A DNA stretch of 64,000 nt from a virus. Where the stretch lies: positions 62,001 to 126,000 of the IMG/VR virus record IMGVR_UViG_3300031687_000001; one strand, written 5' to 3'. This document shows, in pieces, positions 1 through 64,000 of the stretch. Both the position numbers and the translations under genes were made by a program. Every line of letters starts with the position of its first letter. Within the stretch, counting starts at the first letter, position 1. Below the pieces are notes generated by a model. The model did no database searches and was not told the origin of the DNA. It saw only the letters and a program-made list of their open reading frames with translations.

Positions 1-2067
1 TAAACCATTAGTTAGAACAAGTTCTGCTGCTGTTGCACGTGTAACTTCTGCTGCTAAGTTAGTAGTTAAAGTTAAATCTGCCGCTGCGCGATCGGTTGCT
101 TCTTGTGAAATATCTGATGCGTTAGTTACGATATCAGATTGTGCAGTTTCCATGTCGCCTTCAAGTGCTGTTGCACGCAAAGATAATGCGTCATCTGCTG
201 CGTCTGATGTAACTGCACGAGCTACGTCTTTTGCTTCTGCTGATGCAATTGCATCTGCTTCTGCTGCGTCTGCTTTAGTTGTTGCATCTGTACTTGCTGT
301 TGCAATTGCACCTGCTTCTGCTGCGTCTGCTTTAGTAGTCGCGTCTGCTGATGCTGTTGCTGCACGTACTACGTCTTTTGCTTCTGCTGCTAATAGTGCT
401 GCGTCTGCCTTAGATGTTGCGTCTGCTGATGCTGTTGCAACTGATGCTGAATCACCTGCGATACGGTTAGCAACTTCTGTTGAATCTGCTGTCTGCAATG
501 CTGCGATTTCGCCGCCTGTAGTTGCAATTTCTTCATTCAATGCTGTTGTGATCAAACCTTCAGAAATACCTACTTCTGTACGGATCAATGCACGATCAGT
601 TGCTGCTGCGTTGATTGCTGCTGTGTGAGCAGAATCAGCTGTTTCAAATGCTGAAACAATCTCAGTCAATGAATCAAGTGCTGCTGCGTCTGTGTTGCTG
701 ATAATGTTAGCAATTGCTGATGCGTTAGATGCAATATCTGCTTCTGCATCTGTTACACGAACTTCTACTGCATTTGTGTCAGTGTGTAGTTCGTTGATAC
801 CGCCTGCAAATGTTTGCGCGATTGTATCTAGTGGATCAGTACCGTTGCCTTCTTCTAGTAATGTTAGACGTGATTCTGCATCGTCCATTTCAGTTTCTAG
901 GGTAGTTGCACGACCATCTAGTGCTGTGTCAGCTGCGTCTGATGTAACTGCACGAGCTACGTCTTTTGCTTCTGCTGATGCAATTGCATCTGCTTCTGCT
1001 GTGTCTGCTTTTGAAGTTGCGTCTGCTGCTGCTGTTGCAATTGCGTCTGCTTCTGCTGTATCTGCATAACCCTGTAGTGCTGTAGTTTGTAGTGCGTCTG
1101 CTGCTGCAAATTCTGAACGTACTGCTGTGTCTGCGTTTGCACGAGCTGTCATTTCGTCAGAAATAGAGTCTGCGTTTGCAAGTTCTGCTGCACGGGCTGT
1201 AGATGCTTCAGTTGAGATCGCTGTTGTTAGAGTAGTAACATCAGCGTTTGTTGCTGAGATTTCTGCTGCCAAACCTGAAGTCAATGTAACAATATCACCT
1301 TCGTTTGCTGTTACACGTGCGTCAAGATCGTTGTCGCCCGCGATGCGTGCTGCTGTCTCAGTTGATACTGCTGATGTAAGAACACCTTCAGCTGCTTGTG
1401 CGCGAGAAATTTCTGCTGCTATATCATCAGCGTTAACACCTTCTGCTGCTGTTGCACGTACCACTTCATTTGAGATAGCAGTTGCGTTAGCCGTGATAGA
1501 TGCTGACAATGCACTATCTGATGACTGAAATTCTGCAACAATTTCTGCTAATGAATCCAATGCTGCTGGATCAACGTTAGCGAGGATGTTTGTTATTTGT
1601 GTTTGCAATGCCAAATCAGCTGATTGATAAGCTGTTTCGATTGCATTCTCACGTGTTGTTGCACGAGTTGCTTCTGCTGAAATATCGCCTGCGAGTACGA
1701 TTTCTGCTGCTAATGCGCGTTCTGCTTCTGCTGAAATATCGCCTGCGTTTGCAAGTTCTGCTGCACGAGCGATCTGTGCTTCTGCTGCTACTGCATTTGA
1801 AATATCAGTTGCTACTGCTGCCTGTGCACGGGCGTCAGTAAAGTACTTGTTAGTACCTTCTGCTAAATCATTAGTTGAATATGAACCGATAAGGTCTGCT
1901 GCTGTTACTTTGCGCAATGATGCGTCCGACGCGCTGTGTAATAAGAAGGTGTCTAGCGATGCTACCGACTCAGAACCAGTTTGACCTGATACTGATGATG
2001 CTGCTAATTTGCCTACTACTACTGCTGCGTTCGCTAATGCGGGTGCTTTAATCTGTCTAAAAGCCAT
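1..2067 (-). CDS. Repetitive Ala/Thr/Asp-rich tail-fibre-like protein (3' end beyond window)
   Basis: The reading frame is open for all 689 codons from the ATG at 2067 to the window edge, so the C-terminus is missing. A GGAG ribosome site lies just upstream of the ATG. After about 70 ordinary residues comes the fibre-type motif TNKYFTDAR, followed by hundreds of residues rich in Ala, Glu, Asp, Thr and Ser in coiled-coil-like patterns (AEA, ATAAEA, TAISTEA types). The segment AEADAIASAEAKDVARAV appears twice and is encoded by an exact 70-bp direct repeat (197-266 and 932-1001). YFTDAR motifs followed by coiled-coil repeats are typical of phage tail fibres, so a long fibrous, possibly trimeric adhesin shaft is inferred. 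The receptor-binding tip would lie outside the window. It has its own late-type promoters at 2142 and 2201. The short plus-strand frames over this region are by-products of the repeats. Confidence 0.8.
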   Translation of the reverse strand, partial: MAFRQIKAPALANAAVVVGKLAASSVSGQTGSESVASLDTFLLHSASDASLRKVTAADLIGSYSTNDLAEGTNKYFTDARAQAAVATDISNAVAAEAQIARAAELANAGDISAEAERALAAEIVLAGDISAEATRATTRENAIETAYQSADLALQTQITNILANVDPAALDSLAEIVAEFQSSDSALSASITANATAISNEVVRATAAEGVNADDIAAEISRAQAAEGVLTSAVSTETAARIAGDNDLDARVTANEGDIVTLTSGLAAEISATNADVTTLTTAISTEASTARAAELANADSISDEMTARANADTAVRSEFAAADALQTTALQGYADTAEADAIATAAADATSKADTAEADAIASAEAKDVARAVTSDAADTALDGRATTLETEMDDAESRLTLLEEGNGTDPLDTIAQTFAGGINELHTDTNAVEVRVTDAEADIASNASAIANIISNTDAAALDSLTEIVSAFETADSAHTAAINAAATDRALIRTEVGISEGLITTALNEEIATTGGEIAALQTADSTEVANRIAGDSASVATASADATSKADAALLAAEAKDVVRAATASADATTKADAAEAGAIATASTDATTKADAAEADAIASAEAKDVARAVTSDAADDALSLRATALEGDMETAQSDIVTNASDISQEATDRAAADLTLTTNLAAEVTRATAAELVLTNGL
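197..266. repeat. 70-bp direct repeat, copy 1, inside fibre gene
   Basis: Positions 197-266 are identical to 932-1001. The two copies sit in the same reading frame of the fibre gene and encode the same coiled-coil segment. Surrounding sequence is also repetitive but diverged. Confidence 0.9.
932..1001. repeat. 70-bp direct repeat, copy 2, inside fibre gene
   Basis: Second exact copy of the 70-bp segment at 197-266, in frame in the fibre gene. Confidence 0.9.
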
Positions 2068-2095
2068 GAATTATTCTCCAATCAATATATATATT

Positions 2096-2140
2096 AATTG
2101 ACCGCTATTGTGGTCAATTCGTTACTGTTTAATAACAGTA
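2096..2140. promoter_or_regulatory. Two tandem hairpins in the leader of the fibre gene
   Basis: Hairpin A is AATTGACC (2096-2103), 8-nt loop, GGTCAATT (2112-2119). Hairpin B is TACTGTT (2123-2129), loop TAAT, AACAGTA (2134-2140). Both stems are perfect. They lie between the late promoters and the ATG at 2067. Transcripts from the box at 2201-2208 would carry both; those from 2142-2149 would start inside hairpin B. Neither has a clear U-tract, so an mRNA-stability or translation role is more likely than termination. Confidence 0.55.
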
Positions 2141-2141
2141 G

Positions 2142-2149
2142 TATTTATA
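2142..2149 (-). promoter_or_regulatory. Late promoter TATAAATA for the fibre gene
   Basis: The minus strand reads TATAAATA, the T4 late promoter box. The expected start near 2136 gives a leader of about 69 nt to the ATG at 2067. Confidence 0.7.
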
Positions 2150-2200
2150 CGTGTGTGTATCTCATTAAATATAATGATTACGTTTTGATTGAAAAAAAGT

Positions 2201-2208
2201 TATTTATA
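2201..2208 (-). promoter_or_regulatory. Second late promoter box TATAAATA
   Basis: Exact TATAAATA on the minus strand. It overlaps the stop codon (2204-2206) of the upstream 347-aa gene, and would serve the fibre gene as well. Confidence 0.55.
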
Positions 2209-3247
2209 CTGGCAAATACCGAATATCAACGATAGCACTACTAGTAGGTGCTGTATTTAATGTCAATATAGTATTCAAGATTGAATATTCTTGGGGTGGT
2301 AGGATCGCACCATTAACTATAACAATTACACTATGTACATTATGTCCATGATTTATATCAAAAATTATTTGATCATCATCTCCTACATACTGATCACTAG
2401 TGTATTCTAAATTGAGGTGTCTGTTTTCAATACTATCATTTAAATTATCAGTGACAGCGGCAAATGGGTATCTATATTTTACATAGATTTCTGCACCATT
2501 AGGGGGCATTTCAGTAAAGTTTATAGTAGCACCTGTTAGTGAAAATACTTCGCCTGGGCGCTGTAATACATCATATACATATACATCAATTGCTTCTGCA
2601 CTTGCTGGTGTATGCAATAATGTCCATGAATCTTGTGAACCAGATGCAACAAATATTTCTGCGGCTGGGATAGTTCCTGAAACCGCGCCAGAACCTGATG
2701 CTGGACTATACGCACTTAGTCCTTTATTACCGACATATCTTGCGCCTATTACATATACAACTGTTCCGTCAACCATTGATGCTGGCAATGAATCTCCAAC
2801 AAAATGTAATACACCAGATACATAATCAAAGAACCATTCATCATTATTGGTTCCATCTGGATATAGCCGAGTGCCCGTAGTCGAAGGATCGGTTTGATTT
2901 GGAGTATCAACATAAACTTTTAATTGATATGTAGAACCAAATTCAACTGGTATCCAATCAGTCTGATCAGTTTTCCATGTCCTATTTGGGGTCGACGTAT
3001 TATCCATAACACATTCAAGTGTATTAGAAAGATAGTCACTATATACTTGTATTAATTCAGAACTTGCTTGAGGCTTTACTGATGGTATTAAATGCGAATC
3101 TGTCCATATAGTGTCTCCGCGTAGCAACAACGGACTAGAAATTGATTCATTACTGGCAGATTTACTTGTTGTAGAATCTGTCTTCGCTATGCCATAGCCA
3201 ACTTTCTTCCACAAGAAATCAATTTTATTTATATCAGAAATAGCCAT
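2204..3247 (-). CDS. Virion structural protein with repeated fibre/beta modules
   Basis: This is a 347-aa protein. Its second half holds two copies of a module with the pattern hydrophobic-V-NG-hydrophobic-P-x-x-Y...LTL-x-x-AP...V-x-Y: residues around VYVYDVLQRPGEVFSL, and the C-terminal VIVNGAILPPQEYSI followed by TLNTAP. Such modules are frequent in tail-fibre and baseplate-associated proteins of marine myoviruses. A related stretch (TVYVNGRKLPASEYDI) occurs in the giant gp7-like protein of this window. It lies 3 nt downstream of the 581-aa gene and is probably co-transcribed with it. It is likely a virion surface protein; the exact location is unknown. Confidence 0.6.
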   Translation of the reverse strand: MAISDINKIDFLWKKVGYGIAKTDSTTSKSASNESISSPLLLRGDTIWTDSHLIPSVKPQASSELIQVYSDYLSNTLECVMDNTSTPNRTWKTDQTDWIPVEFGSTYQLKVYVDTPNQTDPSTTGTRLYPDGTNNDEWFFDYVSGVLHFVGDSLPASMVDGTVVYVIGARYVGNKGLSAYSPASGSGAVSGTIPAAEIFVASGSQDSWTLLHTPASAEAIDVYVYDVLQRPGEVFSLTGATINFTEMPPNGAEIYVKYRYPFAAVTDNLNDSIENRHLNLEYTSDQYVGDDDQIIFDINHGHNVHSVIVIVNGAILPPQEYSILNTILTLNTAPTSSAIVDIRYLPV

Positions 3248-3250
3248 TCG

Positions 3251-4996
3251 TTATGTTGCCTTCTTAAATGTTAGGCTATTGATAGAATCACCTTGTTGCA
3301 ATTTAAAACGAACCAAAATCAAATTGTTAGTTGCATTCGAACTTGATTCTGTACCGAATGTTAGATTAATTGTTTCGTTATTCACATTGCTTCCCGTAGT
3401 TATTACGCCTGCTAATCCACAGCCGTTTGTACCATTGCCATTTGCTGATGTATTTTCTCCAGGGATACCAATACCTTCATATGGCAATCTGACATCTAGC
3501 CAACCATTTAATGTTGAAGTGTTATCTATACTAGTTCCTGGGATCTTGACCCAACAACCTGATATTCTTCCACTCCATTGTATCGCGAATTTAGATACTG
3601 CTGTGCGATTAAATCCAAATTCAATATACTGTGCTGATGCTCTTCCGTCACTTAAATCAGGACCTGCTGGCAAATAACCATTAGAATAATCAGTCATGTC
3701 ATGCGTTAAAACGCCACCTACTATCGTAGCATCACTTATATCTAGCGTACTTGATTGACTGTTAAATTGCAAAAACGATGTATCAACTGGTGTATCGGTG
3801 TCTACTGTTTCGTAACGTACTGCGCTACCACTTCCGTATCCAACGACATTAACTGATATGTTATTTTCGTGTATAACAGATACCGATGATGACGACATAT
3901 ATAATACATTTTCAGCAATAGGAAAATCAACACGTGTGGTTGAATAACTATTATCAACTATCAGTGCAGGACCTTCATTTGTAGTCGAAATTCCCGTTGC
4001 ATTTTTTATGGTTGTGATGGTGGTTATATTAGTAGTTGTGCCATTGGTTAAATAATTTCTCGGTAGAGGTGTGGTAATATTCGCATCGTTATATGTGATA
4101 TTATTCAATGCATTTACTGCTGCTGCATTGTTGGCACCTGCTGATAATATGAATGTATCAGTCGCCGGATAAAAATCACCACTTAAATTTGCTGCATCAA
4201 ATGTAATATCAAATTGCTGTGTACTTGAATAATGTGGGATTGTTGAACTATATAATACACCAGTTGTCGCAATACTAGGCGTTATGGTAGCATTTGTAAT
4301 TGCAGGCGATGGTGTATTACTTTGATCACTATACCATACAGATGTATTTGTAGAAGATTCAGTAGAATCTGCCAATGCATGACGAATACGAATGTTATTC
4401 CAACCTTCTGGTGCTTCTTCGCCTATTATATTGACATTATATACATCATGAAATCCTAGCGGATTGCCCGTGATTGTGCCATAATCTACATTGTTTGATA
4501 TAATCAATGAACCAACTATGCCATTATTGTTGCTATCATCTAGAGTGGATTCTGATACAATAGATTCATTGTGTAATAGTTGCACATTTCCAGAATTTCC
4601 TGGACCCACTGTAGAAAGTGTATTTGTTGAAAAATCATTTGAGCGTAAAACATTATTAACCATCTGTCCCGCAGATGCAGATAACCCAGTTGCTGTATTA
4701 TCAGACTGTGTGAAATCTGTAATTCTATATGTTTGTCCATTTAAAATAGATAATGTTGAAAGATTTATATTGTCTGGACTTTGAGGAGATAATTGCGTTA
4801 ATACGCCTTGTATATTATTCAACTGGTCTGTTAAGAATCTCTTTGTCACTGCATCTTGTAGATCAACTGGATCAAGTAGATCTGTGATACGATTATTTGA
4901 TACATTTATGTTGCTAGTGGCATCAACTGTATCTAACACAAGATCATTTTCTGTTGCTGTTATTTTATTGCGTGTATGATTTGTATTGATGCTCAT
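3251..4996 (-). CDS. Putative tail-fibre or virion surface protein, 581 aa
   Basis: The protein is rich in Asn, Thr, Ser and Ile, with little charge and no enzymatic motif. Near the N-terminus is DLLDPVDLQDAVTKRFL, a segment of the kind seen in phage fibres (P-x-x-QDAVTKxYxD). The C-terminal part is Gly- and aromatic-rich, as in beta-structured fibre heads. It sits in the fibre cluster, 3 nt before the next gene, and has its own late box at 5074-5081. I recognise no specific family beyond the fibre-like composition and the VTK motif. Confidence 0.55.
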   Translation of the reverse strand: MSINTNHTRNKITATENDLVLDTVDATSNINVSNNRITDLLDPVDLQDAVTKRFLTDQLNNIQGVLTQLSPQSPDNINLSTLSILNGQTYRITDFTQSDNTATGLSASAGQMVNNVLRSNDFSTNTLSTVGPGNSGNVQLLHNESIVSESTLDDSNNNGIVGSLIISNNVDYGTITGNPLGFHDVYNVNIIGEEAPEGWNNIRIRHALADSTESSTNTSVWYSDQSNTPSPAITNATITPSIATTGVLYSSTIPHYSSTQQFDITFDAANLSGDFYPATDTFILSAGANNAAAVNALNNITYNDANITTPLPRNYLTNGTTTNITTITTIKNATGISTTNEGPALIVDNSYSTTRVDFPIAENVLYMSSSSVSVIHENNISVNVVGYGSGSAVRYETVDTDTPVDTSFLQFNSQSSTLDISDATIVGGVLTHDMTDYSNGYLPAGPDLSDGRASAQYIEFGFNRTAVSKFAIQWSGRISGCWVKIPGTSIDNTSTLNGWLDVRLPYEGIGIPGENTSANGNGTNGCGLAGVITTGSNVNNETINLTFGTESSSNATNNLILVRFKLQQGDSINSLTFKKAT

Positions 4997-5029
4997 GTTT
5001 CATCCTTATCAATATCTCTATATGAGTTT

Positions 5030-5080
5030 TTGTATTTTGTATTTTGTATTTTTTATTTTTTATTTTGTATTATTATTTAT
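5030..5080. repeat. Low-complexity TATTTTG/TATTTTT tandem tract in a leader
   Basis: About seven imperfect heptamers (TATTTTG or TATTTTT on the plus strand) lie between the late box at 5074-5081 and the ATG at 4996. The minus-strand mRNA would have an A-rich, unstructured leader. Confidence 0.7.
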
Positions 5081-5081
5081 A
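5074..5081 (-). promoter_or_regulatory. Late promoter TATAAATA for the 581-aa gene
   Basis: Exact TATAAATA on the minus strand, overlapping the stop codon (5077-5079) of the upstream 178-aa gene. The predicted leader to the ATG at 4996 is about 72 nt and A-rich. Confidence 0.65.
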
Positions 5082-5613
5082 CAATTATATTTGCACCATT
5101 TTTAGACGTAACAATCCAACCAACAACAGTATATACTAGTGTAACAGATTCGCCTATATTTGTCAAGTTAAATGATGTATATCCAACTGGAGTAGTCGGT
5201 GTTATAACAATAGTTCCAGTTGGAGTACCTGTTACTGCAATAACTTTTAATTGACCTTCTGTTCCATCACCAAGCGACAATGCTAAACTGGTTGTTTGAT
5301 TAAGATATGATACACCAGTATTGGCATTAATTGTTGCCACAGCAACCGAAGGACTTACATCAATTACAACACCTGATCCTGAATTACCTAACGTAACAAT
5401 ATCACCATCTGCAACTATACTACCATTTACATATAAGTGTCCACCTATGTACCCACCACCTGCTACATTTAAGGCACCATCGCCAAATACTGGTGCTGCT
5501 AAATTAACATCTGCTGTACTTGTTAAAGTAAGATCTGTACCGATTACACTAAGGGTATCTATCGTACCTAATATGCGTAGTGAACCATTATCTGGATTTA
5601 TTACTGATGACAT
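5077..5613 (-). CDS. Small fibre-like structural protein, 178 aa
   Basis: The sequence alternates short hydrophobic strands with Gly, Asn, Ser and Thr turns (for example GGGYIGGHLYVNGSIVADG). This resembles the beta-helical or intertwined shafts of phage fibres that carry a YINGDL-like motif. No enzymatic residues are visible. A late box (CATAAATA, 5646-5653) and a GGAG site precede the ATG at 5613. It is the first gene of the minus-strand fibre group and faces away from the plus-strand early unit that starts at 5738. Fibre identity is inferred from composition and neighbours. Confidence 0.55.
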   Translation of the reverse strand: MSSVINPDNGSLRILGTIDTLSVIGTDLTLTSTADVNLAAPVFGDGALNVAGGGYIGGHLYVNGSIVADGDIVTLGNSGSGVVIDVSPSVAVATINANTGVSYLNQTTSLALSLGDGTEGQLKVIAVTGTPTGTIVITPTTPVGYTSFNLTNIGESVTLVYTVVGWIVTSKNGANIIV

Positions 5614-5645
5614 TATATTCTCCGTTTATGCATTATATACATACT

Positions 5646-5653
5646 TATTTATG
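5646..5653 (-). promoter_or_regulatory. Late promoter CATAAATA for the 178-aa gene
   Basis: The minus strand reads CATAAATA. The predicted start near 5640 leaves a 27-nt leader with a GGAG site. A GATAAATA box lies further up at 5662-5669. Confidence 0.55.
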
Positions 5654-5678
5654 CTTTTAAGTATTTATCAAATTAGAC

Positions 5679-5707
5679 TTGACAAGTAAGATATGTTACT
5701 GTAAACT
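5679..5707 (+). promoter_or_regulatory. Sigma70-type early promoter (TTGACA-N17-TAAACT)
   Basis: A perfect -35 TTGACA (5679-5684), a 17-nt spacer and TAAACT (5702-5707, 4 of 6 to consensus). It is correctly placed 31 nt before the ATG at 5738. Its class contrasts with the late boxes of the structural genes and marks this three-gene unit as early. Confidence 0.65.
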
Positions 5708-5737
5708 AGTAAAGTAAGTTAATTATTGAGACAATAT

Positions 5738-6412
5738 ATGAACATCAATCCAGATTCTAATCTTATTGCAGATATTGAAGAAATTATAGATCAATCTAAT
5801 ATAGAGTATTCAATGTTTCTTGAAGATAATAACGATGTAGATGACATAGAAGAATTAGTAGATATTCTAAATTATAATAATATAGATGAGTTGTCTATTG
5901 ATTTTATTGTCAATCATGCACCTCGTGCTGATAAGAATGAATGGATTTCTGCAATGGCAGATTGGTCAACTACCGATGGAAAAATAATCACTGTAATATT
6001 ACACTCAAAAAATCTTGAGAATATGTGGGGACCCGTTTCTTTTAAAGAAATTTTAATGAAAATGCTTGCACATGAGACAATTCATTTCAACCAGTATGAT
6101 AAGATCAATCCATCAATAATTGAGACTCTTCAATCTGGACATCAAAAAGGAATGAAATTAAAAGAGAATGGTGGTACTGAACGTGATTGGATGCGTAGTT
6201 ACTTGCGTGATCCTCATGAGCAAATGGCTTACGGACATGATCTATCTGTTGAAATTAGATACTCAAGTGATCCAATGAATGCATTACGTAATCCAGAAAT
6301 GTTCATTGATGAACTACCAGTGTACGCTCGTTATCGTGCCATCTTCCCAAAGGAAGCAAAGCAAGTTAAACAGTTACTTAAATATACTGCGAGTTATTAT
6401 GAAATACACTAA
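5738..6412 (+). CDS. Putative zinc-metalloprotease-like protein (HETIH)
   Basis: A 224-aa protein with an acidic N-terminal half and the motif HETIH at about residues 112-116, matching the HExxH zinc site of metalloproteases. Downstream, DPHEQMAYGHD resembles the region that supplies the third ligand in phage HExxH proteins, but this is not certain. I chose the ATG at 5738 over the TTG at 5726 because a GAG site (5728-5730) is then well spaced. It is the first gene behind a sigma70-type promoter, so it is probably made early. The substrate is unknown; host-protein cleavage is only a guess. The last 14 nt overlap the next gene. Confidence 0.6.
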   Translation: MNINPDSNLIADIEEIIDQSNIEYSMFLEDNNDVDDIEELVDILNYNNIDELSIDFIVNHAPRADKNEWISAMADWSTTDGKIITVILHSKNLENMWGPVSFKEILMKMLAHETIHFNQYDKINPSIIETLQSGHQKGMKLKENGGTERDWMRSYLRDPHEQMAYGHDLSVEIRYSSDPMNALRNPEMFIDELPVYARYRAIFPKEAKQVKQLLKYTASYYEIH

Positions 6413-6692
6413 GCCTAATATTATCGTAAAAATAGACAAACGATTCAAATTATCCAAATATGGATATATATGCTATATTAGAATTAAAGATTACGCCACT
6501 GTGGAGATATTGAAGGAGCAATATAAATTACTATACATCATCACCAATGCTGAAATGAATACATTGTACGAAAAATCAGCATATGGATATCATATCACAC
6601 AGCGTGACATGCTTTATGCATACGATGACTATGGATATTTCATCGTCTTCAAAAACGAAGAAGATGCATTTATGATGAAAATAGGATTGTAA
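6399..6692 (+). CDS. Small hypothetical protein, tandem paralogue A (97 aa)
   Basis: The ATG at 6399 begins MKYTKPN, overlapping the end of the upstream gene by 14 nt. The protein is clearly homologous to its downstream neighbour. Both begin M[KR]YTKP, share KIDKRFKLSKYGY, then an AEM-LY segment, a DMLYA[YH]D motif, and end with FKN-EDAFM-[KR][IM]GL. Length and charge suggest a small globular early protein. I recognise no family. A longer upstream start at 6279 would run through the metalloprotease gene in another frame and is rejected. Confidence 0.7.
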   Translation: MKYTKPNIIVKIDKRFKLSKYGYICYIRIKDYATVEILKEQYKLLYIITNAEMNTLYEKSAYGYHITQRDMLYAYDDYGYFIVFKNEEDAFMMKIGL

Positions 6693-6693
6693 T

Positions 6694-7014
6694 ATGAGAT
6701 ACACTAAGCCACATGTAGTTACAAAAATAGACAAGCGATTCAAATTATCAAAATACGGATATACCTATTTTATTAGAATTAATGATGTTAACGAAATTGA
6801 ACAACTAAGATGGAAACATGGATTAAGATATATCATAGTAGATAGATATATTGGCGGAACTATGACAGGTGCCGAAATGGATGTATTATACGGAGAAAAT
6901 TCGGACAATAAGATAATCGTCAATGATGATATGCTGTACGCCCACGATGGGCATGGTTACATGGTCCTCTTCAAAAACAAAGAAGATGCATTTATGATAC
7001 GAATGGGGCTTTAA
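6694..7014 (+). CDS. Small hypothetical protein, tandem paralogue B (106 aa)
   Basis: Paralogue of the preceding gene, starting 2 nt after its stop codon. It has a longer middle part (a Gly-rich insertion around YIGGTMTG), while both ends are strongly conserved. The tandem copies indicate local duplication. It is the last gene of the early plus-strand unit and is followed by a strong terminator. Function is unknown. Confidence 0.7.
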   Translation: MRYTKPHVVTKIDKRFKLSKYGYTYFIRINDVNEIEQLRWKHGLRYIIVDRYIGGTMTGAEMDVLYGENSDNKIIVNDDMLYAHDGHGYMVLFKNKEDAFMIRMGL

Positions 7015-7025
7015 TAATCGCCCAC

Positions 7026-7052
7026 AAAAAAACAGCCCTAAGGCTGTTTTTT
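7026..7052. terminator. Bidirectional rho-independent terminator
   Basis: The stem CAGCC (7033-7037) / GGCTG (7042-7046) with loop CTAA is flanked by seven A on the left and six T on the right. It therefore works as a U-tract terminator on both strands, between the convergent ends of the early unit (7014) and gp23 (7075). Confidence 0.9.
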
Positions 7053-7074
7053 ATTTCTAATTTAAAATTAGGTT

Positions 7075-8238
7075 TTACTGGAAAGACAATGCGCCAGAGT
7101 TAACGCCGATCTTAGCCAAGTAGTCTGCTGCATTACCAAGAGATGAAGCCTGGTTATTCAACTCAACATAACCGTAACGAGTCATGAATGACACAGTAGG
7201 TTCGAATGTTGATGGATCTAGTACAGTACCAGAAGACATTAGTGGAATATATGGGCAGTAGAATGCTGCTGCGTCCATTTCGCCGTCACCCTTATATCCT
7301 ACTAGGATTGGAGTAGCGTCAGAAGCGTACTGATCAACAAATACTTTCATAGTGTTGTTCAACATACCAACAAACTTAGTGTTAGTAGGTGCTTCAAAAG
7401 GACCTTCAGTTGTGCGTGCAAACGCAGAAGTAGTAGCAGATTGTAGTACAGTCAACATAGTTGGTGAAACTACAACGTAGTTACCAGCGCCACGACGAGT
7501 ACGTGCTGCGATCAAGTTTGCTGCGCGGTTAATCAAAACTGCTAATGCTGCGTGTTGATCACCTACGAATGTTGCTACGCCAGAAACGTTGCCTTGGTCA
7601 TATGTGTCAGTTGCAGTACCAGCAAGAGCGCGTAAAGAAGTAAGAACTTCTTGGTCGATTTCTGCTGTGATTTCTTGTGCAAGTGCTTGCATGATTTCAG
7701 CTTCAACGTCAAGACCGTGCATTGAGTTAGCATCTTGTGCTGCTTCAAAAGTCCAACGTGCTGACAACTTACGTGTCTTCGCTTCAACAGTCTGCTTCAA
7801 TACTTGGATTGAAAGCTTACGACCTGCTGTTGCTTCAAGAGCAGAAGTTGCTGATGGTCCGCCAGTAGTAGCATCACCAGAATAGCCTTTAGCGATAGCG
7901 AATGGAGACAATGCTTCGTCGCCTGCTGATACGCCTGCTGCGCCTTCAGAATAACGCACACGCAATGTGTGAATTTGTCCAACAGGACCAGTCATTGGCT
8001 GAACACCAACTAATTCGTTAGCGATTACGGTAGGCATTACACGACGAATAACAGGTAAAATTACCTTATTCATAGTAGCGATGTTGCCTGCCATTGTAGA
8101 ACCAGTTGCTGCTGATTCTGTTAAATAGTTCTTAGTGTTTTCAAGCACAGATTCCATTACAGATTTCTTGTTGCCTGTTAAACCGTCAGTTAGAGCGTCT
8201 TTAGTTACGTTCCAGTTTTCAAATAAATTTTGTGACAT
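7075..8238 (-). CDS. gp23: Major capsid protein, T4 gp23-like
   Basis: A 387-aa protein that assembles the icosahedral head shell. The segment VIRRVMPTVIANELVGVQP, followed by MTGPVGQIHTLRVRY, is characteristic of gp23 of T4-like phages. It is shorter than T4 gp23 (521 aa), as in many marine relatives. Near the N-terminus is LTE-S (residues 39-42), which fits the (L/I)xE cleavage site used by the gp21 protease, so about 41 residues are probably removed on maturation. It is the last gene of the minus-strand head operon, 17 nt after gp22, and ends at the bidirectional terminator. No separate gp24 vertex gene is seen here. Confidence 0.93.
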   Translation of the reverse strand: MSQNLFENWNVTKDALTDGLTGNKKSVMESVLENTKNYLTESAATGSTMAGNIATMNKVILPVIRRVMPTVIANELVGVQPMTGPVGQIHTLRVRYSEGAAGVSAGDEALSPFAIAKGYSGDATTGGPSATSALEATAGRKLSIQVLKQTVEAKTRKLSARWTFEAAQDANSMHGLDVEAEIMQALAQEITAEIDQEVLTSLRALAGTATDTYDQGNVSGVATFVGDQHAALAVLINRAANLIAARTRRGAGNYVVVSPTMLTVLQSATTSAFARTTEGPFEAPTNTKFVGMLNNTMKVFVDQYASDATPILVGYKGDGEMDAAAFYCPYIPLMSSGTVLDPSTFEPTVSFMTRYGYVELNNQASSLGNAADYLAKIGVNSGALSFQ

Positions 8239-8255
8239 TTTAGGTATACTCCTTT

Positions 8256-9362
8256 TTAGCTTATACCAGCTAATTTTTTAAGGTTAATGATATCTGCATT
8301 ACTTTCAGTACTTTGATCGTGTGTGCTAGTTTTATCACCTGTGACCTCGCTAGTGCGAGACTCATTAAGTTTTTGCGTAGTGCGTTTAGTCGTTGAAACA
8401 GTTTCATTCAAAACCGTACCAATGTACTTGTCATATGCTACAGTAAGTTTGCTAGTAGCAACACTTTCAAGTAGATTCGACATTAACTCACGCTTGTCCT
8501 TCGACAAGGGCTTTAATAAATCAGCCATTACAGAATTACGTTCAGCGCGTTCATTAACTCGCTTTAGTTTTTTGTTGGTTGATTCAATTAATGTTTCTTT
8601 TTCAGAAATAGTAGATGCTGATTCTGCCAAAGCAGTTTTCATATCTAATAATTCAAGGCTCAATTTTGAAACCTGTGTGCCTTCTGCTAAATGTGAACTC
8701 ATAAATTCAGTTGCAAAAGTTTCAAAAATCTTGCGTCCAAACATGTTTTCTTTAGCTAACATGATATCTTCTTTAAGAGTGCTTAACTCGCCAGTCACTG
8801 TTGATTCAACAATGCTCGCTAATTTTGCGCTTGCTTTAGAGATGAATTCACGCTTCGTCTCGGCAATCATTTTCTTGCCTTCTTTTACCAATTTAACTTT
8901 CTCTGTTAACAGGTCTTGTTTGTCTTGGTGGAAATCGTTAAGTTCAGTAGTTAGTTGCTCCATTACAAAGTCTTCTAACTTTTCAAAGTTTCCTTCTTGA
9001 AGTTTACGATCATCGCGCAATTCTGTAATTTCTTTCTTTAAAGTTTCCATTACAAAAGTGTCCAGCATCTTAGCATGTTCTGCAACTTGGCTTGCATAAG
9101 CCACCTTTGCTTCTACTGCTGCTTTTTTGTCTGCTGCGAATTCGCGCAATTCCGTTGTAATTGTATCTGACATCATTGCGTCTAGTGCTTCCACCATTTG
9201 CTGCTTGTCAGTTTCATAACGTGTTGCGAACTCTTCACGAAGTTCATTAGTCAATTCTTCACGTGCTTCAGTTAACTTGGTTTCCCAAGCTTCTGTTAGT
9301 GTAGAACGAACTTCTTCTGAAAGAACTTCTGAACTTAGGAGTTGTTCAATTGCATTTGCCAT
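8256..9362 (-). CDS. gp22: Prohead core scaffolding protein, T4 gp22-like
   Basis: A 368-aa, highly charged, largely helical protein with long coiled-coil stretches (ETKLTEAREELTNELREE and similar). This is typical of the gp22 scaffold that forms the inner prohead core and is digested by gp21. Its place between gp21 and gp23 matches the T4 order. It overlaps gp21 by one base, which suggests translational coupling. The C-terminal region becomes Ser/Thr-rich and then ends in a short hydrophobic segment (IINLKKLAGIS), a plausible capsid-contact tail. Confidence 0.9.
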   Translation of the reverse strand: MANAIEQLLSSEVLSEEVRSTLTEAWETKLTEAREELTNELREEFATRYETDKQQMVEALDAMMSDTITTELREFAADKKAAVEAKVAYASQVAEHAKMLDTFVMETLKKEITELRDDRKLQEGNFEKLEDFVMEQLTTELNDFHQDKQDLLTEKVKLVKEGKKMIAETKREFISKASAKLASIVESTVTGELSTLKEDIMLAKENMFGRKIFETFATEFMSSHLAEGTQVSKLSLELLDMKTALAESASTISEKETLIESTNKKLKRVNERAERNSVMADLLKPLSKDKRELMSNLLESVATSKLTVAYDKYIGTVLNETVSTTKRTTQKLNESRTSEVTGDKTSTHDQSTESNADIINLKKLAGIS

Positions 9363-10003
9363 TATTTTCTCCTAAAATCTAGGTTATTGATCATTTTAAG
9401 TACCTCTTCCTGGAGATACTTTTCGGCTTTTGTATCGTGATTTATAGCTTTCGCAACATCCATAATAATGTCGCTACGTCTGCCATTCATGATAGCCTCG
9501 TAGAGTGGATCTGGATATGCATCTGGAGCACTTGGATTCGCAACGATATCTACCGTTACAATTTCAAATTCCGACACATTACCATTGTCACCTACGTTAC
9601 CACTACCGCGACTCGATACGCCTAATTTTACACCATTGTCCAACAAAGTTTTACATATGTTGCCCATTGGCGTTGGTAATAATTTTAGCTTGCCATAACC
9701 ATCATTCCCGTTCATCCACATTTTTTCAATGATGTGTGATACTCGGTCCAAATTCACTTGTAGATCATCTGGATGGTCTGCTTCGCCCAACACTGAATAT
9801 CCACCTTGAATCTTTTCTTGAACAGAATTAACTGCTCGTCTGATTTCAGAGGCTGGATATACGCGTTGATTTTGGTTGCGTGCATCACCTTGAACAAAAA
9901 TACCTTCCATATACAAATCCTTACCACCTTTGCCGTTATCCACAGCTTCAGTAACAATGTTTGCTTGATCGAAAGTTAAATGTTCATTCAGTGTATTGCG
10001 CAT
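9362..10003 (-). CDS. gp21: Prohead maturation protease, T4 gp21-like
   Basis: A 213-aa serine protease of the herpesvirus-assemblin-like fold. It degrades the scaffold and trims head proteins. Visible landmarks are GEADHP (His77, the expected catalytic His) and GVSSRG (Ser130/131, the expected nucleophile region), with NQNQRVYP upstream, all conserved in gp21. Length matches T4 gp21 (212 aa). It lies in the standard order acidic core protein - gp21 - gp22 - gp23. Confidence 0.92.
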   Translation of the reverse strand: MRNTLNEHLTFDQANIVTEAVDNGKGGKDLYMEGIFVQGDARNQNQRVYPASEIRRAVNSVQEKIQGGYSVLGEADHPDDLQVNLDRVSHIIEKMWMNGNDGYGKLKLLPTPMGNICKTLLDNGVKLGVSSRGSGNVGDNGNVSEFEIVTVDIVANPSAPDAYPDPLYEAIMNGRRSDIIMDVAKAINHDTKAEKYLQEEVLKMINNLDFRRK

Positions 10004-10005
10004 TT

Positions 10006-10857
10006 TTATTGTTTCATACCGCGCTTCTCAGCACCATGACCGCGAGTTTCTGGCTTCAATGAAGCGCCTTCGCCAGGATGTGTTACACCCATGTCTTTTG
10101 CTGATTCGTCTGATAAGCCTTTCTTAGAGCCTTCAGATCCTTTTGCGCCAGTTGGAATTACTTTTCCACCCATGTCATTTTTGCCTGCAACTGGTGATGC
10201 TTTACCGTCATCTCCTGCTGGCATTTCTGAAGGATGCATTCCATCTTTACCAATCTTTGTAAGATCAGCGGCTTCTTCTAATTCTTCTGCTTCATCAGAT
10301 TCGAATGCTAACTGCTCTTCGAACTCTTCTTCTGCTTCTGGCTCAATGTCAGATGCGAAATCATCGGCTGGAAGTTCGTCAGATAAACCTGCTTCTTCTT
10401 CATCACCTAGATCATCGCCCATCAACTGTGCGAATTCTGCTTTTAAATCAGCAAGTGCATCTTCAACGCTTAACATTGCGTCTTCAATTCCTGCTTCTGA
10501 TTCTGGCTCCATGTCGCCTTCAGCGTCCATGTCCATATCCATTTCATCGTCAGATGCTAGTTCGAATTCTGCTTCACCTTCAGCATCAAATTCTTCTTCT
10601 TCACCTTCGTCTTCCATTGCATACTCTTCTTCTGCTGCAATTTCTTCTTCGAATGAATCAACATCTTCGTCGAAATAAGATTCTTCAATCTCTTCTTCTG
10701 AAATGTCATCTTCGACGATTTCATCTTGCTCCACAAGACCTGACCAGATCTCACGAGCTTTGTCTACAAAAGCTTCATGTAACAAATCAGATGCAACTTC
10801 ACCTTCTCCGTTTACTAGGCTCTCAATGATCTTTGAATAACGATCTTGTACGCTCAT
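10006..10857 (-). CDS. Highly acidic prohead core protein (gp67/gp68 position)
   Basis: A 283-aa protein. The N-terminal ~45 residues (SKIIESLVNGEGEVASDLLHEA) look like the small T4-like prohead core proteins. The middle is extremely rich in Glu and Asp, and the C-terminal ~80 residues are Gly/Lys-rich. In T4 the small genes 67 and 68 sit between gp20 and gp21, and this gene occupies that slot. An internal core role, probably followed by gp21 cleavage, is inferred. It is much longer than T4 gp67 (80 aa) or gp68 (141 aa). A GGAG site precedes the ATG. Confidence 0.7.
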   Translation of the reverse strand: MSVQDRYSKIIESLVNGEGEVASDLLHEAFVDKAREIWSGLVEQDEIVEDDISEEEIEESYFDEDVDSFEEEIAAEEEYAMEDEGEEEEFDAEGEAEFELASDDEMDMDMDAEGDMEPESEAGIEDAMLSVEDALADLKAEFAQLMGDDLGDEEEAGLSDELPADDFASDIEPEAEEEFEEQLAFESDEAEELEEAADLTKIGKDGMHPSEMPAGDDGKASPVAGKNDMGGKVIPTGAKGSEGSKKGLSDESAKDMGVTHPGEGASLKPETRGHGAEKRGMKQ

Positions 10858-11052
10858 TTTATATTCTCCGTTTAATAAAATTTTATTTTATAAATCTATT
10901 TATTTAATCCCGTAGGCTACTAGGGAACTAATTTATTACATTAGTATTTAATACTTTTTGCCTATAACTAGCCAATAACGCGTTTAAAATCGCGTTTTTA
11001 TAAAAATAATACATTATAATACAATCTATTACTTTTATTTATCAACTTTTAT
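10858..11052 (-). promoter_or_regulatory. Intergenic region with late-type boxes and a hairpin
   Basis: The 195-bp gap in the head operon carries minus-strand AATAAATA (10897-10904) and GATAAATA (11036-11043). It also holds the inverted repeat AACGCG (10977-10982) / CGCGTT (10991-10996) with an 8-nt loop. The GC-rich stem in an AT-rich gap suggests an mRNA processing or attenuation element. A T-run follows only in the plus direction. Confidence 0.4.
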
Positions 11053-11241
11053 TTACTCTGATGGCTTACCATACATTGCTGTATTAACAGACTGCTCATC
11101 TTCATATTCTGCTTTAGCCAATTCGCGCTTATTACGAATCTTATTTAAATGCTTCAAAGTCAGACGTGGGCGACGAGTATCGTCAATATCCCACTTGTCT
11201 TCATCATTTCTTTCATCAATTGCTAATTCATTAAATCTCAT
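11053..11241 (-). CDS. Small conserved head-module protein, 62 aa
   Basis: A 62-aa, charged protein with RRPRLTLKHLNKIRN in the middle, a pattern I associate with short proteins next to the portal gene in marine T4-like phages. It overlaps the 3' end of the portal gene by 11 nt, so it is co-translated with it. By position it could be a gp67-like core component, but it has no decisive motif. Confidence 0.6.
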   Translation of the reverse strand: MRFNELAIDERNDEDKWDIDDTRRPRLTLKHLNKIRNKRELAKAEYEDEQSVNTAMYGKPSE

Positions 11242-12877
11242 TACCTATCTCCCCTTCGCCATCCATGTCTGGTGTTACTTCGTCGAAGTCACCATCGTCA
11301 AACTCTTCATCGTCTAATTCTGTTGCTTCAAATCCATCAACATCACCAGCACGCAATCCTATAGAACCTAAGTCACTACCTGGATCACTAGATTCACCAC
11401 CTTCGTTATTTTCCTTGCGCCATAACATTTCATTTTCTGTAATCTCTGACTCACTAAGCCCAAGATATTTCTTCAGAAGGAACTGTCTGCTCAAATAATC
11501 AACACCCTCTAGATTGCCAAACACTGCTGCTCTTGCTGAATCTAATTCAATCTCTCTGTACTTACTGAAACTCTGTGGCTCTACGAATTTTAAATCAAAC
11601 AAACTACTAGTAACATCAATTCCACGGAACTTCAAAAACATTTTAAATTCATTATCTAATGCAGGACCTAGCAATAACTGAATACGTTCGCAATACTTAC
11701 TAAAGCGATATTCTTGTATCAATGCAGTTCCTAAACGACCATCGTTATATGTCGCTGTTCCATCTTCAGAACCAGTTGGCATATACGAACTCGGTATACG
11801 TAAACCTCTCAATAACTTATTATTGAAGTATTTTAGATCATCAATCTCGCCTAAATTATCACCGCCGGGCAGTACTTCTACCTTAGAACCACGCCCTTCT
11901 GCTGTTTGAGCAAAGAAATAATCTTCCATGATTGATAATGGATTGTATGCAGCATCTACTACACTGCTACCACCACCAGTTTTATTAGGAATTCTAGTCT
12001 GATGAACTTCATTTTTAACGCGTTCAACGAATCCCATAGCCTTATGTGCTGGCATATTACCAACATCGATATAGAATACTCGACGTTCTGGTGCACGTTG
12101 CACACGGTAAATGATGATTGAATCTTCTAGTAATTCTTTTTGCTTATATACTTTAAATACTGATTCAAGTATACTTTGACCAAAGGGCCAACTAGCAGTC
12201 ATACCGTCAGTCATTGAAATATGAACAACATGTGAACTGTCAACCGCATATTCTTCATTAGAATTTCCTGACATTTGATTGCTAGATAATCCAGAGTTAC
12301 TAGTCGTATTAGTAAATCCTGGAGAACTATGCATGTCCATATTTTGAGTATTTCTTGTATCAGTTAATACCATATCATGCAAATTTAAGTTGATATTGCG
12401 CATGATGTATTGATCAATTTCTTTACCATTTGATTCATTTACAACAGCCTTAGTAACATCTTCTGGTGAAACCCAAAATAGTTTAAACGTCTCAGGATCT
12501 CTTACAAAGAAATGATCTCCATATTTAATCGCTGCGCGTATAATATTGAATGCTCTACGCTCAAAATCATTTATGTTACACCATTGCTTTAATGCAGTGG
12601 ATAACGCAGAAACTTCTGCATCAGTTGCTTCTGATTTATAAAATATTTCAAACGGCAATTTAGTTTCAGGACTTGTCTGTGTACTAAATTCTGCAATAGT
12701 ATCCAATGCACCGTTAATTTCAGAATCTTGATCCATCTGATCATATTGCGTATAGCGTTCTGTACGATTCGGCATACCAGAATATACTTCTGGTAGCCAA
12801 CTTTGCCATCTAGATTGCTTGGTCTGTTGACCCGCTTGATTCATGTCGTGCTTCTGAAAATGCTTCTTCCAACTCAT
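11231..12877 (-). CDS. gp20: Portal vertex protein, T4 gp20-like
   Basis: A 548-aa protein that forms the dodecameric portal through which DNA enters and leaves the head. Recognisable gp20 features are the N-terminal YxQYDQMDQDSEINGALD region, KYGDHFFVRD, the RAPERRVFYIDVGNMP strand, and the Thr/Gly-rich tunnel region followed by YMPTGSEDGTATYNDGR. The C-terminal 60 residues are very acidic. Length is close to T4 gp20 (524 aa). It starts a head operon with a late box (12909-12916) 26 nt before the predicted leader end. Confidence 0.95.
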   Translation of the reverse strand: MSWKKHFQKHDMNQAGQQTKQSRWQSWLPEVYSGMPNRTERYTQYDQMDQDSEINGALDTIAEFSTQTSPETKLPFEIFYKSEATDAEVSALSTALKQWCNINDFERRAFNIIRAAIKYGDHFFVRDPETFKLFWVSPEDVTKAVVNESNGKEIDQYIMRNINLNLHDMVLTDTRNTQNMDMHSSPGFTNTTSNSGLSSNQMSGNSNEEYAVDSSHVVHISMTDGMTASWPFGQSILESVFKVYKQKELLEDSIIIYRVQRAPERRVFYIDVGNMPAHKAMGFVERVKNEVHQTRIPNKTGGGSSVVDAAYNPLSIMEDYFFAQTAEGRGSKVEVLPGGDNLGEIDDLKYFNNKLLRGLRIPSSYMPTGSEDGTATYNDGRLGTALIQEYRFSKYCERIQLLLGPALDNEFKMFLKFRGIDVTSSLFDLKFVEPQSFSKYREIELDSARAAVFGNLEGVDYLSRQFLLKKYLGLSESEITENEMLWRKENNEGGESSDPGSDLGSIGLRAGDVDGFEATELDDEEFDDGDFDEVTPDMDGEGEIGNEI

Positions 12878-12908
12878 AGTAATTTACCTTTTAATTTCAT
12901 TATGATAG

Positions 12909-12916
12909 TATTTATG
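12909..12916 (-). promoter_or_regulatory. Late promoter CATAAATA for the portal/head operon
   Basis: The minus strand reads CATAAATA; the predicted start near 12903 gives a 26-nt leader to the portal ATG at 12877. Confidence 0.6.
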
Positions 12917-12924
12917 CTTTTAAA

Positions 12925-14985
12925 TTATGCCGTTTTATTAGTATTATCAACTGCTCGTTTATAGTCATTAGATCTCTGTATGCTCTTCATAGCGGATTTC
13001 ATCTGGTTGAGAACCGCTACAGTTTGCTGTTTTGTTTTTATAATCTCTTCTATATGCTGCGACATCTTATTATCCCCAATATTAACAGGATCTTGCATCA
13101 TTTTTGTTTTATTCGTATCTGTCATTCTGCCATTCTCATTTGGTGTATCCAATCTTGTACTTTTACTTGTACCTGTACCTGTATTATTGGCAGTGGGTTC
13201 TGGCATATTTCCTTCTGTCATTGGTGTTATTGAGTGCTTTTTTCTAAACGCCTTCAACTCATCTGTGTTGCCTGATTGCTCTAGTCTAGACTCCATAAGT
13301 CTAATCTGGTAATCTTTAAATGTTTCATCGTCTTTCTTGTAAAGCAAGTTAGTCTCTGGTTCATTTGATCTGTTTAATAAGTTTTTCATAGACTCTGTTC
13401 CAGATTTCAATCCATTTGCAAGTTTTTCTGCCATATTAGATGCTTCATCTAAGTTATAAACAAACGCATCTTGAATTATCATGAATGTTTTTTTCATATT
13501 GTTCATCGCGACTGTCATTGCACCAGATGTGACTGATTTCTCTTCTATTTCTTTAAGATATGTGGCGTACTCACTTTTGCTCATACCAATCAATTTTTTC
13601 ATTTGTTTGTCTACCATAACACCACCAGCTTTCAACTGTTGAATGATATGCTGAACCGAACCAACTACTACATTACTTGACCCTACTTCTGCATCACGCA
13701 TCTTTGCCATCTCTTTAACGAGCATCTTATTTGCGCCATCTATATCGCCAGACCTAAACACCTCATTGACTCTATCAGTGAATCCATTATTTGCAGCATC
13801 GAGTGCTGTAGCCAAATCTGGTCCCAATGCAACTGCCATATCAAAATCTGCTGGGGTGTCTGCCACTCTAAAGATATAATCATTAAATCTATCAGATATA
13901 TCTTTTCCGACAGGACCCATAGAACTTTCAAGTAGTGCAAATTGTGATATGAACGATCGTGCTACTTCTGCGTGTCCGCCTCCCGCTTTATCCATTGTTG
14001 CCAATGCTGCTGCAACTTGTGGTTGCGATAATGAGGCTAAGCGTTTCTGTAATATTTCTGATCTATTCTCACCTGTCAAACTTGCTAATGCGGTTGTTTC
14101 AATCATCAAATTATGAAATCCTAATTCAACACTATCTTGAGTGCTTAATAATGCCATATCTTTAGATAATGTCATACGCTGTATGTTTACATAATCAGCT
14201 AAAACTTCTGCCATTTCTGCCGATCTTAAACCGTAGTCACCAAATTTATCACCTGTCTCATTGACCGACTTGAACATTGATGTAAATGCAGTCGTACCAC
14301 TTGATACCCCATTGCCCAATGACTGAAATGCAACGCCATTTTGACTAACTAGTTTGGTTAATTCAGTATATGTTAGACCTGATGCTATCGCTGATTGCTT
14401 CAATGTTTCATATGGAGATGTATCGCCAAACATGATTGCACCAGAATTTATCATAGTCTCTTGTGCTTTTGCAAATTGTTCTATTTGTCCGACTTGAAAG
14501 CCTGCCCATGCTAATGCTGTACCGGCAAGTGCACCAACTCCAATGCCTGCGGTTTTTAATAACTTCCCTGCCTTAGAGTTTGCATCAATGTCCTTTGTCA
14601 TTCCCTTTGCACTACCAGAAATAGCCCCAACCATATCGCCAAGCATATCTACCATTGAAGTAAGTGGTGCATCAGTATTACTAAATTTGTCAACCGCATT
14701 TTTAGTTGATTTTGCTGCACCAACTAGTTTTTTGTCTAGAGATTCTTTCTTTGCTATCGATACTTCTTCATTACTTGAAGCATATTCCTTTGCAATTCCT
14801 TGAATATCATCGGATAACTGTGCTGTATTTACCGTACCTGTCTTTATATGCTTTGCTATTACACTTGACATAAGATTAGATGTACCAGTTAATTCTGCTA
14901 TTTTACTGAGTGTTTCTTCACTAGCCCATTTAGGTATTTGTATTGATATTCCTTCAACTTCGATAGTGTGTGTTTTATCCGCCAT
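12925..14985 (-). CDS. Putative tape-measure-like protein, paralogue 1 (686 aa)
   Basis: A 686-aa Ala/Met/Ser/Gly-rich helical protein with an N-terminal motif WASEETLSKIAEL. A hydrophobic Gly/Ala segment near residues 145-170 (GIGVGALAGTALAWAGF) could be membrane-active. A long helical region follows, ending in a polar Thr/Asn-rich tail. This architecture resembles tail tape-measure proteins, which sit inside the tube and enter the host membrane. Its upstream neighbour has exactly the same length and matching landmarks, so the two are paralogues. The start overlaps the neighbour's end by 11 nt. It is next to the portal and the gp26-like chaperone candidate. A direct tape-measure role is inferred, not proven. 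Confidence 0.55.
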   Translation of the reverse strand: MADKTHTIEVEGISIQIPKWASEETLSKIAELTGTSNLMSSVIAKHIKTGTVNTAQLSDDIQGIAKEYASSNEEVSIAKKESLDKKLVGAAKSTKNAVDKFSNTDAPLTSMVDMLGDMVGAISGSAKGMTKDIDANSKAGKLLKTAGIGVGALAGTALAWAGFQVGQIEQFAKAQETMINSGAIMFGDTSPYETLKQSAIASGLTYTELTKLVSQNGVAFQSLGNGVSSGTTAFTSMFKSVNETGDKFGDYGLRSAEMAEVLADYVNIQRMTLSKDMALLSTQDSVELGFHNLMIETTALASLTGENRSEILQKRLASLSQPQVAAALATMDKAGGGHAEVARSFISQFALLESSMGPVGKDISDRFNDYIFRVADTPADFDMAVALGPDLATALDAANNGFTDRVNEVFRSGDIDGANKMLVKEMAKMRDAEVGSSNVVVGSVQHIIQQLKAGGVMVDKQMKKLIGMSKSEYATYLKEIEEKSVTSGAMTVAMNNMKKTFMIIQDAFVYNLDEASNMAEKLANGLKSGTESMKNLLNRSNEPETNLLYKKDDETFKDYQIRLMESRLEQSGNTDELKAFRKKHSITPMTEGNMPEPTANNTGTGTSKSTRLDTPNENGRMTDTNKTKMMQDPVNIGDNKMSQHIEEIIKTKQQTVAVLNQMKSAMKSIQRSNDYKRAVDNTNKTA

Positions 14986-17035
14986 TCATATTCTCCGTTA
15001 CTGCCGTCTTTTCTATTACTTCGGTTATTTCTTTAATTTTTTTACCAATCATACTATCTAATTGGTGCATATTGTTAAACTTCATACCAACTACATTTAA
15101 CTCATCTACATATACTTTTTTACTACCTATAGGTGAATTAGGATCTTTTATATTAGCATACCATCTACCATTAGGTCGTTGAATTGGAACAGGTCCGCCA
15201 CCTTCTGCAAATTGTCCGGGACTAAAATTCTTGTTTAAAATATTATATGCATTAGTATATGCATTAGCATATGCTGCTTTCTGTTTTAGTGTTTGTGCTT
15301 TCTTATATGCGTCATATGCCTCTTTTACATTATCTGACATATCATCATAATTCTCGTCTGTTACTACACTTCCAGCGCCGCCATTTGACATCATCTTCTG
15401 AGACATATTGGCGCCTGGATTGGTAACTTCGGGTTCTATTGGCTTATCTTCTGTCTTTATCAATCCGATAAATTCAAATGCAGATTGCACTAATCCTAAA
15501 GCACCTGAAAAGCCTTTAACGGCAGTTGCACCAAGTGCATAACCTGGAGTTAATTCGTTCACAACTGTTCTAAATCCAACTCTTGCTGCATCTATTGCAT
15601 CTATTGAACTATCTGCTTGCTCGGTTAATGATTTGACACTCTCTAATCCAGCGTCTAATTGATCTACTGTCAAATCCATAAATGCTTCTGGTGCTATACG
15701 CGCTTGTGCTATTAAATCGTTTGATTGTTGCACTATCGGGTCATCTCCATATCTAGGACTCGCCATTGATATTGATGTTGTTAATTCTTTTACTTTCATA
15801 ACCAATTCTGGTTGTGATAATTTTCCTGTTCCCGCTTGTTCCATTATATCTTTGAATTGAGTAGACACCTCTGGTCCCAGTGTACTCAACATATTAATCA
15901 TATCAGTCGGCATGTTATTTAAAACAGATGCGTCTATATTAATATCTTTCAACATATTGTTAAACACTTGCTCAGTTTGTTCCCCAAACTGCGGACCCAA
16001 TACTGTACTGAATAACATCTTTATATTTGCACCAGTATTTTTAACATTCTCTGCTGCATTTTCACCATATGTCTTTGCTAGATATTCGCCATTCATTGAC
16101 ATTGCTGTCATGAAATCTATGTTTGTCATCGCTTCGCTTCTCATCGCTAATAACGCACTTCGTTGACTACCAAATTTTTCTGCAAGGAAAGTGGTCATCG
16201 CACTACTTGACTCGAAATTCTTTCTTATTTTATCTTTCGTCAATTGACCAAATTGTTCCAATTCACCTGACATATACATTAAATTGGCTTCTTCTAACAA
16301 TCTTGTAGTCATTTGCTCAACGCCATAACCAAAATCGCCCATTGTCTTTGATGTTTCAGATTCTACTTTTCCAGAAAAATCTATAAATTGCTTCGTAGTA
16401 TTCATCAAACCGTCTGGCAGATTTGCAAGCATGGCTTTGTTTCCATTCATGACCTTTGTCATTTCTTGCATACTCATACCAACGCCTGCCAATGATCCTC
16501 TCATTTCAGTATATTGCGACATATCACCAACAACACCACCATAATCAATTACCTGTCTTAATCCTTTTTCTTGCTCCGACATAAGTTTTGCATATATTGC
16601 CGCTACACCGACTGCCGCTACACCAACCCCCACAGCCCCATCAACCACCCATGACACTGCTGCGGCTTTAGGACCTAGAAACTGTGTAAAAGAGGTAATA
16701 CCACCAACGGTAGCAGAAATAGCCCCAACGCTCATCTTCAATAGTTCTGCGGTTGCTTCTAATGGGTCGGTATCTCGCGACACGACAGAGAACATGTTTT
16801 TAGTTCCATCTTCCATCTTTGTAATTAATTTGTTAGTTTTCTTAAATAATTCCTCAGCGTCTTCAAACTCTTTTTTAACAGAATCATAATCAAACTCAAC
16901 ACCTGTCAATGATTGAAATACTTTCTTTAATTTGGCATTCTCGGTGCGTGTGTTAGAGGCAATCTTCCCCAATGTGTCTTCACTTGCCCAAGGATAATCA
17001 TTGTGAATCTTCCTGATGTCGTCTTCTATTGCCAT
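14975..17035 (-). CDS. Putative tape-measure-like protein, paralogue 2 (686 aa)
   Basis: The ATG at 17035 (MAIEDDIRK) is preferred over the upstream Met at 17074, and gives 686 aa, the same as its neighbour. Landmarks are PWASEDTLGKIA near the N-terminus, a Gly/Ala/Val hydrophobic segment (VDGAVGVGVAAVGVAAIYA), YGGVVGDMSQY and GDFGYGVEQM. All have counterparts in paralogue 1 (WASEETLSKIA, GIGVGALAG..., GDYGLRSAEM). A short Gly/Pro-rich C-terminal part carries RPNGRWYANIKDP. It is the first gene behind the late box at 17098-17105. A tape-measure or internal tail role is inferred from the helix-rich, membrane-prone make-up and the adjacent chaperone-like gene. Confidence 0.55.
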   Translation of the reverse strand: MAIEDDIRKIHNDYPWASEDTLGKIASNTRTENAKLKKVFQSLTGVEFDYDSVKKEFEDAEELFKKTNKLITKMEDGTKNMFSVVSRDTDPLEATAELLKMSVGAISATVGGITSFTQFLGPKAAAVSWVVDGAVGVGVAAVGVAAIYAKLMSEQEKGLRQVIDYGGVVGDMSQYTEMRGSLAGVGMSMQEMTKVMNGNKAMLANLPDGLMNTTKQFIDFSGKVESETSKTMGDFGYGVEQMTTRLLEEANLMYMSGELEQFGQLTKDKIRKNFESSSAMTTFLAEKFGSQRSALLAMRSEAMTNIDFMTAMSMNGEYLAKTYGENAAENVKNTGANIKMLFSTVLGPQFGEQTEQVFNNMLKDINIDASVLNNMPTDMINMLSTLGPEVSTQFKDIMEQAGTGKLSQPELVMKVKELTTSISMASPRYGDDPIVQQSNDLIAQARIAPEAFMDLTVDQLDAGLESVKSLTEQADSSIDAIDAARVGFRTVVNELTPGYALGATAVKGFSGALGLVQSAFEFIGLIKTEDKPIEPEVTNPGANMSQKMMSNGGAGSVVTDENYDDMSDNVKEAYDAYKKAQTLKQKAAYANAYTNAYNILNKNFSPGQFAEGGGPVPIQRPNGRWYANIKDPNSPIGSKKVYVDELNVVGMKFNNMHQLDSMIGKKIKEITEVIEKTAVTENMNGG

Positions 17036-17057
17036 AATTAAGTACCTATTTAATGAG

Positions 17058-17065
17058 GATAAATA
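17058..17065 (+). promoter_or_regulatory. Late promoter GATAAATA for the gp26-like gene
   Basis: GATAAATA on the plus strand, 54 nt before the ATG at 17119. It overlaps in range with the opposing minus box at 17098-17105. Confidence 0.5.
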
Positions 17066-17097
17066 TAGATACACACCTATATTATCACTTTACTTAC

Positions 17098-17105
17098 TAT
17101 TTATA
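17098..17105 (-). promoter_or_regulatory. Late promoter TATAAATA for the tape-measure-like pair
   Basis: Exact TATAAATA on the minus strand. The expected start near 17092 leaves a 57-nt leader to the ATG at 17035. It faces the plus box at 17058-17065, so the two mRNAs would have complementary 5' ends over about 20 nt. Confidence 0.65.
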
Positions 17106-17118
17106 TGGAGCAGAAAAA

Positions 17119-17949
17119 ATGAGTAACAATCCTTTATTGAAAGCGTATAAAATACCATCAATGTACATAAGTCTACCTTCTGGTGGACAATACTATACCG
17201 AAAAGCCTAAATTAAGTGCTGACGGTGAATTGGCAATCTACCCAATGACAGCAAGAGATGAAATAATCTCAAAGACACCAGATGCGTTATTTAACGGAGA
17301 AGCAACGATTGCGTTACTTTCCTCGTGTTGTCCAGATATCACTGATCCTAAGTCAACGCCTGTTAATGATTTAATGGTTCTTCTACTTGCAATACGCAAA
17401 GCAAGTTATGGGGATGGAATAGATATCGATATTAAATGTCCGTCTTGTGGCGAACTTAATATGCTTGAAATGGATATTAACAGAATTCTAGGATCTGTTA
17501 AGGCGATAGATGTATCAAATAATTTGATTCTGCAAGATAAATTCAATGTTAAATTGAAACCATATAATGTGAATGATAGAACATTAATTCAGATACAGCA
17601 AATTCAACAAGAGAGAATGATACAAGAACTCGCTAATACTGAATTATCTGATGCTGAAAGAAATGAAAAATTTGGAAAAACATTTGTAGAAATATCAACA
17701 CTGACAATTGATCTTATGGTTAATTGTATCGTATCTGTTACCTACGATGATAATGAAATAACTGATATAGAAACTATTCGTGAATGGTTGCACAATATTT
17801 CAAAAAGCGATTATAAAGATATGAAAGATCATATTGAAAAGATATCCGATAACGGTATCGATACCAAATTTAAAGCAGTATGTCAATCGTGTTCGCATGA
17901 ATGGGAATCTGAGGTAGAACTCGATATGTCAAATTTTTTCGCAGGCTGA
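17119..17949 (+). CDS. gp26-family baseplate/tail protein; candidate tail assembly chaperone (0-frame product)
   Basis: A 276-aa protein beginning MSNNPLLKAY, with GGAG 8 nt before the ATG at 17119 (a longer frame from 17053 lacks this). It holds PSGGQYY, YPMTARDEI and a Cys pair in IKCPSCGELN, plus a second pair in CQSCSHEWESEVEL near the end. Together they suggest a zinc ribbon. These features fit the T4 base plate protein family typified by gp26. It lies beside the tape-measure-like pair. Its last codons before the stop form a slippery heptamer, after which a 68-codon frame continues in -1, as in lambda G/GT-type chaperones. A baseplate hub role is the family annotation; the chaperone role is inferred. 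Confidence 0.75.
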   Translation: MSNNPLLKAYKIPSMYISLPSGGQYYTEKPKLSADGELAIYPMTARDEIISKTPDALFNGEATIALLSSCCPDITDPKSTPVNDLMVLLLAIRKASYGDGIDIDIKCPSCGELNMLEMDINRILGSVKAIDVSNNLILQDKFNVKLKPYNVNDRTLIQIQQIQQERMIQELANTELSDAERNEKFGKTFVEISTLTIDLMVNCIVSVTYDDNEITDIETIREWLHNISKSDYKDMKDHIEKISDNGIDTKFKAVCQSCSHEWESEVELDMSNFFAG

Positions 17950-17965
17950 TAGCAACAAGTCAGCC
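17934..17965 (+). promoter_or_regulatory. Candidate -1 programmed frameshift signal
   Basis: The heptamer T-TTT-TTC (17934-17940) fits X-XXY-YYZ in the zero frame (AAT TTT TTC). Three nt later begins a stem GGCTGA (17944-17949) / TCAGCC (17960-17965), extendable by GC/GC around a bulged A. It contains the zero-frame stop TGA (17947-17949). Slippery site plus hairpin is the standard layout of -1 frameshift elements. Confidence 0.7.
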
Positions 17966-18146
17966 GCACGAAATTCCTGATATACTTGACAGATACCAAG
18001 ATGATCTAACTAAGTTAAATTCAAATCATATGGATATTCTTATCATGTCACATGGTGCAATGACATACGAATCATTGATGACAATGCCAGTGCCCATGAT
18101 AGACTTGTTCATCAAACGATACAACGAGAGGAATAGTGAATCTTAA
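17940..18146 (+). CDS. -1 frameshift extension of the gp26-like protein (68 codons, no own start)
   Basis: In the -1 frame the sequence is open from 17913 to the stop at 18144-18146. It reads RRLIATSQPHEIPDILDRYQ and continues to MTMPVPMIDLFIKRYNERN. No ATG, GTG or TTG occurs before the internal ATG at 18030, so the conserved-looking upstream part can only be made by frameshifting from the gp26-like gene, giving a 342-aa fusion. The end LMxMPVPMIDLFIKRYNER looks like a real helical protein end rather than chance. An internal start at 18030 would make a 38-aa protein. Its stop overlaps the convergent gene by 4 nt. Confidence 0.65.
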   Translation, partial: RRLIATSQPHEIPDILDRYQDDLTKLNSNHMDILIMSHGAMTYESLMTMPVPMIDLFIKRYNERNSES

Positions 18147-18158
18147 TCGTTCACTATT
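18132..18158. terminator. Inverted repeat across two convergent stop codons
   Basis: AATAGTGAA (18132-18140), 9-nt loop, TTCACTATT (18150-18158): a perfect 9-bp stem that spans the ends of both convergent genes. The T-run after it is short, so it may act as a weak bidirectional terminator or RNA-end protector. Confidence 0.45.
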
Positions 18159-18631
18159 TCGTCGTAATACTCTTGTGTCCATGAATCATAGTAGTTCGTT
18201 TTAATAAGTTTTTTACGACGATCTTCTATGTCTTCTTTTATCTGTACAATAATAATACGAGTAAAGTTCTTAACGAATAATCCACTCAATTCAGTACTTA
18301 CAAAATAATGATGTTCTGGATATAACGCACGCATTTCCGATGTGATGCTATCTAGTACATCTATATCACAATCATCTCCCATCCAACAAACAGCCATTTT
18401 AAACTGACTCTTATCAAATGTCTCTAATGCAGACTTTGAATAACTCAAATCTCTACCATCCATGAATTGAATTTCGCCATTGACTCTTGCTTTACGAGCA
18501 TAAGGACAAACAGGCCAACCATCGCCTTTATCTTGTTCAATCACATCCATAGTAAACTTAATAAAATCATTCTTAAATGATTCAAACTCTATTGCTTTTG
18601 GTGATCTTTCTTTTAGTGACATTGTACTCAT
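18143..18631 (-). CDS. Hypothetical protein, 162 aa, with WPVCPYARKAR motif
   Basis: I do not recognise the family with certainty. The protein starts MSTMSLKERSP behind AAGGAG and a late box at 18653-18660. A central DGWPVCPYARKAR segment is followed by CWMGDDCDID and later by YPEHHYFVSTE. The CP-x-A-x-x-AR motif and further Cys could bind a metal or form a redox site. The C-terminal part is amphipathic and charged. Similar short proteins occur in marine myoviruses. It is transcribed late and stands alone between the chaperone-like gene and the structured region. Confidence 0.6.
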   Translation of the reverse strand: MSTMSLKERSPKAIEFESFKNDFIKFTMDVIEQDKGDGWPVCPYARKARVNGEIQFMDGRDLSYSKSALETFDKSQFKMAVCWMGDDCDIDVLDSITSEMRALYPEHHYFVSTELSGLFVKNFTRIIIVQIKEDIEDRRKKLIKTNYYDSWTQEYYDEIVND

Positions 18632-18652
18632 AGAACTCCTTAATTATATATA

Positions 18653-18660
18653 TATTTATA
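18653..18660 (-). promoter_or_regulatory. Late promoter TATAAATA for the 162-aa gene
   Basis: Exact TATAAATA on the minus strand. The predicted start near 18647 gives a 16-nt leader that still contains AAGGAG before the ATG at 18631. Confidence 0.7.
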
Positions 18661-18824
18661 TGAACAACATATCTTGGTTCAAGGAACAACATAATAATGT
18701 AATCACATAAACATTGCTTCGCAATGAACAACTTCAAAAAATATCTCATTCGTTACACTCATTCGTATTTTTCTTATTGTTATACTCTTTAATCTAATTG
18801 TTTCTAACTGTTATTACTATATAT
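18661..18824. other. Gene-free AT-rich flank left of the structured region
   Basis: No gene is seen. The only clear element is a small perfect hairpin, CATTGC-TTC-GCAATG, near 18712-18726. On the minus strand it is followed by TTTATG, so it might end the transcript that starts at 19375. Confidence 0.4.
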
Positions 18825-19215
18825 CAATGATTGGGCTATTCTATAACTACTATCTATTTTTCCAGGATCTTGATCCACACTTCGCTTATGCAGCGAAAGT
18901 GAAAAATTTGTTAAATGAACAGAAAGTTTTTTCCTATCACCCAATCACACTTCGATATAACAAACCCAATTTTACACTTGGGGGAGGCGGTTACGCGGTA
19001 CCTCTTATTACATGCTGCTTCAAGCAACGCAAGAACATCAATTTCCATATCGTCGGATTTTGACTACTCGTAGGTTTCAATAGTTCAGAAGAGCCTACTC
19101 TTTTCGGTTGGTCAGACCAGTGCAATGACCAAAAGAAACACGTGGAAGTCCATCGACATCGCCCCAAAGGCGGCAGATTCATCACGGATACGGTAACAGT
19201 ATCATCCATCTAAGT
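18825..19215 (-). ncRNA. Candidate structured non-coding RNA (strand uncertain)
   Basis: A gene-free stretch with richer GC than its surroundings and a dense series of inverted repeats. A long-range 8-bp pairing TGATTGGG (18828-18835) / CCCAATCA (18940-18947) encloses two hairpins at 18865-18876 and 18878-18901. Others follow at 18965-18982, 18984-19004 and 19070-19098 (GTAGG/CCTAC). TTGGTCA/TGACCAA is at 19108-19132, extended by TCTT/AAGA, then 19160-19172 (CGCC/GGCG) and 19187-19203 (GATAC/GTATC). Hairpins abut each other, as in folded RNAs. A consensus sigma70 promoter at 19382-19409 points into it from the right, favouring the minus strand. Two G-U pairs, however, would favour plus. The family is not identified; large phage RNAs such as GOLLD or ROOL are possible relatives but no match was established. 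Confidence 0.5.
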
Positions 19216-19253
19216 TTTATAGGGTTCTGAGGGGGTTTGCCAATGCGAGGTGA

Positions 19254-19370
19254 TTAAGTTTTTAGTTTAAGTGCTGAGGACAGCGAAGTGATTGAGTTTT
19301 TTAGTTTAGAGGTTTGTTTAAGTTTTTAGTTTAAGTGTGTTTGTTTAAGTTTTTAGTTTAAGTGTGTTTG
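19254..19370. repeat. 27-bp AT-rich direct repeats behind the sigma70 promoter
   Basis: Two perfect adjacent copies of TTTAAGTTTTTAGTTTAAG+TGTGTTTG (19317-19343 and 19344-19370). A partial copy (TTAAGTTTTTAGTTTAAGTG) lies at 19254-19273 and a diverged one near 19290-19316. They form the start of any leftward transcript. There are no unique spacers, so this is not a CRISPR array. Confidence 0.85.
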
Positions 19371-19381
19371 TTTATGTAATA

Positions 19382-19409
19382 ATTATACATGATTCTCAGT
19401 GATTGTCAA
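19382..19409 (-). promoter_or_regulatory. Consensus sigma70 promoter (TTGACA-N16-TATAAT)
   Basis: On the minus strand, TTGACA (19404-19409), a 16-nt spacer and TATAAT (19382-19387). Both hexamers are perfect. It lies just past the end of the GIY-YIG gene and reads into the gene-free, hairpin-rich region, where no good ORF exists. Confidence 0.75.
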
Positions 19410-19417
19410 GTATAATT

Positions 19418-19876
19418 TTATAAGCCCGAGGATTTAGTTTCTTGTAGGTATTCTTTAAGAACTTTTGATCCGCCTACTCTAACGTTAATGATTCCATTGT
19501 AGTAATCATCTGTTTCAAGTACTCTGCGTTCAAACTGTTCGCGTGCTTCTAGGTAACTTGCAATGCCCCTTGTAGGACACATATGAATAATTTCTCTTGT
19601 GAAACTATCTTTACCTAGTGCTTCAACGTCTGCATTAAGTCTATCACTAGAGCCGAAATATTCTCTCCAGTCACTTTCTTTAGTGCCACGTCTCTTATTC
19701 TTTTTTCCCTTTAGTGGTGGTTTAGTAGTTTTAAACTTTGCTAATTTTTTACCTATATATAACATACCACTAACAGTATTTGTTATCAGATACACAAATG
19801 CTTCACACCCATCCGGCAATGCTTCTATAACATTACCTTCGTATGTCCAGTCATATGTAATTTTATTTTTTTCCAC
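19418..19876 (-). CDS. GIY-YIG-like endonuclease domain protein
   Basis: A 152-aa protein with VYLITN (residues 28-33) and MLYIGKK (38-44), the spaced YI/YIG motif of GIY-YIG nucleases. SDWREYFGSS, and ASYLEAREQFERR with a candidate catalytic Glu, follow. T4-like phages often carry such small nucleases as homing (Seg-type) or DNA-repair proteins. It has no obvious DNA-binding extension. It is last in the gp55-gp47-gp46 operon, overlaps the upstream small gene by 14 nt and lies next to the structured region. Whether it is selfish or recruited for recombination is open. Confidence 0.65.
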   Translation of the reverse strand: MEKNKITYDWTYEGNVIEALPDGCEAFVYLITNTVSGMLYIGKKLAKFKTTKPPLKGKKNKRRGTKESDWREYFGSSDRLNADVEALGKDSFTREIIHMCPTRGIASYLEAREQFERRVLETDDYYNGIINVRVGGSKVLKEYLQETKSSGL

Positions 19877-20087
19877 TAACGGCTCTTATTAATTTTTGTA
19901 GAATATCAGCACCAATACTTTGGGTGATTTCCTCGCTCTGTAGGTTTGATTTATAAACCCATAAAGTATTATCCTCATCTCCAGCCAGATCAACATCGAA
20001 CTGACTTGGATGAGTGGCATTGCCTGTTATTACAGGTTGTTTATCAATGCCAATCTTTTTTTTAGGTTTTGGTATATTATGTATCAA
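19863..20087 (-). CDS. Small hypothetical protein, 74 aa
   Basis: Encoded between gp46 and the GIY-YIG gene, overlapping both (11 nt and 14 nt), so it is surely in the same operon. The N-terminus is basic and Pro/Lys-rich (IPKPKKKIGIDK), the middle contains DVDLAGDEDNTLWVYK, and the end is a short amphipathic helix. I recognise no family. An accessory role with the gp46/47 nuclease is only suggested by position. Confidence 0.55.
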   Translation of the reverse strand: MIHNIPKPKKKIGIDKQPVITGNATHPSQFDVDLAGDEDNTLWVYKSNLQSEEITQSIGADILQKLIRAVSGKK

Positions 20088-21849
20088 TTACTTCCATCTC
20101 TGTGTTAAATGTAGTGAATCCGTTCTCTTTCGTAACTTGTAATACACTATTAACACGACCAATCAATTCATCTCTGTGAGAGATAAGTAGAATATCTTTA
20201 TTACGTTCACGCTCCATTTTCTTTAAAGCAGTTAACGCACTTTCAACACCTACACTATCCATTCCTGAATCAATCAATTCGTCAATACACATTAAGTTGA
20301 TAGCAGAATTCATACTCTCGTATACATCTCTAAATGCCCAACTCAATCCTAGAATTAAACGATTGCGTTCACCCCTAGATAAATTGTCAAAATCTAAATC
20401 TTGTCCTAATTGTACAATACTCACAGACAAGTCACTCTGAAATTTAACTTCATGTGGTAGTCCTAGTTGTGTAATATAATGATCTAGACGAACATTAAGG
20501 AACTGTAGATTTTGTTCAATGATACGCTTACGAATAAACGAGTCTTTGTTTGTTAATAGTTTTAATAAAAAATCCTGATGATCTTTGATATCGGTTAAAC
20601 GATTAAGTTCTTCCCAATCAACTGTTTGTAACCCAGTATCTTTTAATGTATCAATTTGTTCTTGATACGGATCTGATTCCGTTGTCTTCCGTTCAATAGA
20701 TGCGATGGTATTAGACAACTTATTCTGATGTTCATATGCTTCTTGTGCGGTATTATAAAACAATTTAGGTGCAACGCCTAAATCACCTATGTTATTTAGT
20801 TCATTGGTATATGCTTCAATAGTAGCAACATCTATCTCTATCTGTTCTTTATATTCAGCAACCGCCAATGTTTTAGTTTCAAGAATCTGTTCATGTTTTT
20901 CATCATGAATCTCTTGTCCACATGCGTAACATTTGTGTTCCATTGATGCATCTAAATCTTCAACTGCTTTGATGAGGCGTTTATTTTCACGCTCAACTGT
21001 AGTTGTTAATTTAGCAATATCCTTGGTGTAAGCATTAAATTTATTTTTTCTTGCTGTGTATGCTTCAAATGCAATGTGTGCTTCCAATTCAATTTCTACA
21101 TCGATCTCGTATAGCGCCATTAAATCTGACTCAAGATCTGTAATAGATTCTTCATTGGTTCTATGCCATAGACGTTGTCTACGTTCTAAATCTTTGATAC
21201 TTGCATTAAATCTCTCATTCGCATCTTCAACTGCGCGAACACGATAATTTTCTTCTTGTATTTTATCTTTACCTGTTCTGATAAGTTCTTTAAGTAATTC
21301 TGCTTTATCAGATAATTGAGTAATACCTAACAGTTGTTCGATTAACTCGCGCTGATCATTGGCACGCATACTCAAGAATGGTTCAGTGTATGTATTTAGG
21401 GCGATAATATGCTTGAACATTGTGTGAGTCATACCAATGACTTTTTCAATAGCAACTTGTGTCAAGCGACCTTCGCCTTGACCTTCGTCTGTCATGTCAC
21501 TATTATCTACTTCATTTACGTAGAATTTAAAAACATTAGGACTACGTCCACGTTCAATGCGATATTGCGCACCGTTCTTTTCAAAATCAACTGTAACAGT
21601 CATGTGTTTGTTGTTGATCTTATTGATAAGATTTGATTTTTTAATATTAAATAATGCACTACCAAATAGTGCATATGAGATTGCGTTAATAAGAGTAGTT
21701 TTGCCTACTCCATTACGAGAACCATCACCACCCATATCAACATTATTGCCGAGTACTAGAGTTAGTCCAGTTTCATTTATGGTAACGGCTTGAGTGACGT
21801 TACCAACAGAAAGAAAGTTTTTAATAGTTACATTTTTAATAGTTAGCAT
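20077..21849 (-). CDS. gp46: Recombination endonuclease subunit gp46 (Rad50/SbcC-like ATPase)
   Basis: A 590-aa SMC-type ATPase that with gp47 resects DNA ends for recombination-dependent replication. Visible parts are the Walker A region SRNGVGKTT (about 44-52), long coiled coils, the zinc-hook CYACGQ in the middle, the ABC signature LSRGERNRL, Walker B INLMCIDELID and the LLISHRDEL switch His near the end. Length is close to T4 gp46 (560 aa). It lies 3 nt behind gp47, in the same order as T4. Confidence 0.95.
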   Translation of the reverse strand: MLTIKNVTIKNFLSVGNVTQAVTINETGLTLVLGNNVDMGGDGSRNGVGKTTLINAISYALFGSALFNIKKSNLINKINNKHMTVTVDFEKNGAQYRIERGRSPNVFKFYVNEVDNSDMTDEGQGEGRLTQVAIEKVIGMTHTMFKHIIALNTYTEPFLSMRANDQRELIEQLLGITQLSDKAELLKELIRTGKDKIQEENYRVRAVEDANERFNASIKDLERRQRLWHRTNEESITDLESDLMALYEIDVEIELEAHIAFEAYTARKNKFNAYTKDIAKLTTTVERENKRLIKAVEDLDASMEHKCYACGQEIHDEKHEQILETKTLAVAEYKEQIEIDVATIEAYTNELNNIGDLGVAPKLFYNTAQEAYEHQNKLSNTIASIERKTTESDPYQEQIDTLKDTGLQTVDWEELNRLTDIKDHQDFLLKLLTNKDSFIRKRIIEQNLQFLNVRLDHYITQLGLPHEVKFQSDLSVSIVQLGQDLDFDNLSRGERNRLILGLSWAFRDVYESMNSAINLMCIDELIDSGMDSVGVESALTALKKMERERNKDILLISHRDELIGRVNSVLQVTKENGFTTFNTEMEVIDT

Positions 21850-21852
21850 AGT

Positions 21853-22884
21853 TTATATGTGTAAGTCGTTATAAATTGAAATTAAAGTTTCGTTACGAAT
21901 AGAATTAGATGTAATTGCACCAAGTTGAGTAAGAACAATTTGGTCAACATTTTCTACTGATATATCTCCATCCGTATCCCAGTCTTCGCCAGATACATTG
22001 TCCTTCTTAGACGGCATTAGCGATATTTCACGTAAATCATAATCGGCAGCAAATGTTTCTTTAATATAATTTGCTTCTTCATATGAAATATTGATATCTA
22101 ATATTATACGACAATGTGTGTTATTTGTCAATATACTACCAGCATCATCTAATAGTTGACTCAAGTTTGCTACGCGATACTTAGGTGCATCTTTCCATGT
22201 TTTAAAGTCGTATGTGCCATCCCAGTTTAGGAAAGTGATACCACGATCATCATCCCATGCATCTGAATAGTTATGTGGGAAACAGTTTCCTGGATAGATG
22301 ATATTACCTTTTTCCTGACGTTTATGGAAATGACCAGAAAATACTTTATCTGCTTTAGATAAGTCTGATGCTTTTAATCCACCGTGATCGGGCATTTTAA
22401 TCATAGCATTCAGGTAAAAGTCTGGTAATTCAAAGTGACCGAAAATAAACTTAGACTTTAATTCCTTCAACTTCTTCCATTCATCATCAACTAACCATGG
22501 GACAAATGCAACACCATCTTCTTCAAAGATTTCATCATTGATGATGTTGATGTTAGGATATTTATTTGCAAATGGTAGTGAGTTGATATCTCGTTTTTCA
22601 CGATAATACAGATCATGATTTCCCATGATCATATGTACTTCGTCGAAATTATCATTCAGTATCTGTAACGCATCAACTGTGTAATTTAAAGTACCCACAT
22701 TGATAGTCGCTCTGTGATGATGCCAGTCACCCAAGAAGAAACATTTTTTAATGTTCCTACTATGGGCTTCTTCTATCATCCATTTAATAAAGTTAAGACA
22801 ATCATTGTTATGCATCTTGGAATTATTTTTAAGTCCAAAATGTATATCTGTGAAAATTACTGCTTCATCAAAAAATTTACTCAT
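21853..22884 (-). CDS. gp47: Recombination endonuclease subunit gp47 (Mre11/SbcD-like)
   Basis: A 343-aa metallophosphoesterase nuclease, partner of gp46. All motif blocks are visible: DIHFG (about 12-16), FLGDWHHHR, MGNHD, FGHFE and SGHFHKR, which supply the two-metal ligands. Length equals T4 gp47 (339 aa) within a few residues. Second gene of the early operon driven from 23862. Confidence 0.95.
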   Translation of the reverse strand: MSKFFDEAVIFTDIHFGLKNNSKMHNNDCLNFIKWMIEEAHSRNIKKCFFLGDWHHHRATINVGTLNYTVDALQILNDNFDEVHMIMGNHDLYYREKRDINSLPFANKYPNINIINDEIFEEDGVAFVPWLVDDEWKKLKELKSKFIFGHFELPDFYLNAMIKMPDHGGLKASDLSKADKVFSGHFHKRQEKGNIIYPGNCFPHNYSDAWDDDRGITFLNWDGTYDFKTWKDAPKYRVANLSQLLDDAGSILTNNTHCRIILDINISYEEANYIKETFAADYDLREISLMPSKKDNVSGEDWDTDGDISVENVDQIVLTQLGAITSNSIRNETLISIYNDLHI

Positions 22885-22904
22885 TTATAATTCGTCCTTT
22901 CCAG

Positions 22905-23807
22905 TCATTCTGTGATTTCTTCTTCTGATATTACCCGTAATTCTTCGACATCGTCAGTTTCCTCAGCAGGGATATATTTGGTTTTCTGTACTTCCCATTC
23001 TGCGTTGAAGATACGAGTGTTACTTGGTTCTAGACCTTCTTCTTCTAATAAATCATCACGAATGTTTTGATTGCGTTTTTCTAGATTCAATACACGAGTG
23101 AACGAGTTATTGATTACAGTAGTGAAGTATGCAAATGGATTCTGTGATTTAAGTTCATTGAACTGTAAACCGATCATTGTCAATTGTAAAATTGCTTGAC
23201 CACGCATTTCATCTACATATGTGTATCCACGCCAGTTACCGCGCATAGAGTATCGTTCACATAATTTCATATACATCATCGCTAAGCGTTCAGTTGTGTG
23301 ACCACATGTAACACTAAATTTACCTGTGTCTAATTCACCGTCCCAATGAGAACGAGCGACTTCAGTCCATTCATCATTAACCATAGCAAGATGCTTATAT
23401 GCTGGAAAATTACAGCGAGAATGATGATCTGCTACTGTTTTAGGTGTCTTCTTACGTGCTTCTAATGGAATATGATCATAGCCCATAACGCGGAATACTA
23501 TATCAGTAGTCTTGATAGAATCAATACTCACTGCGAACTCGGCTGCTTTAGGTTTAGTTTTCTTGGTTAATTCACCATTATTCCATCGAACCACTTCTGC
23601 TTCGTGTGCAATCTTTTGTAACCTAGATGCTTGTGCATCTTTTGCAAGCAGAATAGTTTCTTCATTGATTTCATCGAAGTCTTCTACGATGTGGTCAAAT
23701 AGGAAATATTGCTCGTCTGCTAACCAGCAGAAAGTCATTTTAGATTTATGTATTTCTTTAAGTATTTCTTTGTTCTTTAAGTAATGTGTAGAGGGATCTC
23801 TTGCCAT
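22905..23807 (-). CDS. gp55: Late-transcription sigma factor, gp55-like
   Basis: A 300-aa protein whose part from about residue 190 (RGNWRGYTYVDEMRGQAIL) through NPFAYFTTVINNSFTRVLN matches region 2 of sigma factors as kept in T4 gp55. Gp55 lets host RNA polymerase read the TATAAATA late promoters, which are abundant in this window. T4 gp55 has 185 aa; here an extra N-terminal domain of about 100 residues is present, containing WLADEQYFLFDHIVEDFDE. It is first gene of the operon with gp47 and gp46, behind a perfect sigma70 promoter, so it is made early. Confidence 0.85.
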   Translation of the reverse strand: MARDPSTHYLKNKEILKEIHKSKMTFCWLADEQYFLFDHIVEDFDEINEETILLAKDAQASRLQKIAHEAEVVRWNNGELTKKTKPKAAEFAVSIDSIKTTDIVFRVMGYDHIPLEARKKTPKTVADHHSRCNFPAYKHLAMVNDEWTEVARSHWDGELDTGKFSVTCGHTTERLAMMYMKLCERYSMRGNWRGYTYVDEMRGQAILQLTMIGLQFNELKSQNPFAYFTTVINNSFTRVLNLEKRNQNIRDDLLEEEGLEPSNTRIFNAEWEVQKTKYIPAEETDDVEELRVISEEEITE

Positions 23808-23838
23808 TAGGTTTATTGCTCCGTTTAATATTAGTACA

Positions 23839-23867
23839 ATTATATATCAGTTTGATCAGTTTGTCAA
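23839..23867 (-). promoter_or_regulatory. Perfect sigma70 promoter for the gp55-gp47-gp46 operon
   Basis: TTGACA (23862-23867), 17-nt spacer, TATAAT (23839-23844) on the minus strand: full consensus. The start is near 23832, with a 25-nt leader and GGAG before the ATG at 23807. Confidence 0.9.
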
Positions 23868-23916
23868 GTCTTATTCGTTATTACAGTGAAATCATTAAGT
23901 ACATAGTTTATCTTGG

Positions 23917-23924
23917 GCTAAATA
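23917..23924 (+). promoter_or_regulatory. Late-type box GCTAAATA before the baseplate operon
   Basis: GCTAAATA lies 24 nt before the ATG at 23949. The predicted leader (from about 23930) contains TAGGAG. The same octamer precedes the gene at 43628. Confidence 0.45.
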
Positions 23925-23948
23925 CATGATAAGTAGGAGATTATTAAG

Positions 23949-24557
23949 ATGCGTATATCAGACATCATTACAGAAAGTATAGCAAAGCAAGTCACTGTGT
24001 TTTATGGCGGACGTTTCCAGCCAATGCACTCAGGGCACTTTGCGTTGTATAAAAAATTAGTTAACAAGTTTGGTGCTGATAATGTATTTATCGCTACTAC
24101 ATTTGGCAAGAAACAGCAATCAATGCATATGGCAGATGATTTCTCGACTGATCCATTCACCTTTGAAGAAAAGGCATCGATCATGTCTAAGATGTTTGGT
24201 GTACCAGCAAATCATATTGTTAATACACAACCATATCGTCCAGATGTTTCATTGGTAGGCAGAGACAAGAGTAACACAGCAACCGTATTAGTGTTCAGCG
24301 AAAAAGATGCTGGGCGACTAAAGCCGGGTGGTGTATTGGCTCCAATGCCAGATGATATGAACAATTTACAGACAGAAGATGAAAATCGTGTATATTATAT
24401 CACAATGCCAACCGAGCAAGGTGGTATGAGTGCGAGCGATTTCAGAGAAGTTATGCGCAGTGAAGCAGAGTTTGAAGAGAAGAAACAGACATTCACCAAA
24501 TTCTTTGGTAAATTTGATCAAGAGATTTTTGACTTCATCGAAGGTAGATTACGATAA
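23949..24557 (+). CDS. HxGH nucleotidyltransferase (cytidylyltransferase-like)
   Basis: A 202-aa protein with FYGGRFQPMHSGHFALY near the N-terminus. HSGH is the HxGH signature of the nucleotidylyltransferase superfamily, which joins a nucleotide to a phosphorylated substrate with release of diphosphate. MSASDFR near the C-terminus matches the (I/M)S(A/S)(T/S)xxR motif. Such proteins often occur near baseplate genes in marine T4-like phages. It ends with TAATG, overlapping the next start. The substrate (NMN, glycerol-phosphate, pantetheine or sugar phosphate) cannot be told. Confidence 0.75.
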   Translation: MRISDIITESIAKQVTVFYGGRFQPMHSGHFALYKKLVNKFGADNVFIATTFGKKQQSMHMADDFSTDPFTFEEKASIMSKMFGVPANHIVNTQPYRPDVSLVGRDKSNTATVLVFSEKDAGRLKPGGVLAPMPDDMNNLQTEDENRVYYITMPTEQGGMSASDFREVMRSEAEFEEKKQTFTKFFGKFDQEIFDFIEGRLR

Positions 24558-25198
24558 TGGCTGGTATTCCAAGTAAAAATAAACCAAAATTAGTATTGCG
24601 TGATGCAAATGCACAATGGGCAAAAAACTTATTCAAGACAGGTATCTTGAAGGAATTAGCAGATGTCAATGGCATCATATTTCCGTACACACCTGCTATG
24701 ATGCAAGCAGCATTCTCAGCCAATTATGGTACATATGATACAACGCATAGTGTGTATCAGCAACAATACTATGTGAATACGCCAAATCCTACTATTAGTA
24801 TACAGGCATATTTTGTGTCAAATACAATAGCAGAAGCAAAGTACAACATTGCATGTTTGCATTTTTTAAAAGCAATGACAAAAATGGATTATGGAACAAC
24901 ATCAAATACTGCTGGCGCACCACCGCCAATTTTGCACTTTAGTGCATACGGAGAATACAATTATAATAATGTTCCTGTGGTAGTATCTGGCGTTGATTAC
25001 ACATTTGCAGACGCAGAAGATTTGATAACAGTTGAAGTACCAGTTGGTACGTCATCTGACACATCACCAGTATCAATACCGACAAGTTTTGCAGTATCTA
25101 TCACAATGATGATGCAGCAAAATCCAGCAAAGGTAAGTAACGAATTCTCATTTGCTAATTATGCAAGTGGTAGTACATTAAGAAATGGAATGATATAA
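24557..25198 (+). CDS. gp48: Baseplate tail-tube initiator, gp48-like
   Basis: A 213-aa protein with FPYTPAMMQAAFSANY, YVNTPNPTISIQA, FLKAMTKMDYG and GAPPPILHFSAYG, then NVPVVVSGVDY. These blocks are shared by the tube-like baseplate proteins (T4 gp48/gp54 type) that cap the hub and nucleate the tail tube. It is shorter than T4 gp48 (364 aa). Next to gp53-like, hub and gp5 genes, and translationally coupled to both neighbours. Confidence 0.75.
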   Translation: MAGIPSKNKPKLVLRDANAQWAKNLFKTGILKELADVNGIIFPYTPAMMQAAFSANYGTYDTTHSVYQQQYYVNTPNPTISIQAYFVSNTIAEAKYNIACLHFLKAMTKMDYGTTSNTAGAPPPILHFSAYGEYNYNNVPVVVSGVDYTFADAEDLITVEVPVGTSSDTSPVSIPTSFAVSITMMMQQNPAKVSNEFSFANYASGSTLRNGMI

Positions 25199-25199
25199 T

Positions 25200-25487
25200 A
25201 TGGCAGTACAATATGATACAGACAGTGTATACAAGAATACAGAAATTGTAGACAATAAATATCTTGACGTAATGGAATCTATCATCAGTGATATATCAGT
25301 ATATGATGTATATTCATTAACTCTGGAATCAAAGTACAACGAGCGACCCGATCTGTTGGCGTATGATTTATTTTCAAATGCCAACTTGTGGTGGGTATTC
25401 GCAGAATTCAATCAAGACATCTTAAAAGATCCGATCATTGATTTTAAGTCTGGACTAACTATACAAGTCCCAAGAGATTTTATATAA
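25200..25487 (+). CDS. gp53: Baseplate wedge protein, gp53-like (95 aa)
   Basis: The pattern YNERPDLLAYDLFSNANLWW, followed by VFAEFNQD, DPI and DFKSGLTIQVP, is the conserved core of gp53-type and LysM-like baseplate proteins that lock wedges together. T4 gp53 has 196 aa, so this is a minimal form. It starts 2 nt after the gp48-like gene and ends 10 nt before the hub gene. Confidence 0.8.
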   Translation: MAVQYDTDSVYKNTEIVDNKYLDVMESIISDISVYDVYSLTLESKYNERPDLLAYDLFSNANLWWVFAEFNQDILKDPIIDFKSGLTIQVPRDFI

Positions 25488-25496
25488 GGTAAATGC

Positions 25497-27350
25497 ATGT
25501 CTACAAGTAGAATAGATGTAACACCTAACTGGTGTTCAACAGTTGATAGTCCAACATACAAACTTACATGGTACATTGTTAATAGAGATGTATTTAATAA
25601 TCCGCGACTATTAGATCACAATAACGCAGTCATCACCAAAAAGGCTGTGATTATCGCTGCATCTGGAGAAACATCAGAATACTCAATAGAAAATTTAGTA
25701 CTACAGTCTAGGATTTCTCCCGGATCTGATACTGGTAATACAACAACTGGTGCATTTCAATTTGATATATATGAGCCAGGTGGATTTCAATTATTAAATA
25801 GAATATTGCAACTCAGTCATTCATTCGGGTTTTCGACTATGCAAACTGCGACATATGTATTAAAAGTTGAATTCATTGGTAGAAAGGTATCAAATTCTGC
25901 ACCAGAAAGATTTCCTGGCGTATTCTATTATCCAATGTTGATGTCAACCATCAATGCAAGTGCTGGTCCAGAAGGTTCACAATATAACATTGTGGGAGCA
26001 AATCAACATAAGATAGCAGTGGCGAGTTCAAAAATCGTAACTGATATTAAGTTGTCAGGAATTACCACTGTCAAATCATTTGTAGATAAACTGAAAATAG
26101 AGTTGAATGAGCATGAGCAGAATATACGAAAAACACAAATCACTGACGGTAGTGTTCTAAATGCAAAACAATGGGAAATTAAACTAGATCCTAAGTTTGA
26201 AGAGAAGTATATCAATTCTTCCATGAAATCAGATATTACTGGAACTGGGCACCCCACCGATTTAAATCCTGAAGCAGTGGTGTATATGATATTCAAGAAT
26301 AAAAATATAGTAGAGTATATTACTGAAATGTTGACTAAGCGAGTACCAGATTTTTATAATACATTTAGTCAAAATGAAGCCAAAAATAAAAATACACAAA
26401 ATAAAATATCACATGCATCAAGTCAACGAAGAGATCAAGGCGATACGGGTAAATCAAAACCTAATCTTGATATGTATGTAAATGACTTCATAAAAGTAAC
26501 ACCAACAATAGCATACAAAGACGTAAAGGATTTGTATACAAATTCAGACCAAGAAATAATTACATTGACAATTAGTTTACATACAGCGCATACTAATCCT
26601 AGTCCAGATCCAAGCAGTCAACAGAGTGCTACTATTAATGCATCATACCAATCTAGAAGACTTGAGTTATTGCCTATCTACAAGTCTTATAATTTTTTAT
26701 TCGCTGGCAATAATTCAGAGGTATTAGACTTCAATTTAAATTTCAATCAGATGTTTTATTTAACTCGTGACCCATCTGATGGTGTTGCATATACTAAAAT
26801 CTCAGGCGACATGGGTCGTGGAGAAGCAACTAGGGTAAAATCAAAAGTGCCCACGTATCTAAGTGAGTTATCGGTAAACAATTCATCACCGATTACACAA
26901 CTTGAAAATATTGCATATACTGTAACAACAACAGATTCAAAAGATCAGAAGAATAGTGATGAACCAAATTCAGTAACCGCAGCAGATCAGGCAGAAATAA
27001 ATGCAGCAAGTCATGATTACATTATGTTTGATATGACTATCAAAGGTGATCCGTATTGGTTGGGAACACCTGGATCGTATGTTAAGGCAACAACCTACAA
27101 AACGCTTATTGAAAATTTAGACGAAGATTCATTGATTGTATTCATTAATTATCTACCAGACAATGGAAAGACTGACGGTGCACGTAGACTTGATATTGCA
27201 TCAAGTGGTGTATATAAAATATTAGAAGTAGAGAGCAAATTTCAATTAGGTAAGTTTACACAATCGTTGAAAGGTATGCGCGATAGAAATTCGTCTACTG
27301 ATTTAATTCAACAAAAATTAAAAAAAATAGGATCACAGAATGGGAATTAA
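25497..27350 (+). CDS. Putative baseplate hub protein (gp27 position)
   Basis: A 617-aa protein between gp53-like and gp5, the slot of the hub that holds the central spike. The N-terminal half has beta-rich stretches with YSIENLVLQSRISPG. A Ser/Gln/Lys-rich linker lies around residues 290-330. A C-terminal part begins with KSYNFLFAGNNSEVLDFNL, a block seen in hub-like proteins of marine myoviruses (Y-x-F-tiny-GxN-x-x-hydrophobic-D-F). It is longer than T4 gp27 (391 aa). Its end overlaps the gp5 gene by 11 nt. Identification rests on context and this block. Confidence 0.6.
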   Translation: MSTSRIDVTPNWCSTVDSPTYKLTWYIVNRDVFNNPRLLDHNNAVITKKAVIIAASGETSEYSIENLVLQSRISPGSDTGNTTTGAFQFDIYEPGGFQLLNRILQLSHSFGFSTMQTATYVLKVEFIGRKVSNSAPERFPGVFYYPMLMSTINASAGPEGSQYNIVGANQHKIAVASSKIVTDIKLSGITTVKSFVDKLKIELNEHEQNIRKTQITDGSVLNAKQWEIKLDPKFEEKYINSSMKSDITGTGHPTDLNPEAVVYMIFKNKNIVEYITEMLTKRVPDFYNTFSQNEAKNKNTQNKISHASSQRRDQGDTGKSKPNLDMYVNDFIKVTPTIAYKDVKDLYTNSDQEIITLTISLHTAHTNPSPDPSSQQSATINASYQSRRLELLPIYKSYNFLFAGNNSEVLDFNLNFNQMFYLTRDPSDGVAYTKISGDMGRGEATRVKSKVPTYLSELSVNNSSPITQLENIAYTVTTTDSKDQKNSDEPNSVTAADQAEINAASHDYIMFDMTIKGDPYWLGTPGSYVKATTYKTLIENLDEDSLIVFINYLPDNGKTDGARRLDIASSGVYKILEVESKFQLGKFTQSLKGMRDRNSSTDLIQQKLKKIGSQNGN

Positions 27351-28467
27351 TATTAAGACAGTACGGGGCAAAGATTTCCCTGCTGGACAATATGTAGGCA
27401 TTGTTACTGATAATACCGATAGTATGTACACTGGTCGCGTATCAGTACGATTCGGTGAATTTGGTTCGCTAGCAGATAGTGAAGTAGATCATATTTGTTT
27501 ATTGTGTACTCCGTATGGAGGCGTTACAGGTACAACAGCAGCAGATGTAACTGATGATGAAAAGGCATATGGTAAAGATGGCACGAGTGAAAACGGTACA
27601 CCAAAAAGTTATGGTATGTGGCCACAACCGCCTGCTGTTGGAACATCTGTGCTAGTTGCATTTGTTGAATTATTAGAACAAGGCATAATTGTTGGGTCAC
27701 TGATGTCGCGTAGTAGAAACCACATGATGGGTGGTCGTGCAAGCGCAGAATCACAAGATGGTACTATTCAGCCAGTTGGTGAAAAGAATCCAACTGATAC
27801 TGACGATGAAGTAAAGAAGCCCGTTGATCCTATTGCGAAGGCATGGTTGGAGAAACAAGGACTACAAGATGATTACTCCCGTGGTCATAGTATGTCTAGT
27901 GCACGACGAGAATCACCAAGTAACGTATTTGGGATAACCACATTAAATGGCCATGTATTCACAATGGATGACGGCGATTCAGACGGAGACAGTAAAAACA
28001 TTAGATTGCGAACTAGACAAGGCGCACAGATATTATTAGACGATACGAATAAATTTGTATACATTACAAATCATGATGGCACTGCTTGGATAGAACTAGA
28101 CGAATCTGGCAACATAGATATGTATAGTAAAGCAAGCGTGAATATACATGCAGCAGAAGATTTAAATTTACATGCTGGTGGTAACATCAACATGGAAGCA
28201 AAGAAAAATATCAATATGAAAAGTGGAACTGATGTGATAGTACAAGCATTGAATGATATTCATAACAAAGCAGGTGGAAATCGTGTAGATACTGCTAGCA
28301 TGGTTTATATGAATAGTTCAGTGAGTGCATTGTCGCCGACCGTTAACCAATTAGATACTAACGAAACAGTTACAGAAAGTGTGTCTGCGAGAGTACCAGA
28401 GCATCATCCGTGGAAAGGTGCGAGTAAGATACAAGAAACAATCAAGACAGCGAAAGGCAAAACATAA
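27340..28467 (+). CDS. gp5: Baseplate central spike, gp5-like without lysozyme domain
   Basis: A 375-aa protein. Residues ~8-130 form the OB-fold domain typical of gp5/VgrG (YVGIVTDNTDSMYTGRVSVRF, ...MWPQPPAVGTSVLVAFVE). A linker and LRTRQGAQILLDDTNKFVYI follow. The C-terminus is a beta-helix of short repeats (NIDMYSKASVNIHAAEDL, LHAGGNINMEAKKNINM), forming the membrane-piercing needle. T4 gp5 (575 aa) carries a lysozyme domain between these parts; here it is missing, and the next gene encodes a lysozyme-like protein instead. Confidence 0.88.
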   Translation: MGINIKTVRGKDFPAGQYVGIVTDNTDSMYTGRVSVRFGEFGSLADSEVDHICLLCTPYGGVTGTTAADVTDDEKAYGKDGTSENGTPKSYGMWPQPPAVGTSVLVAFVELLEQGIIVGSLMSRSRNHMMGGRASAESQDGTIQPVGEKNPTDTDDEVKKPVDPIAKAWLEKQGLQDDYSRGHSMSSARRESPSNVFGITTLNGHVFTMDDGDSDGDSKNIRLRTRQGAQILLDDTNKFVYITNHDGTAWIELDESGNIDMYSKASVNIHAAEDLNLHAGGNINMEAKKNINMKSGTDVIVQALNDIHNKAGGNRVDTASMVYMNSSVSALSPTVNQLDTNETVTESVSARVPEHHPWKGASKIQETIKTAKGKT

Positions 28468-29189
28468 TGGCTACTATATTACCTACTACTATAACACCAG
28501 AAACCGTGATAGATTATTCTCGCTGGACAATCAGTGACGTTGCTGTTGTTGATACAGAGCAAGAACTACGTGTATTTGAGGCAAGTAGTGATATTATTAA
28601 TTTTGCATTGAGACGATTCGAGTGGAGAGGGTACAAAACAACCCTTGACAATGACACTCAAATAGGTTACAATACTATCAACGATAAAATTAATAGTGTA
28701 GGATTACTAGAAAGCGAAGCGTATAGTGAATGGCTAGAAGACTTCAAAACAAAAGAGCGAAGGTTTAAGAGACTACTTGCAATTAAAACATTGAGTCAGT
28801 CACAATACGATGCGTTACTATGTCTATATTATTTCACTGGTGATTTCACTAAAGTCGGAACGACTGCAAGGACGTTTGATTTGTCTCAATTGATTATAGA
28901 TAAGAAGTGGGATTACATAGCAACCGCATTAATTGAAAGTGGATACGATAGACTGTTAACACAGCCGCTTGCAAAGATAATGATGTTGGGTGATTATGGA
29001 AATCGTACCGAGCGAGCATTATTACGAGAACGTGGACTACAGGCACTGCGCACAGAATATTCTGCATTGACAGATAAACTAGCACGCCAGCAAGCGGAAT
29101 ATGTTTACTACGCCGAAACAAAAAGATTTTTACCAAACTTAACACAAACAAGAAAACGACAGATAGTTACTACTGCGAATACAATATAA
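28467..29189 (+). CDS. Lysozyme-like (GH24-type) baseplate-associated protein
   Basis: A 240-aa protein. RRFEWRGYKTTLDNDTQIGYNT (residues 49-70, split here as RRFEWRGYKT and TLDNDTQIGYNT) resembles the T4 lysozyme active-site block. Glu52 and Asp61 have the same spacing as Glu11 and Asp20 of T4 lysozyme, and IGYNT replaces IGYG/IGIGH. LSQSQYDALLCLYYFTGDF corresponds to the LNxxQxxALxSFxFN helix. A role in cutting peptidoglycan during tail penetration is inferred from these matches and the overlap with gp5 (1 nt). The C-terminal ~100 residues look like a docking part. Confidence 0.65.
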   Translation: MATILPTTITPETVIDYSRWTISDVAVVDTEQELRVFEASSDIINFALRRFEWRGYKTTLDNDTQIGYNTINDKINSVGLLESEAYSEWLEDFKTKERRFKRLLAIKTLSQSQYDALLCLYYFTGDFTKVGTTARTFDLSQLIIDKKWDYIATALIESGYDRLLTQPLAKIMMLGDYGNRTERALLRERGLQALRTEYSALTDKLARQQAEYVYYAETKRFLPNLTQTRKRQIVTTANTI

Positions 29190-29201
29190 AGGTATTACCT
29201 A

Positions 29202-29756
29202 ATGAATCACCGAGTGCTGCTATTGAATGCAGACGCACAGCCATTGTCTATGCTACCACTGAGTACTATTAGTTGGCAGAACGCAGTAAAGGCACATTTC
29301 CAAAATAAAATAGTAATACTAGATAGTTACGATACTATGTTGCATTCTGCTAATTTTGAAATGCAGATGCCGTCTGTCGTTATATTGAATCGATATCATA
29401 GATTACCTACTGTAGCGAAGTTCTCTCGAAGGAATTTATACATACGAGATCAAAACGAGTGTCAGTATTGTGCTAAGCCGTTTGATAATGAAAAATTAAC
29501 CATCGATCATGTTATTCCAAAATCTCTCGGTGGTGGTACAAGTTGGACAAACTGTGTAGCATCGTGTAAAAAGTGTAATGGTGCGAAGGGTAGTAAATTA
29601 ATGCGACCTATTCGTGAGCCTGTGAAGCCTACATGGCACGCGCTTGCTTATTCTTCTAAGACATTTGGTATTACAGTCCCACGAGTTGAATGGTTAGATT
29701 ATATTAACTGGCCATCAGAGCATGTTAGAATAGAAGAAATGGAAAGTTTTCAATAA
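29202..29756 (+). CDS. HNH endonuclease
   Basis: A 184-aa protein with CQYCAKPF (CxxC), DHVIPKSLGG (the His of HNH), TSWTNCVASCKKCNGAKG (Asn, CxxC and final Asn/Lys). This is a complete zinc-stabilised HNH nuclease. The N-terminus (VLLLNADAQPLSMLPL) is the usual lead domain of phage and bacterial HNH proteins of this type. It is inserted in the baseplate gene block and ends at its own terminator, which fits a free-standing homing-type nuclease. A packaging role is possible but less likely here. Confidence 0.9.
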   Translation: MNHRVLLLNADAQPLSMLPLSTISWQNAVKAHFQNKIVILDSYDTMLHSANFEMQMPSVVILNRYHRLPTVAKFSRRNLYIRDQNECQYCAKPFDNEKLTIDHVIPKSLGGGTSWTNCVASCKKCNGAKGSKLMRPIREPVKPTWHALAYSSKTFGITVPRVEWLDYINWPSEHVRIEEMESFQ

Positions 29757-29787
29757 AACTTAAATATTCATAGATCATCATGATATA

Positions 29788-29810
29788 ACCGTCTACAAGG
29801 CGGTTTTTTT
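29788..29810 (+). terminator. Rho-independent terminator after the HNH gene
   Basis: Stem ACCGTC (29788-29793) / GGCGGT (29799-29804), loop TACAA, followed by seven T (29804-29810). It separates the first baseplate operon from gp25. Confidence 0.85.
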
Positions 29811-29842
29811 ATGTCTGTCATTAACACGGTAGTTAATTTTTG

Positions 29843-29850
29843 CATAAATA
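29843..29850 (+). promoter_or_regulatory. Late promoter CATAAATA exactly 5 nt before the gp25 ATG
   Basis: CATAAATA ends 5 nt before the ATG at 29856. By T4 late-promoter spacing, transcription would begin at the A of the ATG. No Shine-Dalgarno site is visible. Confidence 0.55.
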
Positions 29851-29855
29851 TATGT

Positions 29856-30230
29856 ATGAATAAAATAATCGGTTACACCACAATTGGTGAAAAGAATACA
29901 AGTAAGCAACTATCTGATCTAGATCTTGCTAAACAAGACTTGAGTAATCATTTTTCAATCCGCAAAGGGGAGAAATGGACGAATCCAGAGTTTGGTAGTA
30001 ATTTGCCATACTATGTATTTCAGCCGCTAGATGATATTACAGTTGATTTAATTCAACAGGAAGTATCAATTATTGTGAATTATGACCCACGTTTCAATTT
30101 AAGAAGTGAAATCGTTAGGGTAGAAGAAGATAAACATACGGTGACAGTAATAATAGAATTATTGTATATACCGACAACGACGGCAACCGAACTTGAATTA
30201 AAGTTTGACCGTGAATCAGGCGAGTTATAA
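29856..30230 (+). CDS. gp25: Baseplate wedge protein gp25
   Basis: A 124-aa protein, close to T4 gp25 (132 aa), with DLDLAKQDLSNHFSIRKGEK and TNPEFGSNL, the gp25 core, including the EPR-like region (QPLDD). Gp25 joins the wedges to the sheath and starts sheath assembly; homologues exist in all contractile injection systems. I chose the ATG at 29856; the ATG at 29811 starts at the last T of the terminator and would lie upstream of the promoter. Next gene begins 4 nt later. Confidence 0.9.
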   Translation: MNKIIGYTTIGEKNTSKQLSDLDLAKQDLSNHFSIRKGEKWTNPEFGSNLPYYVFQPLDDITVDLIQQEVSIIVNYDPRFNLRSEIVRVEEDKHTVTVIIELLYIPTTTATELELKFDRESGEL

Positions 30231-30233
30231 ATT

Positions 30234-33200
30234 ATGACACAATCAGTAAGACAATCAAAGTTATTTGCAGCGGAAGATTATACCGTTGTGTATGATTCGT
30301 ATATTAATGCGAATTTTCAAGCATACGATTATACTACCATTCGTAGTACGATGGTTGACTATGTACGAGCAAAGTATCCAGAGAATTATAATGACTGGAT
30401 TGAATCAAGTGAATTCGTTGCACTACTAGATCTTATTGCACAGTTCGGACACAACTTAGCATTCCGTGCAGATTTAAATACTCGTAACAACTTCTTGAGT
30501 ACAGCAGTGCGTCAAGATTCTGTATTTAAATTGGCAGAATTCATAGGTTATCAACCGAGACGTAACGTAGCAGCATTCGGTGAATTAAAAGTAGTTAGTG
30601 TAAAAACTAATGAAACTGTAATCGGCAGTGATGGTACTACGTTGGCTGGTAAAGAAATTAGATATGAAAGCACATCCAACATCAATAACCTAGATGATTT
30701 CATTACTGTTATGAATGCGGCATTTGCGAGTGGAAATCAATTCGGTACACCAAGAATTAATGTTGACATTGCTGGTCAGCAAGTTGAATATTATAATTTA
30801 AATGCTACGAATGATCAAATTAAGTTTTCAATTCAAGGAACCGCAGCGGGAGCAAGTTCATCGTTTGACGTGATCAGTTTAGATTACAACGGACAATCTC
30901 GCAGCATGGCAGAAACAACTCCTAATCCAACATCAGCATTTACATTGATATATAAGAATGATGGCAAGGGTGTTAGTAGTAATACATCTGGATTCTTCTG
31001 TGGATTCAAACAGGGCGCATTGCAGTATAAGGATTTTGTAATAGACAATCCTATCAGTAATCTTTCACTTGACATAGATGTTCCAAACGTTAATAATTCA
31101 GATGTATGGGTTCAGTCAATTGACGAAAATGGTACTATAGGAGCAGAATGGACTAAGGTCGATAGTGTTTTTGGTCACAATGAAATCTATAATAATATTC
31201 AGGCAAATGGTGAAATATTCGCAGTAAAGACACGAGCAAATAATCAGATAAGTATTATGTTCACTGATGAGAATTTTGGTACTATCCCAAAGAATATCAT
31301 ACGTGTATGGTATCGTGTAAGTGAGAATATATCTTATACATTGCGTCCAGACGATATATCAAACAAAACTATCAATATTAGTTATAGCGGTGTAGATGGT
31401 AACACGTATACGATGACAGTTGGATTGCAATTAAAATCTTCAGTAGTTAATGCAAGTAGTGCAGAAACAATAGATACAATCAAAACAAACGCACCACGTA
31501 ATTACGTAACACAAGACAGAATGATTACCGCAGACGATTATAATAATTTTTTATTGAATCAAAGCGAGAATATTTTAAAAATAAAAAGCATCAACCGAAC
31601 TCATAGTGGACATAGTCGCTATGCTAAATTATATGATCCAACTGGTACATATTCTAATCTACATTTGTTTGGCACAGACGGTACACTTACACGTTCAACT
31701 GACACTAAAGTAGAACATACTGATGATATTGTTGTCAACAGTGTATTTGAAAATTACATTAAGCCTGCGATACATGATCATGAGTTATTGAATTTGTATT
31801 ACACAGAATTCAAATCTAATTTTGAATTACTAAGAAGTTCATTGCCAGCAAACGATGTTATATTTACGTGGCAGTCAAATGATAAAACTACTGGGTATTT
31901 CAATGACTATCAAAGTGTGATACAAGGGGTTGGTTCTGCTCAAACTCATTACTTAAAATATATCACGATAGGTGCATTAGTTAAATTCACATCAGGCGGT
32001 GAGGAATATTGGGCGAAAGTATCAAGTATATTTGCCAATGGTAGAGGAATAGATGACACACAGGGCGAAGCATCTGGATTAACTATTACTGGTACTGGCG
32101 CGATCGCATTTGATATTGAAATACCAACGGGTGCTTCATTGGATATGATCTATCCATCATTTGCAAAACAATTTACAACAGCAGAAAAAGCAGATATTAT
32201 AGCAAAATTAACTATTGAATCAGCATTCCAATTAAAATATAGATATGAAGCGACACCTGCATATTGGGAAGTAATTACACCAGTAGTTGATACTAGTCCA
32301 TTGGCTTGGTTAATCGACGTGACTCCTGCGATAGTAGGATCAGGTACAACAGTAAATAGTTATGATGTTACTACTCGCATATCTAGATATGAAATAGAAA
32401 CAGATCAAATTGAATTCTCGAATCTAACAAACGAATACAATATCAATGAATTCACTAAAAAACGAAATCGTGACATCATTGAATTATATGATACAACAAC
32501 TGCTACATTTGTTAAATTTTATGTATGGGGATATAATATAGATTCAAATGGATTATATCAATCAAACAAAGTCATCGTTGCGTTATTAGATAGTTCTACT
32601 GATTCACGCGCAGACAATCCAGATGCATATTTTGATATTGCTGGAACGAGTTTAACAACATCCAGTCTGAGATTTGAATGGACACATATTCCAGCAGACA
32701 ATGAAATCGTAGATCCTAGTTTGTCAAACATTATTGATATCTTTACATTGACAAGGGAATATGATAATTCCTTCAAGTCTTGGTTGTTGGAATCACGTTT
32801 ATTTTCTGGTAAGCCACAGCCACCAACTATAGATGAAATAAATAGACAGTTCAACCAATCTAGTTCGGTTGATACAAAGAAAGCAATGAGTGATACCATC
32901 ATCTATAGACCAGTTAAATACAAAGTATTATTTGGTTCAGTAGCAGATCCAGAAGTGAGAGCAAGATTCAATGTTATCAAAGTTCCAGGCGTGAATTTCA
33001 CAGACAATGATATTAAGGCAAAAGTGATTATTGCAATCAATAATTTCTTTGATATAGGTCTTTGGGATTTCGGAGAGACATTCTATTTCACTGAATTGGC
33101 AGCATATGTACATAACGAATTGATCGGTGTTATAAGTTCATTCGTAATAGTACCAGAAAGTTCTACTAGTGTATTTGGTTCATTATTCCAAATAACACCA

Positions 33201-33290
33201 TTGACAGATGAGTTATTCATACCAGACGCGACTGTCGTAGATATCGACATCGTAACTAGCATAACACAAGCAAACATTAAGGCAATTTAA
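30234..33290 (+). CDS. gp6: Baseplate wedge protein gp6
   Basis: A 1018-aa protein. The N-terminal region (YDSYINANFQAYDYTTIRST, YPENYNDWIESSEFVALLDLIAQFGHNLAFRAD, given here in parts) is characteristic of gp6 of T4-like phages. Gp6 forms the iris ring around the hub and clamps gp7. It is larger than T4 gp6 (660 aa), with added beta-rich parts in the middle and a conserved C-terminal part (PVKYKVLFGSVADPEVRAR, ...FNVIKVPGVNF). Order gp25-gp6-gp7-like equals other marine relatives. Confidence 0.9.
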   Translation: MTQSVRQSKLFAAEDYTVVYDSYINANFQAYDYTTIRSTMVDYVRAKYPENYNDWIESSEFVALLDLIAQFGHNLAFRADLNTRNNFLSTAVRQDSVFKLAEFIGYQPRRNVAAFGELKVVSVKTNETVIGSDGTTLAGKEIRYESTSNINNLDDFITVMNAAFASGNQFGTPRINVDIAGQQVEYYNLNATNDQIKFSIQGTAAGASSSFDVISLDYNGQSRSMAETTPNPTSAFTLIYKNDGKGVSSNTSGFFCGFKQGALQYKDFVIDNPISNLSLDIDVPNVNNSDVWVQSIDENGTIGAEWTKVDSVFGHNEIYNNIQANGEIFAVKTRANNQISIMFTDENFGTIPKNIIRVWYRVSENISYTLRPDDISNKTINISYSGVDGNTYTMTVGLQLKSSVVNASSAETIDTIKTNAPRNYVTQDRMITADDYNNFLLNQSENILKIKSINRTHSGHSRYAKLYDPTGTYSNLHLFGTDGTLTRSTDTKVEHTDDIVVNSVFENYIKPAIHDHELLNLYYTEFKSNFELLRSSLPANDVIFTWQSNDKTTGYFNDYQSVIQGVGSAQTHYLKYITIGALVKFTSGGEEYWAKVSSIFANGRGIDDTQGEASGLTITGTGAIAFDIEIPTGASLDMIYPSFAKQFTTAEKADIIAKLTIESAFQLKYRYEATPAYWEVITPVVDTSPLAWLIDVTPAIVGSGTTVNSYDVTTRISRYEIETDQIEFSNLTNEYNINEFTKKRNRDIIELYDTTTATFVKFYVWGYNIDSNGLYQSNKVIVALLDSSTDSRADNPDAYFDIAGTSLTTSSLRFEWTHIPADNEIVDPSLSNIIDIFTLTREYDNSFKSWLLESRLFSGKPQPPTIDEINRQFNQSSSVDTKKAMSDTIIYRPVKYKVLFGSVADPEVRARFNVIKVPGVNFTDNDIKAKVIIAINNFFDIGLWDFGETFYFTELAAYVHNELIGVISSFVIVPESSTSVFGSLFQITPLTDELFIPDATVVDIDIVTSITQANIKAI

Positions 33291-33298
33291 GGTAACAT

Positions 33299-36200
33299 AT
33301 GGAAAATTATAAATCTAATAAACAAGAGCAAGCAGATCCTAAGAAGAGATCTGGTGATTACCCTGTAAATGAAATCAAATCTGTAAATAAGTTACCTACG
33401 CCATTTAAGACAGACCTTAACAAGAAATGGCTAGACGCAACATTTGATCAGATGATATCAAAAGGCGACATGGAAAATGTTGATGCATTTGTAGGCAATA
33501 TGTCTGGTAAGTCACTAATTCGTTATGATGATAATTATTTAAACACAAACAGCACAGCACATCAATTAGAACCTGGAATCATTACTACTGACGAATTAGA
33601 CAATGTTACACATACAATTTCAGTTAGTGATATCGCGAATAGTGTTGCAATGAACTTTGATGAATATAGTTATAATGCAGCATATAACTCTAATGCATAT
33701 GTATATGCGCCGCCTATCAACATAGACAAATTTGTAAATTTTGTTTCTTACTATTGGGCAGCAGAACTCCCAGTGTATGAATCAACCTTTTCGGTTGCTG
33801 GCGACGATAATCCGATAACAACTATCACTGGTGCACCACTAGGAACAATTACAGATAGTGAAAATACTGTTGAGTTGTTCAATGGATTGAAAATAAAATT
33901 CATTGGTTACGATGCTGCTATTGCAGATAATACATATTTAGTGACAGGCGTTGGTACTCGAATTAGTTTTAAATTACTAATAGATTCAACTGGCCAAAAG
34001 TTCTTCACGGATACTACTCCTTATAGTTATTCCATAGAATCGGTAGCACAAGTACATACTATTAAAGATTATATTGTAATAGATACATCTGACAATATTG
34101 CAAGTTCGTGGTCACGCGCAAACCACTGGGTACATAAGGACAGTATATTATATTTAGAAACACTAATTACTTCGTTTGTCGCACTAGATAGTTGTACTAT
34201 TGAAAACAGAGCGAAGCGTCCGATTATACAATTTGATACATTAATGCACATGACTGATCATGGTCATGCAAATTATGCAACTGATGTTGTGTTTAAAGGA
34301 CAAGTAGATTATGTACTGTCTGATTTAGACGCTACTGGGATTGCATTAGGTTCGCGTATTGCAACAGGGAATGGTATATACATCAAAGCAGCAGCCGATA
34401 TACTAACAGAAGTTGAACGCACATATACATTTACGGATGGAGATACATTCGTTACTTTAAACGATTCGTTGTCAGGAACTGGTGCATATACAAAAAGTGA
34501 TATGTATTACGATGGCGAAATTAAGTTAGCACAGAATAAAGCACTGCCAAACACAGCGCCATTATTTAAATTATGCGATCACGAAGGAACATCATTAAGT
34601 AGTTTCAATGGAAGTTCATTTGTAAGTAGCAAGGTGTTTTCATACAAAGTTGGCACTGGAACAGTTGATAGCGAATTGAATTTCGCAATCTCATATAAAG
34701 ATTCTGGCACTGGTGCAAACATTGTGTTTGAAAATAATCTATTCACAGAACGCTACACCTACTCAAGAGATATGGGACACGTTGCTGCTGAGATCCCAGG
34801 ATATTATTTCTTTGTTAAAGGAATGAACAATGCAAGTACATATATACCTAGTTCGTATTCAATGGGTGCTAAAGACAGTATTCAATTATTTGCAGAAGAC
34901 TCAATCATTACTGTTCCAGTTGGGTATGGTAATTGGAGAGTTGACAAAGAGTTCTTGGTATTTGAGCGAGATGGCAATATAACAACAACTGAAGTTTTAT
35001 CAGAAGGTGTATACAACCGAAGTAGAACAAATCAGCCAGAGTTGATATTGGGCAAAGATACATCATATGTGTTTCACGACATTACACCAGCAAAGGATTT
35101 AACATTCTACAATACTGATGGTAGTATATTCCCGACATCTGTTATTGGTGAAGAAATTACAGTCACATTGCCAGATGAAGTATCATTTGTACTTGAATTT
35201 GGTTCAGCATCTGATTCAGTATTGAACAGAGGTCGCATCATAACAAACCTATCACAGGATGAATTTTTTCATACTGTATATGTTAATGGAAGAAAATTGC
35301 CAGCATCTGAATATGATATCAATGAAACTACAATAGAGATAACAGATATCCAAGTCGCTGATGAGCAATCTAATTTTGCTACAATAGATGTGGAATATTA
35401 CAATAATGATACAACGCGCAGCAATGCTGAGCAAACTCAAATACCAGATGTTCATCTACATAATGCAAATAATGAGTTGGTAACAGAATTTACAATACAA
35501 GAGACATTATCACATTGGTTAAGTATCATAGAAAGCACGCCAGGATTTGTGGGCGATGCGTTTGGTGATAACAATTATCATAGCAGCATTATCGTTAAAT
35601 CATATGCTGGTGAAATATTTTTACATGATGATATAAGCATTATGCATGACTTGTGTTATGGAATTGATGAAATGAATATCGCAACAGCCTTATTTGAACA
35701 GGGAAGAGATTGGTGGTCATTTAAGCAGCGTGTCATGGCACAAACAAAACGCTTATATAAAACAAAACCATACAACGATGTTCGCGCATTGACCACAGAT
35801 GTAATAGATGCGATGACACAATCACATAAAGGAACAGCAGTTCATAAGAATTCAAATATGCTATACTCGCAACGATCACAGTATGTGGAAGTAGCATATA
35901 TTGCTGGTACTGTTGACTATCATTTGGGTATTACACTTAACAATGATGATTTCAGAAAAGATCATATGTATTTGTATTGCACAGATAACAGAGATGGTGA
36001 TAATATTGCAGTCACTCATCTATTAACATTGGGCAAAGATTATACTTTAGATGGTAGTAAGATAACATTAATTTCTATTCCAGTAGAATTCACAGATATC
36101 CAATTTACTTCTATCAGATCATATTATTATCAAATGGATGCCGATAGTAATGTACCAGCGAGTATGGCTAAACTTGGATTATCGCATACATATGTTCCTC

Positions 36201-39200
36201 AAGTGCTTTCTAATGAATTGATAGGACATGATGGAAGTGTGTATACATTAAAGGCGAATGCTGAATTAGCAAAAATTAATGACATTAACTTTGATCCAGT
36301 TGCGGCAGTATTGTACGACATAGAGACTCGTGTGTATAATGGAATGCGTAAGCAAGATTCGCATTATGCGAATAGTTTTGTCAAATATTTACCATCGCAA
36401 CATCGTGGTACTTGGTACACATTAAATAAAATAGACAACTACGTAGACAAATATTTTAAAGATTGGTACACAAAGACAGCACAAACTACATTAAATCCAG
36501 CAAACTATTTTGATGCACTTGATTCAACTACGTGGAATTATTCATCCATTTCAATCACAGAAGGTCATTTAAAATCTAACCTTCCGGGTCATTGGAAAGG
36601 TGCGTACAATGTATTGTTTGGTACAACGACACCTCACATCACACCTTGGCATATGCTAGGATATAGTGATAAGCCTTCATGGTGGGATGAAAACTATAGT
36701 TGGACTGATCCGACTAAACGAACAGCAATGTTAAGTGCATTCAACACTGGATTGGTTAGCGAACCATCTACACCAATAAAGCAAGATTTATATTTCGCAA
36801 GATACTACTGGGACTTCGCAACTAAAAGTCCTGTAACTGTTACTGGATTATTGGAAGATCCAGCAGTTGTATTGGGCACACCCACTGATCTCGATAAAGC
36901 AACACCATTTGTATTTGGCGATTGGGCACCAGTTGAGTTCGAATGGCGCAATAGTTCATTGGGTCATGCAGCGATGGTCGATGCAGTCGTTAAATTAAAT
37001 CCAACCAAAGCCTGGACAGACTTCTTTCAAACGAGTGTGCATGGATCATTTACAAACATCACTGGAATGAATATTGACAGATTCACCAAAGGATTGATCA
37101 CTACTACTATGATGTATGACAATACAAATAATAAGGCTGCGTATATAGATTCAATATCTGTGTTATCAAGTGACTCATCATTTGAGCCCGATACGGAGAT
37201 ATTAATAAGCGGCGGCGGCTTATATTACAAATCGACTGCAACCTTAGATTTCGATTTAAATTTTAAAATCATAGGTGTTACGTTAACATCTCGTGGAGGT
37301 AATTACCAAACTAAGCCAACGATTGAATTACGTTCAGCAACAGCAACAGCGAAACTTGCAGATAAAGAAACATATCCTGGATATGTGGCAGCGAAAGCAA
37401 CATTTAATGCGAATGTAAACCATGATGGTACCCAATATCGTCCTGGTATTAACCAAGTACAAACATCATATGCTCAGAGAAATTTCTTTGATGACGTCTT
37501 TACTACTAATTATATTCTCAGTGATACGAGATTACTGCAACAATTGGGTGGATTTACAGCACCTCATTTAATGAAGATTGAAACCGAAACTGGCTCCAAT
37601 GGCAAGTATACATTAAATCAACTGGATGCACCGTTGATAATGTATACTAGTTCGCCATCAGATGTTCATGTTGCATGTAATATTACTATTACAAAAAATG
37701 CAACAAGTTATACAGTAGATGGCATTACTAATCATAAGCAACAATTTAAATTCCTTGAACCACGTACATCAAATGTAAATGATCATATTAATATTAATTT
37801 GAATGATACTGCGACTATAAAGAAATACAAATATTTTTCAGATGTCGTATCTATTGCAGAATATGAAGCACAATTTGTTCGCATACAAGATGTATATAAC
37901 TTTATACGTGGTAACTATGCATACTTAGATAGTGTTGGTTATCAATTTGGAAAAACTGGAGATGGCAAAGCATTCAGTTTTGCTCAATGGGCGATCACCG
38001 CATCGGTAGATGATACATATATTATTCCCATTGACAGAAAAATATCATTTGCTAATACATCACATGTTGTGTTAGAATATAATACATTGCCTGGAAAGTT
38101 AAATTCCATTCTGAATGAAGGACGACATACAATTGAAGCATCTGATTTACTTATAAATCGAGATACTAATTCATTGACAGTTGAAACAAAGCCTGGCGTG
38201 ACTGCTATTGCTAGTATTGGTACTGCGATGGTAACACACGAACATGCGTTCCTATTCAATAATGTAACACAATTTAATGAAACCGTGTTTGATGATGTAA
38301 CCAATGTTAGACAACTGCGATTAAAATTGATTGGTCAGCGTACTCGCAACTGGACTGGTGCTAAGCAAGCGCCTGGATTCTTAGTTAGAGATAATACTAT
38401 AATGCAGAACTTTGATTCAACGGTTGAAGAGATTTCAAATTTCTACGATTTTAATGTAGATAAGTTCAATAAGCAAATTACCAAAGCAGAGAATTTGATG
38501 CTTAACAATGTTAACAGAGATTGGGTTTCAAGGTTAAGTTTATCAGATACAGCAGTTAGTAAGTTTTTTCAAGGAGTGATTAAGGCAAAAGGTACAAAGT
38601 CTGTAATACAATCTGTTGCGCGTAGTAAACTTATAAACGACGGCAGAAGTACGATTAACATAGATGAAGAATTTATGTTTAGACAGGGTAACTTTGGTGA
38701 TACAACCATAACCGAATCGACTGAAATCGAAATTACTCCATCTGATGTTGTGTTAAATCCATCTGTTATTGATTTTAGCAGCAGCGATATAGTGTTTGTT
38801 AATAAGGTAAACGCGCCTATATTTGACGTGAAATCATATGAAGAAAATGTAACTACATTATTAACAGCAGGCGATTTGCTTGACACCGAAGCAGACAATG
38901 TTATATATAATATATCTGAGTTGGAAACGTTATTTGATGCAACGAGCGATTACGCCAACATAGACACATGGAATAATTCAACATCATATAAGTTTGGCAA
39001 TGAAGTAAGACTTGATGGAAACTTATGGAATTGCAATGTAGATTATATTGGATTAAGTAATACGCCATCTGATTTGGCATACGTTGGAACTGTGAACAAT
39101 CCAATATTCCCTCACCGCAATGTAACAGATGATCTAACGACACCATCTGCGTCTATTGACGGAGTCGATATTTGGTTTAATAAAACTCAGTTTGTGTACG

Positions 39201-42200
39201 ACTCTATAGTTGCAGAAAGTATAGCAAGTCCCTCTGTTTTATCACCAAGTACTGTTATCGTTGATGGATTTTCAATTGATCTAATAAGTAATGCATTGGT
39301 TACAGTTATCGATACAGATTCGTATCATGAAGGAAATCCATACTCAGTGACTGCGGTCAATCCGTCATCACTAGATGTTACTGGGTTGACGTTGGACATC
39401 AATGCTACTATCGTTAATTTAGAAGACTATGGTACTTACGTTGAAACATTGACGCCAGGAACTGATACGACTGAATCATTTAATGCAACAGTTGCACCTG
39501 TTTCGAGTATAACGCTAACAAGTATTATGACAGCCCATCACGTAGGTACGATTGATGTAGTGTCAGGCGGAATAACATCGCCATATACACTTGCGACATC
39601 TGATTATACATATGATTCCAATACTCAAGTAATTACATTTAACACGCCCATCGCTGATGGAGATGATGCAGATGGGTTTGTAGATATAACTGTTAATCTT
39701 TTAGGATTCTCATCTGTTTATACAATGGACAAACCGCAATTAAAATTAGCAATTAGTTCAGTGGCAAATGTAACTGGCGTAGATAACGAACAAGATGCTC
39801 TAAGAGTATCGATCTTATATGATGCTGCCGGAGATATCAATGCACAATTAATTATTGCTTATACAACTGGGTTATCTGAATTTGGTATACTTACTGGTAC
39901 ATATAACGCCACCACTACCCAAGAAATTCAAAGTCAATCAATGGACGAAACGTATATAGCAGCAGTAATCGATGCTGCACTATCGGCTGCGTATAATGTA
40001 ACGGTTGTTTCCAATAAAGTAAAAATAGAAAAAGTAGCAACTGCTTCGTTCACCCAATTAACTACATTAGAAATAGATGGTGAAGCAAATTCGACTTTAT
40101 TATTCCCATCGACCACTACGTCATCTGGTGCACTTGCGAATGTTGTTAGTGACGCACAAGATGCGGTGGATTTTATTAATACCGCATTACTTGCAGCATC
40201 TATATCTAACGTAACCGCATCGGTTATTGGAAACCGAGTGAGCATAGTGTCTACCAACACAGAAATTAATTTAGGTAACAGAGAACTTAATACACTTGCT
40301 GGTCTTGAGACTGGCATATATTATTCTTCAACCGACGTTACTGTAAATGTATTTGACGAAGATGATTGGATTAATATTTCCGACGAAGATGAAGCATTAT
40401 TTAATATCTGGATGCCTGATGATAACGAATTCATCAATGGTTCTACTGGAACAATACCAAGCAAATTCTTTAGTTGGAATGTGTTACAAGTTCAGCAATT
40501 TGGATACCATGCAAGTATAACTGCGGGCACTGATACAGATGATGGCAATGATGCGCAGGTTTCATTGAATGCAGCACACAATGTGGAAGTTGGTGATTAC
40601 ATTATGTTAGTTAATACAACCACGACACCTAATATTGATGGCATCCACCGTGTTACTAAACTAGGAAATATAGCACAGCCTGGAATGTTCTACATTGATA
40701 GATTTATTGAATTAGATGGTCCAAGTGAATCTGTATTCGTATTACGTTCAGCGAGATTTAATCGTCTTATTGATATCAATGAAACACTAGTGCAATCGAC
40801 TCCATTGTTATATAACTGGAATGTAGGCGACTTAGTTTGGTCTACGACTGACAGTGTCAGTGGCGATGCAGCGACACAGGTATATAAATTTAATGGAACT
40901 GCGTTTGTATTAACTAGAGAGAATAGCACACGTGTAACTAACGCAGGGATTGCGAATGTATTAATTTACGATGGAGAATCAGAACAAACTATTAATGAAA
41001 TGGAAATTTTTGATCCGTTGCGAGGAATTATACCCGGCGTAGCAGACAAAGAATTGGATTTCAAAACACCTGTAGATTTTGCAGTATATAATACATCTAC
41101 TGATATAGCATATAATATAGATGAACGTAACTCATGGGGCAAAGCAGAAATAGGTAGAACTTGGTGGGATACTAGTAAAGTAAGATATTATGATTATGAG
41201 CAAGGTGACAACGCATATCGTGCTAAAATGTGGGGCAAGCAATTCCCTAATTCTAGCATTGATGTATACGAATGGACAAAGAGTTCTGTTCATCCAGAAG
41301 AATGGAACGAAGCAGTTATCAATAGCACAGTGCAATATGGTGTAGAAGCAACTGGAGAAGTATATAGTGTATTTGATAAAACACTTAACGAAAACTTATA
41401 TTACTTCGCGACATTAGATGAATGGAATGATAAACTCAAGAAGTATGATGTTACATATTATTTCTGGGTTAAGAACAAAACAAATACAGAAGGTAATCAT
41501 TCATTGTCTGTGAAGCAGATTGCAAGCATCATATCTAATCCAACTGATAATGGTATCGCATGGTGCGCTGCTATAGACGACAATGCTATGATTGTTAACA
41601 ATGTGAAATATATGATCAATGACAAGAGTAGTGTATTGCAAATTAATATGAAATCTGATACTATTGCAGCAACGCACAGTGAATCATCGCATACTAATTG
41701 GACAGCAATCAAAGAAAACATTGACAACATTCCAGAATATTGGTATATTGGTTTGCGTGATAACTTGACTGAAGAAGTAATTAAAACAGAACACTATAGT
41801 TTGCTCACGCCAGCGAATGAATCAACTGTGGGACAACCATTGCCATCTATGAAATTACATGAATATAACCGCTATGGTGATGATCGTGGATTGAGTTTTG
41901 ATGGTAAGGTATATTCTCAAGGTTGGTTTAAAGATACATGGAATGCTCGCAGAGAAGCAATCGTTGCTATCAACGCATTATTAAAGCAACAAAATTTGAT
42001 TCAAGAGTTTACTGGTCAGTGGGATAGAACTATTGGTTCAATTATAGATCCGAACGGTATTAACTTGGACATGAATACTCTTTGGGATTATACAAATTTC
42101 GTACACGAAAGTAGAAACACGGGAAATCAGCCCACCATTGAAGTGACATCTTATTCTGAACTTTCGCAAATTGACACAGATATACACTCAATAGCATCAT

Positions 42201-43597
42201 TTAATATCGAAGGTGATATACATCAAATGGACGAAAGTGAGATATTCGAATGGATCGATAACGAATGGCTTCTTGTCGAAAAGAGAAATGGAACGATCGC
42301 ATTCAATGATATTGTATATAATAAGAATTTATTTAATGGATGGGATGGCGATAACGGATTTGACGGCAGCAACTGGGATTCTAATCCAGCAGCATACATG
42401 CAGCATATAATATATGCATGTCGAAATGATTTGTTTATAGAAGAGCATATTAAAAACTTCAATAAACTATTTTTTGCTGTAGTGAAATTTGCAGTATCGG
42501 AACATGATATGGTTGATTGGGTTTACAAGACTACATATGTTCATCTTAATATATCTACCAATATAGAAACTGGTCCGAACAAACTTACAAAGTATAATCG
42601 TTCAGTACTTAATGAAATTTCTGGTTATATAAATACTGTAAAGCCATACCATACAAAAATCAAGAGTGTAGTAGAATCTTATAACGCACAAGACAATGTA
42701 TCTGTATCAATGGAAGAACTTGATAGAAAGATAAAAATCACAATGGAAACTTTTGAATTATTAGATCATGCTCAGTATGATTATGAAAATCCAATCATTA
42801 CTTCTAGTTTCTCTACTACACCAACTGATATAGTTGATGGTGGGTCTTTTACAGATACGCCAACTGATGTGATTAACAGCATTGAGTTCATTAGTCCTAC
42901 TAATTTAAATAATGTATATAATGAGCATCGTCGTTCTAATGTAGCACCTACATTTAATGAATCATTGTCTGTTAAAGCGATTACACATCCAGGCTGGCAC
43001 GAATTTACTGATTACTTAGAAGACGATCGTGTATTCGTTGATGGCGTCTATTACACCGCTACGGAAGATCACACAAGCGGAGACGACTGGACTGAAGCAG
43101 ATTATTGGTCTATTGATATATCTCAAGCGACAGACGACCGAACCAGAACATACGCATATATACAAGACAATTGGTTGAATACAGCAGCATTTAGTCTACG
43201 AGAAGATCGTGAATCTACCATTACTACTGATATGACATATAACGCAATTAGCATCACACTTGCTACTGGTGGTGGTGTTAAATTCAATGCACTGGGTGGA
43301 TTCGCATATATCGATGGCGAAATCATTCAGTACACTCAGGCGAGTGGTGATACATTAAATAATATCACGCGTGCAATGTATGGAACTATAAATAGAACAC
43401 ATAGTGCTAGCACAGTGATTATAGATGTAACTAACGAACAATTAGATATATTCAAAACATTGAAGACTTTCGTAGTCAATGGACAATATGGCACGAGTCA
43501 ACGATTTGATTACATTACGGGCGAGAGTATACTTGATATCACCGCCAAAGATATTGAATCACATGAATTACAAGCAAGTGGAAAGGGCGTAAGTTAA
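33299..43597 (+). CDS. Giant baseplate wedge/structural protein, gp7-like position (3432 aa)
   Basis: A single open frame of 10.3 kb. The N-terminus (NKKWLDATFDQMISKGDMEN, VDAFVGN, HQLEPGIIT) matches the large wedge-type proteins that follow gp6 in marine T4-like phages. VNFVSYYWA and many beta-rich modules follow, including a strand-NG-x-L-P-x-x-Y module (TVYVNGRKLPASEYDI). Acidic Ala/Thr/Val repeats lie around 2000-2400, and IDGEIIQYTQASGD near the end recalls fibre domains (IDGEIIxYT). T4 gp7 has 1032 aa; this is over three times larger and may combine the wedge with peripheral baseplate parts such as gp8 or gp10. No internal frameshift is seen. AAGG precedes the ATG. Confidence 0.7.
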   Translation: MENYKSNKQEQADPKKRSGDYPVNEIKSVNKLPTPFKTDLNKKWLDATFDQMISKGDMENVDAFVGNMSGKSLIRYDDNYLNTNSTAHQLEPGIITTDELDNVTHTISVSDIANSVAMNFDEYSYNAAYNSNAYVYAPPINIDKFVNFVSYYWAAELPVYESTFSVAGDDNPITTITGAPLGTITDSENTVELFNGLKIKFIGYDAAIADNTYLVTGVGTRISFKLLIDSTGQKFFTDTTPYSYSIESVAQVHTIKDYIVIDTSDNIASSWSRANHWVHKDSILYLETLITSFVALDSCTIENRAKRPIIQFDTLMHMTDHGHANYATDVVFKGQVDYVLSDLDATGIALGSRIATGNGIYIKAAADILTEVERTYTFTDGDTFVTLNDSLSGTGAYTKSDMYYDGEIKLAQNKALPNTAPLFKLCDHEGTSLSSFNGSSFVSSKVFSYKVGTGTVDSELNFAISYKDSGTGANIVFENNLFTERYTYSRDMGHVAAEIPGYYFFVKGMNNASTYIPSSYSMGAKDSIQLFAEDSIITVPVGYGNWRVDKEFLVFERDGNITTTEVLSEGVYNRSRTNQPELILGKDTSYVFHDITPAKDLTFYNTDGSIFPTSVIGEEITVTLPDEVSFVLEFGSASDSVLNRGRIITNLSQDEFFHTVYVNGRKLPASEYDINETTIEITDIQVADEQSNFATIDVEYYNNDTTRSNAEQTQIPDVHLHNANNELVTEFTIQETLSHWLSIIESTPGFVGDAFGDNNYHSSIIVKSYAGEIFLHDDISIMHDLCYGIDEMNIATALFEQGRDWWSFKQRVMAQTKRLYKTKPYNDVRALTTDVIDAMTQSHKGTAVHKNSNMLYSQRSQYVEVAYIAGTVDYHLGITLNNDDFRKDHMYLYCTDNRDGDNIAVTHLLTLGKDYTLDGSKITLISIPVEFTDIQFTSIRSYYYQMDADSNVPASMAKLGLSHTYVPQVLSNELIGHDGSVYTLKANAELAKINDINFDPVAAVLYDIETRVYNGMRKQDSHYANSFVKYLPSQHRGTWYTLNKIDNYVDKYFKDWYTKTAQTTLNPANYFDALDSTTWNYSSISITEGHLKSNLPGHWKGAYNVLFGTTTPHITPWHMLGYSDKPSWWDENYSWTDPTKRTAMLSAFNTGLVSEPSTPIKQDLYFARYYWDFATKSPVTVTGLLEDPAVVLGTPTDLDKATPFVFGDWAPVEFEWRNSSLGHAAMVDAVVKLNPTKAWTDFFQTSVHGSFTNITGMNIDRFTKGLITTTMMYDNTNNKAAYIDSISVLSSDSSFEPDTEILISGGGLYYKSTATLDFDLNFKIIGVTLTSRGGNYQTKPTIELRSATATAKLADKETYPGYVAAKATFNANVNHDGTQYRPGINQVQTSYAQRNFFDDVFTTNYILSDTRLLQQLGGFTAPHLMKIETETGSNGKYTLNQLDAPLIMYTSSPSDVHVACNITITKNATSYTVDGITNHKQQFKFLEPRTSNVNDHININLNDTATIKKYKYFSDVVSIAEYEAQFVRIQDVYNFIRGNYAYLDSVGYQFGKTGDGKAFSFAQWAITASVDDTYIIPIDRKISFANTSHVVLEYNTLPGKLNSILNEGRHTIEASDLLINRDTNSLTVETKPGVTAIASIGTAMVTHEHAFLFNNVTQFNETVFDDVTNVRQLRLKLIGQRTRNWTGAKQAPGFLVRDNTIMQNFDSTVEEISNFYDFNVDKFNKQITKAENLMLNNVNRDWVSRLSLSDTAVSKFFQGVIKAKGTKSVIQSVARSKLINDGRSTINIDEEFMFRQGNFGDTTITESTEIEITPSDVVLNPSVIDFSSSDIVFVNKVNAPIFDVKSYEENVTTLLTAGDLLDTEADNVIYNISELETLFDATSDYANIDTWNNSTSYKFGNEVRLDGNLWNCNVDYIGLSNTPSDLAYVGTVNNPIFPHRNVTDDLTTPSASIDGVDIWFNKTQFVYDSIVAESIASPSVLSPSTVIVDGFSIDLISNALVTVIDTDSYHEGNPYSVTAVNPSSLDVTGLTLDINATIVNLEDYGTYVETLTPGTDTTESFNATVAPVSSITLTSIMTAHHVGTIDVVSGGITSPYTLATSDYTYDSNTQVITFNTPIADGDDADGFVDITVNLLGFSSVYTMDKPQLKLAISSVANVTGVDNEQDALRVSILYDAAGDINAQLIIAYTTGLSEFGILTGTYNATTTQEIQSQSMDETYIAAVIDAALSAAYNVTVVSNKVKIEKVATASFTQLTTLEIDGEANSTLLFPSTTTSSGALANVVSDAQDAVDFINTALLAASISNVTASVIGNRVSIVSTNTEINLGNRELNTLAGLETGIYYSSTDVTVNVFDEDDWINISDEDEALFNIWMPDDNEFINGSTGTIPSKFFSWNVLQVQQFGYHASITAGTDTDDGNDAQVSLNAAHNVEVGDYIMLVNTTTTPNIDGIHRVTKLGNIAQPGMFYIDRFIELDGPSESVFVLRSARFNRLIDINETLVQSTPLLYNWNVGDLVWSTTDSVSGDAATQVYKFNGTAFVLTRENSTRVTNAGIANVLIYDGESEQTINEMEIFDPLRGIIPGVADKELDFKTPVDFAVYNTSTDIAYNIDERNSWGKAEIGRTWWDTSKVRYYDYEQGDNAYRAKMWGKQFPNSSIDVYEWTKSSVHPEEWNEAVINSTVQYGVEATGEVYSVFDKTLNENLYYFATLDEWNDKLKKYDVTYYFWVKNKTNTEGNHSLSVKQIASIISNPTDNGIAWCAAIDDNAMIVNNVKYMINDKSSVLQINMKSDTIAATHSESSHTNWTAIKENIDNIPEYWYIGLRDNLTEEVIKTEHYSLLTPANESTVGQPLPSMKLHEYNRYGDDRGLSFDGKVYSQGWFKDTWNARREAIVAINALLKQQNLIQEFTGQWDRTIGSIIDPNGINLDMNTLWDYTNFVHESRNTGNQPTIEVTSYSELSQIDTDIHSIASFNIEGDIHQMDESEIFEWIDNEWLLVEKRNGTIAFNDIVYNKNLFNGWDGDNGFDGSNWDSNPAAYMQHIIYACRNDLFIEEHIKNFNKLFFAVVKFAVSEHDMVDWVYKTTYVHLNISTNIETGPNKLTKYNRSVLNEISGYINTVKPYHTKIKSVVESYNAQDNVSVSMEELDRKIKITMETFELLDHAQYDYENPIITSSFSTTPTDIVDGGSFTDTPTDVINSIEFISPTNLNNVYNEHRRSNVAPTFNESLSVKAITHPGWHEFTDYLEDDRVFVDGVYYTATEDHTSGDDWTEADYWSIDISQATDDRTRTYAYIQDNWLNTAAFSLREDRESTITTDMTYNAISITLATGGGVKFNALGGFAYIDGEIIQYTQASGDTLNNITRAMYGTINRTHSASTVIIDVTNEQLDIFKTLKTFVVNGQYGTSQRFDYITGESILDITAKDIESHELQASGKGVS

Positions 43598-43601
43598 TTA
43601 T

Positions 43602-43609
43602 GCTAAATA
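43602..43609 (+). promoter_or_regulatory. Late-type box GCTAAATA before the fibre genes
   Basis: GCTAAATA lies 18 nt before the ATG at 43628. The predicted 13-nt leader begins at ACGGAG, just enough for ribosome binding. Confidence 0.45.
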
Positions 43610-43627
43610 CAGTAACGGAGAATTTTA

Positions 43628-44215
43628 ATGAAACAAATTGTTGATGACAACTCAATGCTAGGAATGGACGGACATGTTCTGATTAGAGACATTGATACAG
43701 GCGAAGTATTATTAAACAAGCACAATGCAATTAACTTTTATAATATGTCAATTGCATTGGCACATTTATTAGCAAATAAAGAAGACGATGGTTTTGGTAA
43801 TTTTAATATCGCAAAATTGGCACTAGGTAATGGCGGCACACAGATAGATGGTAGCGGCAATGTATTCTACAAGACACCCAATGTTGGGACGACGAGTAGT
43901 GAATTATACGCAGAAACTCATGCTAAAGACGTGCAACCTATCGCACCAGATGTTACAAATCAGGTAGATGTAACTACACATGCTGGTCAAGTATATAGTG
44001 ATGTTGTTGTAACCGCGACCTTAGAGTATGCAGAACCAGCAGGTCAGAATCTAATTGATAATGACACGGGTGCTGGTGCATATGTATTTGATGAAATGGG
44101 ATTGAAGACTGCTTCTGGTAAGTACTTAACGCATTTGATCTTCCACCCAATTGAGAAATCAGCAAACAGAAAGTTAGAAATCATATACACAATACGAATC
44201 ACGGCGGGGGTTTAA
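43628..44215 (+). CDS. Virion structural protein, 195 aa
   Basis: The N-terminal part GHVLIRDIDTGEVLLNKHNAI resembles phage structural proteins with the pattern G-x-hydrophobic-x-I-x-D-x-x-TGE-V-L-x-x-x-NAI. The rest is beta-rich (VYSDVVVTATLEYAEPAG, TAGV end) without catalytic features. It is the first of three closely spaced genes (2-nt gaps) that end the late plus-strand structural module. A baseplate-fibre junction role is inferred from position only. Confidence 0.55.
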   Translation: MKQIVDDNSMLGMDGHVLIRDIDTGEVLLNKHNAINFYNMSIALAHLLANKEDDGFGNFNIAKLALGNGGTQIDGSGNVFYKTPNVGTTSSELYAETHAKDVQPIAPDVTNQVDVTTHAGQVYSDVVVTATLEYAEPAGQNLIDNDTGAGAYVFDEMGLKTASGKYLTHLIFHPIEKSANRKLEIIYTIRITAGV

Positions 44216-44217
44216 TC

Positions 44218-45102
44218 ATGCCATATACAGTAGACAATTTTGATAATACCACATCAATCACAGTAAATGACGGTGCGATTAATACTGACACTCATGTGCA
44301 ACTAATAGGAAAAAACTATTATGGTTATGGTACAGAGATAGCAGAAAATTTTATTTACTTGATGGAGAACTTCGCTAGTGCAGTTGCACCAGCGACGAAT
44401 AAATCAGTAGCAGGTCAGATGTATTATAACACAACCCAAGATAGATTCTATAGATTTGATGGCACAGCATGGGGATCACTTGATGGTTCGTCAACTCGCA
44501 TTGTAACTGTGTTAGACATTTCAGATGTCTCGCACACCGTTACCGTAATGTATGATGATACGACAGCAGTGTCTGTTGTTAGTTCGGAAACATTTACAGT
44601 TAAGGCTGGCGAGGTATTGGTCGCTGAATTCCCAACCATAAACAAAGGCATCACATTAAACAATGGTGCAGATTATAAATTCCACGGTACAGCGACAACA
44701 GCACAATATGCTGACTTGGCTGAGTTATACAAAAGTGACGCTTCATATGAACCTGGCACTGTTATTAAAATTGGTGGGGAAGCAGAAGTAACACAAACAA
44801 CTGAATTATTCTGCGCAAACGTATTTGGTATCGTATCAACTGACCCAGCATATTTAATGAATAGTATGTGTGAAGGTACTACAGTTGCGGTAGCACTAGC
44901 GGGTCGTATTCCTTGTAAGGTTATAGGTCAAGTTAAAAAAGGCGACCGTATCTTAGCAAGTGAAGAACCTGGCGTTGCACGTGTACCTACTGATTATGAA
45001 TTAAAAGATATCAATGATTGGTATCGTATTGTCGGACGAGCATTAGAAGACAAGACAACAGAAGGTATTGGGTTGGTAGAAGTAGTTGTGGGTGCTAAGT
45101 AA
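44218..45102 (+). CDS. Tail-fibre-type protein with C-terminal ADLAELY/GD-rich domain
   Basis: A 294-aa protein. The N-terminal ~90 residues carry NFIYLMENFASAVAP and QMYYNTTQDRFYRFDGTAWG, typical of phage fibre tips where Y-x-F-DG-x-x-W modules occur. The C-terminal ~120 residues include YADLAELYKSDASYEPGTV, then FGIVSTDPAYLMN and GRIPCKVIGQVKKGDRI. This block is widespread in marine phage tail fibres and related to auto-processing fibre domains, but I see no proven cleavage site. It is probably a receptor-facing fibre part. Confidence 0.65.
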   Translation: MPYTVDNFDNTTSITVNDGAINTDTHVQLIGKNYYGYGTEIAENFIYLMENFASAVAPATNKSVAGQMYYNTTQDRFYRFDGTAWGSLDGSSTRIVTVLDISDVSHTVTVMYDDTTAVSVVSSETFTVKAGEVLVAEFPTINKGITLNNGADYKFHGTATTAQYADLAELYKSDASYEPGTVIKIGGEAEVTQTTELFCANVFGIVSTDPAYLMNSMCEGTTVAVALAGRIPCKVIGQVKKGDRILASEEPGVARVPTDYELKDINDWYRIVGRALEDKTTEGIGLVEVVVGAK

Positions 45103-45104
45103 CG

Positions 45105-46100
45105 ATGTCACCTATTTCAACTGGTGATCTGATTACAGCAGTTCAATTTAATGAACTGGTAACTTCATATAATAAATTATGGGGAGACAATGTGGCATCT
45201 GCGATATTTGCAGATATCGCTACTAATTTCGATGAGCATTCGCACGGATGGGGACAAGCAACCGCTGAACCAACTGTGTCACCAGAAACTATAATAGAGA
45301 CTGAGCATACCAATAGATTGTTAGCACAGATGAATGCTGGGCTATATCATTACGATACCACATCATCATTGATTCCACATTTTAGTACAACCGTGATTGA
45401 TGCTTCTTACATTACAAGTACAATTGAAGATAACATTGTCGATATGGGGTTACTTGCTAATAGATTTAAATCTGAATCTGACATTGCGCTCTTGGAAGCA
45501 TCTGATGACGCGTCACCTACGTGGACTGACACCATCACTTCAGTTGGTAAGGCAGAGTTCACCAACTACGATGAAGCAAGATATTTTTTCAACTCAGGCG
45601 GCAAATTAACTATTGACTTAGATTCGATAGATGGCGACTGGGACGACATATTTACAACTACTGGACAACTTGTAATATCGGCACTTAATGTAGTGAACGG
45701 TGGTACTAACCTAATTGATCCATTGTTGACTAAAGGATTCTATGGAATTAATCCCAATGTCGACTACACTGAGGTGTTTTCTGTAATTGGCTATGTTGCA
45801 TCTGGAGAATATTCTGGTAGTGCATATTCTAACAGAAGTATCAAGATATCGTTGAAAGGCGAAGAAACAGTCGTAGGTGGTGTGTTTAATCTTTATATTA
45901 AAGTAACGTTAACCGACGATGCAACATCTGGTACAATCAATTCACAACTAAATGCTGATTATGGCTATATAAGTCAGAATACTACGCCAGTAATACCATC
46001 TGGCAGTAATGATACATATTTCATAGCAGGCGTGCATGTTTATCAATTTATACAAAGAGAAGTACCAACAATAACAGTTGACACATCCTGGACAATATAG
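45105..46100 (+). CDS. Putative tail fibre / virion protein, 331 aa
   Basis: The N-terminal ~60 residues (MSPISTGDLITAVQFNELV) and DEHSHGWGQ suggest an assembly or attachment segment found in fibre-associated proteins. The remainder is Thr/Ser/Gly-rich and beta-type. No family is recognised with certainty. It starts 2 nt after the preceding fibre gene and is the last gene before a new late promoter at 46106. Confidence 0.5.
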   Translation: MSPISTGDLITAVQFNELVTSYNKLWGDNVASAIFADIATNFDEHSHGWGQATAEPTVSPETIIETEHTNRLLAQMNAGLYHYDTTSSLIPHFSTTVIDASYITSTIEDNIVDMGLLANRFKSESDIALLEASDDASPTWTDTITSVGKAEFTNYDEARYFFNSGGKLTIDLDSIDGDWDDIFTTTGQLVISALNVVNGGTNLIDPLLTKGFYGINPNVDYTEVFSVIGYVASGEYSGSAYSNRSIKISLKGEETVVGGVFNLYIKVTLTDDATSGTINSQLNADYGYISQNTTPVIPSGSNDTYFIAGVHVYQFIQREVPTITVDTSWTI

Positions 46101-46105
46101 TATAA

Positions 46106-46113
46106 TATAAATA
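46106..46113 (+). promoter_or_regulatory. Late promoter TATAAATA of the sugar/radical-SAM cassette
   Basis: Exact TATAAATA on the plus strand. The predicted start near 46119 gives a 23-nt leader with AAGGAG (46126-46131) before the ATG at 46142. From here about 18 kb of genes follow with almost no gaps. Confidence 0.75.
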
Positions 46114-46141
46114 ACTTTAACCAATAAGGAGTTATACTATA

Positions 46142-46486
46142 ATGGATGAACGCTTACAGAAAGCATTAGACTTCTCTAATTATTCACTTACGATATCAAA
46201 TCAAAAGAAAAATCTAAAGAACCGATTAAATCAAATGCTATTAGTACATCATAACAATGGTGTATTTGTGGCAGATCCCACTACTATCAATTTTGTATGT
46301 CACCTGTCTACCGCACAAGATACTGCGGTATTGTTAGATACAAAAGAAAATCCTATCCGCATAACTAATCTAGTTGAATTTTCATCTAAGTTAGAAAGCG
46401 CGTATGACGATGCTATGCGTGAATACGAAGCAGAATTTAATAAAATTAAAAAACTTCGTAACCTTAATAAATTGCTGGAAGATTAA
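46142..46486 (+). CDS. Small charged helical protein, 114 aa
   Basis: N-terminal part LDFSNYSLTISNQKKNLKNR is helical and basic. A middle part (NNGVFVADPTTINFVCHL) looks like a strand-turn element, and the end is a long Glu/Lys-rich helix. I do not recognise the function, but a similar short gene precedes glycosyltransferase-like genes in some marine myoviruses. It is the first gene of the cassette. Its stop overlaps the next ATG (TAATG). Confidence 0.6.
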   Translation: MDERLQKALDFSNYSLTISNQKKNLKNRLNQMLLVHHNNGVFVADPTTINFVCHLSTAQDTAVLLDTKENPIRITNLVEFSSKLESAYDDAMREYEAEFNKIKKLRNLNKLLED

Positions 46487-47364
46487 TGACTGAAGGAATT
46501 TGTTTCTTTGCTTACAATAATGAGCAAATAGATTACGTCAAGTTGGCAACCATCGCTGCATCATATGCAAAACTAAAACTAGGTAAGCCTGTGTGCTTAA
46601 TAACAGACGCTGGATCATATGCATGGTTACAGCAATCACAGACTGAAAGTTTAATAGATTCATGTTTCGATCACATTGTATTGACTGACGATGAAATGAA
46701 GAAAAATATGAGAACGCACAATGATAGTCCTTGGTCAAACTTTCATGCGCAATTCAACAATAGCAACAAGCATAAAGTGTTTGAATACACTCCATTTGAC
46801 AAGACTATTCTACTTGATATTGATTACATACTAAAGACTGATTTTCTAAATATGGCATTCGATTACGAAGGTGTCGCAATGTATAGTAATGCAATCAATA
46901 TCCGCAATGACAAGCCTCATTTGTTCGAGCAACAATTATATGATGTGGGTATTCCTATGTGGTGGTCGACTGTAGTCTATTTTGATAAGTCAGAAAAAAG
47001 TAAAATATTTTTTGATACTTGGTCACATGTCGCAGACAATTATGATTTCTATCAATATCTTTATAACTTCCCAGGCAAGTTATTCAGAACTGATTACTGT
47101 ACGAGCATTGCAATTCATATTATGAATGGCATGATCCCAGGCGATGCAATACATGACTTTGGTGGTTTGCCTATGCAGAACATGTCTCAGAATGATGATA
47201 TTATAGAAATAAAAAACTTGAATGAATGGGTATGTGTAGCGAGTGATACAATCGAAAATTGGAATGATATCGCAGTACGACATAGCAATCACGATGTGCA
47301 TGTAATGAACAAGCGATCATTAGATCGTATGAGCGATAGATTATTGGAGTTGTTGCATGAGTAA
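46486..47364 (+). CDS. Glycosyltransferase-like protein (GT-A type, DxD)
   Basis: A 292-aa protein. TPFDKTILLDIDYILKTDF places Asp111-Ile-Asp113 where GT-A enzymes keep the metal-binding DxD after a hydrophobic strand. The N-terminal AYNNEQIDYVKLATIAASYA, followed by VCLITD, resembles the nucleotide-binding half of glycosyltransferases acting at membranes or virions. MWWSTVVYFDKS follows. The donor sugar is unknown. It overlaps the next gene by 8 nt. It may decorate virion proteins or host polysaccharide. Confidence 0.65.
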   Translation: MTEGICFFAYNNEQIDYVKLATIAASYAKLKLGKPVCLITDAGSYAWLQQSQTESLIDSCFDHIVLTDDEMKKNMRTHNDSPWSNFHAQFNNSNKHKVFEYTPFDKTILLDIDYILKTDFLNMAFDYEGVAMYSNAINIRNDKPHLFEQQLYDVGIPMWWSTVVYFDKSEKSKIFFDTWSHVADNYDFYQYLYNFPGKLFRTDYCTSIAIHIMNGMIPGDAIHDFGGLPMQNMSQNDDIIEIKNLNEWVCVASDTIENWNDIAVRHSNHDVHVMNKRSLDRMSDRLLELLHE

Positions 47365-48208
47365 CGGATATGTGATACTGGCATTTAATGCCCAAGAACA
47401 GAAAGCAGCATCAGCATGTGCATACAGTATAAAAATTCAGAATCCTGATGCACATGTGAGCATGATAATTGATTCACTAAATAGTTTAATAGATGCATAC
47501 GAAGAGCCATTTGATAATATTATTGAATTACCATATGATGCTGTAGAAGATCTTCGCGTTAATGATTGGCAATTAAACAAAGTAACACCTTATGATAATA
47601 CCATTGCGATTGATTGTTACTCTCTTGTAAAAGAAAAGCACGATGAGTTATGGGATTACCTTAGTAATTATGAGATGTGTTATAGTATTCAAAGCATGGA
47701 TTTCAAGACTAATATATATGATATAGTGCCTGCATGGTACGATGAATATAATCTAAAAAAGATATCATCTGATTTATTTTATTTTAAAAAAGATTCTGAA
47801 ATCGCAAAGCAATTCTTTTTATTATCAGAGTTGTATATGAAAGAGTGGGCAAATACATTAAGAGAATTCATTCAGTTTCAATATATACCAAATGATTATG
47901 AATCAAATTTAATGCATGCATTTATTATTTCACATCTTGATATACACAAAGATGTAACTCCTTGTCATGCAAATATATTAGAGATAATTGACATGAATCC
48001 TCTCACTGAATATTTGAAAGATAACGATAGAATAGAAAATAATTGGTCAGATTATATCAATGTATGGACAAGCGCAGAAGCAAAGTTGAAGATACAGAAT
48101 TATGCAATCAATCACACGATTTCCTACAAAGATGAAACCTTTATAACAGACGAGATATATGACGAACATCGAAAGCAATATGAAACTCAAGCAAACTTGG
48201 TGGATTAA
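47357..48208 (+). CDS. Glycosyltransferase-like protein with altered DxD
   Basis: A 283-aa protein built like its upstream neighbour: GYVILAFNAQEQKAASACAYS at the start, a strand VSMIIDS, then TPYDNTIAIDCYSLV in the position of the DxD segment. Here D-x-D is replaced by D-C-Y, so metal binding may differ or be lost. It may be a diverged duplicate that serves as partner of the first enzyme. Overlaps on both sides point to one operon. Confidence 0.5.
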   Translation: MSNGYVILAFNAQEQKAASACAYSIKIQNPDAHVSMIIDSLNSLIDAYEEPFDNIIELPYDAVEDLRVNDWQLNKVTPYDNTIAIDCYSLVKEKHDELWDYLSNYEMCYSIQSMDFKTNIYDIVPAWYDEYNLKKISSDLFYFKKDSEIAKQFFLLSELYMKEWANTLREFIQFQYIPNDYESNLMHAFIISHLDIHKDVTPCHANILEIIDMNPLTEYLKDNDRIENNWSDYINVWTSAEAKLKIQNYAINHTISYKDETFITDEIYDEHRKQYETQANLVD

Positions 48209-49133
48209 ATACCACTCAGACACTGGTAAGATAGTTGGAGTGTCATCCAAAATGCTAACATCTGGTAACAAGAAACATTCTATAACTGCTACACATAATG
48301 AATTATGTCGTAAGTTAATTAAAGGCACAGTTTCTTTTAAGGCTTGTAGTATAGTATGGGATGTAGAAAATGAAATATGGGACATTGATTTAAAGCAAGA
48401 TGTACTATCGATCAACGAAGTTAACTCAAACTTTCTATATCAAATCAAAGAGACACCTGCGACCAAATCTGATTTACTGATACGTGTATACAGGAAAGAA
48501 AATATAGTTGAGATCGCTGTTGATATCGAGAACATAAAGCGGTCGATGAACTTAACAGCGATTAATGATATCGCGAATAAAGAAAACGCGTTACTGAATT
48601 TATATATTACAAAGAAGAATGATCCTGATTATCTTATTCAATCAATGGAAGTTGATCCGTTAGTACTGTTCAAACGAAAGTCGGCATTGTTTAGGATACC
48701 ATTAGATTGGGATGATGTATCATTATTCACAAGACAGATATTTAAAAATTACAGTCTTGAAATATTTGAAAGATATATACCAACAATGGTTACTGCGAAT
48801 AAGAATACATTATTGCAACACGCGATAACAAGTGATAGAGATGCACATTTATGTATTACTGCATCTGGCAATACTATTAATATACATAGTAACATAGATG
48901 CAAAGCAAGATTACTTATTGGATAAAGACAGATATGTCGATTCAATGTTGAAATTTTTAGTATGTGATGAATCAATTGATAACTTCGTAGGTGCATTTGA
49001 AGTACCATCACATAAAATAATAAATGAAGATGATGTAAGTATTGATGTAGATTTTGACATTCCGTTGAATCCATTATTCATTTTTAAGAACAAACATATG
49101 GCAGTTAATTTTACAGGAGATAGTAATGACTAA
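48180..49133 (+). CDS. Hypothetical protein of the cassette, 317 aa
   Basis: I prefer the ATG at 48180 (MKLKQTWWIKYHSDTGKIVGVS); an in-frame ATG at 48159 would add seven residues. The W-I-K-Y-x-x-DTGKIVGVS start is like the first strands of some phage fibre or surface proteins. The rest is mixed, with RSMNLTAINDIANK and two similar-looking segments of short strands. No catalytic motif is seen. It lies between GT-like genes and overlaps both, so it may be an acceptor or scaffold for glycosylation. That is speculation. Confidence 0.55.
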   Translation: MKLKQTWWIKYHSDTGKIVGVSSKMLTSGNKKHSITATHNELCRKLIKGTVSFKACSIVWDVENEIWDIDLKQDVLSINEVNSNFLYQIKETPATKSDLLIRVYRKENIVEIAVDIENIKRSMNLTAINDIANKENALLNLYITKKNDPDYLIQSMEVDPLVLFKRKSALFRIPLDWDDVSLFTRQIFKNYSLEIFERYIPTMVTANKNTLLQHAITSDRDAHLCITASGNTINIHSNIDAKQDYLLDKDRYVDSMLKFLVCDESIDNFVGAFEVPSHKIINEDDVSIDVDFDIPLNPLFIFKNKHMAVNFTGDSND

Positions 49134-50109
49134 TATGGTAAGCGTTAATGATTTTGATATCATTTACATAAGTTACGATGAACCAAACGCAGACGAAAAC
49201 TATGCAGACTTGCTTGACAAGTGTCCGTGGGCTAAGCGTAGTCACGGTGTATGGGGAAGTGATGCATCGCATAAAGCAGCAGCAGCATTATCTGAGACAG
49301 ATAGATTCATCACCATCGATGCTGATAATATTGTAGACCCAAATTTCTTCAATGTCGAATTGGATATGGATAAGATTGGCGACAATGATGTTGTTAGTTG
49401 GGCTGGTAAGAATGAAATCAACGGTCTGATATATGGCAACGGTGGAATCAAGTGCTGGCCTAAGTCTGTAGTAGAGAATATGCGCACACATGAAGCAGCA
49501 CCCGACACTGACAAACGCGCACAAGTAGACTTTTGTTGGAACATCAATTATGTACAAATGAATAATGTATATTGTAATGTAATGAACAATGCGAGTCCGC
49601 TTCAAGCATGGCGTGCGGGATTCCGCGAAGGTGTTAAGATGGGATTAGTCGATGGCGATATCGTAGATCCTGCAAAGTTGAAAGCAACAGTACATAAGAA
49701 GAACTATCAACGATTGCTTACATGGATGTCTGTAGGTGAAGATTCTCTGAACGGCTTGTGGGCGGTGTATGGCGCACGCTTAGGTTGTCATATGACTAAC
49801 GTACTCAGAACAGAATGGGATTGGAAAAACGTACGTGACTTTGATTGGTTGACCAATTATTTCAATACTGAGATCTTACCACAGTTTGAAGGTGGCGATC
49901 AGTTGTGTATTCGTACTGGTGGTAAGTGGGATCTAGATAAATTAAAAGCCGACACAATTAGATTGGGTATTGAGTTGCAACGAGAATTGCAATTAGAAAT
50001 TGCTGACCTTGATGTAAATGGTTCTAAGTTTTTCAAGACAGTTCAGATTAATCCAAGTCGATTGGGCGCACAGATTAGAGAAGATCAAGTCATCGACACA
50101 CTTGAGTAA
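49126..50109 (+). CDS. GT-A-like protein (putative glycosyltransferase), 327 aa
   Basis: FDIIYISYDEPNADENYADL (residues 10-29) and DRFITIDADNIVDPNFF, with Asp65-Ala-Asp67, follow the GT2/GT-A plan: first strand, short helix, then DxD. SWAGKNEINGLIYGNGGIKCW continues the domain. LQAWRAGFREGVKMGL appears later. This block recurs in marine phage genomes, mostly as hypothetical proteins. AGGAG lies 7 nt before the ATG. Sugar transfer is probable; donor and acceptor are unknown. Confidence 0.6.
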   Translation: MTNMVSVNDFDIIYISYDEPNADENYADLLDKCPWAKRSHGVWGSDASHKAAAALSETDRFITIDADNIVDPNFFNVELDMDKIGDNDVVSWAGKNEINGLIYGNGGIKCWPKSVVENMRTHEAAPDTDKRAQVDFCWNINYVQMNNVYCNVMNNASPLQAWRAGFREGVKMGLVDGDIVDPAKLKATVHKKNYQRLLTWMSVGEDSLNGLWAVYGARLGCHMTNVLRTEWDWKNVRDFDWLTNYFNTEILPQFEGGDQLCIRTGGKWDLDKLKADTIRLGIELQRELQLEIADLDVNGSKFFKTVQINPSRLGAQIREDQVIDTLE

Positions 50110-50112
50110 TAT

Positions 50113-50583
50113 ATGATAAGAGCAATACTAGCCGCTGATACTAATTGGGGTATTGGCAAAGATGGTACAATGCCGTGGCCACATAACTCAGATGATCTTA
50201 AATGGTTTAAAGAGTGTACTATAGATTCTACTGTGATCATGGGGAGAAAGACGTGGGATTCATTACCATTCAAGCCATTGCCAGACCGACAGAATATTAT
50301 AATATCAAGAACTTTAAATGTTGACACATACTATAACTGTGCTATAATGAGTATTGAAATATTAAAAGAGTTGGGACAACACTCATCTGAGCCTATTTGG
50401 ATTATTGGTGGTGCACAACTCTTAGAAACAATGATACCTTTCATAGATGAAATATGGATTAGTCGCATTGGCGAGGTATATGCATGTGATACATTTTTAC
50501 CAGAGCAAGCGATTAAAAAATTGTTCAGATGTACTAATATAGATCACGATACACTAACAATAGAGAAATGGCAGAAGATTTAA
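50113..50583 (+). CDS. frd: Dihydrofolate reductase
   Basis: A 156-aa protein of normal DHFR size. AADTNWGIGKDGTMPWP, the catalytic acidic DDLKWFK, VIMGRKTWDSLP (NADPH binding) and IWIIGGAQLLE are all present. It regenerates tetrahydrofolate used up by thymidylate synthase, which follows immediately (TAATG overlap), as in T4 frd-td. Together they raise dTMP supply for phage DNA synthesis. Confidence 0.97.
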   Translation: MIRAILAADTNWGIGKDGTMPWPHNSDDLKWFKECTIDSTVIMGRKTWDSLPFKPLPDRQNIIISRTLNVDTYYNCAIMSIEILKELGQHSSEPIWIIGGAQLLETMIPFIDEIWISRIGEVYACDTFLPEQAIKKLFRCTNIDHDTLTIEKWQKI

Positions 50584-51431
50584 TGAAACAATATTTACAA
50601 TCGCTAAGTGATGTATCAGAATACGGCGAAGAGAAAACAGATCGTACTGGCACAGGTACAGTTAGTTTGTTTGGACATCAGTCAAGATATAATCTACAAG
50701 ATGGGTTCCCCGCAGTGACTACAAAGAAGTTAGCATGGAAGTCAGTAGTAAGTGAACTACTTTGGTTCTTAGAAGGTAGCACAGACGAGCGAAGATTGGC
50801 TGAAATACTACATGGTACTCGTGACATCAATAAGAAAACCATCTGGACTGCCAATGCAGACAATCAAGGTGTGGCATTAGGCTACACTAATACAGATACA
50901 GTCAAAGATCTTGGTCCTGTGTATGGCAAGCAGTGGGTAGATTTCGGTGGTGTAAATCAGATTGAATGGGCGATCAACGAGATCAAGACTAATCCAGACA
51001 GTAGACGTATCATTGTAAGCGCATGGAATCCACCTGAGATTGATAAGATGGCATTGCCGCCTTGTCATACATTGTTTCAATTCTATGTAACGAACGGAAA
51101 ATTAAGTTGTCAGATGTATCAGCGTAGTGCTGATATGTTTCTTGGAGTACCCTTCAATATTGCAAGTTATTCATTGTTGGTTCACATCATAGCAAACATT
51201 TGTGACTTAGAAGTAGGTACGTTCGTGCATACAATTGGTGATGCACATATCTATCAGAACCATGCAACACAAGTAAACGAACAATTGGCACGCACCCCGA
51301 TGGAGTTGCCAACACTAAATATAAGTAAGAAATTCACATCATTATCTGATGTAATAGAATCTTCTGTAGAAGATTATCAATTATTGAATTACTATCCAAT
51401 GCCTTTCATCAAAGCCCCAATGGCAGTATAA
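50583..51431 (+). CDS. td: Thymidylate synthase (ThyA type)
   Basis: Start chosen at 50583 (MKQYLQSL), which overlaps the DHFR stop; an ATG 15 nt upstream lies inside DHFR. Residues DRTGTGTVSLFGHQ, FPAVTTKKL, LPPCHTLFQFYV (catalytic Cys), RSADMFLGVPFNIASY and HIYQNH are diagnostic of folate-dependent ThyA. The 282-aa length is typical. It ends with the start of the next gene (one base overlap). No intron interrupts it, unlike T4 td. Confidence 0.97.
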   Translation: MKQYLQSLSDVSEYGEEKTDRTGTGTVSLFGHQSRYNLQDGFPAVTTKKLAWKSVVSELLWFLEGSTDERRLAEILHGTRDINKKTIWTANADNQGVALGYTNTDTVKDLGPVYGKQWVDFGGVNQIEWAINEIKTNPDSRRIIVSAWNPPEIDKMALPPCHTLFQFYVTNGKLSCQMYQRSADMFLGVPFNIASYSLLVHIIANICDLEVGTFVHTIGDAHIYQNHATQVNEQLARTPMELPTLNISKKFTSLSDVIESSVEDYQLLNYYPMPFIKAPMAV

Positions 51432-52183
51432 TGACTAAATCAAAAGTAGTGGTAGTCTCTGGCGGATTCGACCCGTTGCATAGTGGACACATTGCTATGT
51501 TTGAATCAGCAGCATTACTAGGCGATCGTCTTGTTGTCACTGTGAATAGTGACGAATGGTTAACTCGTAAAAAAGGTAGACCATTCATGTCGCAAAGCGA
51601 ACGCATGAATATTATTGAAAATCTTAAAATGGTTACAATGACAATTGCGTTTGATGATTCAGATGACTCTGCAATAGATGCGTTATTAAAAACAAAAGAA
51701 GCATTCCCTACAAGTGATATTATTTTTGCCAATGGTGGCGACAGGACTGTGTATAATATTCCAGAGATGTCGTTATTGGATGTTACATTCGTATTTGGAG
51801 TAGGCGGCAACGATAAGAAGAATAGTTCTAGTAGTATATTGGATGATTGGAACACACACCGAACTGAACGAGATTGGGGTTATTGGCGTGTACTTGATGA
51901 TAAGAAAACTGTGAAAGTAAAAGAACTTGTTATCATGCCTGGAAAAAGTTTAAGCAATCAACGACACAAATTCCGTAACGAAACATGGCATGTTATTAAA
52001 GGTGAATGTAAAATTCAATTTGATGATACTGCAATTACGACCACGGCAACTATGGGTGACATAAATATCATACCTATCATGTCATGGCATCGTGCATACA
52101 ACGACACTGATGAACCTTGTCATATTATTGAAATACAATCTGGTGAGCAATGCACCGAAGAAGACATAGAGAGAAAAGAATGA
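51431..52183 (+). CDS. Nucleotidyltransferase-cupin fusion (sugar-phosphate activation)
   Basis: A 250-aa two-domain protein. Residues 5-130: VVVSGGFDPLHSGHIAMF (HSGH) and RPFMSQSERMNII mark a cytidylyltransferase-type domain as in TagD or HldE. Residues ~140-245: RDWGYWRVLDD, VIMPGKSLSNQRHKFRNE, WHVIKGECKI and SWHRAYND-EPCHIIEIQ match the mannose-6-phosphate isomerase cupin as in type II ManC/PMI. The two activities could isomerise a sugar phosphate and activate it with a nucleotide. The fusion fits a pathway for a nucleotide-linked sugar or polyol. It overlaps the radical SAM start by ATGA. Confidence 0.8.
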   Translation: MTKSKVVVVSGGFDPLHSGHIAMFESAALLGDRLVVTVNSDEWLTRKKGRPFMSQSERMNIIENLKMVTMTIAFDDSDDSAIDALLKTKEAFPTSDIIFANGGDRTVYNIPEMSLLDVTFVFGVGGNDKKNSSSSILDDWNTHRTERDWGYWRVLDDKKTVKVKELVIMPGKSLSNQRHKFRNETWHVIKGECKIQFDDTAITTTATMGDINIIPIMSWHRAYNDTDEPCHIIEIQSGEQCTEEDIERKE

Positions 52184-53751
52184 GCAAGCAAATAAAAGAT
52201 TCAAATTTAGAAATTCATCAAAACGGACAAATACATGGTTCGCATGAGAATAAAATTGCAATGCGCGATTTATTAAATGACAAGGGACCTGGATTTTGTT
52301 TGGCAAAATGGACACAGGTAACTATGCACCTTGGTCAGGGATTAACTCATAGTTGTCATCATCCGGTCGCACATAAAATTCCATTAGACGAACTAAAAGA
52401 TAATCCTAGTGCATTGCACAACACTTCATTTAAAAAATCAATTAGAAAGGAAATGCTTAACGGAGATCGTCCAAAGGAGTGTGATTTCTGTTGGCGCATA
52501 GAAGATAACACGGGCGAGTTCAGTGATCGTACATTAAAAAGTTTAGATGCGTATAGTGTACATGATCACGACAATATTGTGGGAATGTCAGGCGATGAAG
52601 ATGTAATTCCAAAGTATGTTGAGGTTAGTTTCAGTAATGTATGTAATTTAAAATGCAGTTATTGTGGTCCAAGTTTTAGTAGCAAATGGATTGAAGAAAT
52701 AAAAACACATGGTGTGTATCAGTTGACCAATAGTAATTTTAACAATATTACTGATGTTCAGTATAAAGACAGTGAAGATAATCCATACACTGATGCATTT
52801 TGGAAATGGTTCCCCGAAGCATCTAAGTCTATACACACCCTTAGAGTAACTGGCGGCGAGCCGTTAATGAGTAAGCATACATTTAAGGTAATGGAATATT
52901 TGTTAGCGAATCCAAATCCGAATCTAGACTTTGCAGTGAACAGCAATGCATGTGTTCCAGACAAACTTTGGAAAAAATTCACAGCACTATCAAAGAAATT
53001 AACAGACACTAATAGTGTTAAAAATATGACATTGTTTGTAAGTGCAGAAGCAACTGGCGATCAATGTGACTACAGTAGATATGGCATGAACTGGAATGTG
53101 TTTAAAGAAAATGTAGAATATTTTTTAGATAATACTGACAATAGTAGAATTACATTTATGTCTGCGTTTAATGTGTTCAGTATACCATCATTCAAGAATT
53201 TATTAGAATATGTTTTATTTTTAAAACAATCTTACAACGTAAATGGTCTTGTCAGATGGTTTGAAGAATGCGGTCTTGATGTTTCTGCTACTCACAACTC
53301 GCTTAAAGCCCCGCTACATATAGGTAGACCAGATAAAAAAGTGTCTCGCGTGGGAATTGATATCCCGTATGTAAGACACCCTGAGTTTTTAGATGCAAAC
53401 ATAATTACGTTAGCATTAGTCCAAGACTATTTGTTTCCTGCTGTTGAATTTATGTATGCAAACACAACTGATTCTGGTTGGAATGATTTAATGGGATTTG
53501 AACCAGATGAGTCATTAAAACTAAGAAGAATTTTAATTGATATTCTGAAAACTATAAAAGATCAAACCGCGTTAGATAACACAACAACTAATCACTCTAT
53601 ATCAATAAAGCGTGTAGACTTTGTTAAATTTGTAACAGAGTATGATAGTCGTCGAAATTTAAATTTCTTAGAGACATTCCCAGAGATGACAGAGTTTTTT
53701 GAAATATGCAAGTTGGAAGAAATTAAAAATGCAACCGCTACAGATTCTTAA
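52180..53751 (+). CDS. Radical SAM protein with extra N-terminal cysteines (twitch type), 1
   Basis: Start at 52180 (ATGA overlap), 523 aa. The SAM-binding [4Fe-4S] motif is Cys155-x3-Cys159-x2-Cys162 (VCNLKCSYCGPS), followed by LRVTGGEPLMSKH, the GGEP motif. N-terminal cysteines at 40, 59 and C101-x2-C104-W suggest an auxiliary cluster, as in SPASM/twitch enzymes. Such enzymes do radical dehydrogenations or epimerisations, or modify peptides. Two further proteins of the cassette share the layout. Overlaps the next gene by 23 nt. Confidence 0.85.
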   Translation: MSKQIKDSNLEIHQNGQIHGSHENKIAMRDLLNDKGPGFCLAKWTQVTMHLGQGLTHSCHHPVAHKIPLDELKDNPSALHNTSFKKSIRKEMLNGDRPKECDFCWRIEDNTGEFSDRTLKSLDAYSVHDHDNIVGMSGDEDVIPKYVEVSFSNVCNLKCSYCGPSFSSKWIEEIKTHGVYQLTNSNFNNITDVQYKDSEDNPYTDAFWKWFPEASKSIHTLRVTGGEPLMSKHTFKVMEYLLANPNPNLDFAVNSNACVPDKLWKKFTALSKKLTDTNSVKNMTLFVSAEATGDQCDYSRYGMNWNVFKENVEYFLDNTDNSRITFMSAFNVFSIPSFKNLLEYVLFLKQSYNVNGLVRWFEECGLDVSATHNSLKAPLHIGRPDKKVSRVGIDIPYVRHPEFLDANIITLALVQDYLFPAVEFMYANTTDSGWNDLMGFEPDESLKLRRILIDILKTIKDQTALDNTTTNHSISIKRVDFVKFVTEYDSRRNLNFLETFPEMTEFFEICKLEEIKNATATDS

Positions 53752-54997
53752 AATACCAAATACAGAATGGTATGATGTTAACACGGGCGATCATTTATAT
53801 GGTACATCTATTTCAGTCAATACAGTGTCGTGCGTAAGTGAATCTGATCTAAGTACTAAGATTATTTGGTTTAAACACCACGGCGATTGTAGATCACTTC
53901 CCGTGAGTACGATTTATAATGGAACAGTGCTAAATTGTATACCTACTGAGTGGATACCATTAATAAACCAAAAAAGAATACATATTGTCATTGATACTAT
54001 GGAAGAGAGTTGGGGACCTGTTTATAAAAATACAATTAATCATGTAGAGAGTATTGACTTACATACGATGTTAGAAACAAATGCAGACGAACTCAACATA
54101 GATTGTGCTCAGATTACATGGTTAACGGGAGACATGAACGCAGAGGAATATTGCAAAGGCAGTAAAATAAATGTAAAAAGTGTTTGTATGTTTTTGTGGA
54201 GTTTTGCTAATATTATAGGAACTAGAGACGATGTGACTACCAGCGCATCTAGTAACATAGATAATTTTATAATATGTCCTAACAGATTTCCAAAAGCACA
54301 TAGAGGATACACTGTTTCAAGATTAAAAAAAATGCAAGAACAAAATAACGAATACGCATTTAAACATATTCGTTATAGTTTCCCAAAGGAAATAGATGAT
54401 TTGCCCGCGTCCACTATTATAGATGCGTATAATAAATTAAAGTATAGAAAAGAACAATGGCCCGATTATTTTGACAGAAACAACACATTTGATTGGAATG
54501 ATATCAAAAAGCATATATATGAACTGCATGATACACTTCCGCGTAAATTAGATGATGTTGATGTTAATACGAATAATTGTGCTGATATACATGCAATAAA
54601 TAGCATCAGTGAGTATTATCACCAAAGTGCCGTTTGTTTAGTTACAGAAACTTGGGCAGAAGGTAGAAAGTTATTTATAAGTGATGCAGTGCTTGCTCCT
54701 ATACTACACCGCACTCCATTTTTATTAATTGGGTGCAGAGGAAGTCTGTCATTTTTACGAAGCAAAGGATTTAAAACATCTGGTGATATCATAGATGAAA
54801 GATATGATGACATCGAAGATGATGCAGAGCGATGGGACGCTGTATTAACGCAAGTTGAGAAACTAGGAAAAGAACAAACAATTTTTTCTATTAAAGAACA
54901 ATTAAGAGAAGCATTAGATTATAATTTAAATCATATGTTTGACATTGCACCACAAGAAGAACAATTGTTTGAAACATTTTTGAGAGGATTAGTATGA
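53729..54997 (+). CDS. Putative glycosyltransferase-like protein, C-terminal EKTFK-type domain (paralogue A)
   Basis: Start at 53729 (GGAAG upstream), 422 aa. The C-terminal ~130 residues contain VTETWAEGRKLFISDAVLAP, PFLLIGCRGSLSFLRSKGF and IDERYDDIED. They parallel the block in the 404-aa gene at 56862 (HSEKTFKSI, QPFVMFAERYSVQALREMGY, IDHSYDSIAD). This kind of block (SEKTFKPI...PF...G...L...GF...DESYD) is common in sugar-transfer-like proteins of marine viruses. It starts inside the radical SAM gene and ends 4 nt into the epimerase gene. Confidence 0.5.
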   Translation: MQPLQILKIPNTEWYDVNTGDHLYGTSISVNTVSCVSESDLSTKIIWFKHHGDCRSLPVSTIYNGTVLNCIPTEWIPLINQKRIHIVIDTMEESWGPVYKNTINHVESIDLHTMLETNADELNIDCAQITWLTGDMNAEEYCKGSKINVKSVCMFLWSFANIIGTRDDVTTSASSNIDNFIICPNRFPKAHRGYTVSRLKKMQEQNNEYAFKHIRYSFPKEIDDLPASTIIDAYNKLKYRKEQWPDYFDRNNTFDWNDIKKHIYELHDTLPRKLDDVDVNTNNCADIHAINSISEYYHQSAVCLVTETWAEGRKLFISDAVLAPILHRTPFLLIGCRGSLSFLRSKGFKTSGDIIDERYDDIEDDAERWDAVLTQVEKLGKEQTIFSIKEQLREALDYNLNHMFDIAPQEEQLFETFLRGLV

Positions 54998-55839
54998 TTT
55001 TAATAACTGGAGCAAATGGCTTCATCGGAAAACGATTGCGCGAATACGTGAAATGCATTACTGTTGATTATGATAACTGTGATTATAATGGTAACTTAAA
55101 CGACATAGACTTTGTCAACACGTTACCTGACGTTGACACCATTATACACTTAGCGGCTTTCAATAGCACAAAGAACTTTTATAGCACACCATTTAGTGTC
55201 ATAGATAGTATAGTGACTCCCACAATGAACTTACTCAAGCGTTATCCTACTGCGCACTTTGTGTATGCTAGTAGCAGTGAAGGATACGCTAGTACAGTCA
55301 ATCAAGGATGGGCTACCATACCAACACCAGAAGCAGTTGCACTCACGATAGAAGACATTCAGAATCCTCGCTGGTGTTATGCTAGTGGTAAGATCGCAAT
55401 GGAGAGTGCAGTTATTAGCAATAGCATTGAGAACAATAGCACGTATACTATCATACGCTTTCATAACATTTACGGACCTGGGCAATTGAATCATTTTATT
55501 CCTGAATTCGTAGATCGTCTAAAGCAGGGCGATAGTGTTCTATACGGACATAGTGATACAAGAAGTTTCTGTTTCATAGATGATGCATGTGAACTTATTA
55601 AGAGAGTGTGCAATACAGAGAACGAGATAATCAACATTGGTTCAGATGTAGAAACAACTATACTAGATGTGGCACATCAAATAATGGAATTGATGAATAT
55701 AGATCACACCACACTCAGACTAGAAGATGGACAAGAAGGTAGTACGCCTCGCAGAGTACCGGACATTACTAAGTTGCGCGGACTAGTACCGAATTTTGAA
55801 TACGTTAGTCTAAAAGACGGTTTGGAAAAATGTCTATAG
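54994..55839 (+). CDS. NAD-dependent epimerase/dehydratase (extended SDR)
   Basis: A 281-aa protein with ILITGANGFIGKRL (GxxGxxG Rossmann motif), IIHLAAFNS, VYASSSEGYA and the catalytic YASGK (YxxxK). Then FHNIYGPGQ and RSFCFIDDAC, both standard in GalE/RmlB-like enzymes. It acts on a nucleotide-activated sugar. The coding sequence overlaps the previous gene by 4 nt (ATGA). It is a little shorter than typical family members (about 310-340 aa). Confidence 0.9.
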   Translation: MILITGANGFIGKRLREYVKCITVDYDNCDYNGNLNDIDFVNTLPDVDTIIHLAAFNSTKNFYSTPFSVIDSIVTPTMNLLKRYPTAHFVYASSSEGYASTVNQGWATIPTPEAVALTIEDIQNPRWCYASGKIAMESAVISNSIENNSTYTIIRFHNIYGPGQLNHFIPEFVDRLKQGDSVLYGHSDTRSFCFIDDACELIKRVCNTENEIINIGSDVETTILDVAHQIMELMNIDHTTLRLEDGQEGSTPRRVPDITKLRGLVPNFEYVSLKDGLEKCL

Positions 55840-55840
55840 A

Positions 55841-56824
55841 ATGAAAATATACTGGAGCAATGGACAAGTCGCCAATATAGAATTAATCAAAAATGATTTC
55901 GTTGAATACTGGCATAGTATTGCTGCTCCATTAGAGTCTGCTAATACGCGCATTGAAACATGGCATTGGCATGAGATACCGAATAAGAATGTACCAGATG
56001 CACATGATCATGTTATTAGAAATATAGAGATTGAAAAATTCAATAATAATGTAGATGCGTTAGCGACACAACATGATATACAGTTCCCAGGAAAGATGTA
56101 TGCTGATCAACCACAGATATTCTTAAATAAAATACATCACTTCATCACACATGGTGCGTTTACCCAATCATGGTGGGATCTACCAAATGCAAGTATATCT
56201 GATATGGTGAGTGCAAAATATGCGCATTGGAGAGAATACAACTGGGACAATCATCACGGGAGTCATGATTTTGATTTGACCAATAAAGATTCTCAGGAAG
56301 TTCTTAGAATATTATTTGAAATGAACTGTGAAATACATGAGTATGAAGAAACAATTATCTCGCCTAGGAAACAGGAATTACTAGATTGGGGATTTAAGCA
56401 AAGCGATGGAGATCATATTATACAACGTTGGAGGAATACCGACAATGATTTACGAATGTTCGACACTTATCAGATCGACAATGAGTATAGAAAATATTGT
56501 ACATTTGATACTGATCCAGATATATGGTTGCCGTTTAGTGTATTAGGTAAAGAATATTTTACTTGCTGGATGGACATGGATAATCCACTGCCATTTGATA
56601 TTACAAATATTGATCAGCATGCTCATATAGGATTGGAGTGGCAACCAAATAGTTTCACTCTACAAGTACTAGGACATAATAATTTCAAACAATACTTATC
56701 TGATCACCATGTGCCACACGATGAACGCATAATAGGGAAAATACCATTGGGATACTGTACAAACAAGCATGAATTGGATTTAGACGAAATCAGTCGTAGT
56801 TCTATCACTCATATAGATATGTAA
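55841..56824 (+). CDS. Uncharacterised cassette protein, family copy 1 (327 aa)
   Basis: No known family is recognised. It is related along its length to the 300-aa protein at 61679. Both begin with SNG and W motifs (SNGQVANIEL / SNGEYLYIDL), share LN[KR]IHH/RW in the middle, and carry D[IV]WL-x4-LGK-x4-CW-x-D-x-D/N-P-x4-DITNI followed by IG[KR]IP[LI]G near the C-terminus. The conserved Trp, Cys and Asp suggest an enzyme site or binding pocket. Its placement beside sugar enzymes and radical SAM genes suggests a role in the same pathway. Confidence 0.65.
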   Translation: MKIYWSNGQVANIELIKNDFVEYWHSIAAPLESANTRIETWHWHEIPNKNVPDAHDHVIRNIEIEKFNNNVDALATQHDIQFPGKMYADQPQIFLNKIHHFITHGAFTQSWWDLPNASISDMVSAKYAHWREYNWDNHHGSHDFDLTNKDSQEVLRILFEMNCEIHEYEETIISPRKQELLDWGFKQSDGDHIIQRWRNTDNDLRMFDTYQIDNEYRKYCTFDTDPDIWLPFSVLGKEYFTCWMDMDNPLPFDITNIDQHAHIGLEWQPNSFTLQVLGHNNFKQYLSDHHVPHDERIIGKIPLGYCTNKHELDLDEISRSSITHIDM

Positions 56825-56848
56825 CTAATTAACTACCACTATAATAAT

Positions 56849-56856
56849 CATAAATA
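56849..56856 (+). promoter_or_regulatory. Late promoter CATAAATA exactly 5 nt before an ATG
   Basis: CATAAATA ends 5 nt before the ATG at 56862, in the one larger gap (37 nt) of the cassette. Geometry equals that of gp25, implying a transcript that starts at the ATG. Confidence 0.55.
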
Positions 56857-56861
56857 TATAT

Positions 56862-58076
56862 ATGCAAATATATATAACTGATAGTACCAAAACAACAAAC
56901 CAATTAACTAAGAATGTATCACTAGTAGGCGAAGGTGGAAAGGCAATTACTGCCTTTTTAACAAAAGAGCATATAACTCATACACGTCCTGATACTTTCT
57001 ATTACTACTATGTATATGCAGACAATGCCACATTTCTATTGTTAGATGTAATAGGAAATGACGGAATTTCTGAACAACTATACGTACCAACAGAAGTAGC
57101 CAATGATGTTAGAACAGGACGTTGTAAAATTATACTAGATCATTCGCTTGAAGGATTTCCATCTAGGTATTATAATTCAATTAATTTTCAAAAATTCTTA
57201 GGAGAGTTCGCAGATAATACTATTTACTTATCTGGTGACTATATAAGAGGTACTGAACAATTTGTAGATACACAGTATTCTAATTATTGGGAGTTATTAT
57301 GTTCAAAAATGACGACACGTAATACAGTAATGCATTCATACACAGATGCAAAGATTAATATAACCTCTCCTACTAAATTTAAAGCAATATGTAAAAATAG
57401 ATTAACACGTCCACATCGGATAGAGATTGTTAAACGCATAAATGATTTAAATTTGCAACACGATATTAACTATAGTTTTGGAATAGTACCACACCACGGC
57501 ACAGGTTTGAATTTTACATTACTAGGTCTTACTCGTGTTATTAATAAAACTGCACGAATATGGAATCATGATGTAAATGAACTGACCGCATGGGTGATAA
57601 GACACGGAGAAAAACATTTATTCCATGAGTACGTTAACCTAGCAGAGAACCAAGCACGCACTGTTACTGATGAATTACTAAATGCACACTTGGATTCGTA
57701 CTTTGAAATGATTGTCGAAACAAACTACACAGAACATACTATATTTCATAGTGAAAAAACATTTAAATCAATATCGTGGTTACAGCCATTTGTGATGTTC
57801 GCAGAACGATATAGTGTACAGGCGCTGCGTGAAATGGGATATGATGTATTTGATGATTTCATAGATCATAGTTATGATAGCATTGCTGATCCTATAGAAC
57901 GAATGACAGCAACGTTTCTAGAAGTCACTAGGTTGTGTGATATTAGCCATGATGATTGGTTGAAAATATATACACAGATTACAGATAGATTGGTCAACAA
58001 TAGGAAACACTTGCTTACATGTGAAGAAAGATCAACTGTATTACTTAACATAAAAAACAATGGAGAATCATGTTAA
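56862..58076 (+). CDS. Putative glycosyltransferase-like protein, C-terminal EKTFK-type domain (paralogue B)
   Basis: A 404-aa protein starting directly behind a late box. The C-terminal third (FHSEKTFKSISWLQPFVMF, REMGYDVFDDFIDHSYDSI, RMTATFLEV) is homologous to that of the protein at 53729. The middle contains FKAICKNRLTRPHRIEIVKR, a basic patch that may contact a sugar-nucleotide or phosphate. It has no Shine-Dalgarno site, consistent with leaderless translation. It overlaps the second radical SAM gene by 7 nt. Confidence 0.5.
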   Translation: MQIYITDSTKTTNQLTKNVSLVGEGGKAITAFLTKEHITHTRPDTFYYYYVYADNATFLLLDVIGNDGISEQLYVPTEVANDVRTGRCKIILDHSLEGFPSRYYNSINFQKFLGEFADNTIYLSGDYIRGTEQFVDTQYSNYWELLCSKMTTRNTVMHSYTDAKINITSPTKFKAICKNRLTRPHRIEIVKRINDLNLQHDINYSFGIVPHHGTGLNFTLLGLTRVINKTARIWNHDVNELTAWVIRHGEKHLFHEYVNLAENQARTVTDELLNAHLDSYFEMIVETNYTEHTIFHSEKTFKSISWLQPFVMFAERYSVQALREMGYDVFDDFIDHSYDSIADPIERMTATFLEVTRLCDISHDDWLKIYTQITDRLVNNRKHLLTCEERSTVLLNIKNNGESC

Positions 58077-59140
58077 CAAAGGAAGAAACATTAAAAAAAT
58101 GGGTATGCACTAAACCTTGGAACTACTTAGATGTTAATCACTTTGGGTCATACATGTGTTGTCCAAGTTGGCTACCAACAAGTATTGATGATGTTGGTAC
58201 AGGAAATCAAGTATCTATTACCGAAGGTTGGTTTGGCGAAACAGCAGAACAGATTCGTGCAAGTGTACTAGATGGTAGTTTTAGTTATTGCGATCACACA
58301 TTGTGTCCCGATATAAGCGAAGTATTAGCAGGACGTACAACTGAAAGTTATAACTTTAAATTAAAAGAAAACTTCCAGCCGCCCAAAGTTCCCATGGTAG
58401 AAACTATACTGTATGGACAAGACAGAAGTTGCAACATGAAATGTCCTAGTTGTAGACATGATGTTATACCAAACGACAATGTAAACAGTGATACTCATAA
58501 GAAAAAACAATCAGTACAAGATGAGATTGAAGATACATTTGGTAGTAGCATTAAACAAATAATGCTAACTGGCTCCGGCGATCCCATTTATAGTAAAATA
58601 TATAGAGACTTCCTAATTAATTTTAATGCTTTAAAATATCCAAATATAAATGATATTCAGATAGTCACAAACGGTGTATTACTTAATGAGAAAATGTGGA
58701 ATAGTTTTAACTGCCAACAATATATTAAAACGCTTGATATAAGTTTAGATGCTGGCACAAAAGATACTTATGAAAACGTTACAAGACTGGGCGGGATATG
58801 GGAATCTTTAATTAACAATATTAAATTCCTAGTCAACTTAAAGGATATGAAGCGTCATTTTATTTTTAGTTATGTAGTGAGTGAGTATAATTTTAAAGAA
58901 ATGATACAAGCAATGGAAATAATTGATGACATTACGAAAGATATGATAGGAACTTTTATTATTAATTTTAGACAACATGTATATTGGGAAACAGGTGCAT
59001 TCACACAAGAGCGTGTAACTGCTATTAGTGTATTTGATCCGTTGCACTTGCAACACAACGAATTTTTAGAACAACTAGACATTATAAACGCACATCAACA
59101 TGTGTCGCATAATTTCCATCATTTATTAAAGGAAGTATAG
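58070..59140 (+). CDS. Radical SAM protein with N-terminal cysteines, 2
   Basis: A 356-aa protein. The motif is Cys121-x3-Cys125-x2-Cys128 (RSCNMKCPSCRHD). N-terminal cysteines at 13, 30/31, 74 and 79 (VCTKPWNY, MCCPSW, YCDHTLCP) could hold an auxiliary cluster. MLTGSGDPI replaces the usual GGEP, and LDISLDAGTKDTYENV, typical of AdoMet radical domains (SLDA), follows. Same motif spacing as radical SAM 3. It is followed after 1 nt by the thioredoxin-like gene. Confidence 0.85.
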   Translation: MLTKEETLKKWVCTKPWNYLDVNHFGSYMCCPSWLPTSIDDVGTGNQVSITEGWFGETAEQIRASVLDGSFSYCDHTLCPDISEVLAGRTTESYNFKLKENFQPPKVPMVETILYGQDRSCNMKCPSCRHDVIPNDNVNSDTHKKKQSVQDEIEDTFGSSIKQIMLTGSGDPIYSKIYRDFLINFNALKYPNINDIQIVTNGVLLNEKMWNSFNCQQYIKTLDISLDAGTKDTYENVTRLGGIWESLINNIKFLVNLKDMKRHFIFSYVVSEYNFKEMIQAMEIIDDITKDMIGTFIINFRQHVYWETGAFTQERVTAISVFDPLHLQHNEFLEQLDIINAHQHVSHNFHHLLKEV

Positions 59141-59141
59141 T

Positions 59142-59660
59142 ATGACACTATTAACAAGCAACCACATGATAGGTAAGCAACCAACACAATTAATTAAACC
59201 TGACAAGGTAAACTTAATAATGATTATATGTAATCATTGTCCCTATGTACTGTTTAGGATGCCTGCTATTAGTCAGATCGTCAAAGACTACAAAGATCAA
59301 GTAAACATTGTAGCAGTGAACAGCAATGACGCAAGTCCAACAACAGATGATAGCAGTATGGAAGATGCTCCAGAATTAATGCCAGCATTTATAGAACGAT
59401 GGGATTTGCAATGTGATTATGTATTTGATGAAGATCAAAGTATTGCACGCGAGTATGATGCAGTATGTACACCAGAGTTTTATATAGTCAACGAAGAAGG
59501 CGTGATTGTATACCACGGAGAATTAGATCCTAGTCATACCTCTAATAGACTAATGCCGACGGGCAGTAGTGTTAGGCATGCACTAGACTTGACATTGGTT
59601 GGTAAACCGATTAACTGGAAACCTACTCCAAGTTTTGGTTGTAGTGTTAAGTGGAAGTAG
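59142..59660 (+). CDS. Thioredoxin-fold redoxin with CxxC
   Basis: A 172-aa protein. CNHC (residues 30-33) followed by PYV is the redox site; later DEDQSIAREYDAVCTPEFYI contains the cis-Pro region, and the end PSFGCSVKWK is diagnostic of the bacterial thioredoxin/AhpC-TSA-like group. It probably reduces disulfides or provides electrons. Between two radical SAM genes, it may serve them as reductant or protect iron-sulfur clusters. That link is inferred. Confidence 0.85.
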   Translation: MTLLTSNHMIGKQPTQLIKPDKVNLIMIICNHCPYVLFRMPAISQIVKDYKDQVNIVAVNSNDASPTTDDSSMEDAPELMPAFIERWDLQCDYVFDEDQSIAREYDAVCTPEFYIVNEEGVIVYHGELDPSHTSNRLMPTGSSVRHALDLTLVGKPINWKPTPSFGCSVKWK

Positions 59661-59664
59661 TAAC

Positions 59665-60891
59665 ATGAATAAGATATGCACACATGCATGGAAAGGTTTA
59701 CATATAACTCCTAGTAGTGACGTTACCATGTGTTGCAAACAAAAAAGACAACTACCGTATCATACCGACTTGGTATCTAGAGACAACCGTATACACGATA
59801 TACGACACAGTGAAAACTGGAATAAAGTAAGACAGAGTATGCTAGACGGCGAAGAACACGACAGTTGTAAAATGTGTTGGGACGATGAAAAAGATGGTAT
59901 CACGAGTCTACGTCAAAATTCTAATAAATCTCACAGTGATTATTACGCAGAAATTCTTAACAATAACAGCGCAGAACTTATCGATGACCGATTAGGCATA
60001 GTTGATATTAGGCAGTCTAATATATGTAACATGAAATGTTTAAGTTGCTCGCCTAGGTTTAGCAGTCTATGGAATTTAGAATCATTAAAACACGATACTA
60101 AATTTACTCAACACTTGCCCGGAACTAATGTAAAGAACAACGGTGTATTAGAAGTAAACACGGATTACATTAGCGATGATATTATGGAAAATATACCATA
60201 TATTAACGAGTTTTATTTTGCTGGCGGTGAGCCAATGCTTAATAAAATACATTGGGATATTCTCGAAGAACTAGATAGACTAGGCAGATATGATGTGAAA
60301 ATTGTATACAACACAAACCTATTAAAACTAGAGTATAAAGGCAAACACATTTTTGATTATTGGGATAAATTCACAAATTGGCACGCCGGCATCAGCATTG
60401 ATGCAATTGGTGCAAGGGGCGAATATGTAAGAACTGGCACAAAATGGGATATATTAGATCACAATATTTCACTTGCATCTAAATATTACAAAGATAAAAT
60501 AAACCTTGATGTTACTGTAAGTGCGCTAAATTTAGGAGGACTGGTTGATGTATTAGAATACACTAAGTCAAAGTCTATTGACAAAATTGTATTCACTAAT
60601 TTTGTATACATGCCACAATGGATGAATACATATAATTTGCCATTGCACTATAGACAACAAATAGTAAACGATATACAACAATTTATTGATCAGCAGACAA
60701 ACTCTGAGTTTCTCAGATTTTTAAATAATAGTTTTAGCAACTTCAAAATAAAAATGAACCAAAGCCAGAGATTTGATCTCAATGAAGAGTATGGATTTAA
60801 AGAGTTTATCAAAACGCATGATAAAATAAGAGGCACCAATATATTTGAGAGTTGTCCAGAATTTATCGACTTATGGGATGATATTAAATGA
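59665..60891 (+). CDS. Radical SAM protein with extra N-terminal cysteines (twitch type), 3
   Basis: Start at 59665 (MNKICTHAWKG) with GGAAG 8 nt upstream; an upstream start at 59599 would lie in the redoxin gene. 408 aa. The motif is Cys121-x3-Cys125-x2-Cys128 (ICNMKCLSCSPRF) and FAGGEPMLN carries GGEP. Cys5, Cys23/24 and C68-x2-C71-W match the layout of radical SAM 1. Overall it is the closer relative of radical SAM 1. ATGA overlap with the next gene. Confidence 0.87.
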   Translation: MNKICTHAWKGLHITPSSDVTMCCKQKRQLPYHTDLVSRDNRIHDIRHSENWNKVRQSMLDGEEHDSCKMCWDDEKDGITSLRQNSNKSHSDYYAEILNNNSAELIDDRLGIVDIRQSNICNMKCLSCSPRFSSLWNLESLKHDTKFTQHLPGTNVKNNGVLEVNTDYISDDIMENIPYINEFYFAGGEPMLNKIHWDILEELDRLGRYDVKIVYNTNLLKLEYKGKHIFDYWDKFTNWHAGISIDAIGARGEYVRTGTKWDILDHNISLASKYYKDKINLDVTVSALNLGGLVDVLEYTKSKSIDKIVFTNFVYMPQWMNTYNLPLHYRQQIVNDIQQFIDQQTNSEFLRFLNNSFSNFKIKMNQSQRFDLNEEYGFKEFIKTHDKIRGTNIFESCPEFIDLWDDIK

Positions 60892-61682
60892 ATATAGGCA
60901 TAATTGGAAGCGAAGGTATCGTAGGATCAGCATTGCGTGCTGGATTTAATCGTCTGGGATTCTCGGTGACTAGTTACGACATACTACTTAATCAGCCTAT
61001 ATCAAACATGTTATACACTGAAATAGTATACATATGTGTCCCAACACCATCGCACGAAGACGGTAGTTGCAATACAGATATAGTAGAATCAGTTGTAGAT
61101 GATTTGTATAAACTAGAATACAAGGGTGTCATCGCAATAAAAAGCACTGTGGGACCTGGAACAACACAGCGTCTTATAGATAAACACAATGATCAGATAG
61201 TATTTGTACCAGAATTTCTCAAAGAACGCAGTGCAGAATACGACTTCGTATTCAATCATCGCTTACTATTAGTAGGTACACATAATGTTAATCACTATTA
61301 TCTAGTGCAGTGTACGCACGGACAGTATCCACAAGACTCTATGAGAGTAACACCAGTTGAAGCAGAGATGATGAAGTACTATTGGAATACATTCAACGCT
61401 ACTCGCATAACCTTTGCTAATGTATTCTATGAGATATGTCAAGCGAACGGGGCAGAGTATGATCGAGTTAAAGAAGCATTCCTACGAAGCAGTGACATGC
61501 CAGACGAATACCTAGACGTTAAGCCTGAGTTACGAGGATACGGCGGTGCATGTTTACCAAAAGATGTTAAGGCAACACAGCGACTATGTGATCAACATAG
61601 TCTACCATTAAAGTTCTTTGAAGCAATAGATGAGACTAATGATCTATTCCACGCCACTGTGTTTGATGGCATGAGGAAATGA
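60888..61682 (+). CDS. Short UDP-glucose/GDP-mannose dehydrogenase-like enzyme
   Basis: A 264-aa protein with the N-terminal Rossmann motif MNIGIIGSEGIVGSAL, STVGPGTT, VPEFLKERSAEYDF and GYGGACLPKDVKA, in which Cys222 corresponds to the catalytic Cys. Family members (about 390-430 aa) have a further C-terminal UDP-binding domain that is missing here. The protein ends at its own stop with ATGA overlap, so this is a natural short form, not an obvious frameshift. Oxidation of a nucleotide sugar to a uronic acid is likely if the binding is complete, otherwise a related reaction. Confidence 0.8.
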   Translation: MNIGIIGSEGIVGSALRAGFNRLGFSVTSYDILLNQPISNMLYTEIVYICVPTPSHEDGSCNTDIVESVVDDLYKLEYKGVIAIKSTVGPGTTQRLIDKHNDQIVFVPEFLKERSAEYDFVFNHRLLLVGTHNVNHYYLVQCTHGQYPQDSMRVTPVEAEMMKYYWNTFNATRITFANVFYEICQANGAEYDRVKEAFLRSSDMPDEYLDVKPELRGYGGACLPKDVKATQRLCDQHSLPLKFFEAIDETNDLFHATVFDGMRK

Positions 61683-62581
61683 AATTAAGGTTGGCATTGT
61701 CGAATGGTGAATATTTATATATTGATCTGGTTGACGATGATTGGATACATCAATGGGCAAAAAAGATCACAACATTAGAATTAGATATCACGGAGCATGT
61801 AGCACTTGGGTCTATTTGTAATACAGACCACAATGTACTATTCGATTGTATCGATAACTTTATATGCGTACTCAACGAAGAACTTTCTAATTTAGGAATA
61901 ACCGTACCAGATTTTTTGCCAACTGCAATAGATCTCAAAAAATTAGATTCACGTGATATACAAATGCATTTAAATCGTATTCATCGCTGGCTTGTTTTTA
62001 TGATGTTTAGAAAATCTTATATAGTAAATAACCAAGATTATATACCCAATAATATTAATGAACTATTTGAAACACAATATGATAATATGATGACTACGTT
62101 ATTAAAGTTAAATCAATTAGTACATGCAATTGAAAGCAATTACACTAGTCCTGGGACAGACACATTCCCTGGCAATCAACATCAACATCCATATTGGGAT
62201 CAAGCATTTAAGGGCGATGATGTAATTTCATTAGCAGCAGATGCGCCACTTGAGCGCATGTTATCTACAAACAATCATGATGTGTGGTTAGCAAAGCGAA
62301 TACTAGGCAAAGACTTTAGAGAATGCTGGCTTGACAATGATGATCCGTCATACGAAGATATTACCAATATAGGTGAGATATTGCATTATGCATTTGAAGT
62401 TGACCCACTTAATAATTTAGATGACTTCTACAACAGTGAGCAATTCGCTTCATGGATGAAGCAGTACGGACGTGATATAAATAATATAGGAAGAATACCA
62501 ATTGGAAATATTATAGACATGCCAGATAATATATATGAAATAATGCAATGTTGCACCATAGAAAAGATAGAGATAATATGA
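61679..62581 (+). CDS. Uncharacterised cassette protein, family copy 2 (300 aa)
   Basis: Homologous to the 327-aa protein at 55841: SNGEYLYIDL at the start, LNRIHRW, VWLAKRILGKDFRECWLDND, DITNI and NIGRIPIGN. The conserved Trp-Leu, Gly-Lys, Cys-Trp and Asp/Asn residues are kept in both. No known fold is recognised. Two copies of one family in one cassette suggest that both act on related substrates. Overlaps both neighbours (ATGA type). Confidence 0.65.
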   Translation: MKLRLALSNGEYLYIDLVDDDWIHQWAKKITTLELDITEHVALGSICNTDHNVLFDCIDNFICVLNEELSNLGITVPDFLPTAIDLKKLDSRDIQMHLNRIHRWLVFMMFRKSYIVNNQDYIPNNINELFETQYDNMMTTLLKLNQLVHAIESNYTSPGTDTFPGNQHQHPYWDQAFKGDDVISLAADAPLERMLSTNNHDVWLAKRILGKDFRECWLDNDDPSYEDITNIGEILHYAFEVDPLNNLDDFYNSEQFASWMKQYGRDINNIGRIPIGNIIDMPDNIYEIMQCCTIEKIEII

Positions 62582-62952
62582 ATGTAGTAACAGTAATGAA
62601 ACCAGATGTATTCACTGACTCAAGAGGAACTATACAAAGTTTCTATCCAGACGAGAACATAGTCGAATACAATCTAATGATCACAAAGAAAGATGATGAA
62701 CGTGGATACCATTATCATCCTCACTTCATAGAGTACATGCTAGTAGTAGAAGGCGAGTGCTTGTTTAAAGAATATAGCGATGAGGTATACGAAACTGTTT
62801 TAACAGTAGGTGACAGTATTAGAATACCAAAGCACACACCTCATACATTTGTGGCACTCACAGACTTCAAGTTTGTTAGTATGCTTACACAACGATGGAA
62901 CGACAGCCATCCTCCAATAATAAAGGTAGACAAAAATGGAAAGTCCATTTAG
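62578..62952 (+). CDS. Single-domain cupin, sugar-isomerase/epimerase-like
   Basis: Start at 62578 (ATGA overlap), 124 aa. YHYHPHFIEYMLVVEGEC is the first cupin motif (HxHxxxE-like, G). DSIRIPKHTPHTFVALTD is the second. The N-terminal DVFTDSRGTIQSFYP is like dTDP-4-dehydrorhamnose 3,5-epimerase and 3,4-ketoisomerases (FdtA-like). Likely role is epimerisation or isomerisation of a nucleotide keto-sugar, coupled to the DegT-type aminotransferase that follows with a 17-nt overlap. Confidence 0.75.
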   Translation: MNVVTVMKPDVFTDSRGTIQSFYPDENIVEYNLMITKKDDERGYHYHPHFIEYMLVVEGECLFKEYSDEVYETVLTVGDSIRIPKHTPHTFVALTDFKFVSMLTQRWNDSHPPIIKVDKNGKSI

Positions 62953-63544
62953 ATTCGTACACAAATTTGAAGAGCAGATTGCAGAATACACCGGCGCTAA
63001 GTATGCTATAGCAACCGACTGTTGTACTCATGCATTGTTCCTCAGTCTGTATTACTATAAACAACAGAGCGATATCACCACTGTGACATTGCCAAAGAAC
63101 ACCTATATCAGTGTGGCAATGCAATGCAAGCATCTAGGATTAGATGTAGAGTTTGTTGACAAAGAGTGGAAAGGATGCTATACTATAGGGAATACCAATG
63201 TAGTTGATGCTGCTCCTAGACTTAGGAGAGGTCAGTATGAACCTGGCACAAATACATGTCTAAGTTTTCAGTTTAAGAAGATACTCAGCACAGTACGAGG
63301 AGGCATGATACTCACTAACGACATAGACTTCTACAACTGGGCACAACGTGCTACACATGATGGTAGAGATATGAGTGTACCATATGAACAAGACAACATT
63401 ACATTCGCTGGTTGGCATTACTTTATGACACCAGAGACAGCACAAATGGGATTAGCAAAACTACGTTACCTGCCAGACTACAATGAAGATTGTGCAGGTA
63501 GTGAAACTTATCCAGATATAAGTTATACAACGGATTTTAAATAA
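62936..63544 (+). CDS. Short DegT/DnrJ/EryC1-type sugar aminotransferase
   Basis: A 202-aa protein. FEEQIAEYTGAKYAIATDC, TLPKNTYISVAMQ, FVDKEWKGCY, VVDAAPRL and SFQFKKILSTVRGGMI (the Lys that binds PLP) follow the order of the DegT family. Complete members have about 370 aa; here the C-terminal domain is missing. It may work as a smaller enzyme or be a remnant. With the cupin before it, it would make an amino sugar. Its stop overlaps the next ATG (TAATG). Confidence 0.75.
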   Translation: MESPFRFVHKFEEQIAEYTGAKYAIATDCCTHALFLSLYYYKQQSDITTVTLPKNTYISVAMQCKHLGLDVEFVDKEWKGCYTIGNTNVVDAAPRLRRGQYEPGTNTCLSFQFKKILSTVRGGMILTNDIDFYNWAQRATHDGRDMSVPYEQDNITFAGWHYFMTPETAQMGLAKLRYLPDYNEDCAGSETYPDISYTTDFK

Positions 63545-64000
63545 TGACCACTGGAATTATAAACGGCACACCTATACATGACGATAATAAAATGTATATA
63601 CATGCTAGAACAAAATTCACACAAATTTATGCAGTTGATATGGCAACACATGGTATACATGTTGATTACGAACATGAGATAGAAGATATAGCAATTCGTT
63701 TCGTAGAATTTACTAAAAAAAATAAGTTCGTGAATCAGGTTATATCACAGAACGGATTAGTTCAAAGCAAATATCCAGTACGAGATCATCTTGAAATATT
63801 TAACATACATACTGACTTTCAAATAAGTCCAGTAACAATACCCAACCTTATTCTAGTATTTGGTATTCATACTGAGATGTGTGTGTTAGATCACGCAGAG
63901 GCTATTAAACAACGTTTCCCAAACACACAAGTACTAATACTAAGTGACTTTTGTGCATCAAAACACGAGGGTGGATATGCATTATTTAATTACTGCCTGC
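63544..64000 (+). CDS. Isochorismatase-like cysteine hydrolase (3' end beyond window)
   Basis: The ATG at 63544 overlaps the previous stop; the frame is open to the window edge (152 codons). ILVFGIHTEMCVLDHAEA, followed by VLILSDFCASKH, is like the nucleophile region of isochorismatase-type hydrolases (G-x-x-T-x-x-CV-x-x-x-A). Asp32 in YAVDMATHG is a candidate for the catalytic Asp. The similarity is moderate, and the gene is incomplete. If correct, a small amide or vinyl ether would be cleaved, possibly nicotinamide-like. Confidence 0.5.
   Translation, partial: MTTGIINGTPIHDDNKMYIHARTKFTQIYAVDMATHGIHVDYEHEIEDIAIRFVEFTKKNKFVNQVISQNGLVQSKYPVRDHLEIFNIHTDFQISPVTIPNLILVFGIHTEMCVLDHAEAIKQRFPNTQVLILSDFCASKHEGGYALFNYCL

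Follow-up and report, generated by a model that had tools for sequence, protein, structure and literature searches.

We identified, in a marine phage, a gene that probably (at about 0.88) encodes a tail assembly chaperone of the T4 gp26/gp51 family, predicted to be made as a short form of 276 aa and, by -1 programmed frameshifting, as a long form of 342 aa. The gene lies in a window of 64,000 nucleotides, the whole stretch that was analysed (positions 62,001 to 126,000 of IMG/VR virus record IMGVR_UViG_3300031687_000001). The source record has 148,882 bases and may be incomplete. An earlier note on this DNA had proposed the -1 frameshift, the resulting fusion and its tail-chaperone type, and this reading is supported as far as sequence can tell.

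Predicted slip site and products

Direct reading of the sequence places the gp26-family gene between ATG 17119 and TGA 17947-17949, with 276 codons for amino acids (Table 1). Its final codons, AAT TTT TTC GCA GGC TGA, contain T_TTT_TTC in the phase required for a tandem -1 slip. The stem of a hairpin starts three bases 3' of this heptamer and includes the 0-frame stop. The -1 frame is bounded upstream by TGA 17910, is open from 17913, and ends at TAA 18144-18146. A slip would add 68 residues and give a 342-aa fusion with the predicted junction peptide ...DMSNFF-RRLIATSQPHEIPDILDR. The earliest start in the -1 frame of the window is at 18030, 83 nt past the 0-frame stop. The in-phase T-TTT-TTC at the gene end, the GGCTGA/TCAGCC stem three nt further on with the zero-frame stop inside it, the 68 open codons to 18146 and the absence of a -1 start before 18030 (for ATG, GTG and TTG) had all been described in the earlier note, and each is present in the sequence. 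The C-terminal residues quoted there needed correction, as the product ends ...RYNERNSES.

Table 1. Features of the gp26-like gene and its putative -1 extension (positions in the window)
Feature	Position	Strand	Basis or remark
GGAG, likely ribosome-binding site of the gp26-like gene	17107..17110	+	sequence reading; 8 nt upstream of ATG 17119
0-frame gene, predicted short form (TAC-N), 276 aa; PF12322 T4_baseplate / phrog_150 baseplate hub	17119..17949	+	
Slippery heptamer T_TTT_TTC	17934..17940	+	sequence; in-phase TTTTTTN in 59/66 family records
Hairpin 5' arm GGCTGA, holds the 0-frame stop TGA 17947-17949	17944..17949	+	
Hairpin 3' arm TCAGCC	17960..17965	+	third pair C-G or U-A; paired in 12/12 distinct sequences
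-1 frame extension (putative TAC-C domain), 68 aa + TAA; predicted long form 342 aa	17940..18146	+	
First ATG/GTG/TTG of the -1 frame past the slip site (ATG), 30 codons into the extension	18030..18032	+	

Most ribosomes would terminate at TGA 17947 and release the short form. In a minority, the Phe-tRNAs paired with UUU (P site) and UUC (A site) would slip back by one base on U_UUU_UUC, a step that may be aided in the window clade by the hairpin three bases downstream, which holds the stop. The slipped ribosomes would continue to TAA 18144-18146 and produce the long form, with an extra helical C-terminal domain. On the model of lambda gpG/gpGT, the pair would act by coating the tape measure protein and recruiting tail tube subunits. 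We infer the slip itself, the slip rate, the role of the hairpin and the chaperone function from the sequence.

In phages lambda (gpG/gpGT) and P2 (gpE/E+E'), a short form and a -1 frameshifted long form act on the tape measure protein. The likeness of the window gene to these systems would lie in the two-form arrangement. As differences from lambda and P2, two CxxC pairs are conserved in the gp26 family, and the window gene is divergent from its large neighbours.

Conservation of the arrangement and of the hairpin

Relatives were gathered by similarity to the 0-frame protein, not by the motif, and the gene ends were then inspected. Similarity searches matched 93, 276, 9 and 918 phage records, from which 29 named ones were read (30 with T4). 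The resulting 66 records are the window, 36 IMG/VR loci and the 29 named phages, selected for diversity; at 70% protein identity they form 30 clusters. Excluded from the count were L048 and L049 (same contigs as L010 and L011), L063 (the 121Q genome again), L068 (a partial match), L037 (T4, read separately), and L001 and L038-L047 (stretches of counted records or of T4).

The check proposed in the earlier note, whether relatives lack the heptamer, came out in favour of frameshifting: an in-phase TTTTTTN stands near the gene end in 59 of the 66 records and in 23 of the 30 clusters. The -1 frame extends 52-77 codons beyond the 0-frame stop in all 59 slip-bearing records. The heptamer is TTTTTTC in 20 of the 23 slip-bearing clusters and TTTTTTT in XacN1, CM1 and Melnitz, and across the wider family the 0-frame stop lies 7 to 70 nt downstream of its first base. 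On its own the heptamer proves little, because in-phase T_TTT_TTN is not rare in this genome (8 in the 52 ORFs of the window, 19,873 codons). The spelling NNT-TTT-TTC is used for 2 of 25 Phe-Phe pairs, the pair of the gp26-like gene included. The arrangement as a whole goes beyond chance because of its conservation across these records and clusters.

Five other IMG/VR contigs (L002-L004, L012 and L013) have an identical 0-frame protein (100%) and the same sequence. Twenty-one -1 products, together with the +1 product of SP-15, align over most of their length and have a pattern in common, at identities to the window's product down to 12%; this alignment leaves out the -1 products of cyanophages, Melnitz, Aeromonas 65, phi-Grn1, CM1 and LR756511. 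The FF in the aligned products results from the heptamer, which encodes it. With the 70-aa -1 product as query and a limit of E <= 1, tblastn matched 17 phage records, the best at 1e-4 and most at 0.1-0.2, nearly all over a baseplate, structural or hypothetical gene pair. In the window the C-terminal domain lacks a start of its own at the junction, and in the -1 alignments of the jumbo/marine group it is conserved as a continuation.

Selection on the -1 frame was compared among five near relatives (the window, L005, L007, L008 and L009). Past the stop, variable columns at -1 codon positions 1, 2 and 3 number 18, 4 and 35, of 66 each; ahead of the first start codon they number 9, 4 and 12, of 28 each. 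Compared with each of the four others, the window has dN/dS values of 0.07-0.30 over the whole -1 part and 0.10-0.33 ahead of the first start. The pairs L005/L007, L005/L008 and L007/L008, which have few synonymous changes, give 0.64-0.73 and 0.74-1.32, respectively, values that weigh against the frameshift reading. The 35 nt from the heptamer onward, which take in the entire hairpin, are invariant in all five sequences despite a 0-frame dS of 0.30-0.93.

The two nearest clusters comprise 25 records, of which 18, with 12 distinct sequences, were examined for the hairpin. All 18 form the stem, with every one of the six pairs that join 25-30 to 41-46. The third pair is C-G in seven and U-A in five distinct sequences, and both of its bases are at positions that are synonymous in their respective frames. 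The outer pair 24-47 is G-C in seven of the 12 sequences and unpaired in five, including the window. Three of five covariation measures (cells paired, both-side-change cells and covariation score) beat all 500 shuffles, and two (pairs with change on both sides, and pair types) fall within them. The tree requires at least two switches of the third pair. Well-supported branches (2 of the 10 inner branches are starred) force one switch only, so the covariation is modest evidence.

Downstream folds are significant in the window (z -3.0) and L008 (-3.1), whereas z is -0.8 to -2.7 in L010, L050, L054 and L057 of the L010 cluster. Among 25 downstream folds across the family (z -3.5 to +1.7), no family-wide stimulatory structure was found; L014, Atu_ph07 and Cassandra also have z < -3, but the shapes differ. 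A pseudoknot between loop and downstream sequence, noticed by eye in the L010 cluster, was rejected, as it has no counterpart in the window clade. The hairpin conservation that the earlier note had suggested checking holds in the sequences compared from the two nearest clusters, and does not extend to the wider family. Since no common structure was seen beyond those clusters, the slip site is general and the hairpin a local addition. The hairpin of the window clade is thus clade-specific, and its covariation is confined to one pair.

Relation to T4 gp26 and gp51

The 0-frame protein matches PF12322 (E 1.8e-21; 77.3 bits, curated cut-off 24.5) and phrog_150 (E 1.6e-24). Its AlphaFold2 model has a mean pLDDT of 84.7. 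Among predicted models in BFVD, the top match is 'Baseplate hub assembly protein, bacteriophage T4-like' (TM 0.87/0.85); SP-15 (TM 0.64/0.71) and gp26 of Aeromonas phage 25 (TM 0.49/0.65) are also matched. The model of the -1 domain is helical (mean pLDDT 86.4), and BFVD has nothing for it at E <= 0.001. Foldseek found no PDB match with E <= 0.001, and PDB sequence searches gave chance-level matches only. VIA-align Z values peak at 7.6 (0-frame model) and 4.3 (-1 domain; 13 chains aligned), in the tool's unspecific range. A single PF12322 copy was identified in the window's own record, the 192-kb L004 contig, the L009 contig, Phosso, Atu_ph07, Cassandra, 121Q and SP-15; T4 has two.

Both T4 gp26 and T4 gp51 belong to PF12322 (8.8e-64 and 3.9e-52), and thus to the family of the window gene. 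The phrog_150 match covers gp51 to its end (13-280 of 282) and stops at 235 in gp26. Because gp51 alone spans the end of phrog_150, it looks like the long form and gp26 like the short one. T4 makes its two forms from two genes, whereas the window would make them from one. The T4 gp26 protein ends ...KEFFELL, with FF encoded by TTC TTT, which is not slippery, and gene 25 starts at the gp26 stop. The earlier note knew of no frameshift in T4 gp26; its account is amended in that T4 has the short and long forms as genes 26 and 51.

In cyanophages P-SSM4 and S-SSM5, the 'gp51' annotated after gp26 (62 and 61 codons with stop) is the -1 frame behind TTTTTTC, and matches phrog_634. By its layout, the cyanophage 'gp51 baseplate hub assembly catalyst' (L069:3531-3734 and L070:3193-3393) is the -1 part of gp26. 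T4 gp51 is also matched by phrog_634, at 147-246. No phrog_634 match was found in the window's own record, although a non-match with this tool does not show absence.

We tested profiles of the -1 domains, setting each score against 200 shuffles of its own target. A cyanophage-group profile, built from five -1 domains (two cyanophages, Melnitz, Aeromonas 65 and phi-Grn1), matches T4 gp51, in its C-terminal extension, at 18.2 bits (0 of 200 shuffles as high, best 6.8) and IME-CF2 gp094 at 27.6 bits (0/200). It also beats all own shuffles for SP-15, GXN1, Mel-JY01 and LIS04 (11.6 bits; best shuffle 11.1). Against the window it scores -0.8 bits (133 of 200 shuffles as high), and it does not rise above own shuffles for LR756508, L010, CBB, Phosso and L062. 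A jumbo/marine -1 profile matches phi-Grn1 (13.6 bits, 0/200; best shuffle 6.1) and beats all own shuffles for SP-15 (9.7; best shuffle 8.9), LIS04 (13.9), LR756508 (18.7) and Mel-JY01 (21.7). With this profile, P-SSM4 has 3.0 bits (10/200), S-SSM5 2.3 (17/200) and Melnitz 1.0 (66/200), and GXN1, Aeromonas 65, IME-CF2 gp094 and 0507-KN2-1 are not above shuffles. A direct likeness between the -1 domain of the window group and the C-terminus of T4 gp51 was rejected (hhalign probability 0.6%; profile 0.6 bits, 44/200 shuffles). Because this direct match is absent, the -1 domain of the window is tied to T4 gp51 via intermediates and the N-terminal family.

Some relatives differ from the -1 arrangement. 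The +1 (= -2) frame carries the C-terminal domain in SP-15 (L036:3752-3976), LIS04 (L074; host Listeria), GXN1 (L075; Streptococcus), LR756508 (L072) and Mel-JY01 (L081; Microcystis). Close to these junctions lies UUU with C, A or U as the next base; three of the five also have CCC GA there. These are likely the same domain, since one or both of the -1 profiles score each of the five above all of its shuffles; both profiles match LIS04, SP-15 and Mel-JY01, narrowly in one each for LIS04 and SP-15. Klebsiella phage 0507-KN2-1 (Ackermannviridae; L080:2289-2465) has a 54-codon -1 extension with no canonical heptamer, which matches the cyanophage-group profile (12.9 bits, 0/200 shuffles). IME-CF2 has two separate genes, as in T4.

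There is an even chance that the gp26/gp51 family kept one protein pair but varied how the long form is produced, and that the window-clade hairpin, kept by compensatory change, tunes the slip. Jumbo phages, marine phages, cyanophages and certain Vibrio and Aeromonas phages would then rely on the -1 slip, SP-15, LIS04, GXN1, LR756508 and Mel-JY01 on a +1 (or -2) shift, and T4 and IME-CF2 on separate genes.

Vladimirov, Gautam & Davidson 2022 (Virology 566:9-15) reportedly identified gp26/gp51 as the tail assembly chaperones of T4-like phages (TAC-N/TAC-NC), with -1 frameshifting in several T4-like groups and two distinct genes in T4. When the earlier note connected the gp26 family with tail assembly chaperones, it therefore drew a link that was not new, and we file the window gene under a known kind. 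The TAC-N/TAC-NC proteins are of the same family and have a short and a long form as predicted for the window; the hairpin is specific to the window clade. Section 3.8.3 of PMC12846349, citing Vladimirov et al., states that TAC-N genes in T4-like phages have polyT -1 signals. Another paper cites the same work for T4-like phages in which the short and the long form have a gene each (PMC10274946). We found no literature report of a gp26-type frameshift in jumbo or uncultured marine phages, nor of the clade-specific hairpin with one covarying pair or the five +1-frame relatives; subscription papers were mostly outside the coverage of the search, which makes this weak evidence.

Alternative readings, annotation and genomic context

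There is a slim chance that a small gene of its own occupies the downstream frame, translated by re-initiation of ribosomes that finish at the 0-frame stop. Existing annotation agrees with such a gene: among 22 named phages with the -1 arrangement (two records are unannotated), 18 of the 20 annotated records list a separate small CDS, RaK2 and Cassandra leave the -1 frame unlisted, and none joins the frames. Start codons are also available: in 39 of the 59 slip-bearing records the -1 frame has ATG, GTG or TTG in the interval from the heptamer to 25 nt beyond the stop. Phosso shows an ATGA overlap, and 121Q and BF have an ATG directly past the stop. Re-initiation could thus add product in those 39 records. 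It cannot, however, yield the 30 codons of the window ahead of 18030, and it leaves the strict phase of the heptamer without a reason. The remaining 20 slip-bearing records have no start in that interval, and the -1 ORF of Cassandra has none of the three codons anywhere. The earlier note's question of whether relatives encode the downstream part with its own start therefore has a divided answer. A very slim chance is left for RNA polymerase slippage on the six-U run, which would give a mixed mRNA pool. The motif does consist of T alone over six or seven bases, but polymerase slippage usually requires longer runs. The run is held at six T and then C, in one codon phase, in 20 of the 23 slip-bearing clusters, and the hairpin just behind it in the window clade suits a ribosomal stimulator. 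For a frame split by sequencing error or gene decay there is nothing beyond the usual prior for an interrupted frame, and this is very unlikely, to the point of being negligible, because the same sequence was found in the five other contigs and the same arrangement in 23 clusters.

It is also possible, though unlikely, that the frameshift is real and the protein is a baseplate hub component, not a chaperone of the tape measure. Family names read baseplate hub, and the CBB record names the protein 'structural', which counts against the chaperone reading; chaperones are not expected in virions. Frameshifted pairs of a short and a long form are, on the other hand, typical of chaperones. In SP-15 and LIS04 the gp26-family gene lies between the tail tube and tape measure genes, adjoining the latter. 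A T4 review (PMC3004832) gives genetic support for gp26 in the hub, but it also tables gp26 and gp51 as hub assembly chaperones, with gp51 absent from the final particle.

The reading that we prefer, a frameshifted chaperone gene of the gp26 type, suggests that many 'baseplate hub' plus 'hypothetical protein' entries of large phages are one such gene, and offers a simple rule for spotting these genes. The family would also allow slip direction to be compared with separate genes as ways to set the ratio of the two forms. The general picture of tail assembly is unchanged.

The earlier note had placed the gene beside a tape-measure-like pair. This is not established, as neither of the divergent ORFs at 12925-17074 could be matched convincingly to a family (no Pfam match, and PHROG at most weak, E 0.037). 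The two stand in tandem on the minus strand, each about 690 aa long, and point away from the gp26-like gene; their starts have similar motifs (WASEETLSKIAELTGTSN / WASEDTLGKIASNTRTEN), and they may have arisen by duplication. On the other side, a minus-strand ORF at 18143-18631 (phrog_10325, unknown function) overlaps the extreme end of the -1 extension in tail-to-tail orientation. Further along, at 19418-19876, we identified a SegE-type GIY-YIG endonuclease (PF19835, E 1.5e-32) near SbcC/SbcD-like (gp46/gp47-like) genes. The phrog_447 label for this protein, 'NAD synthetase', looks wrong.
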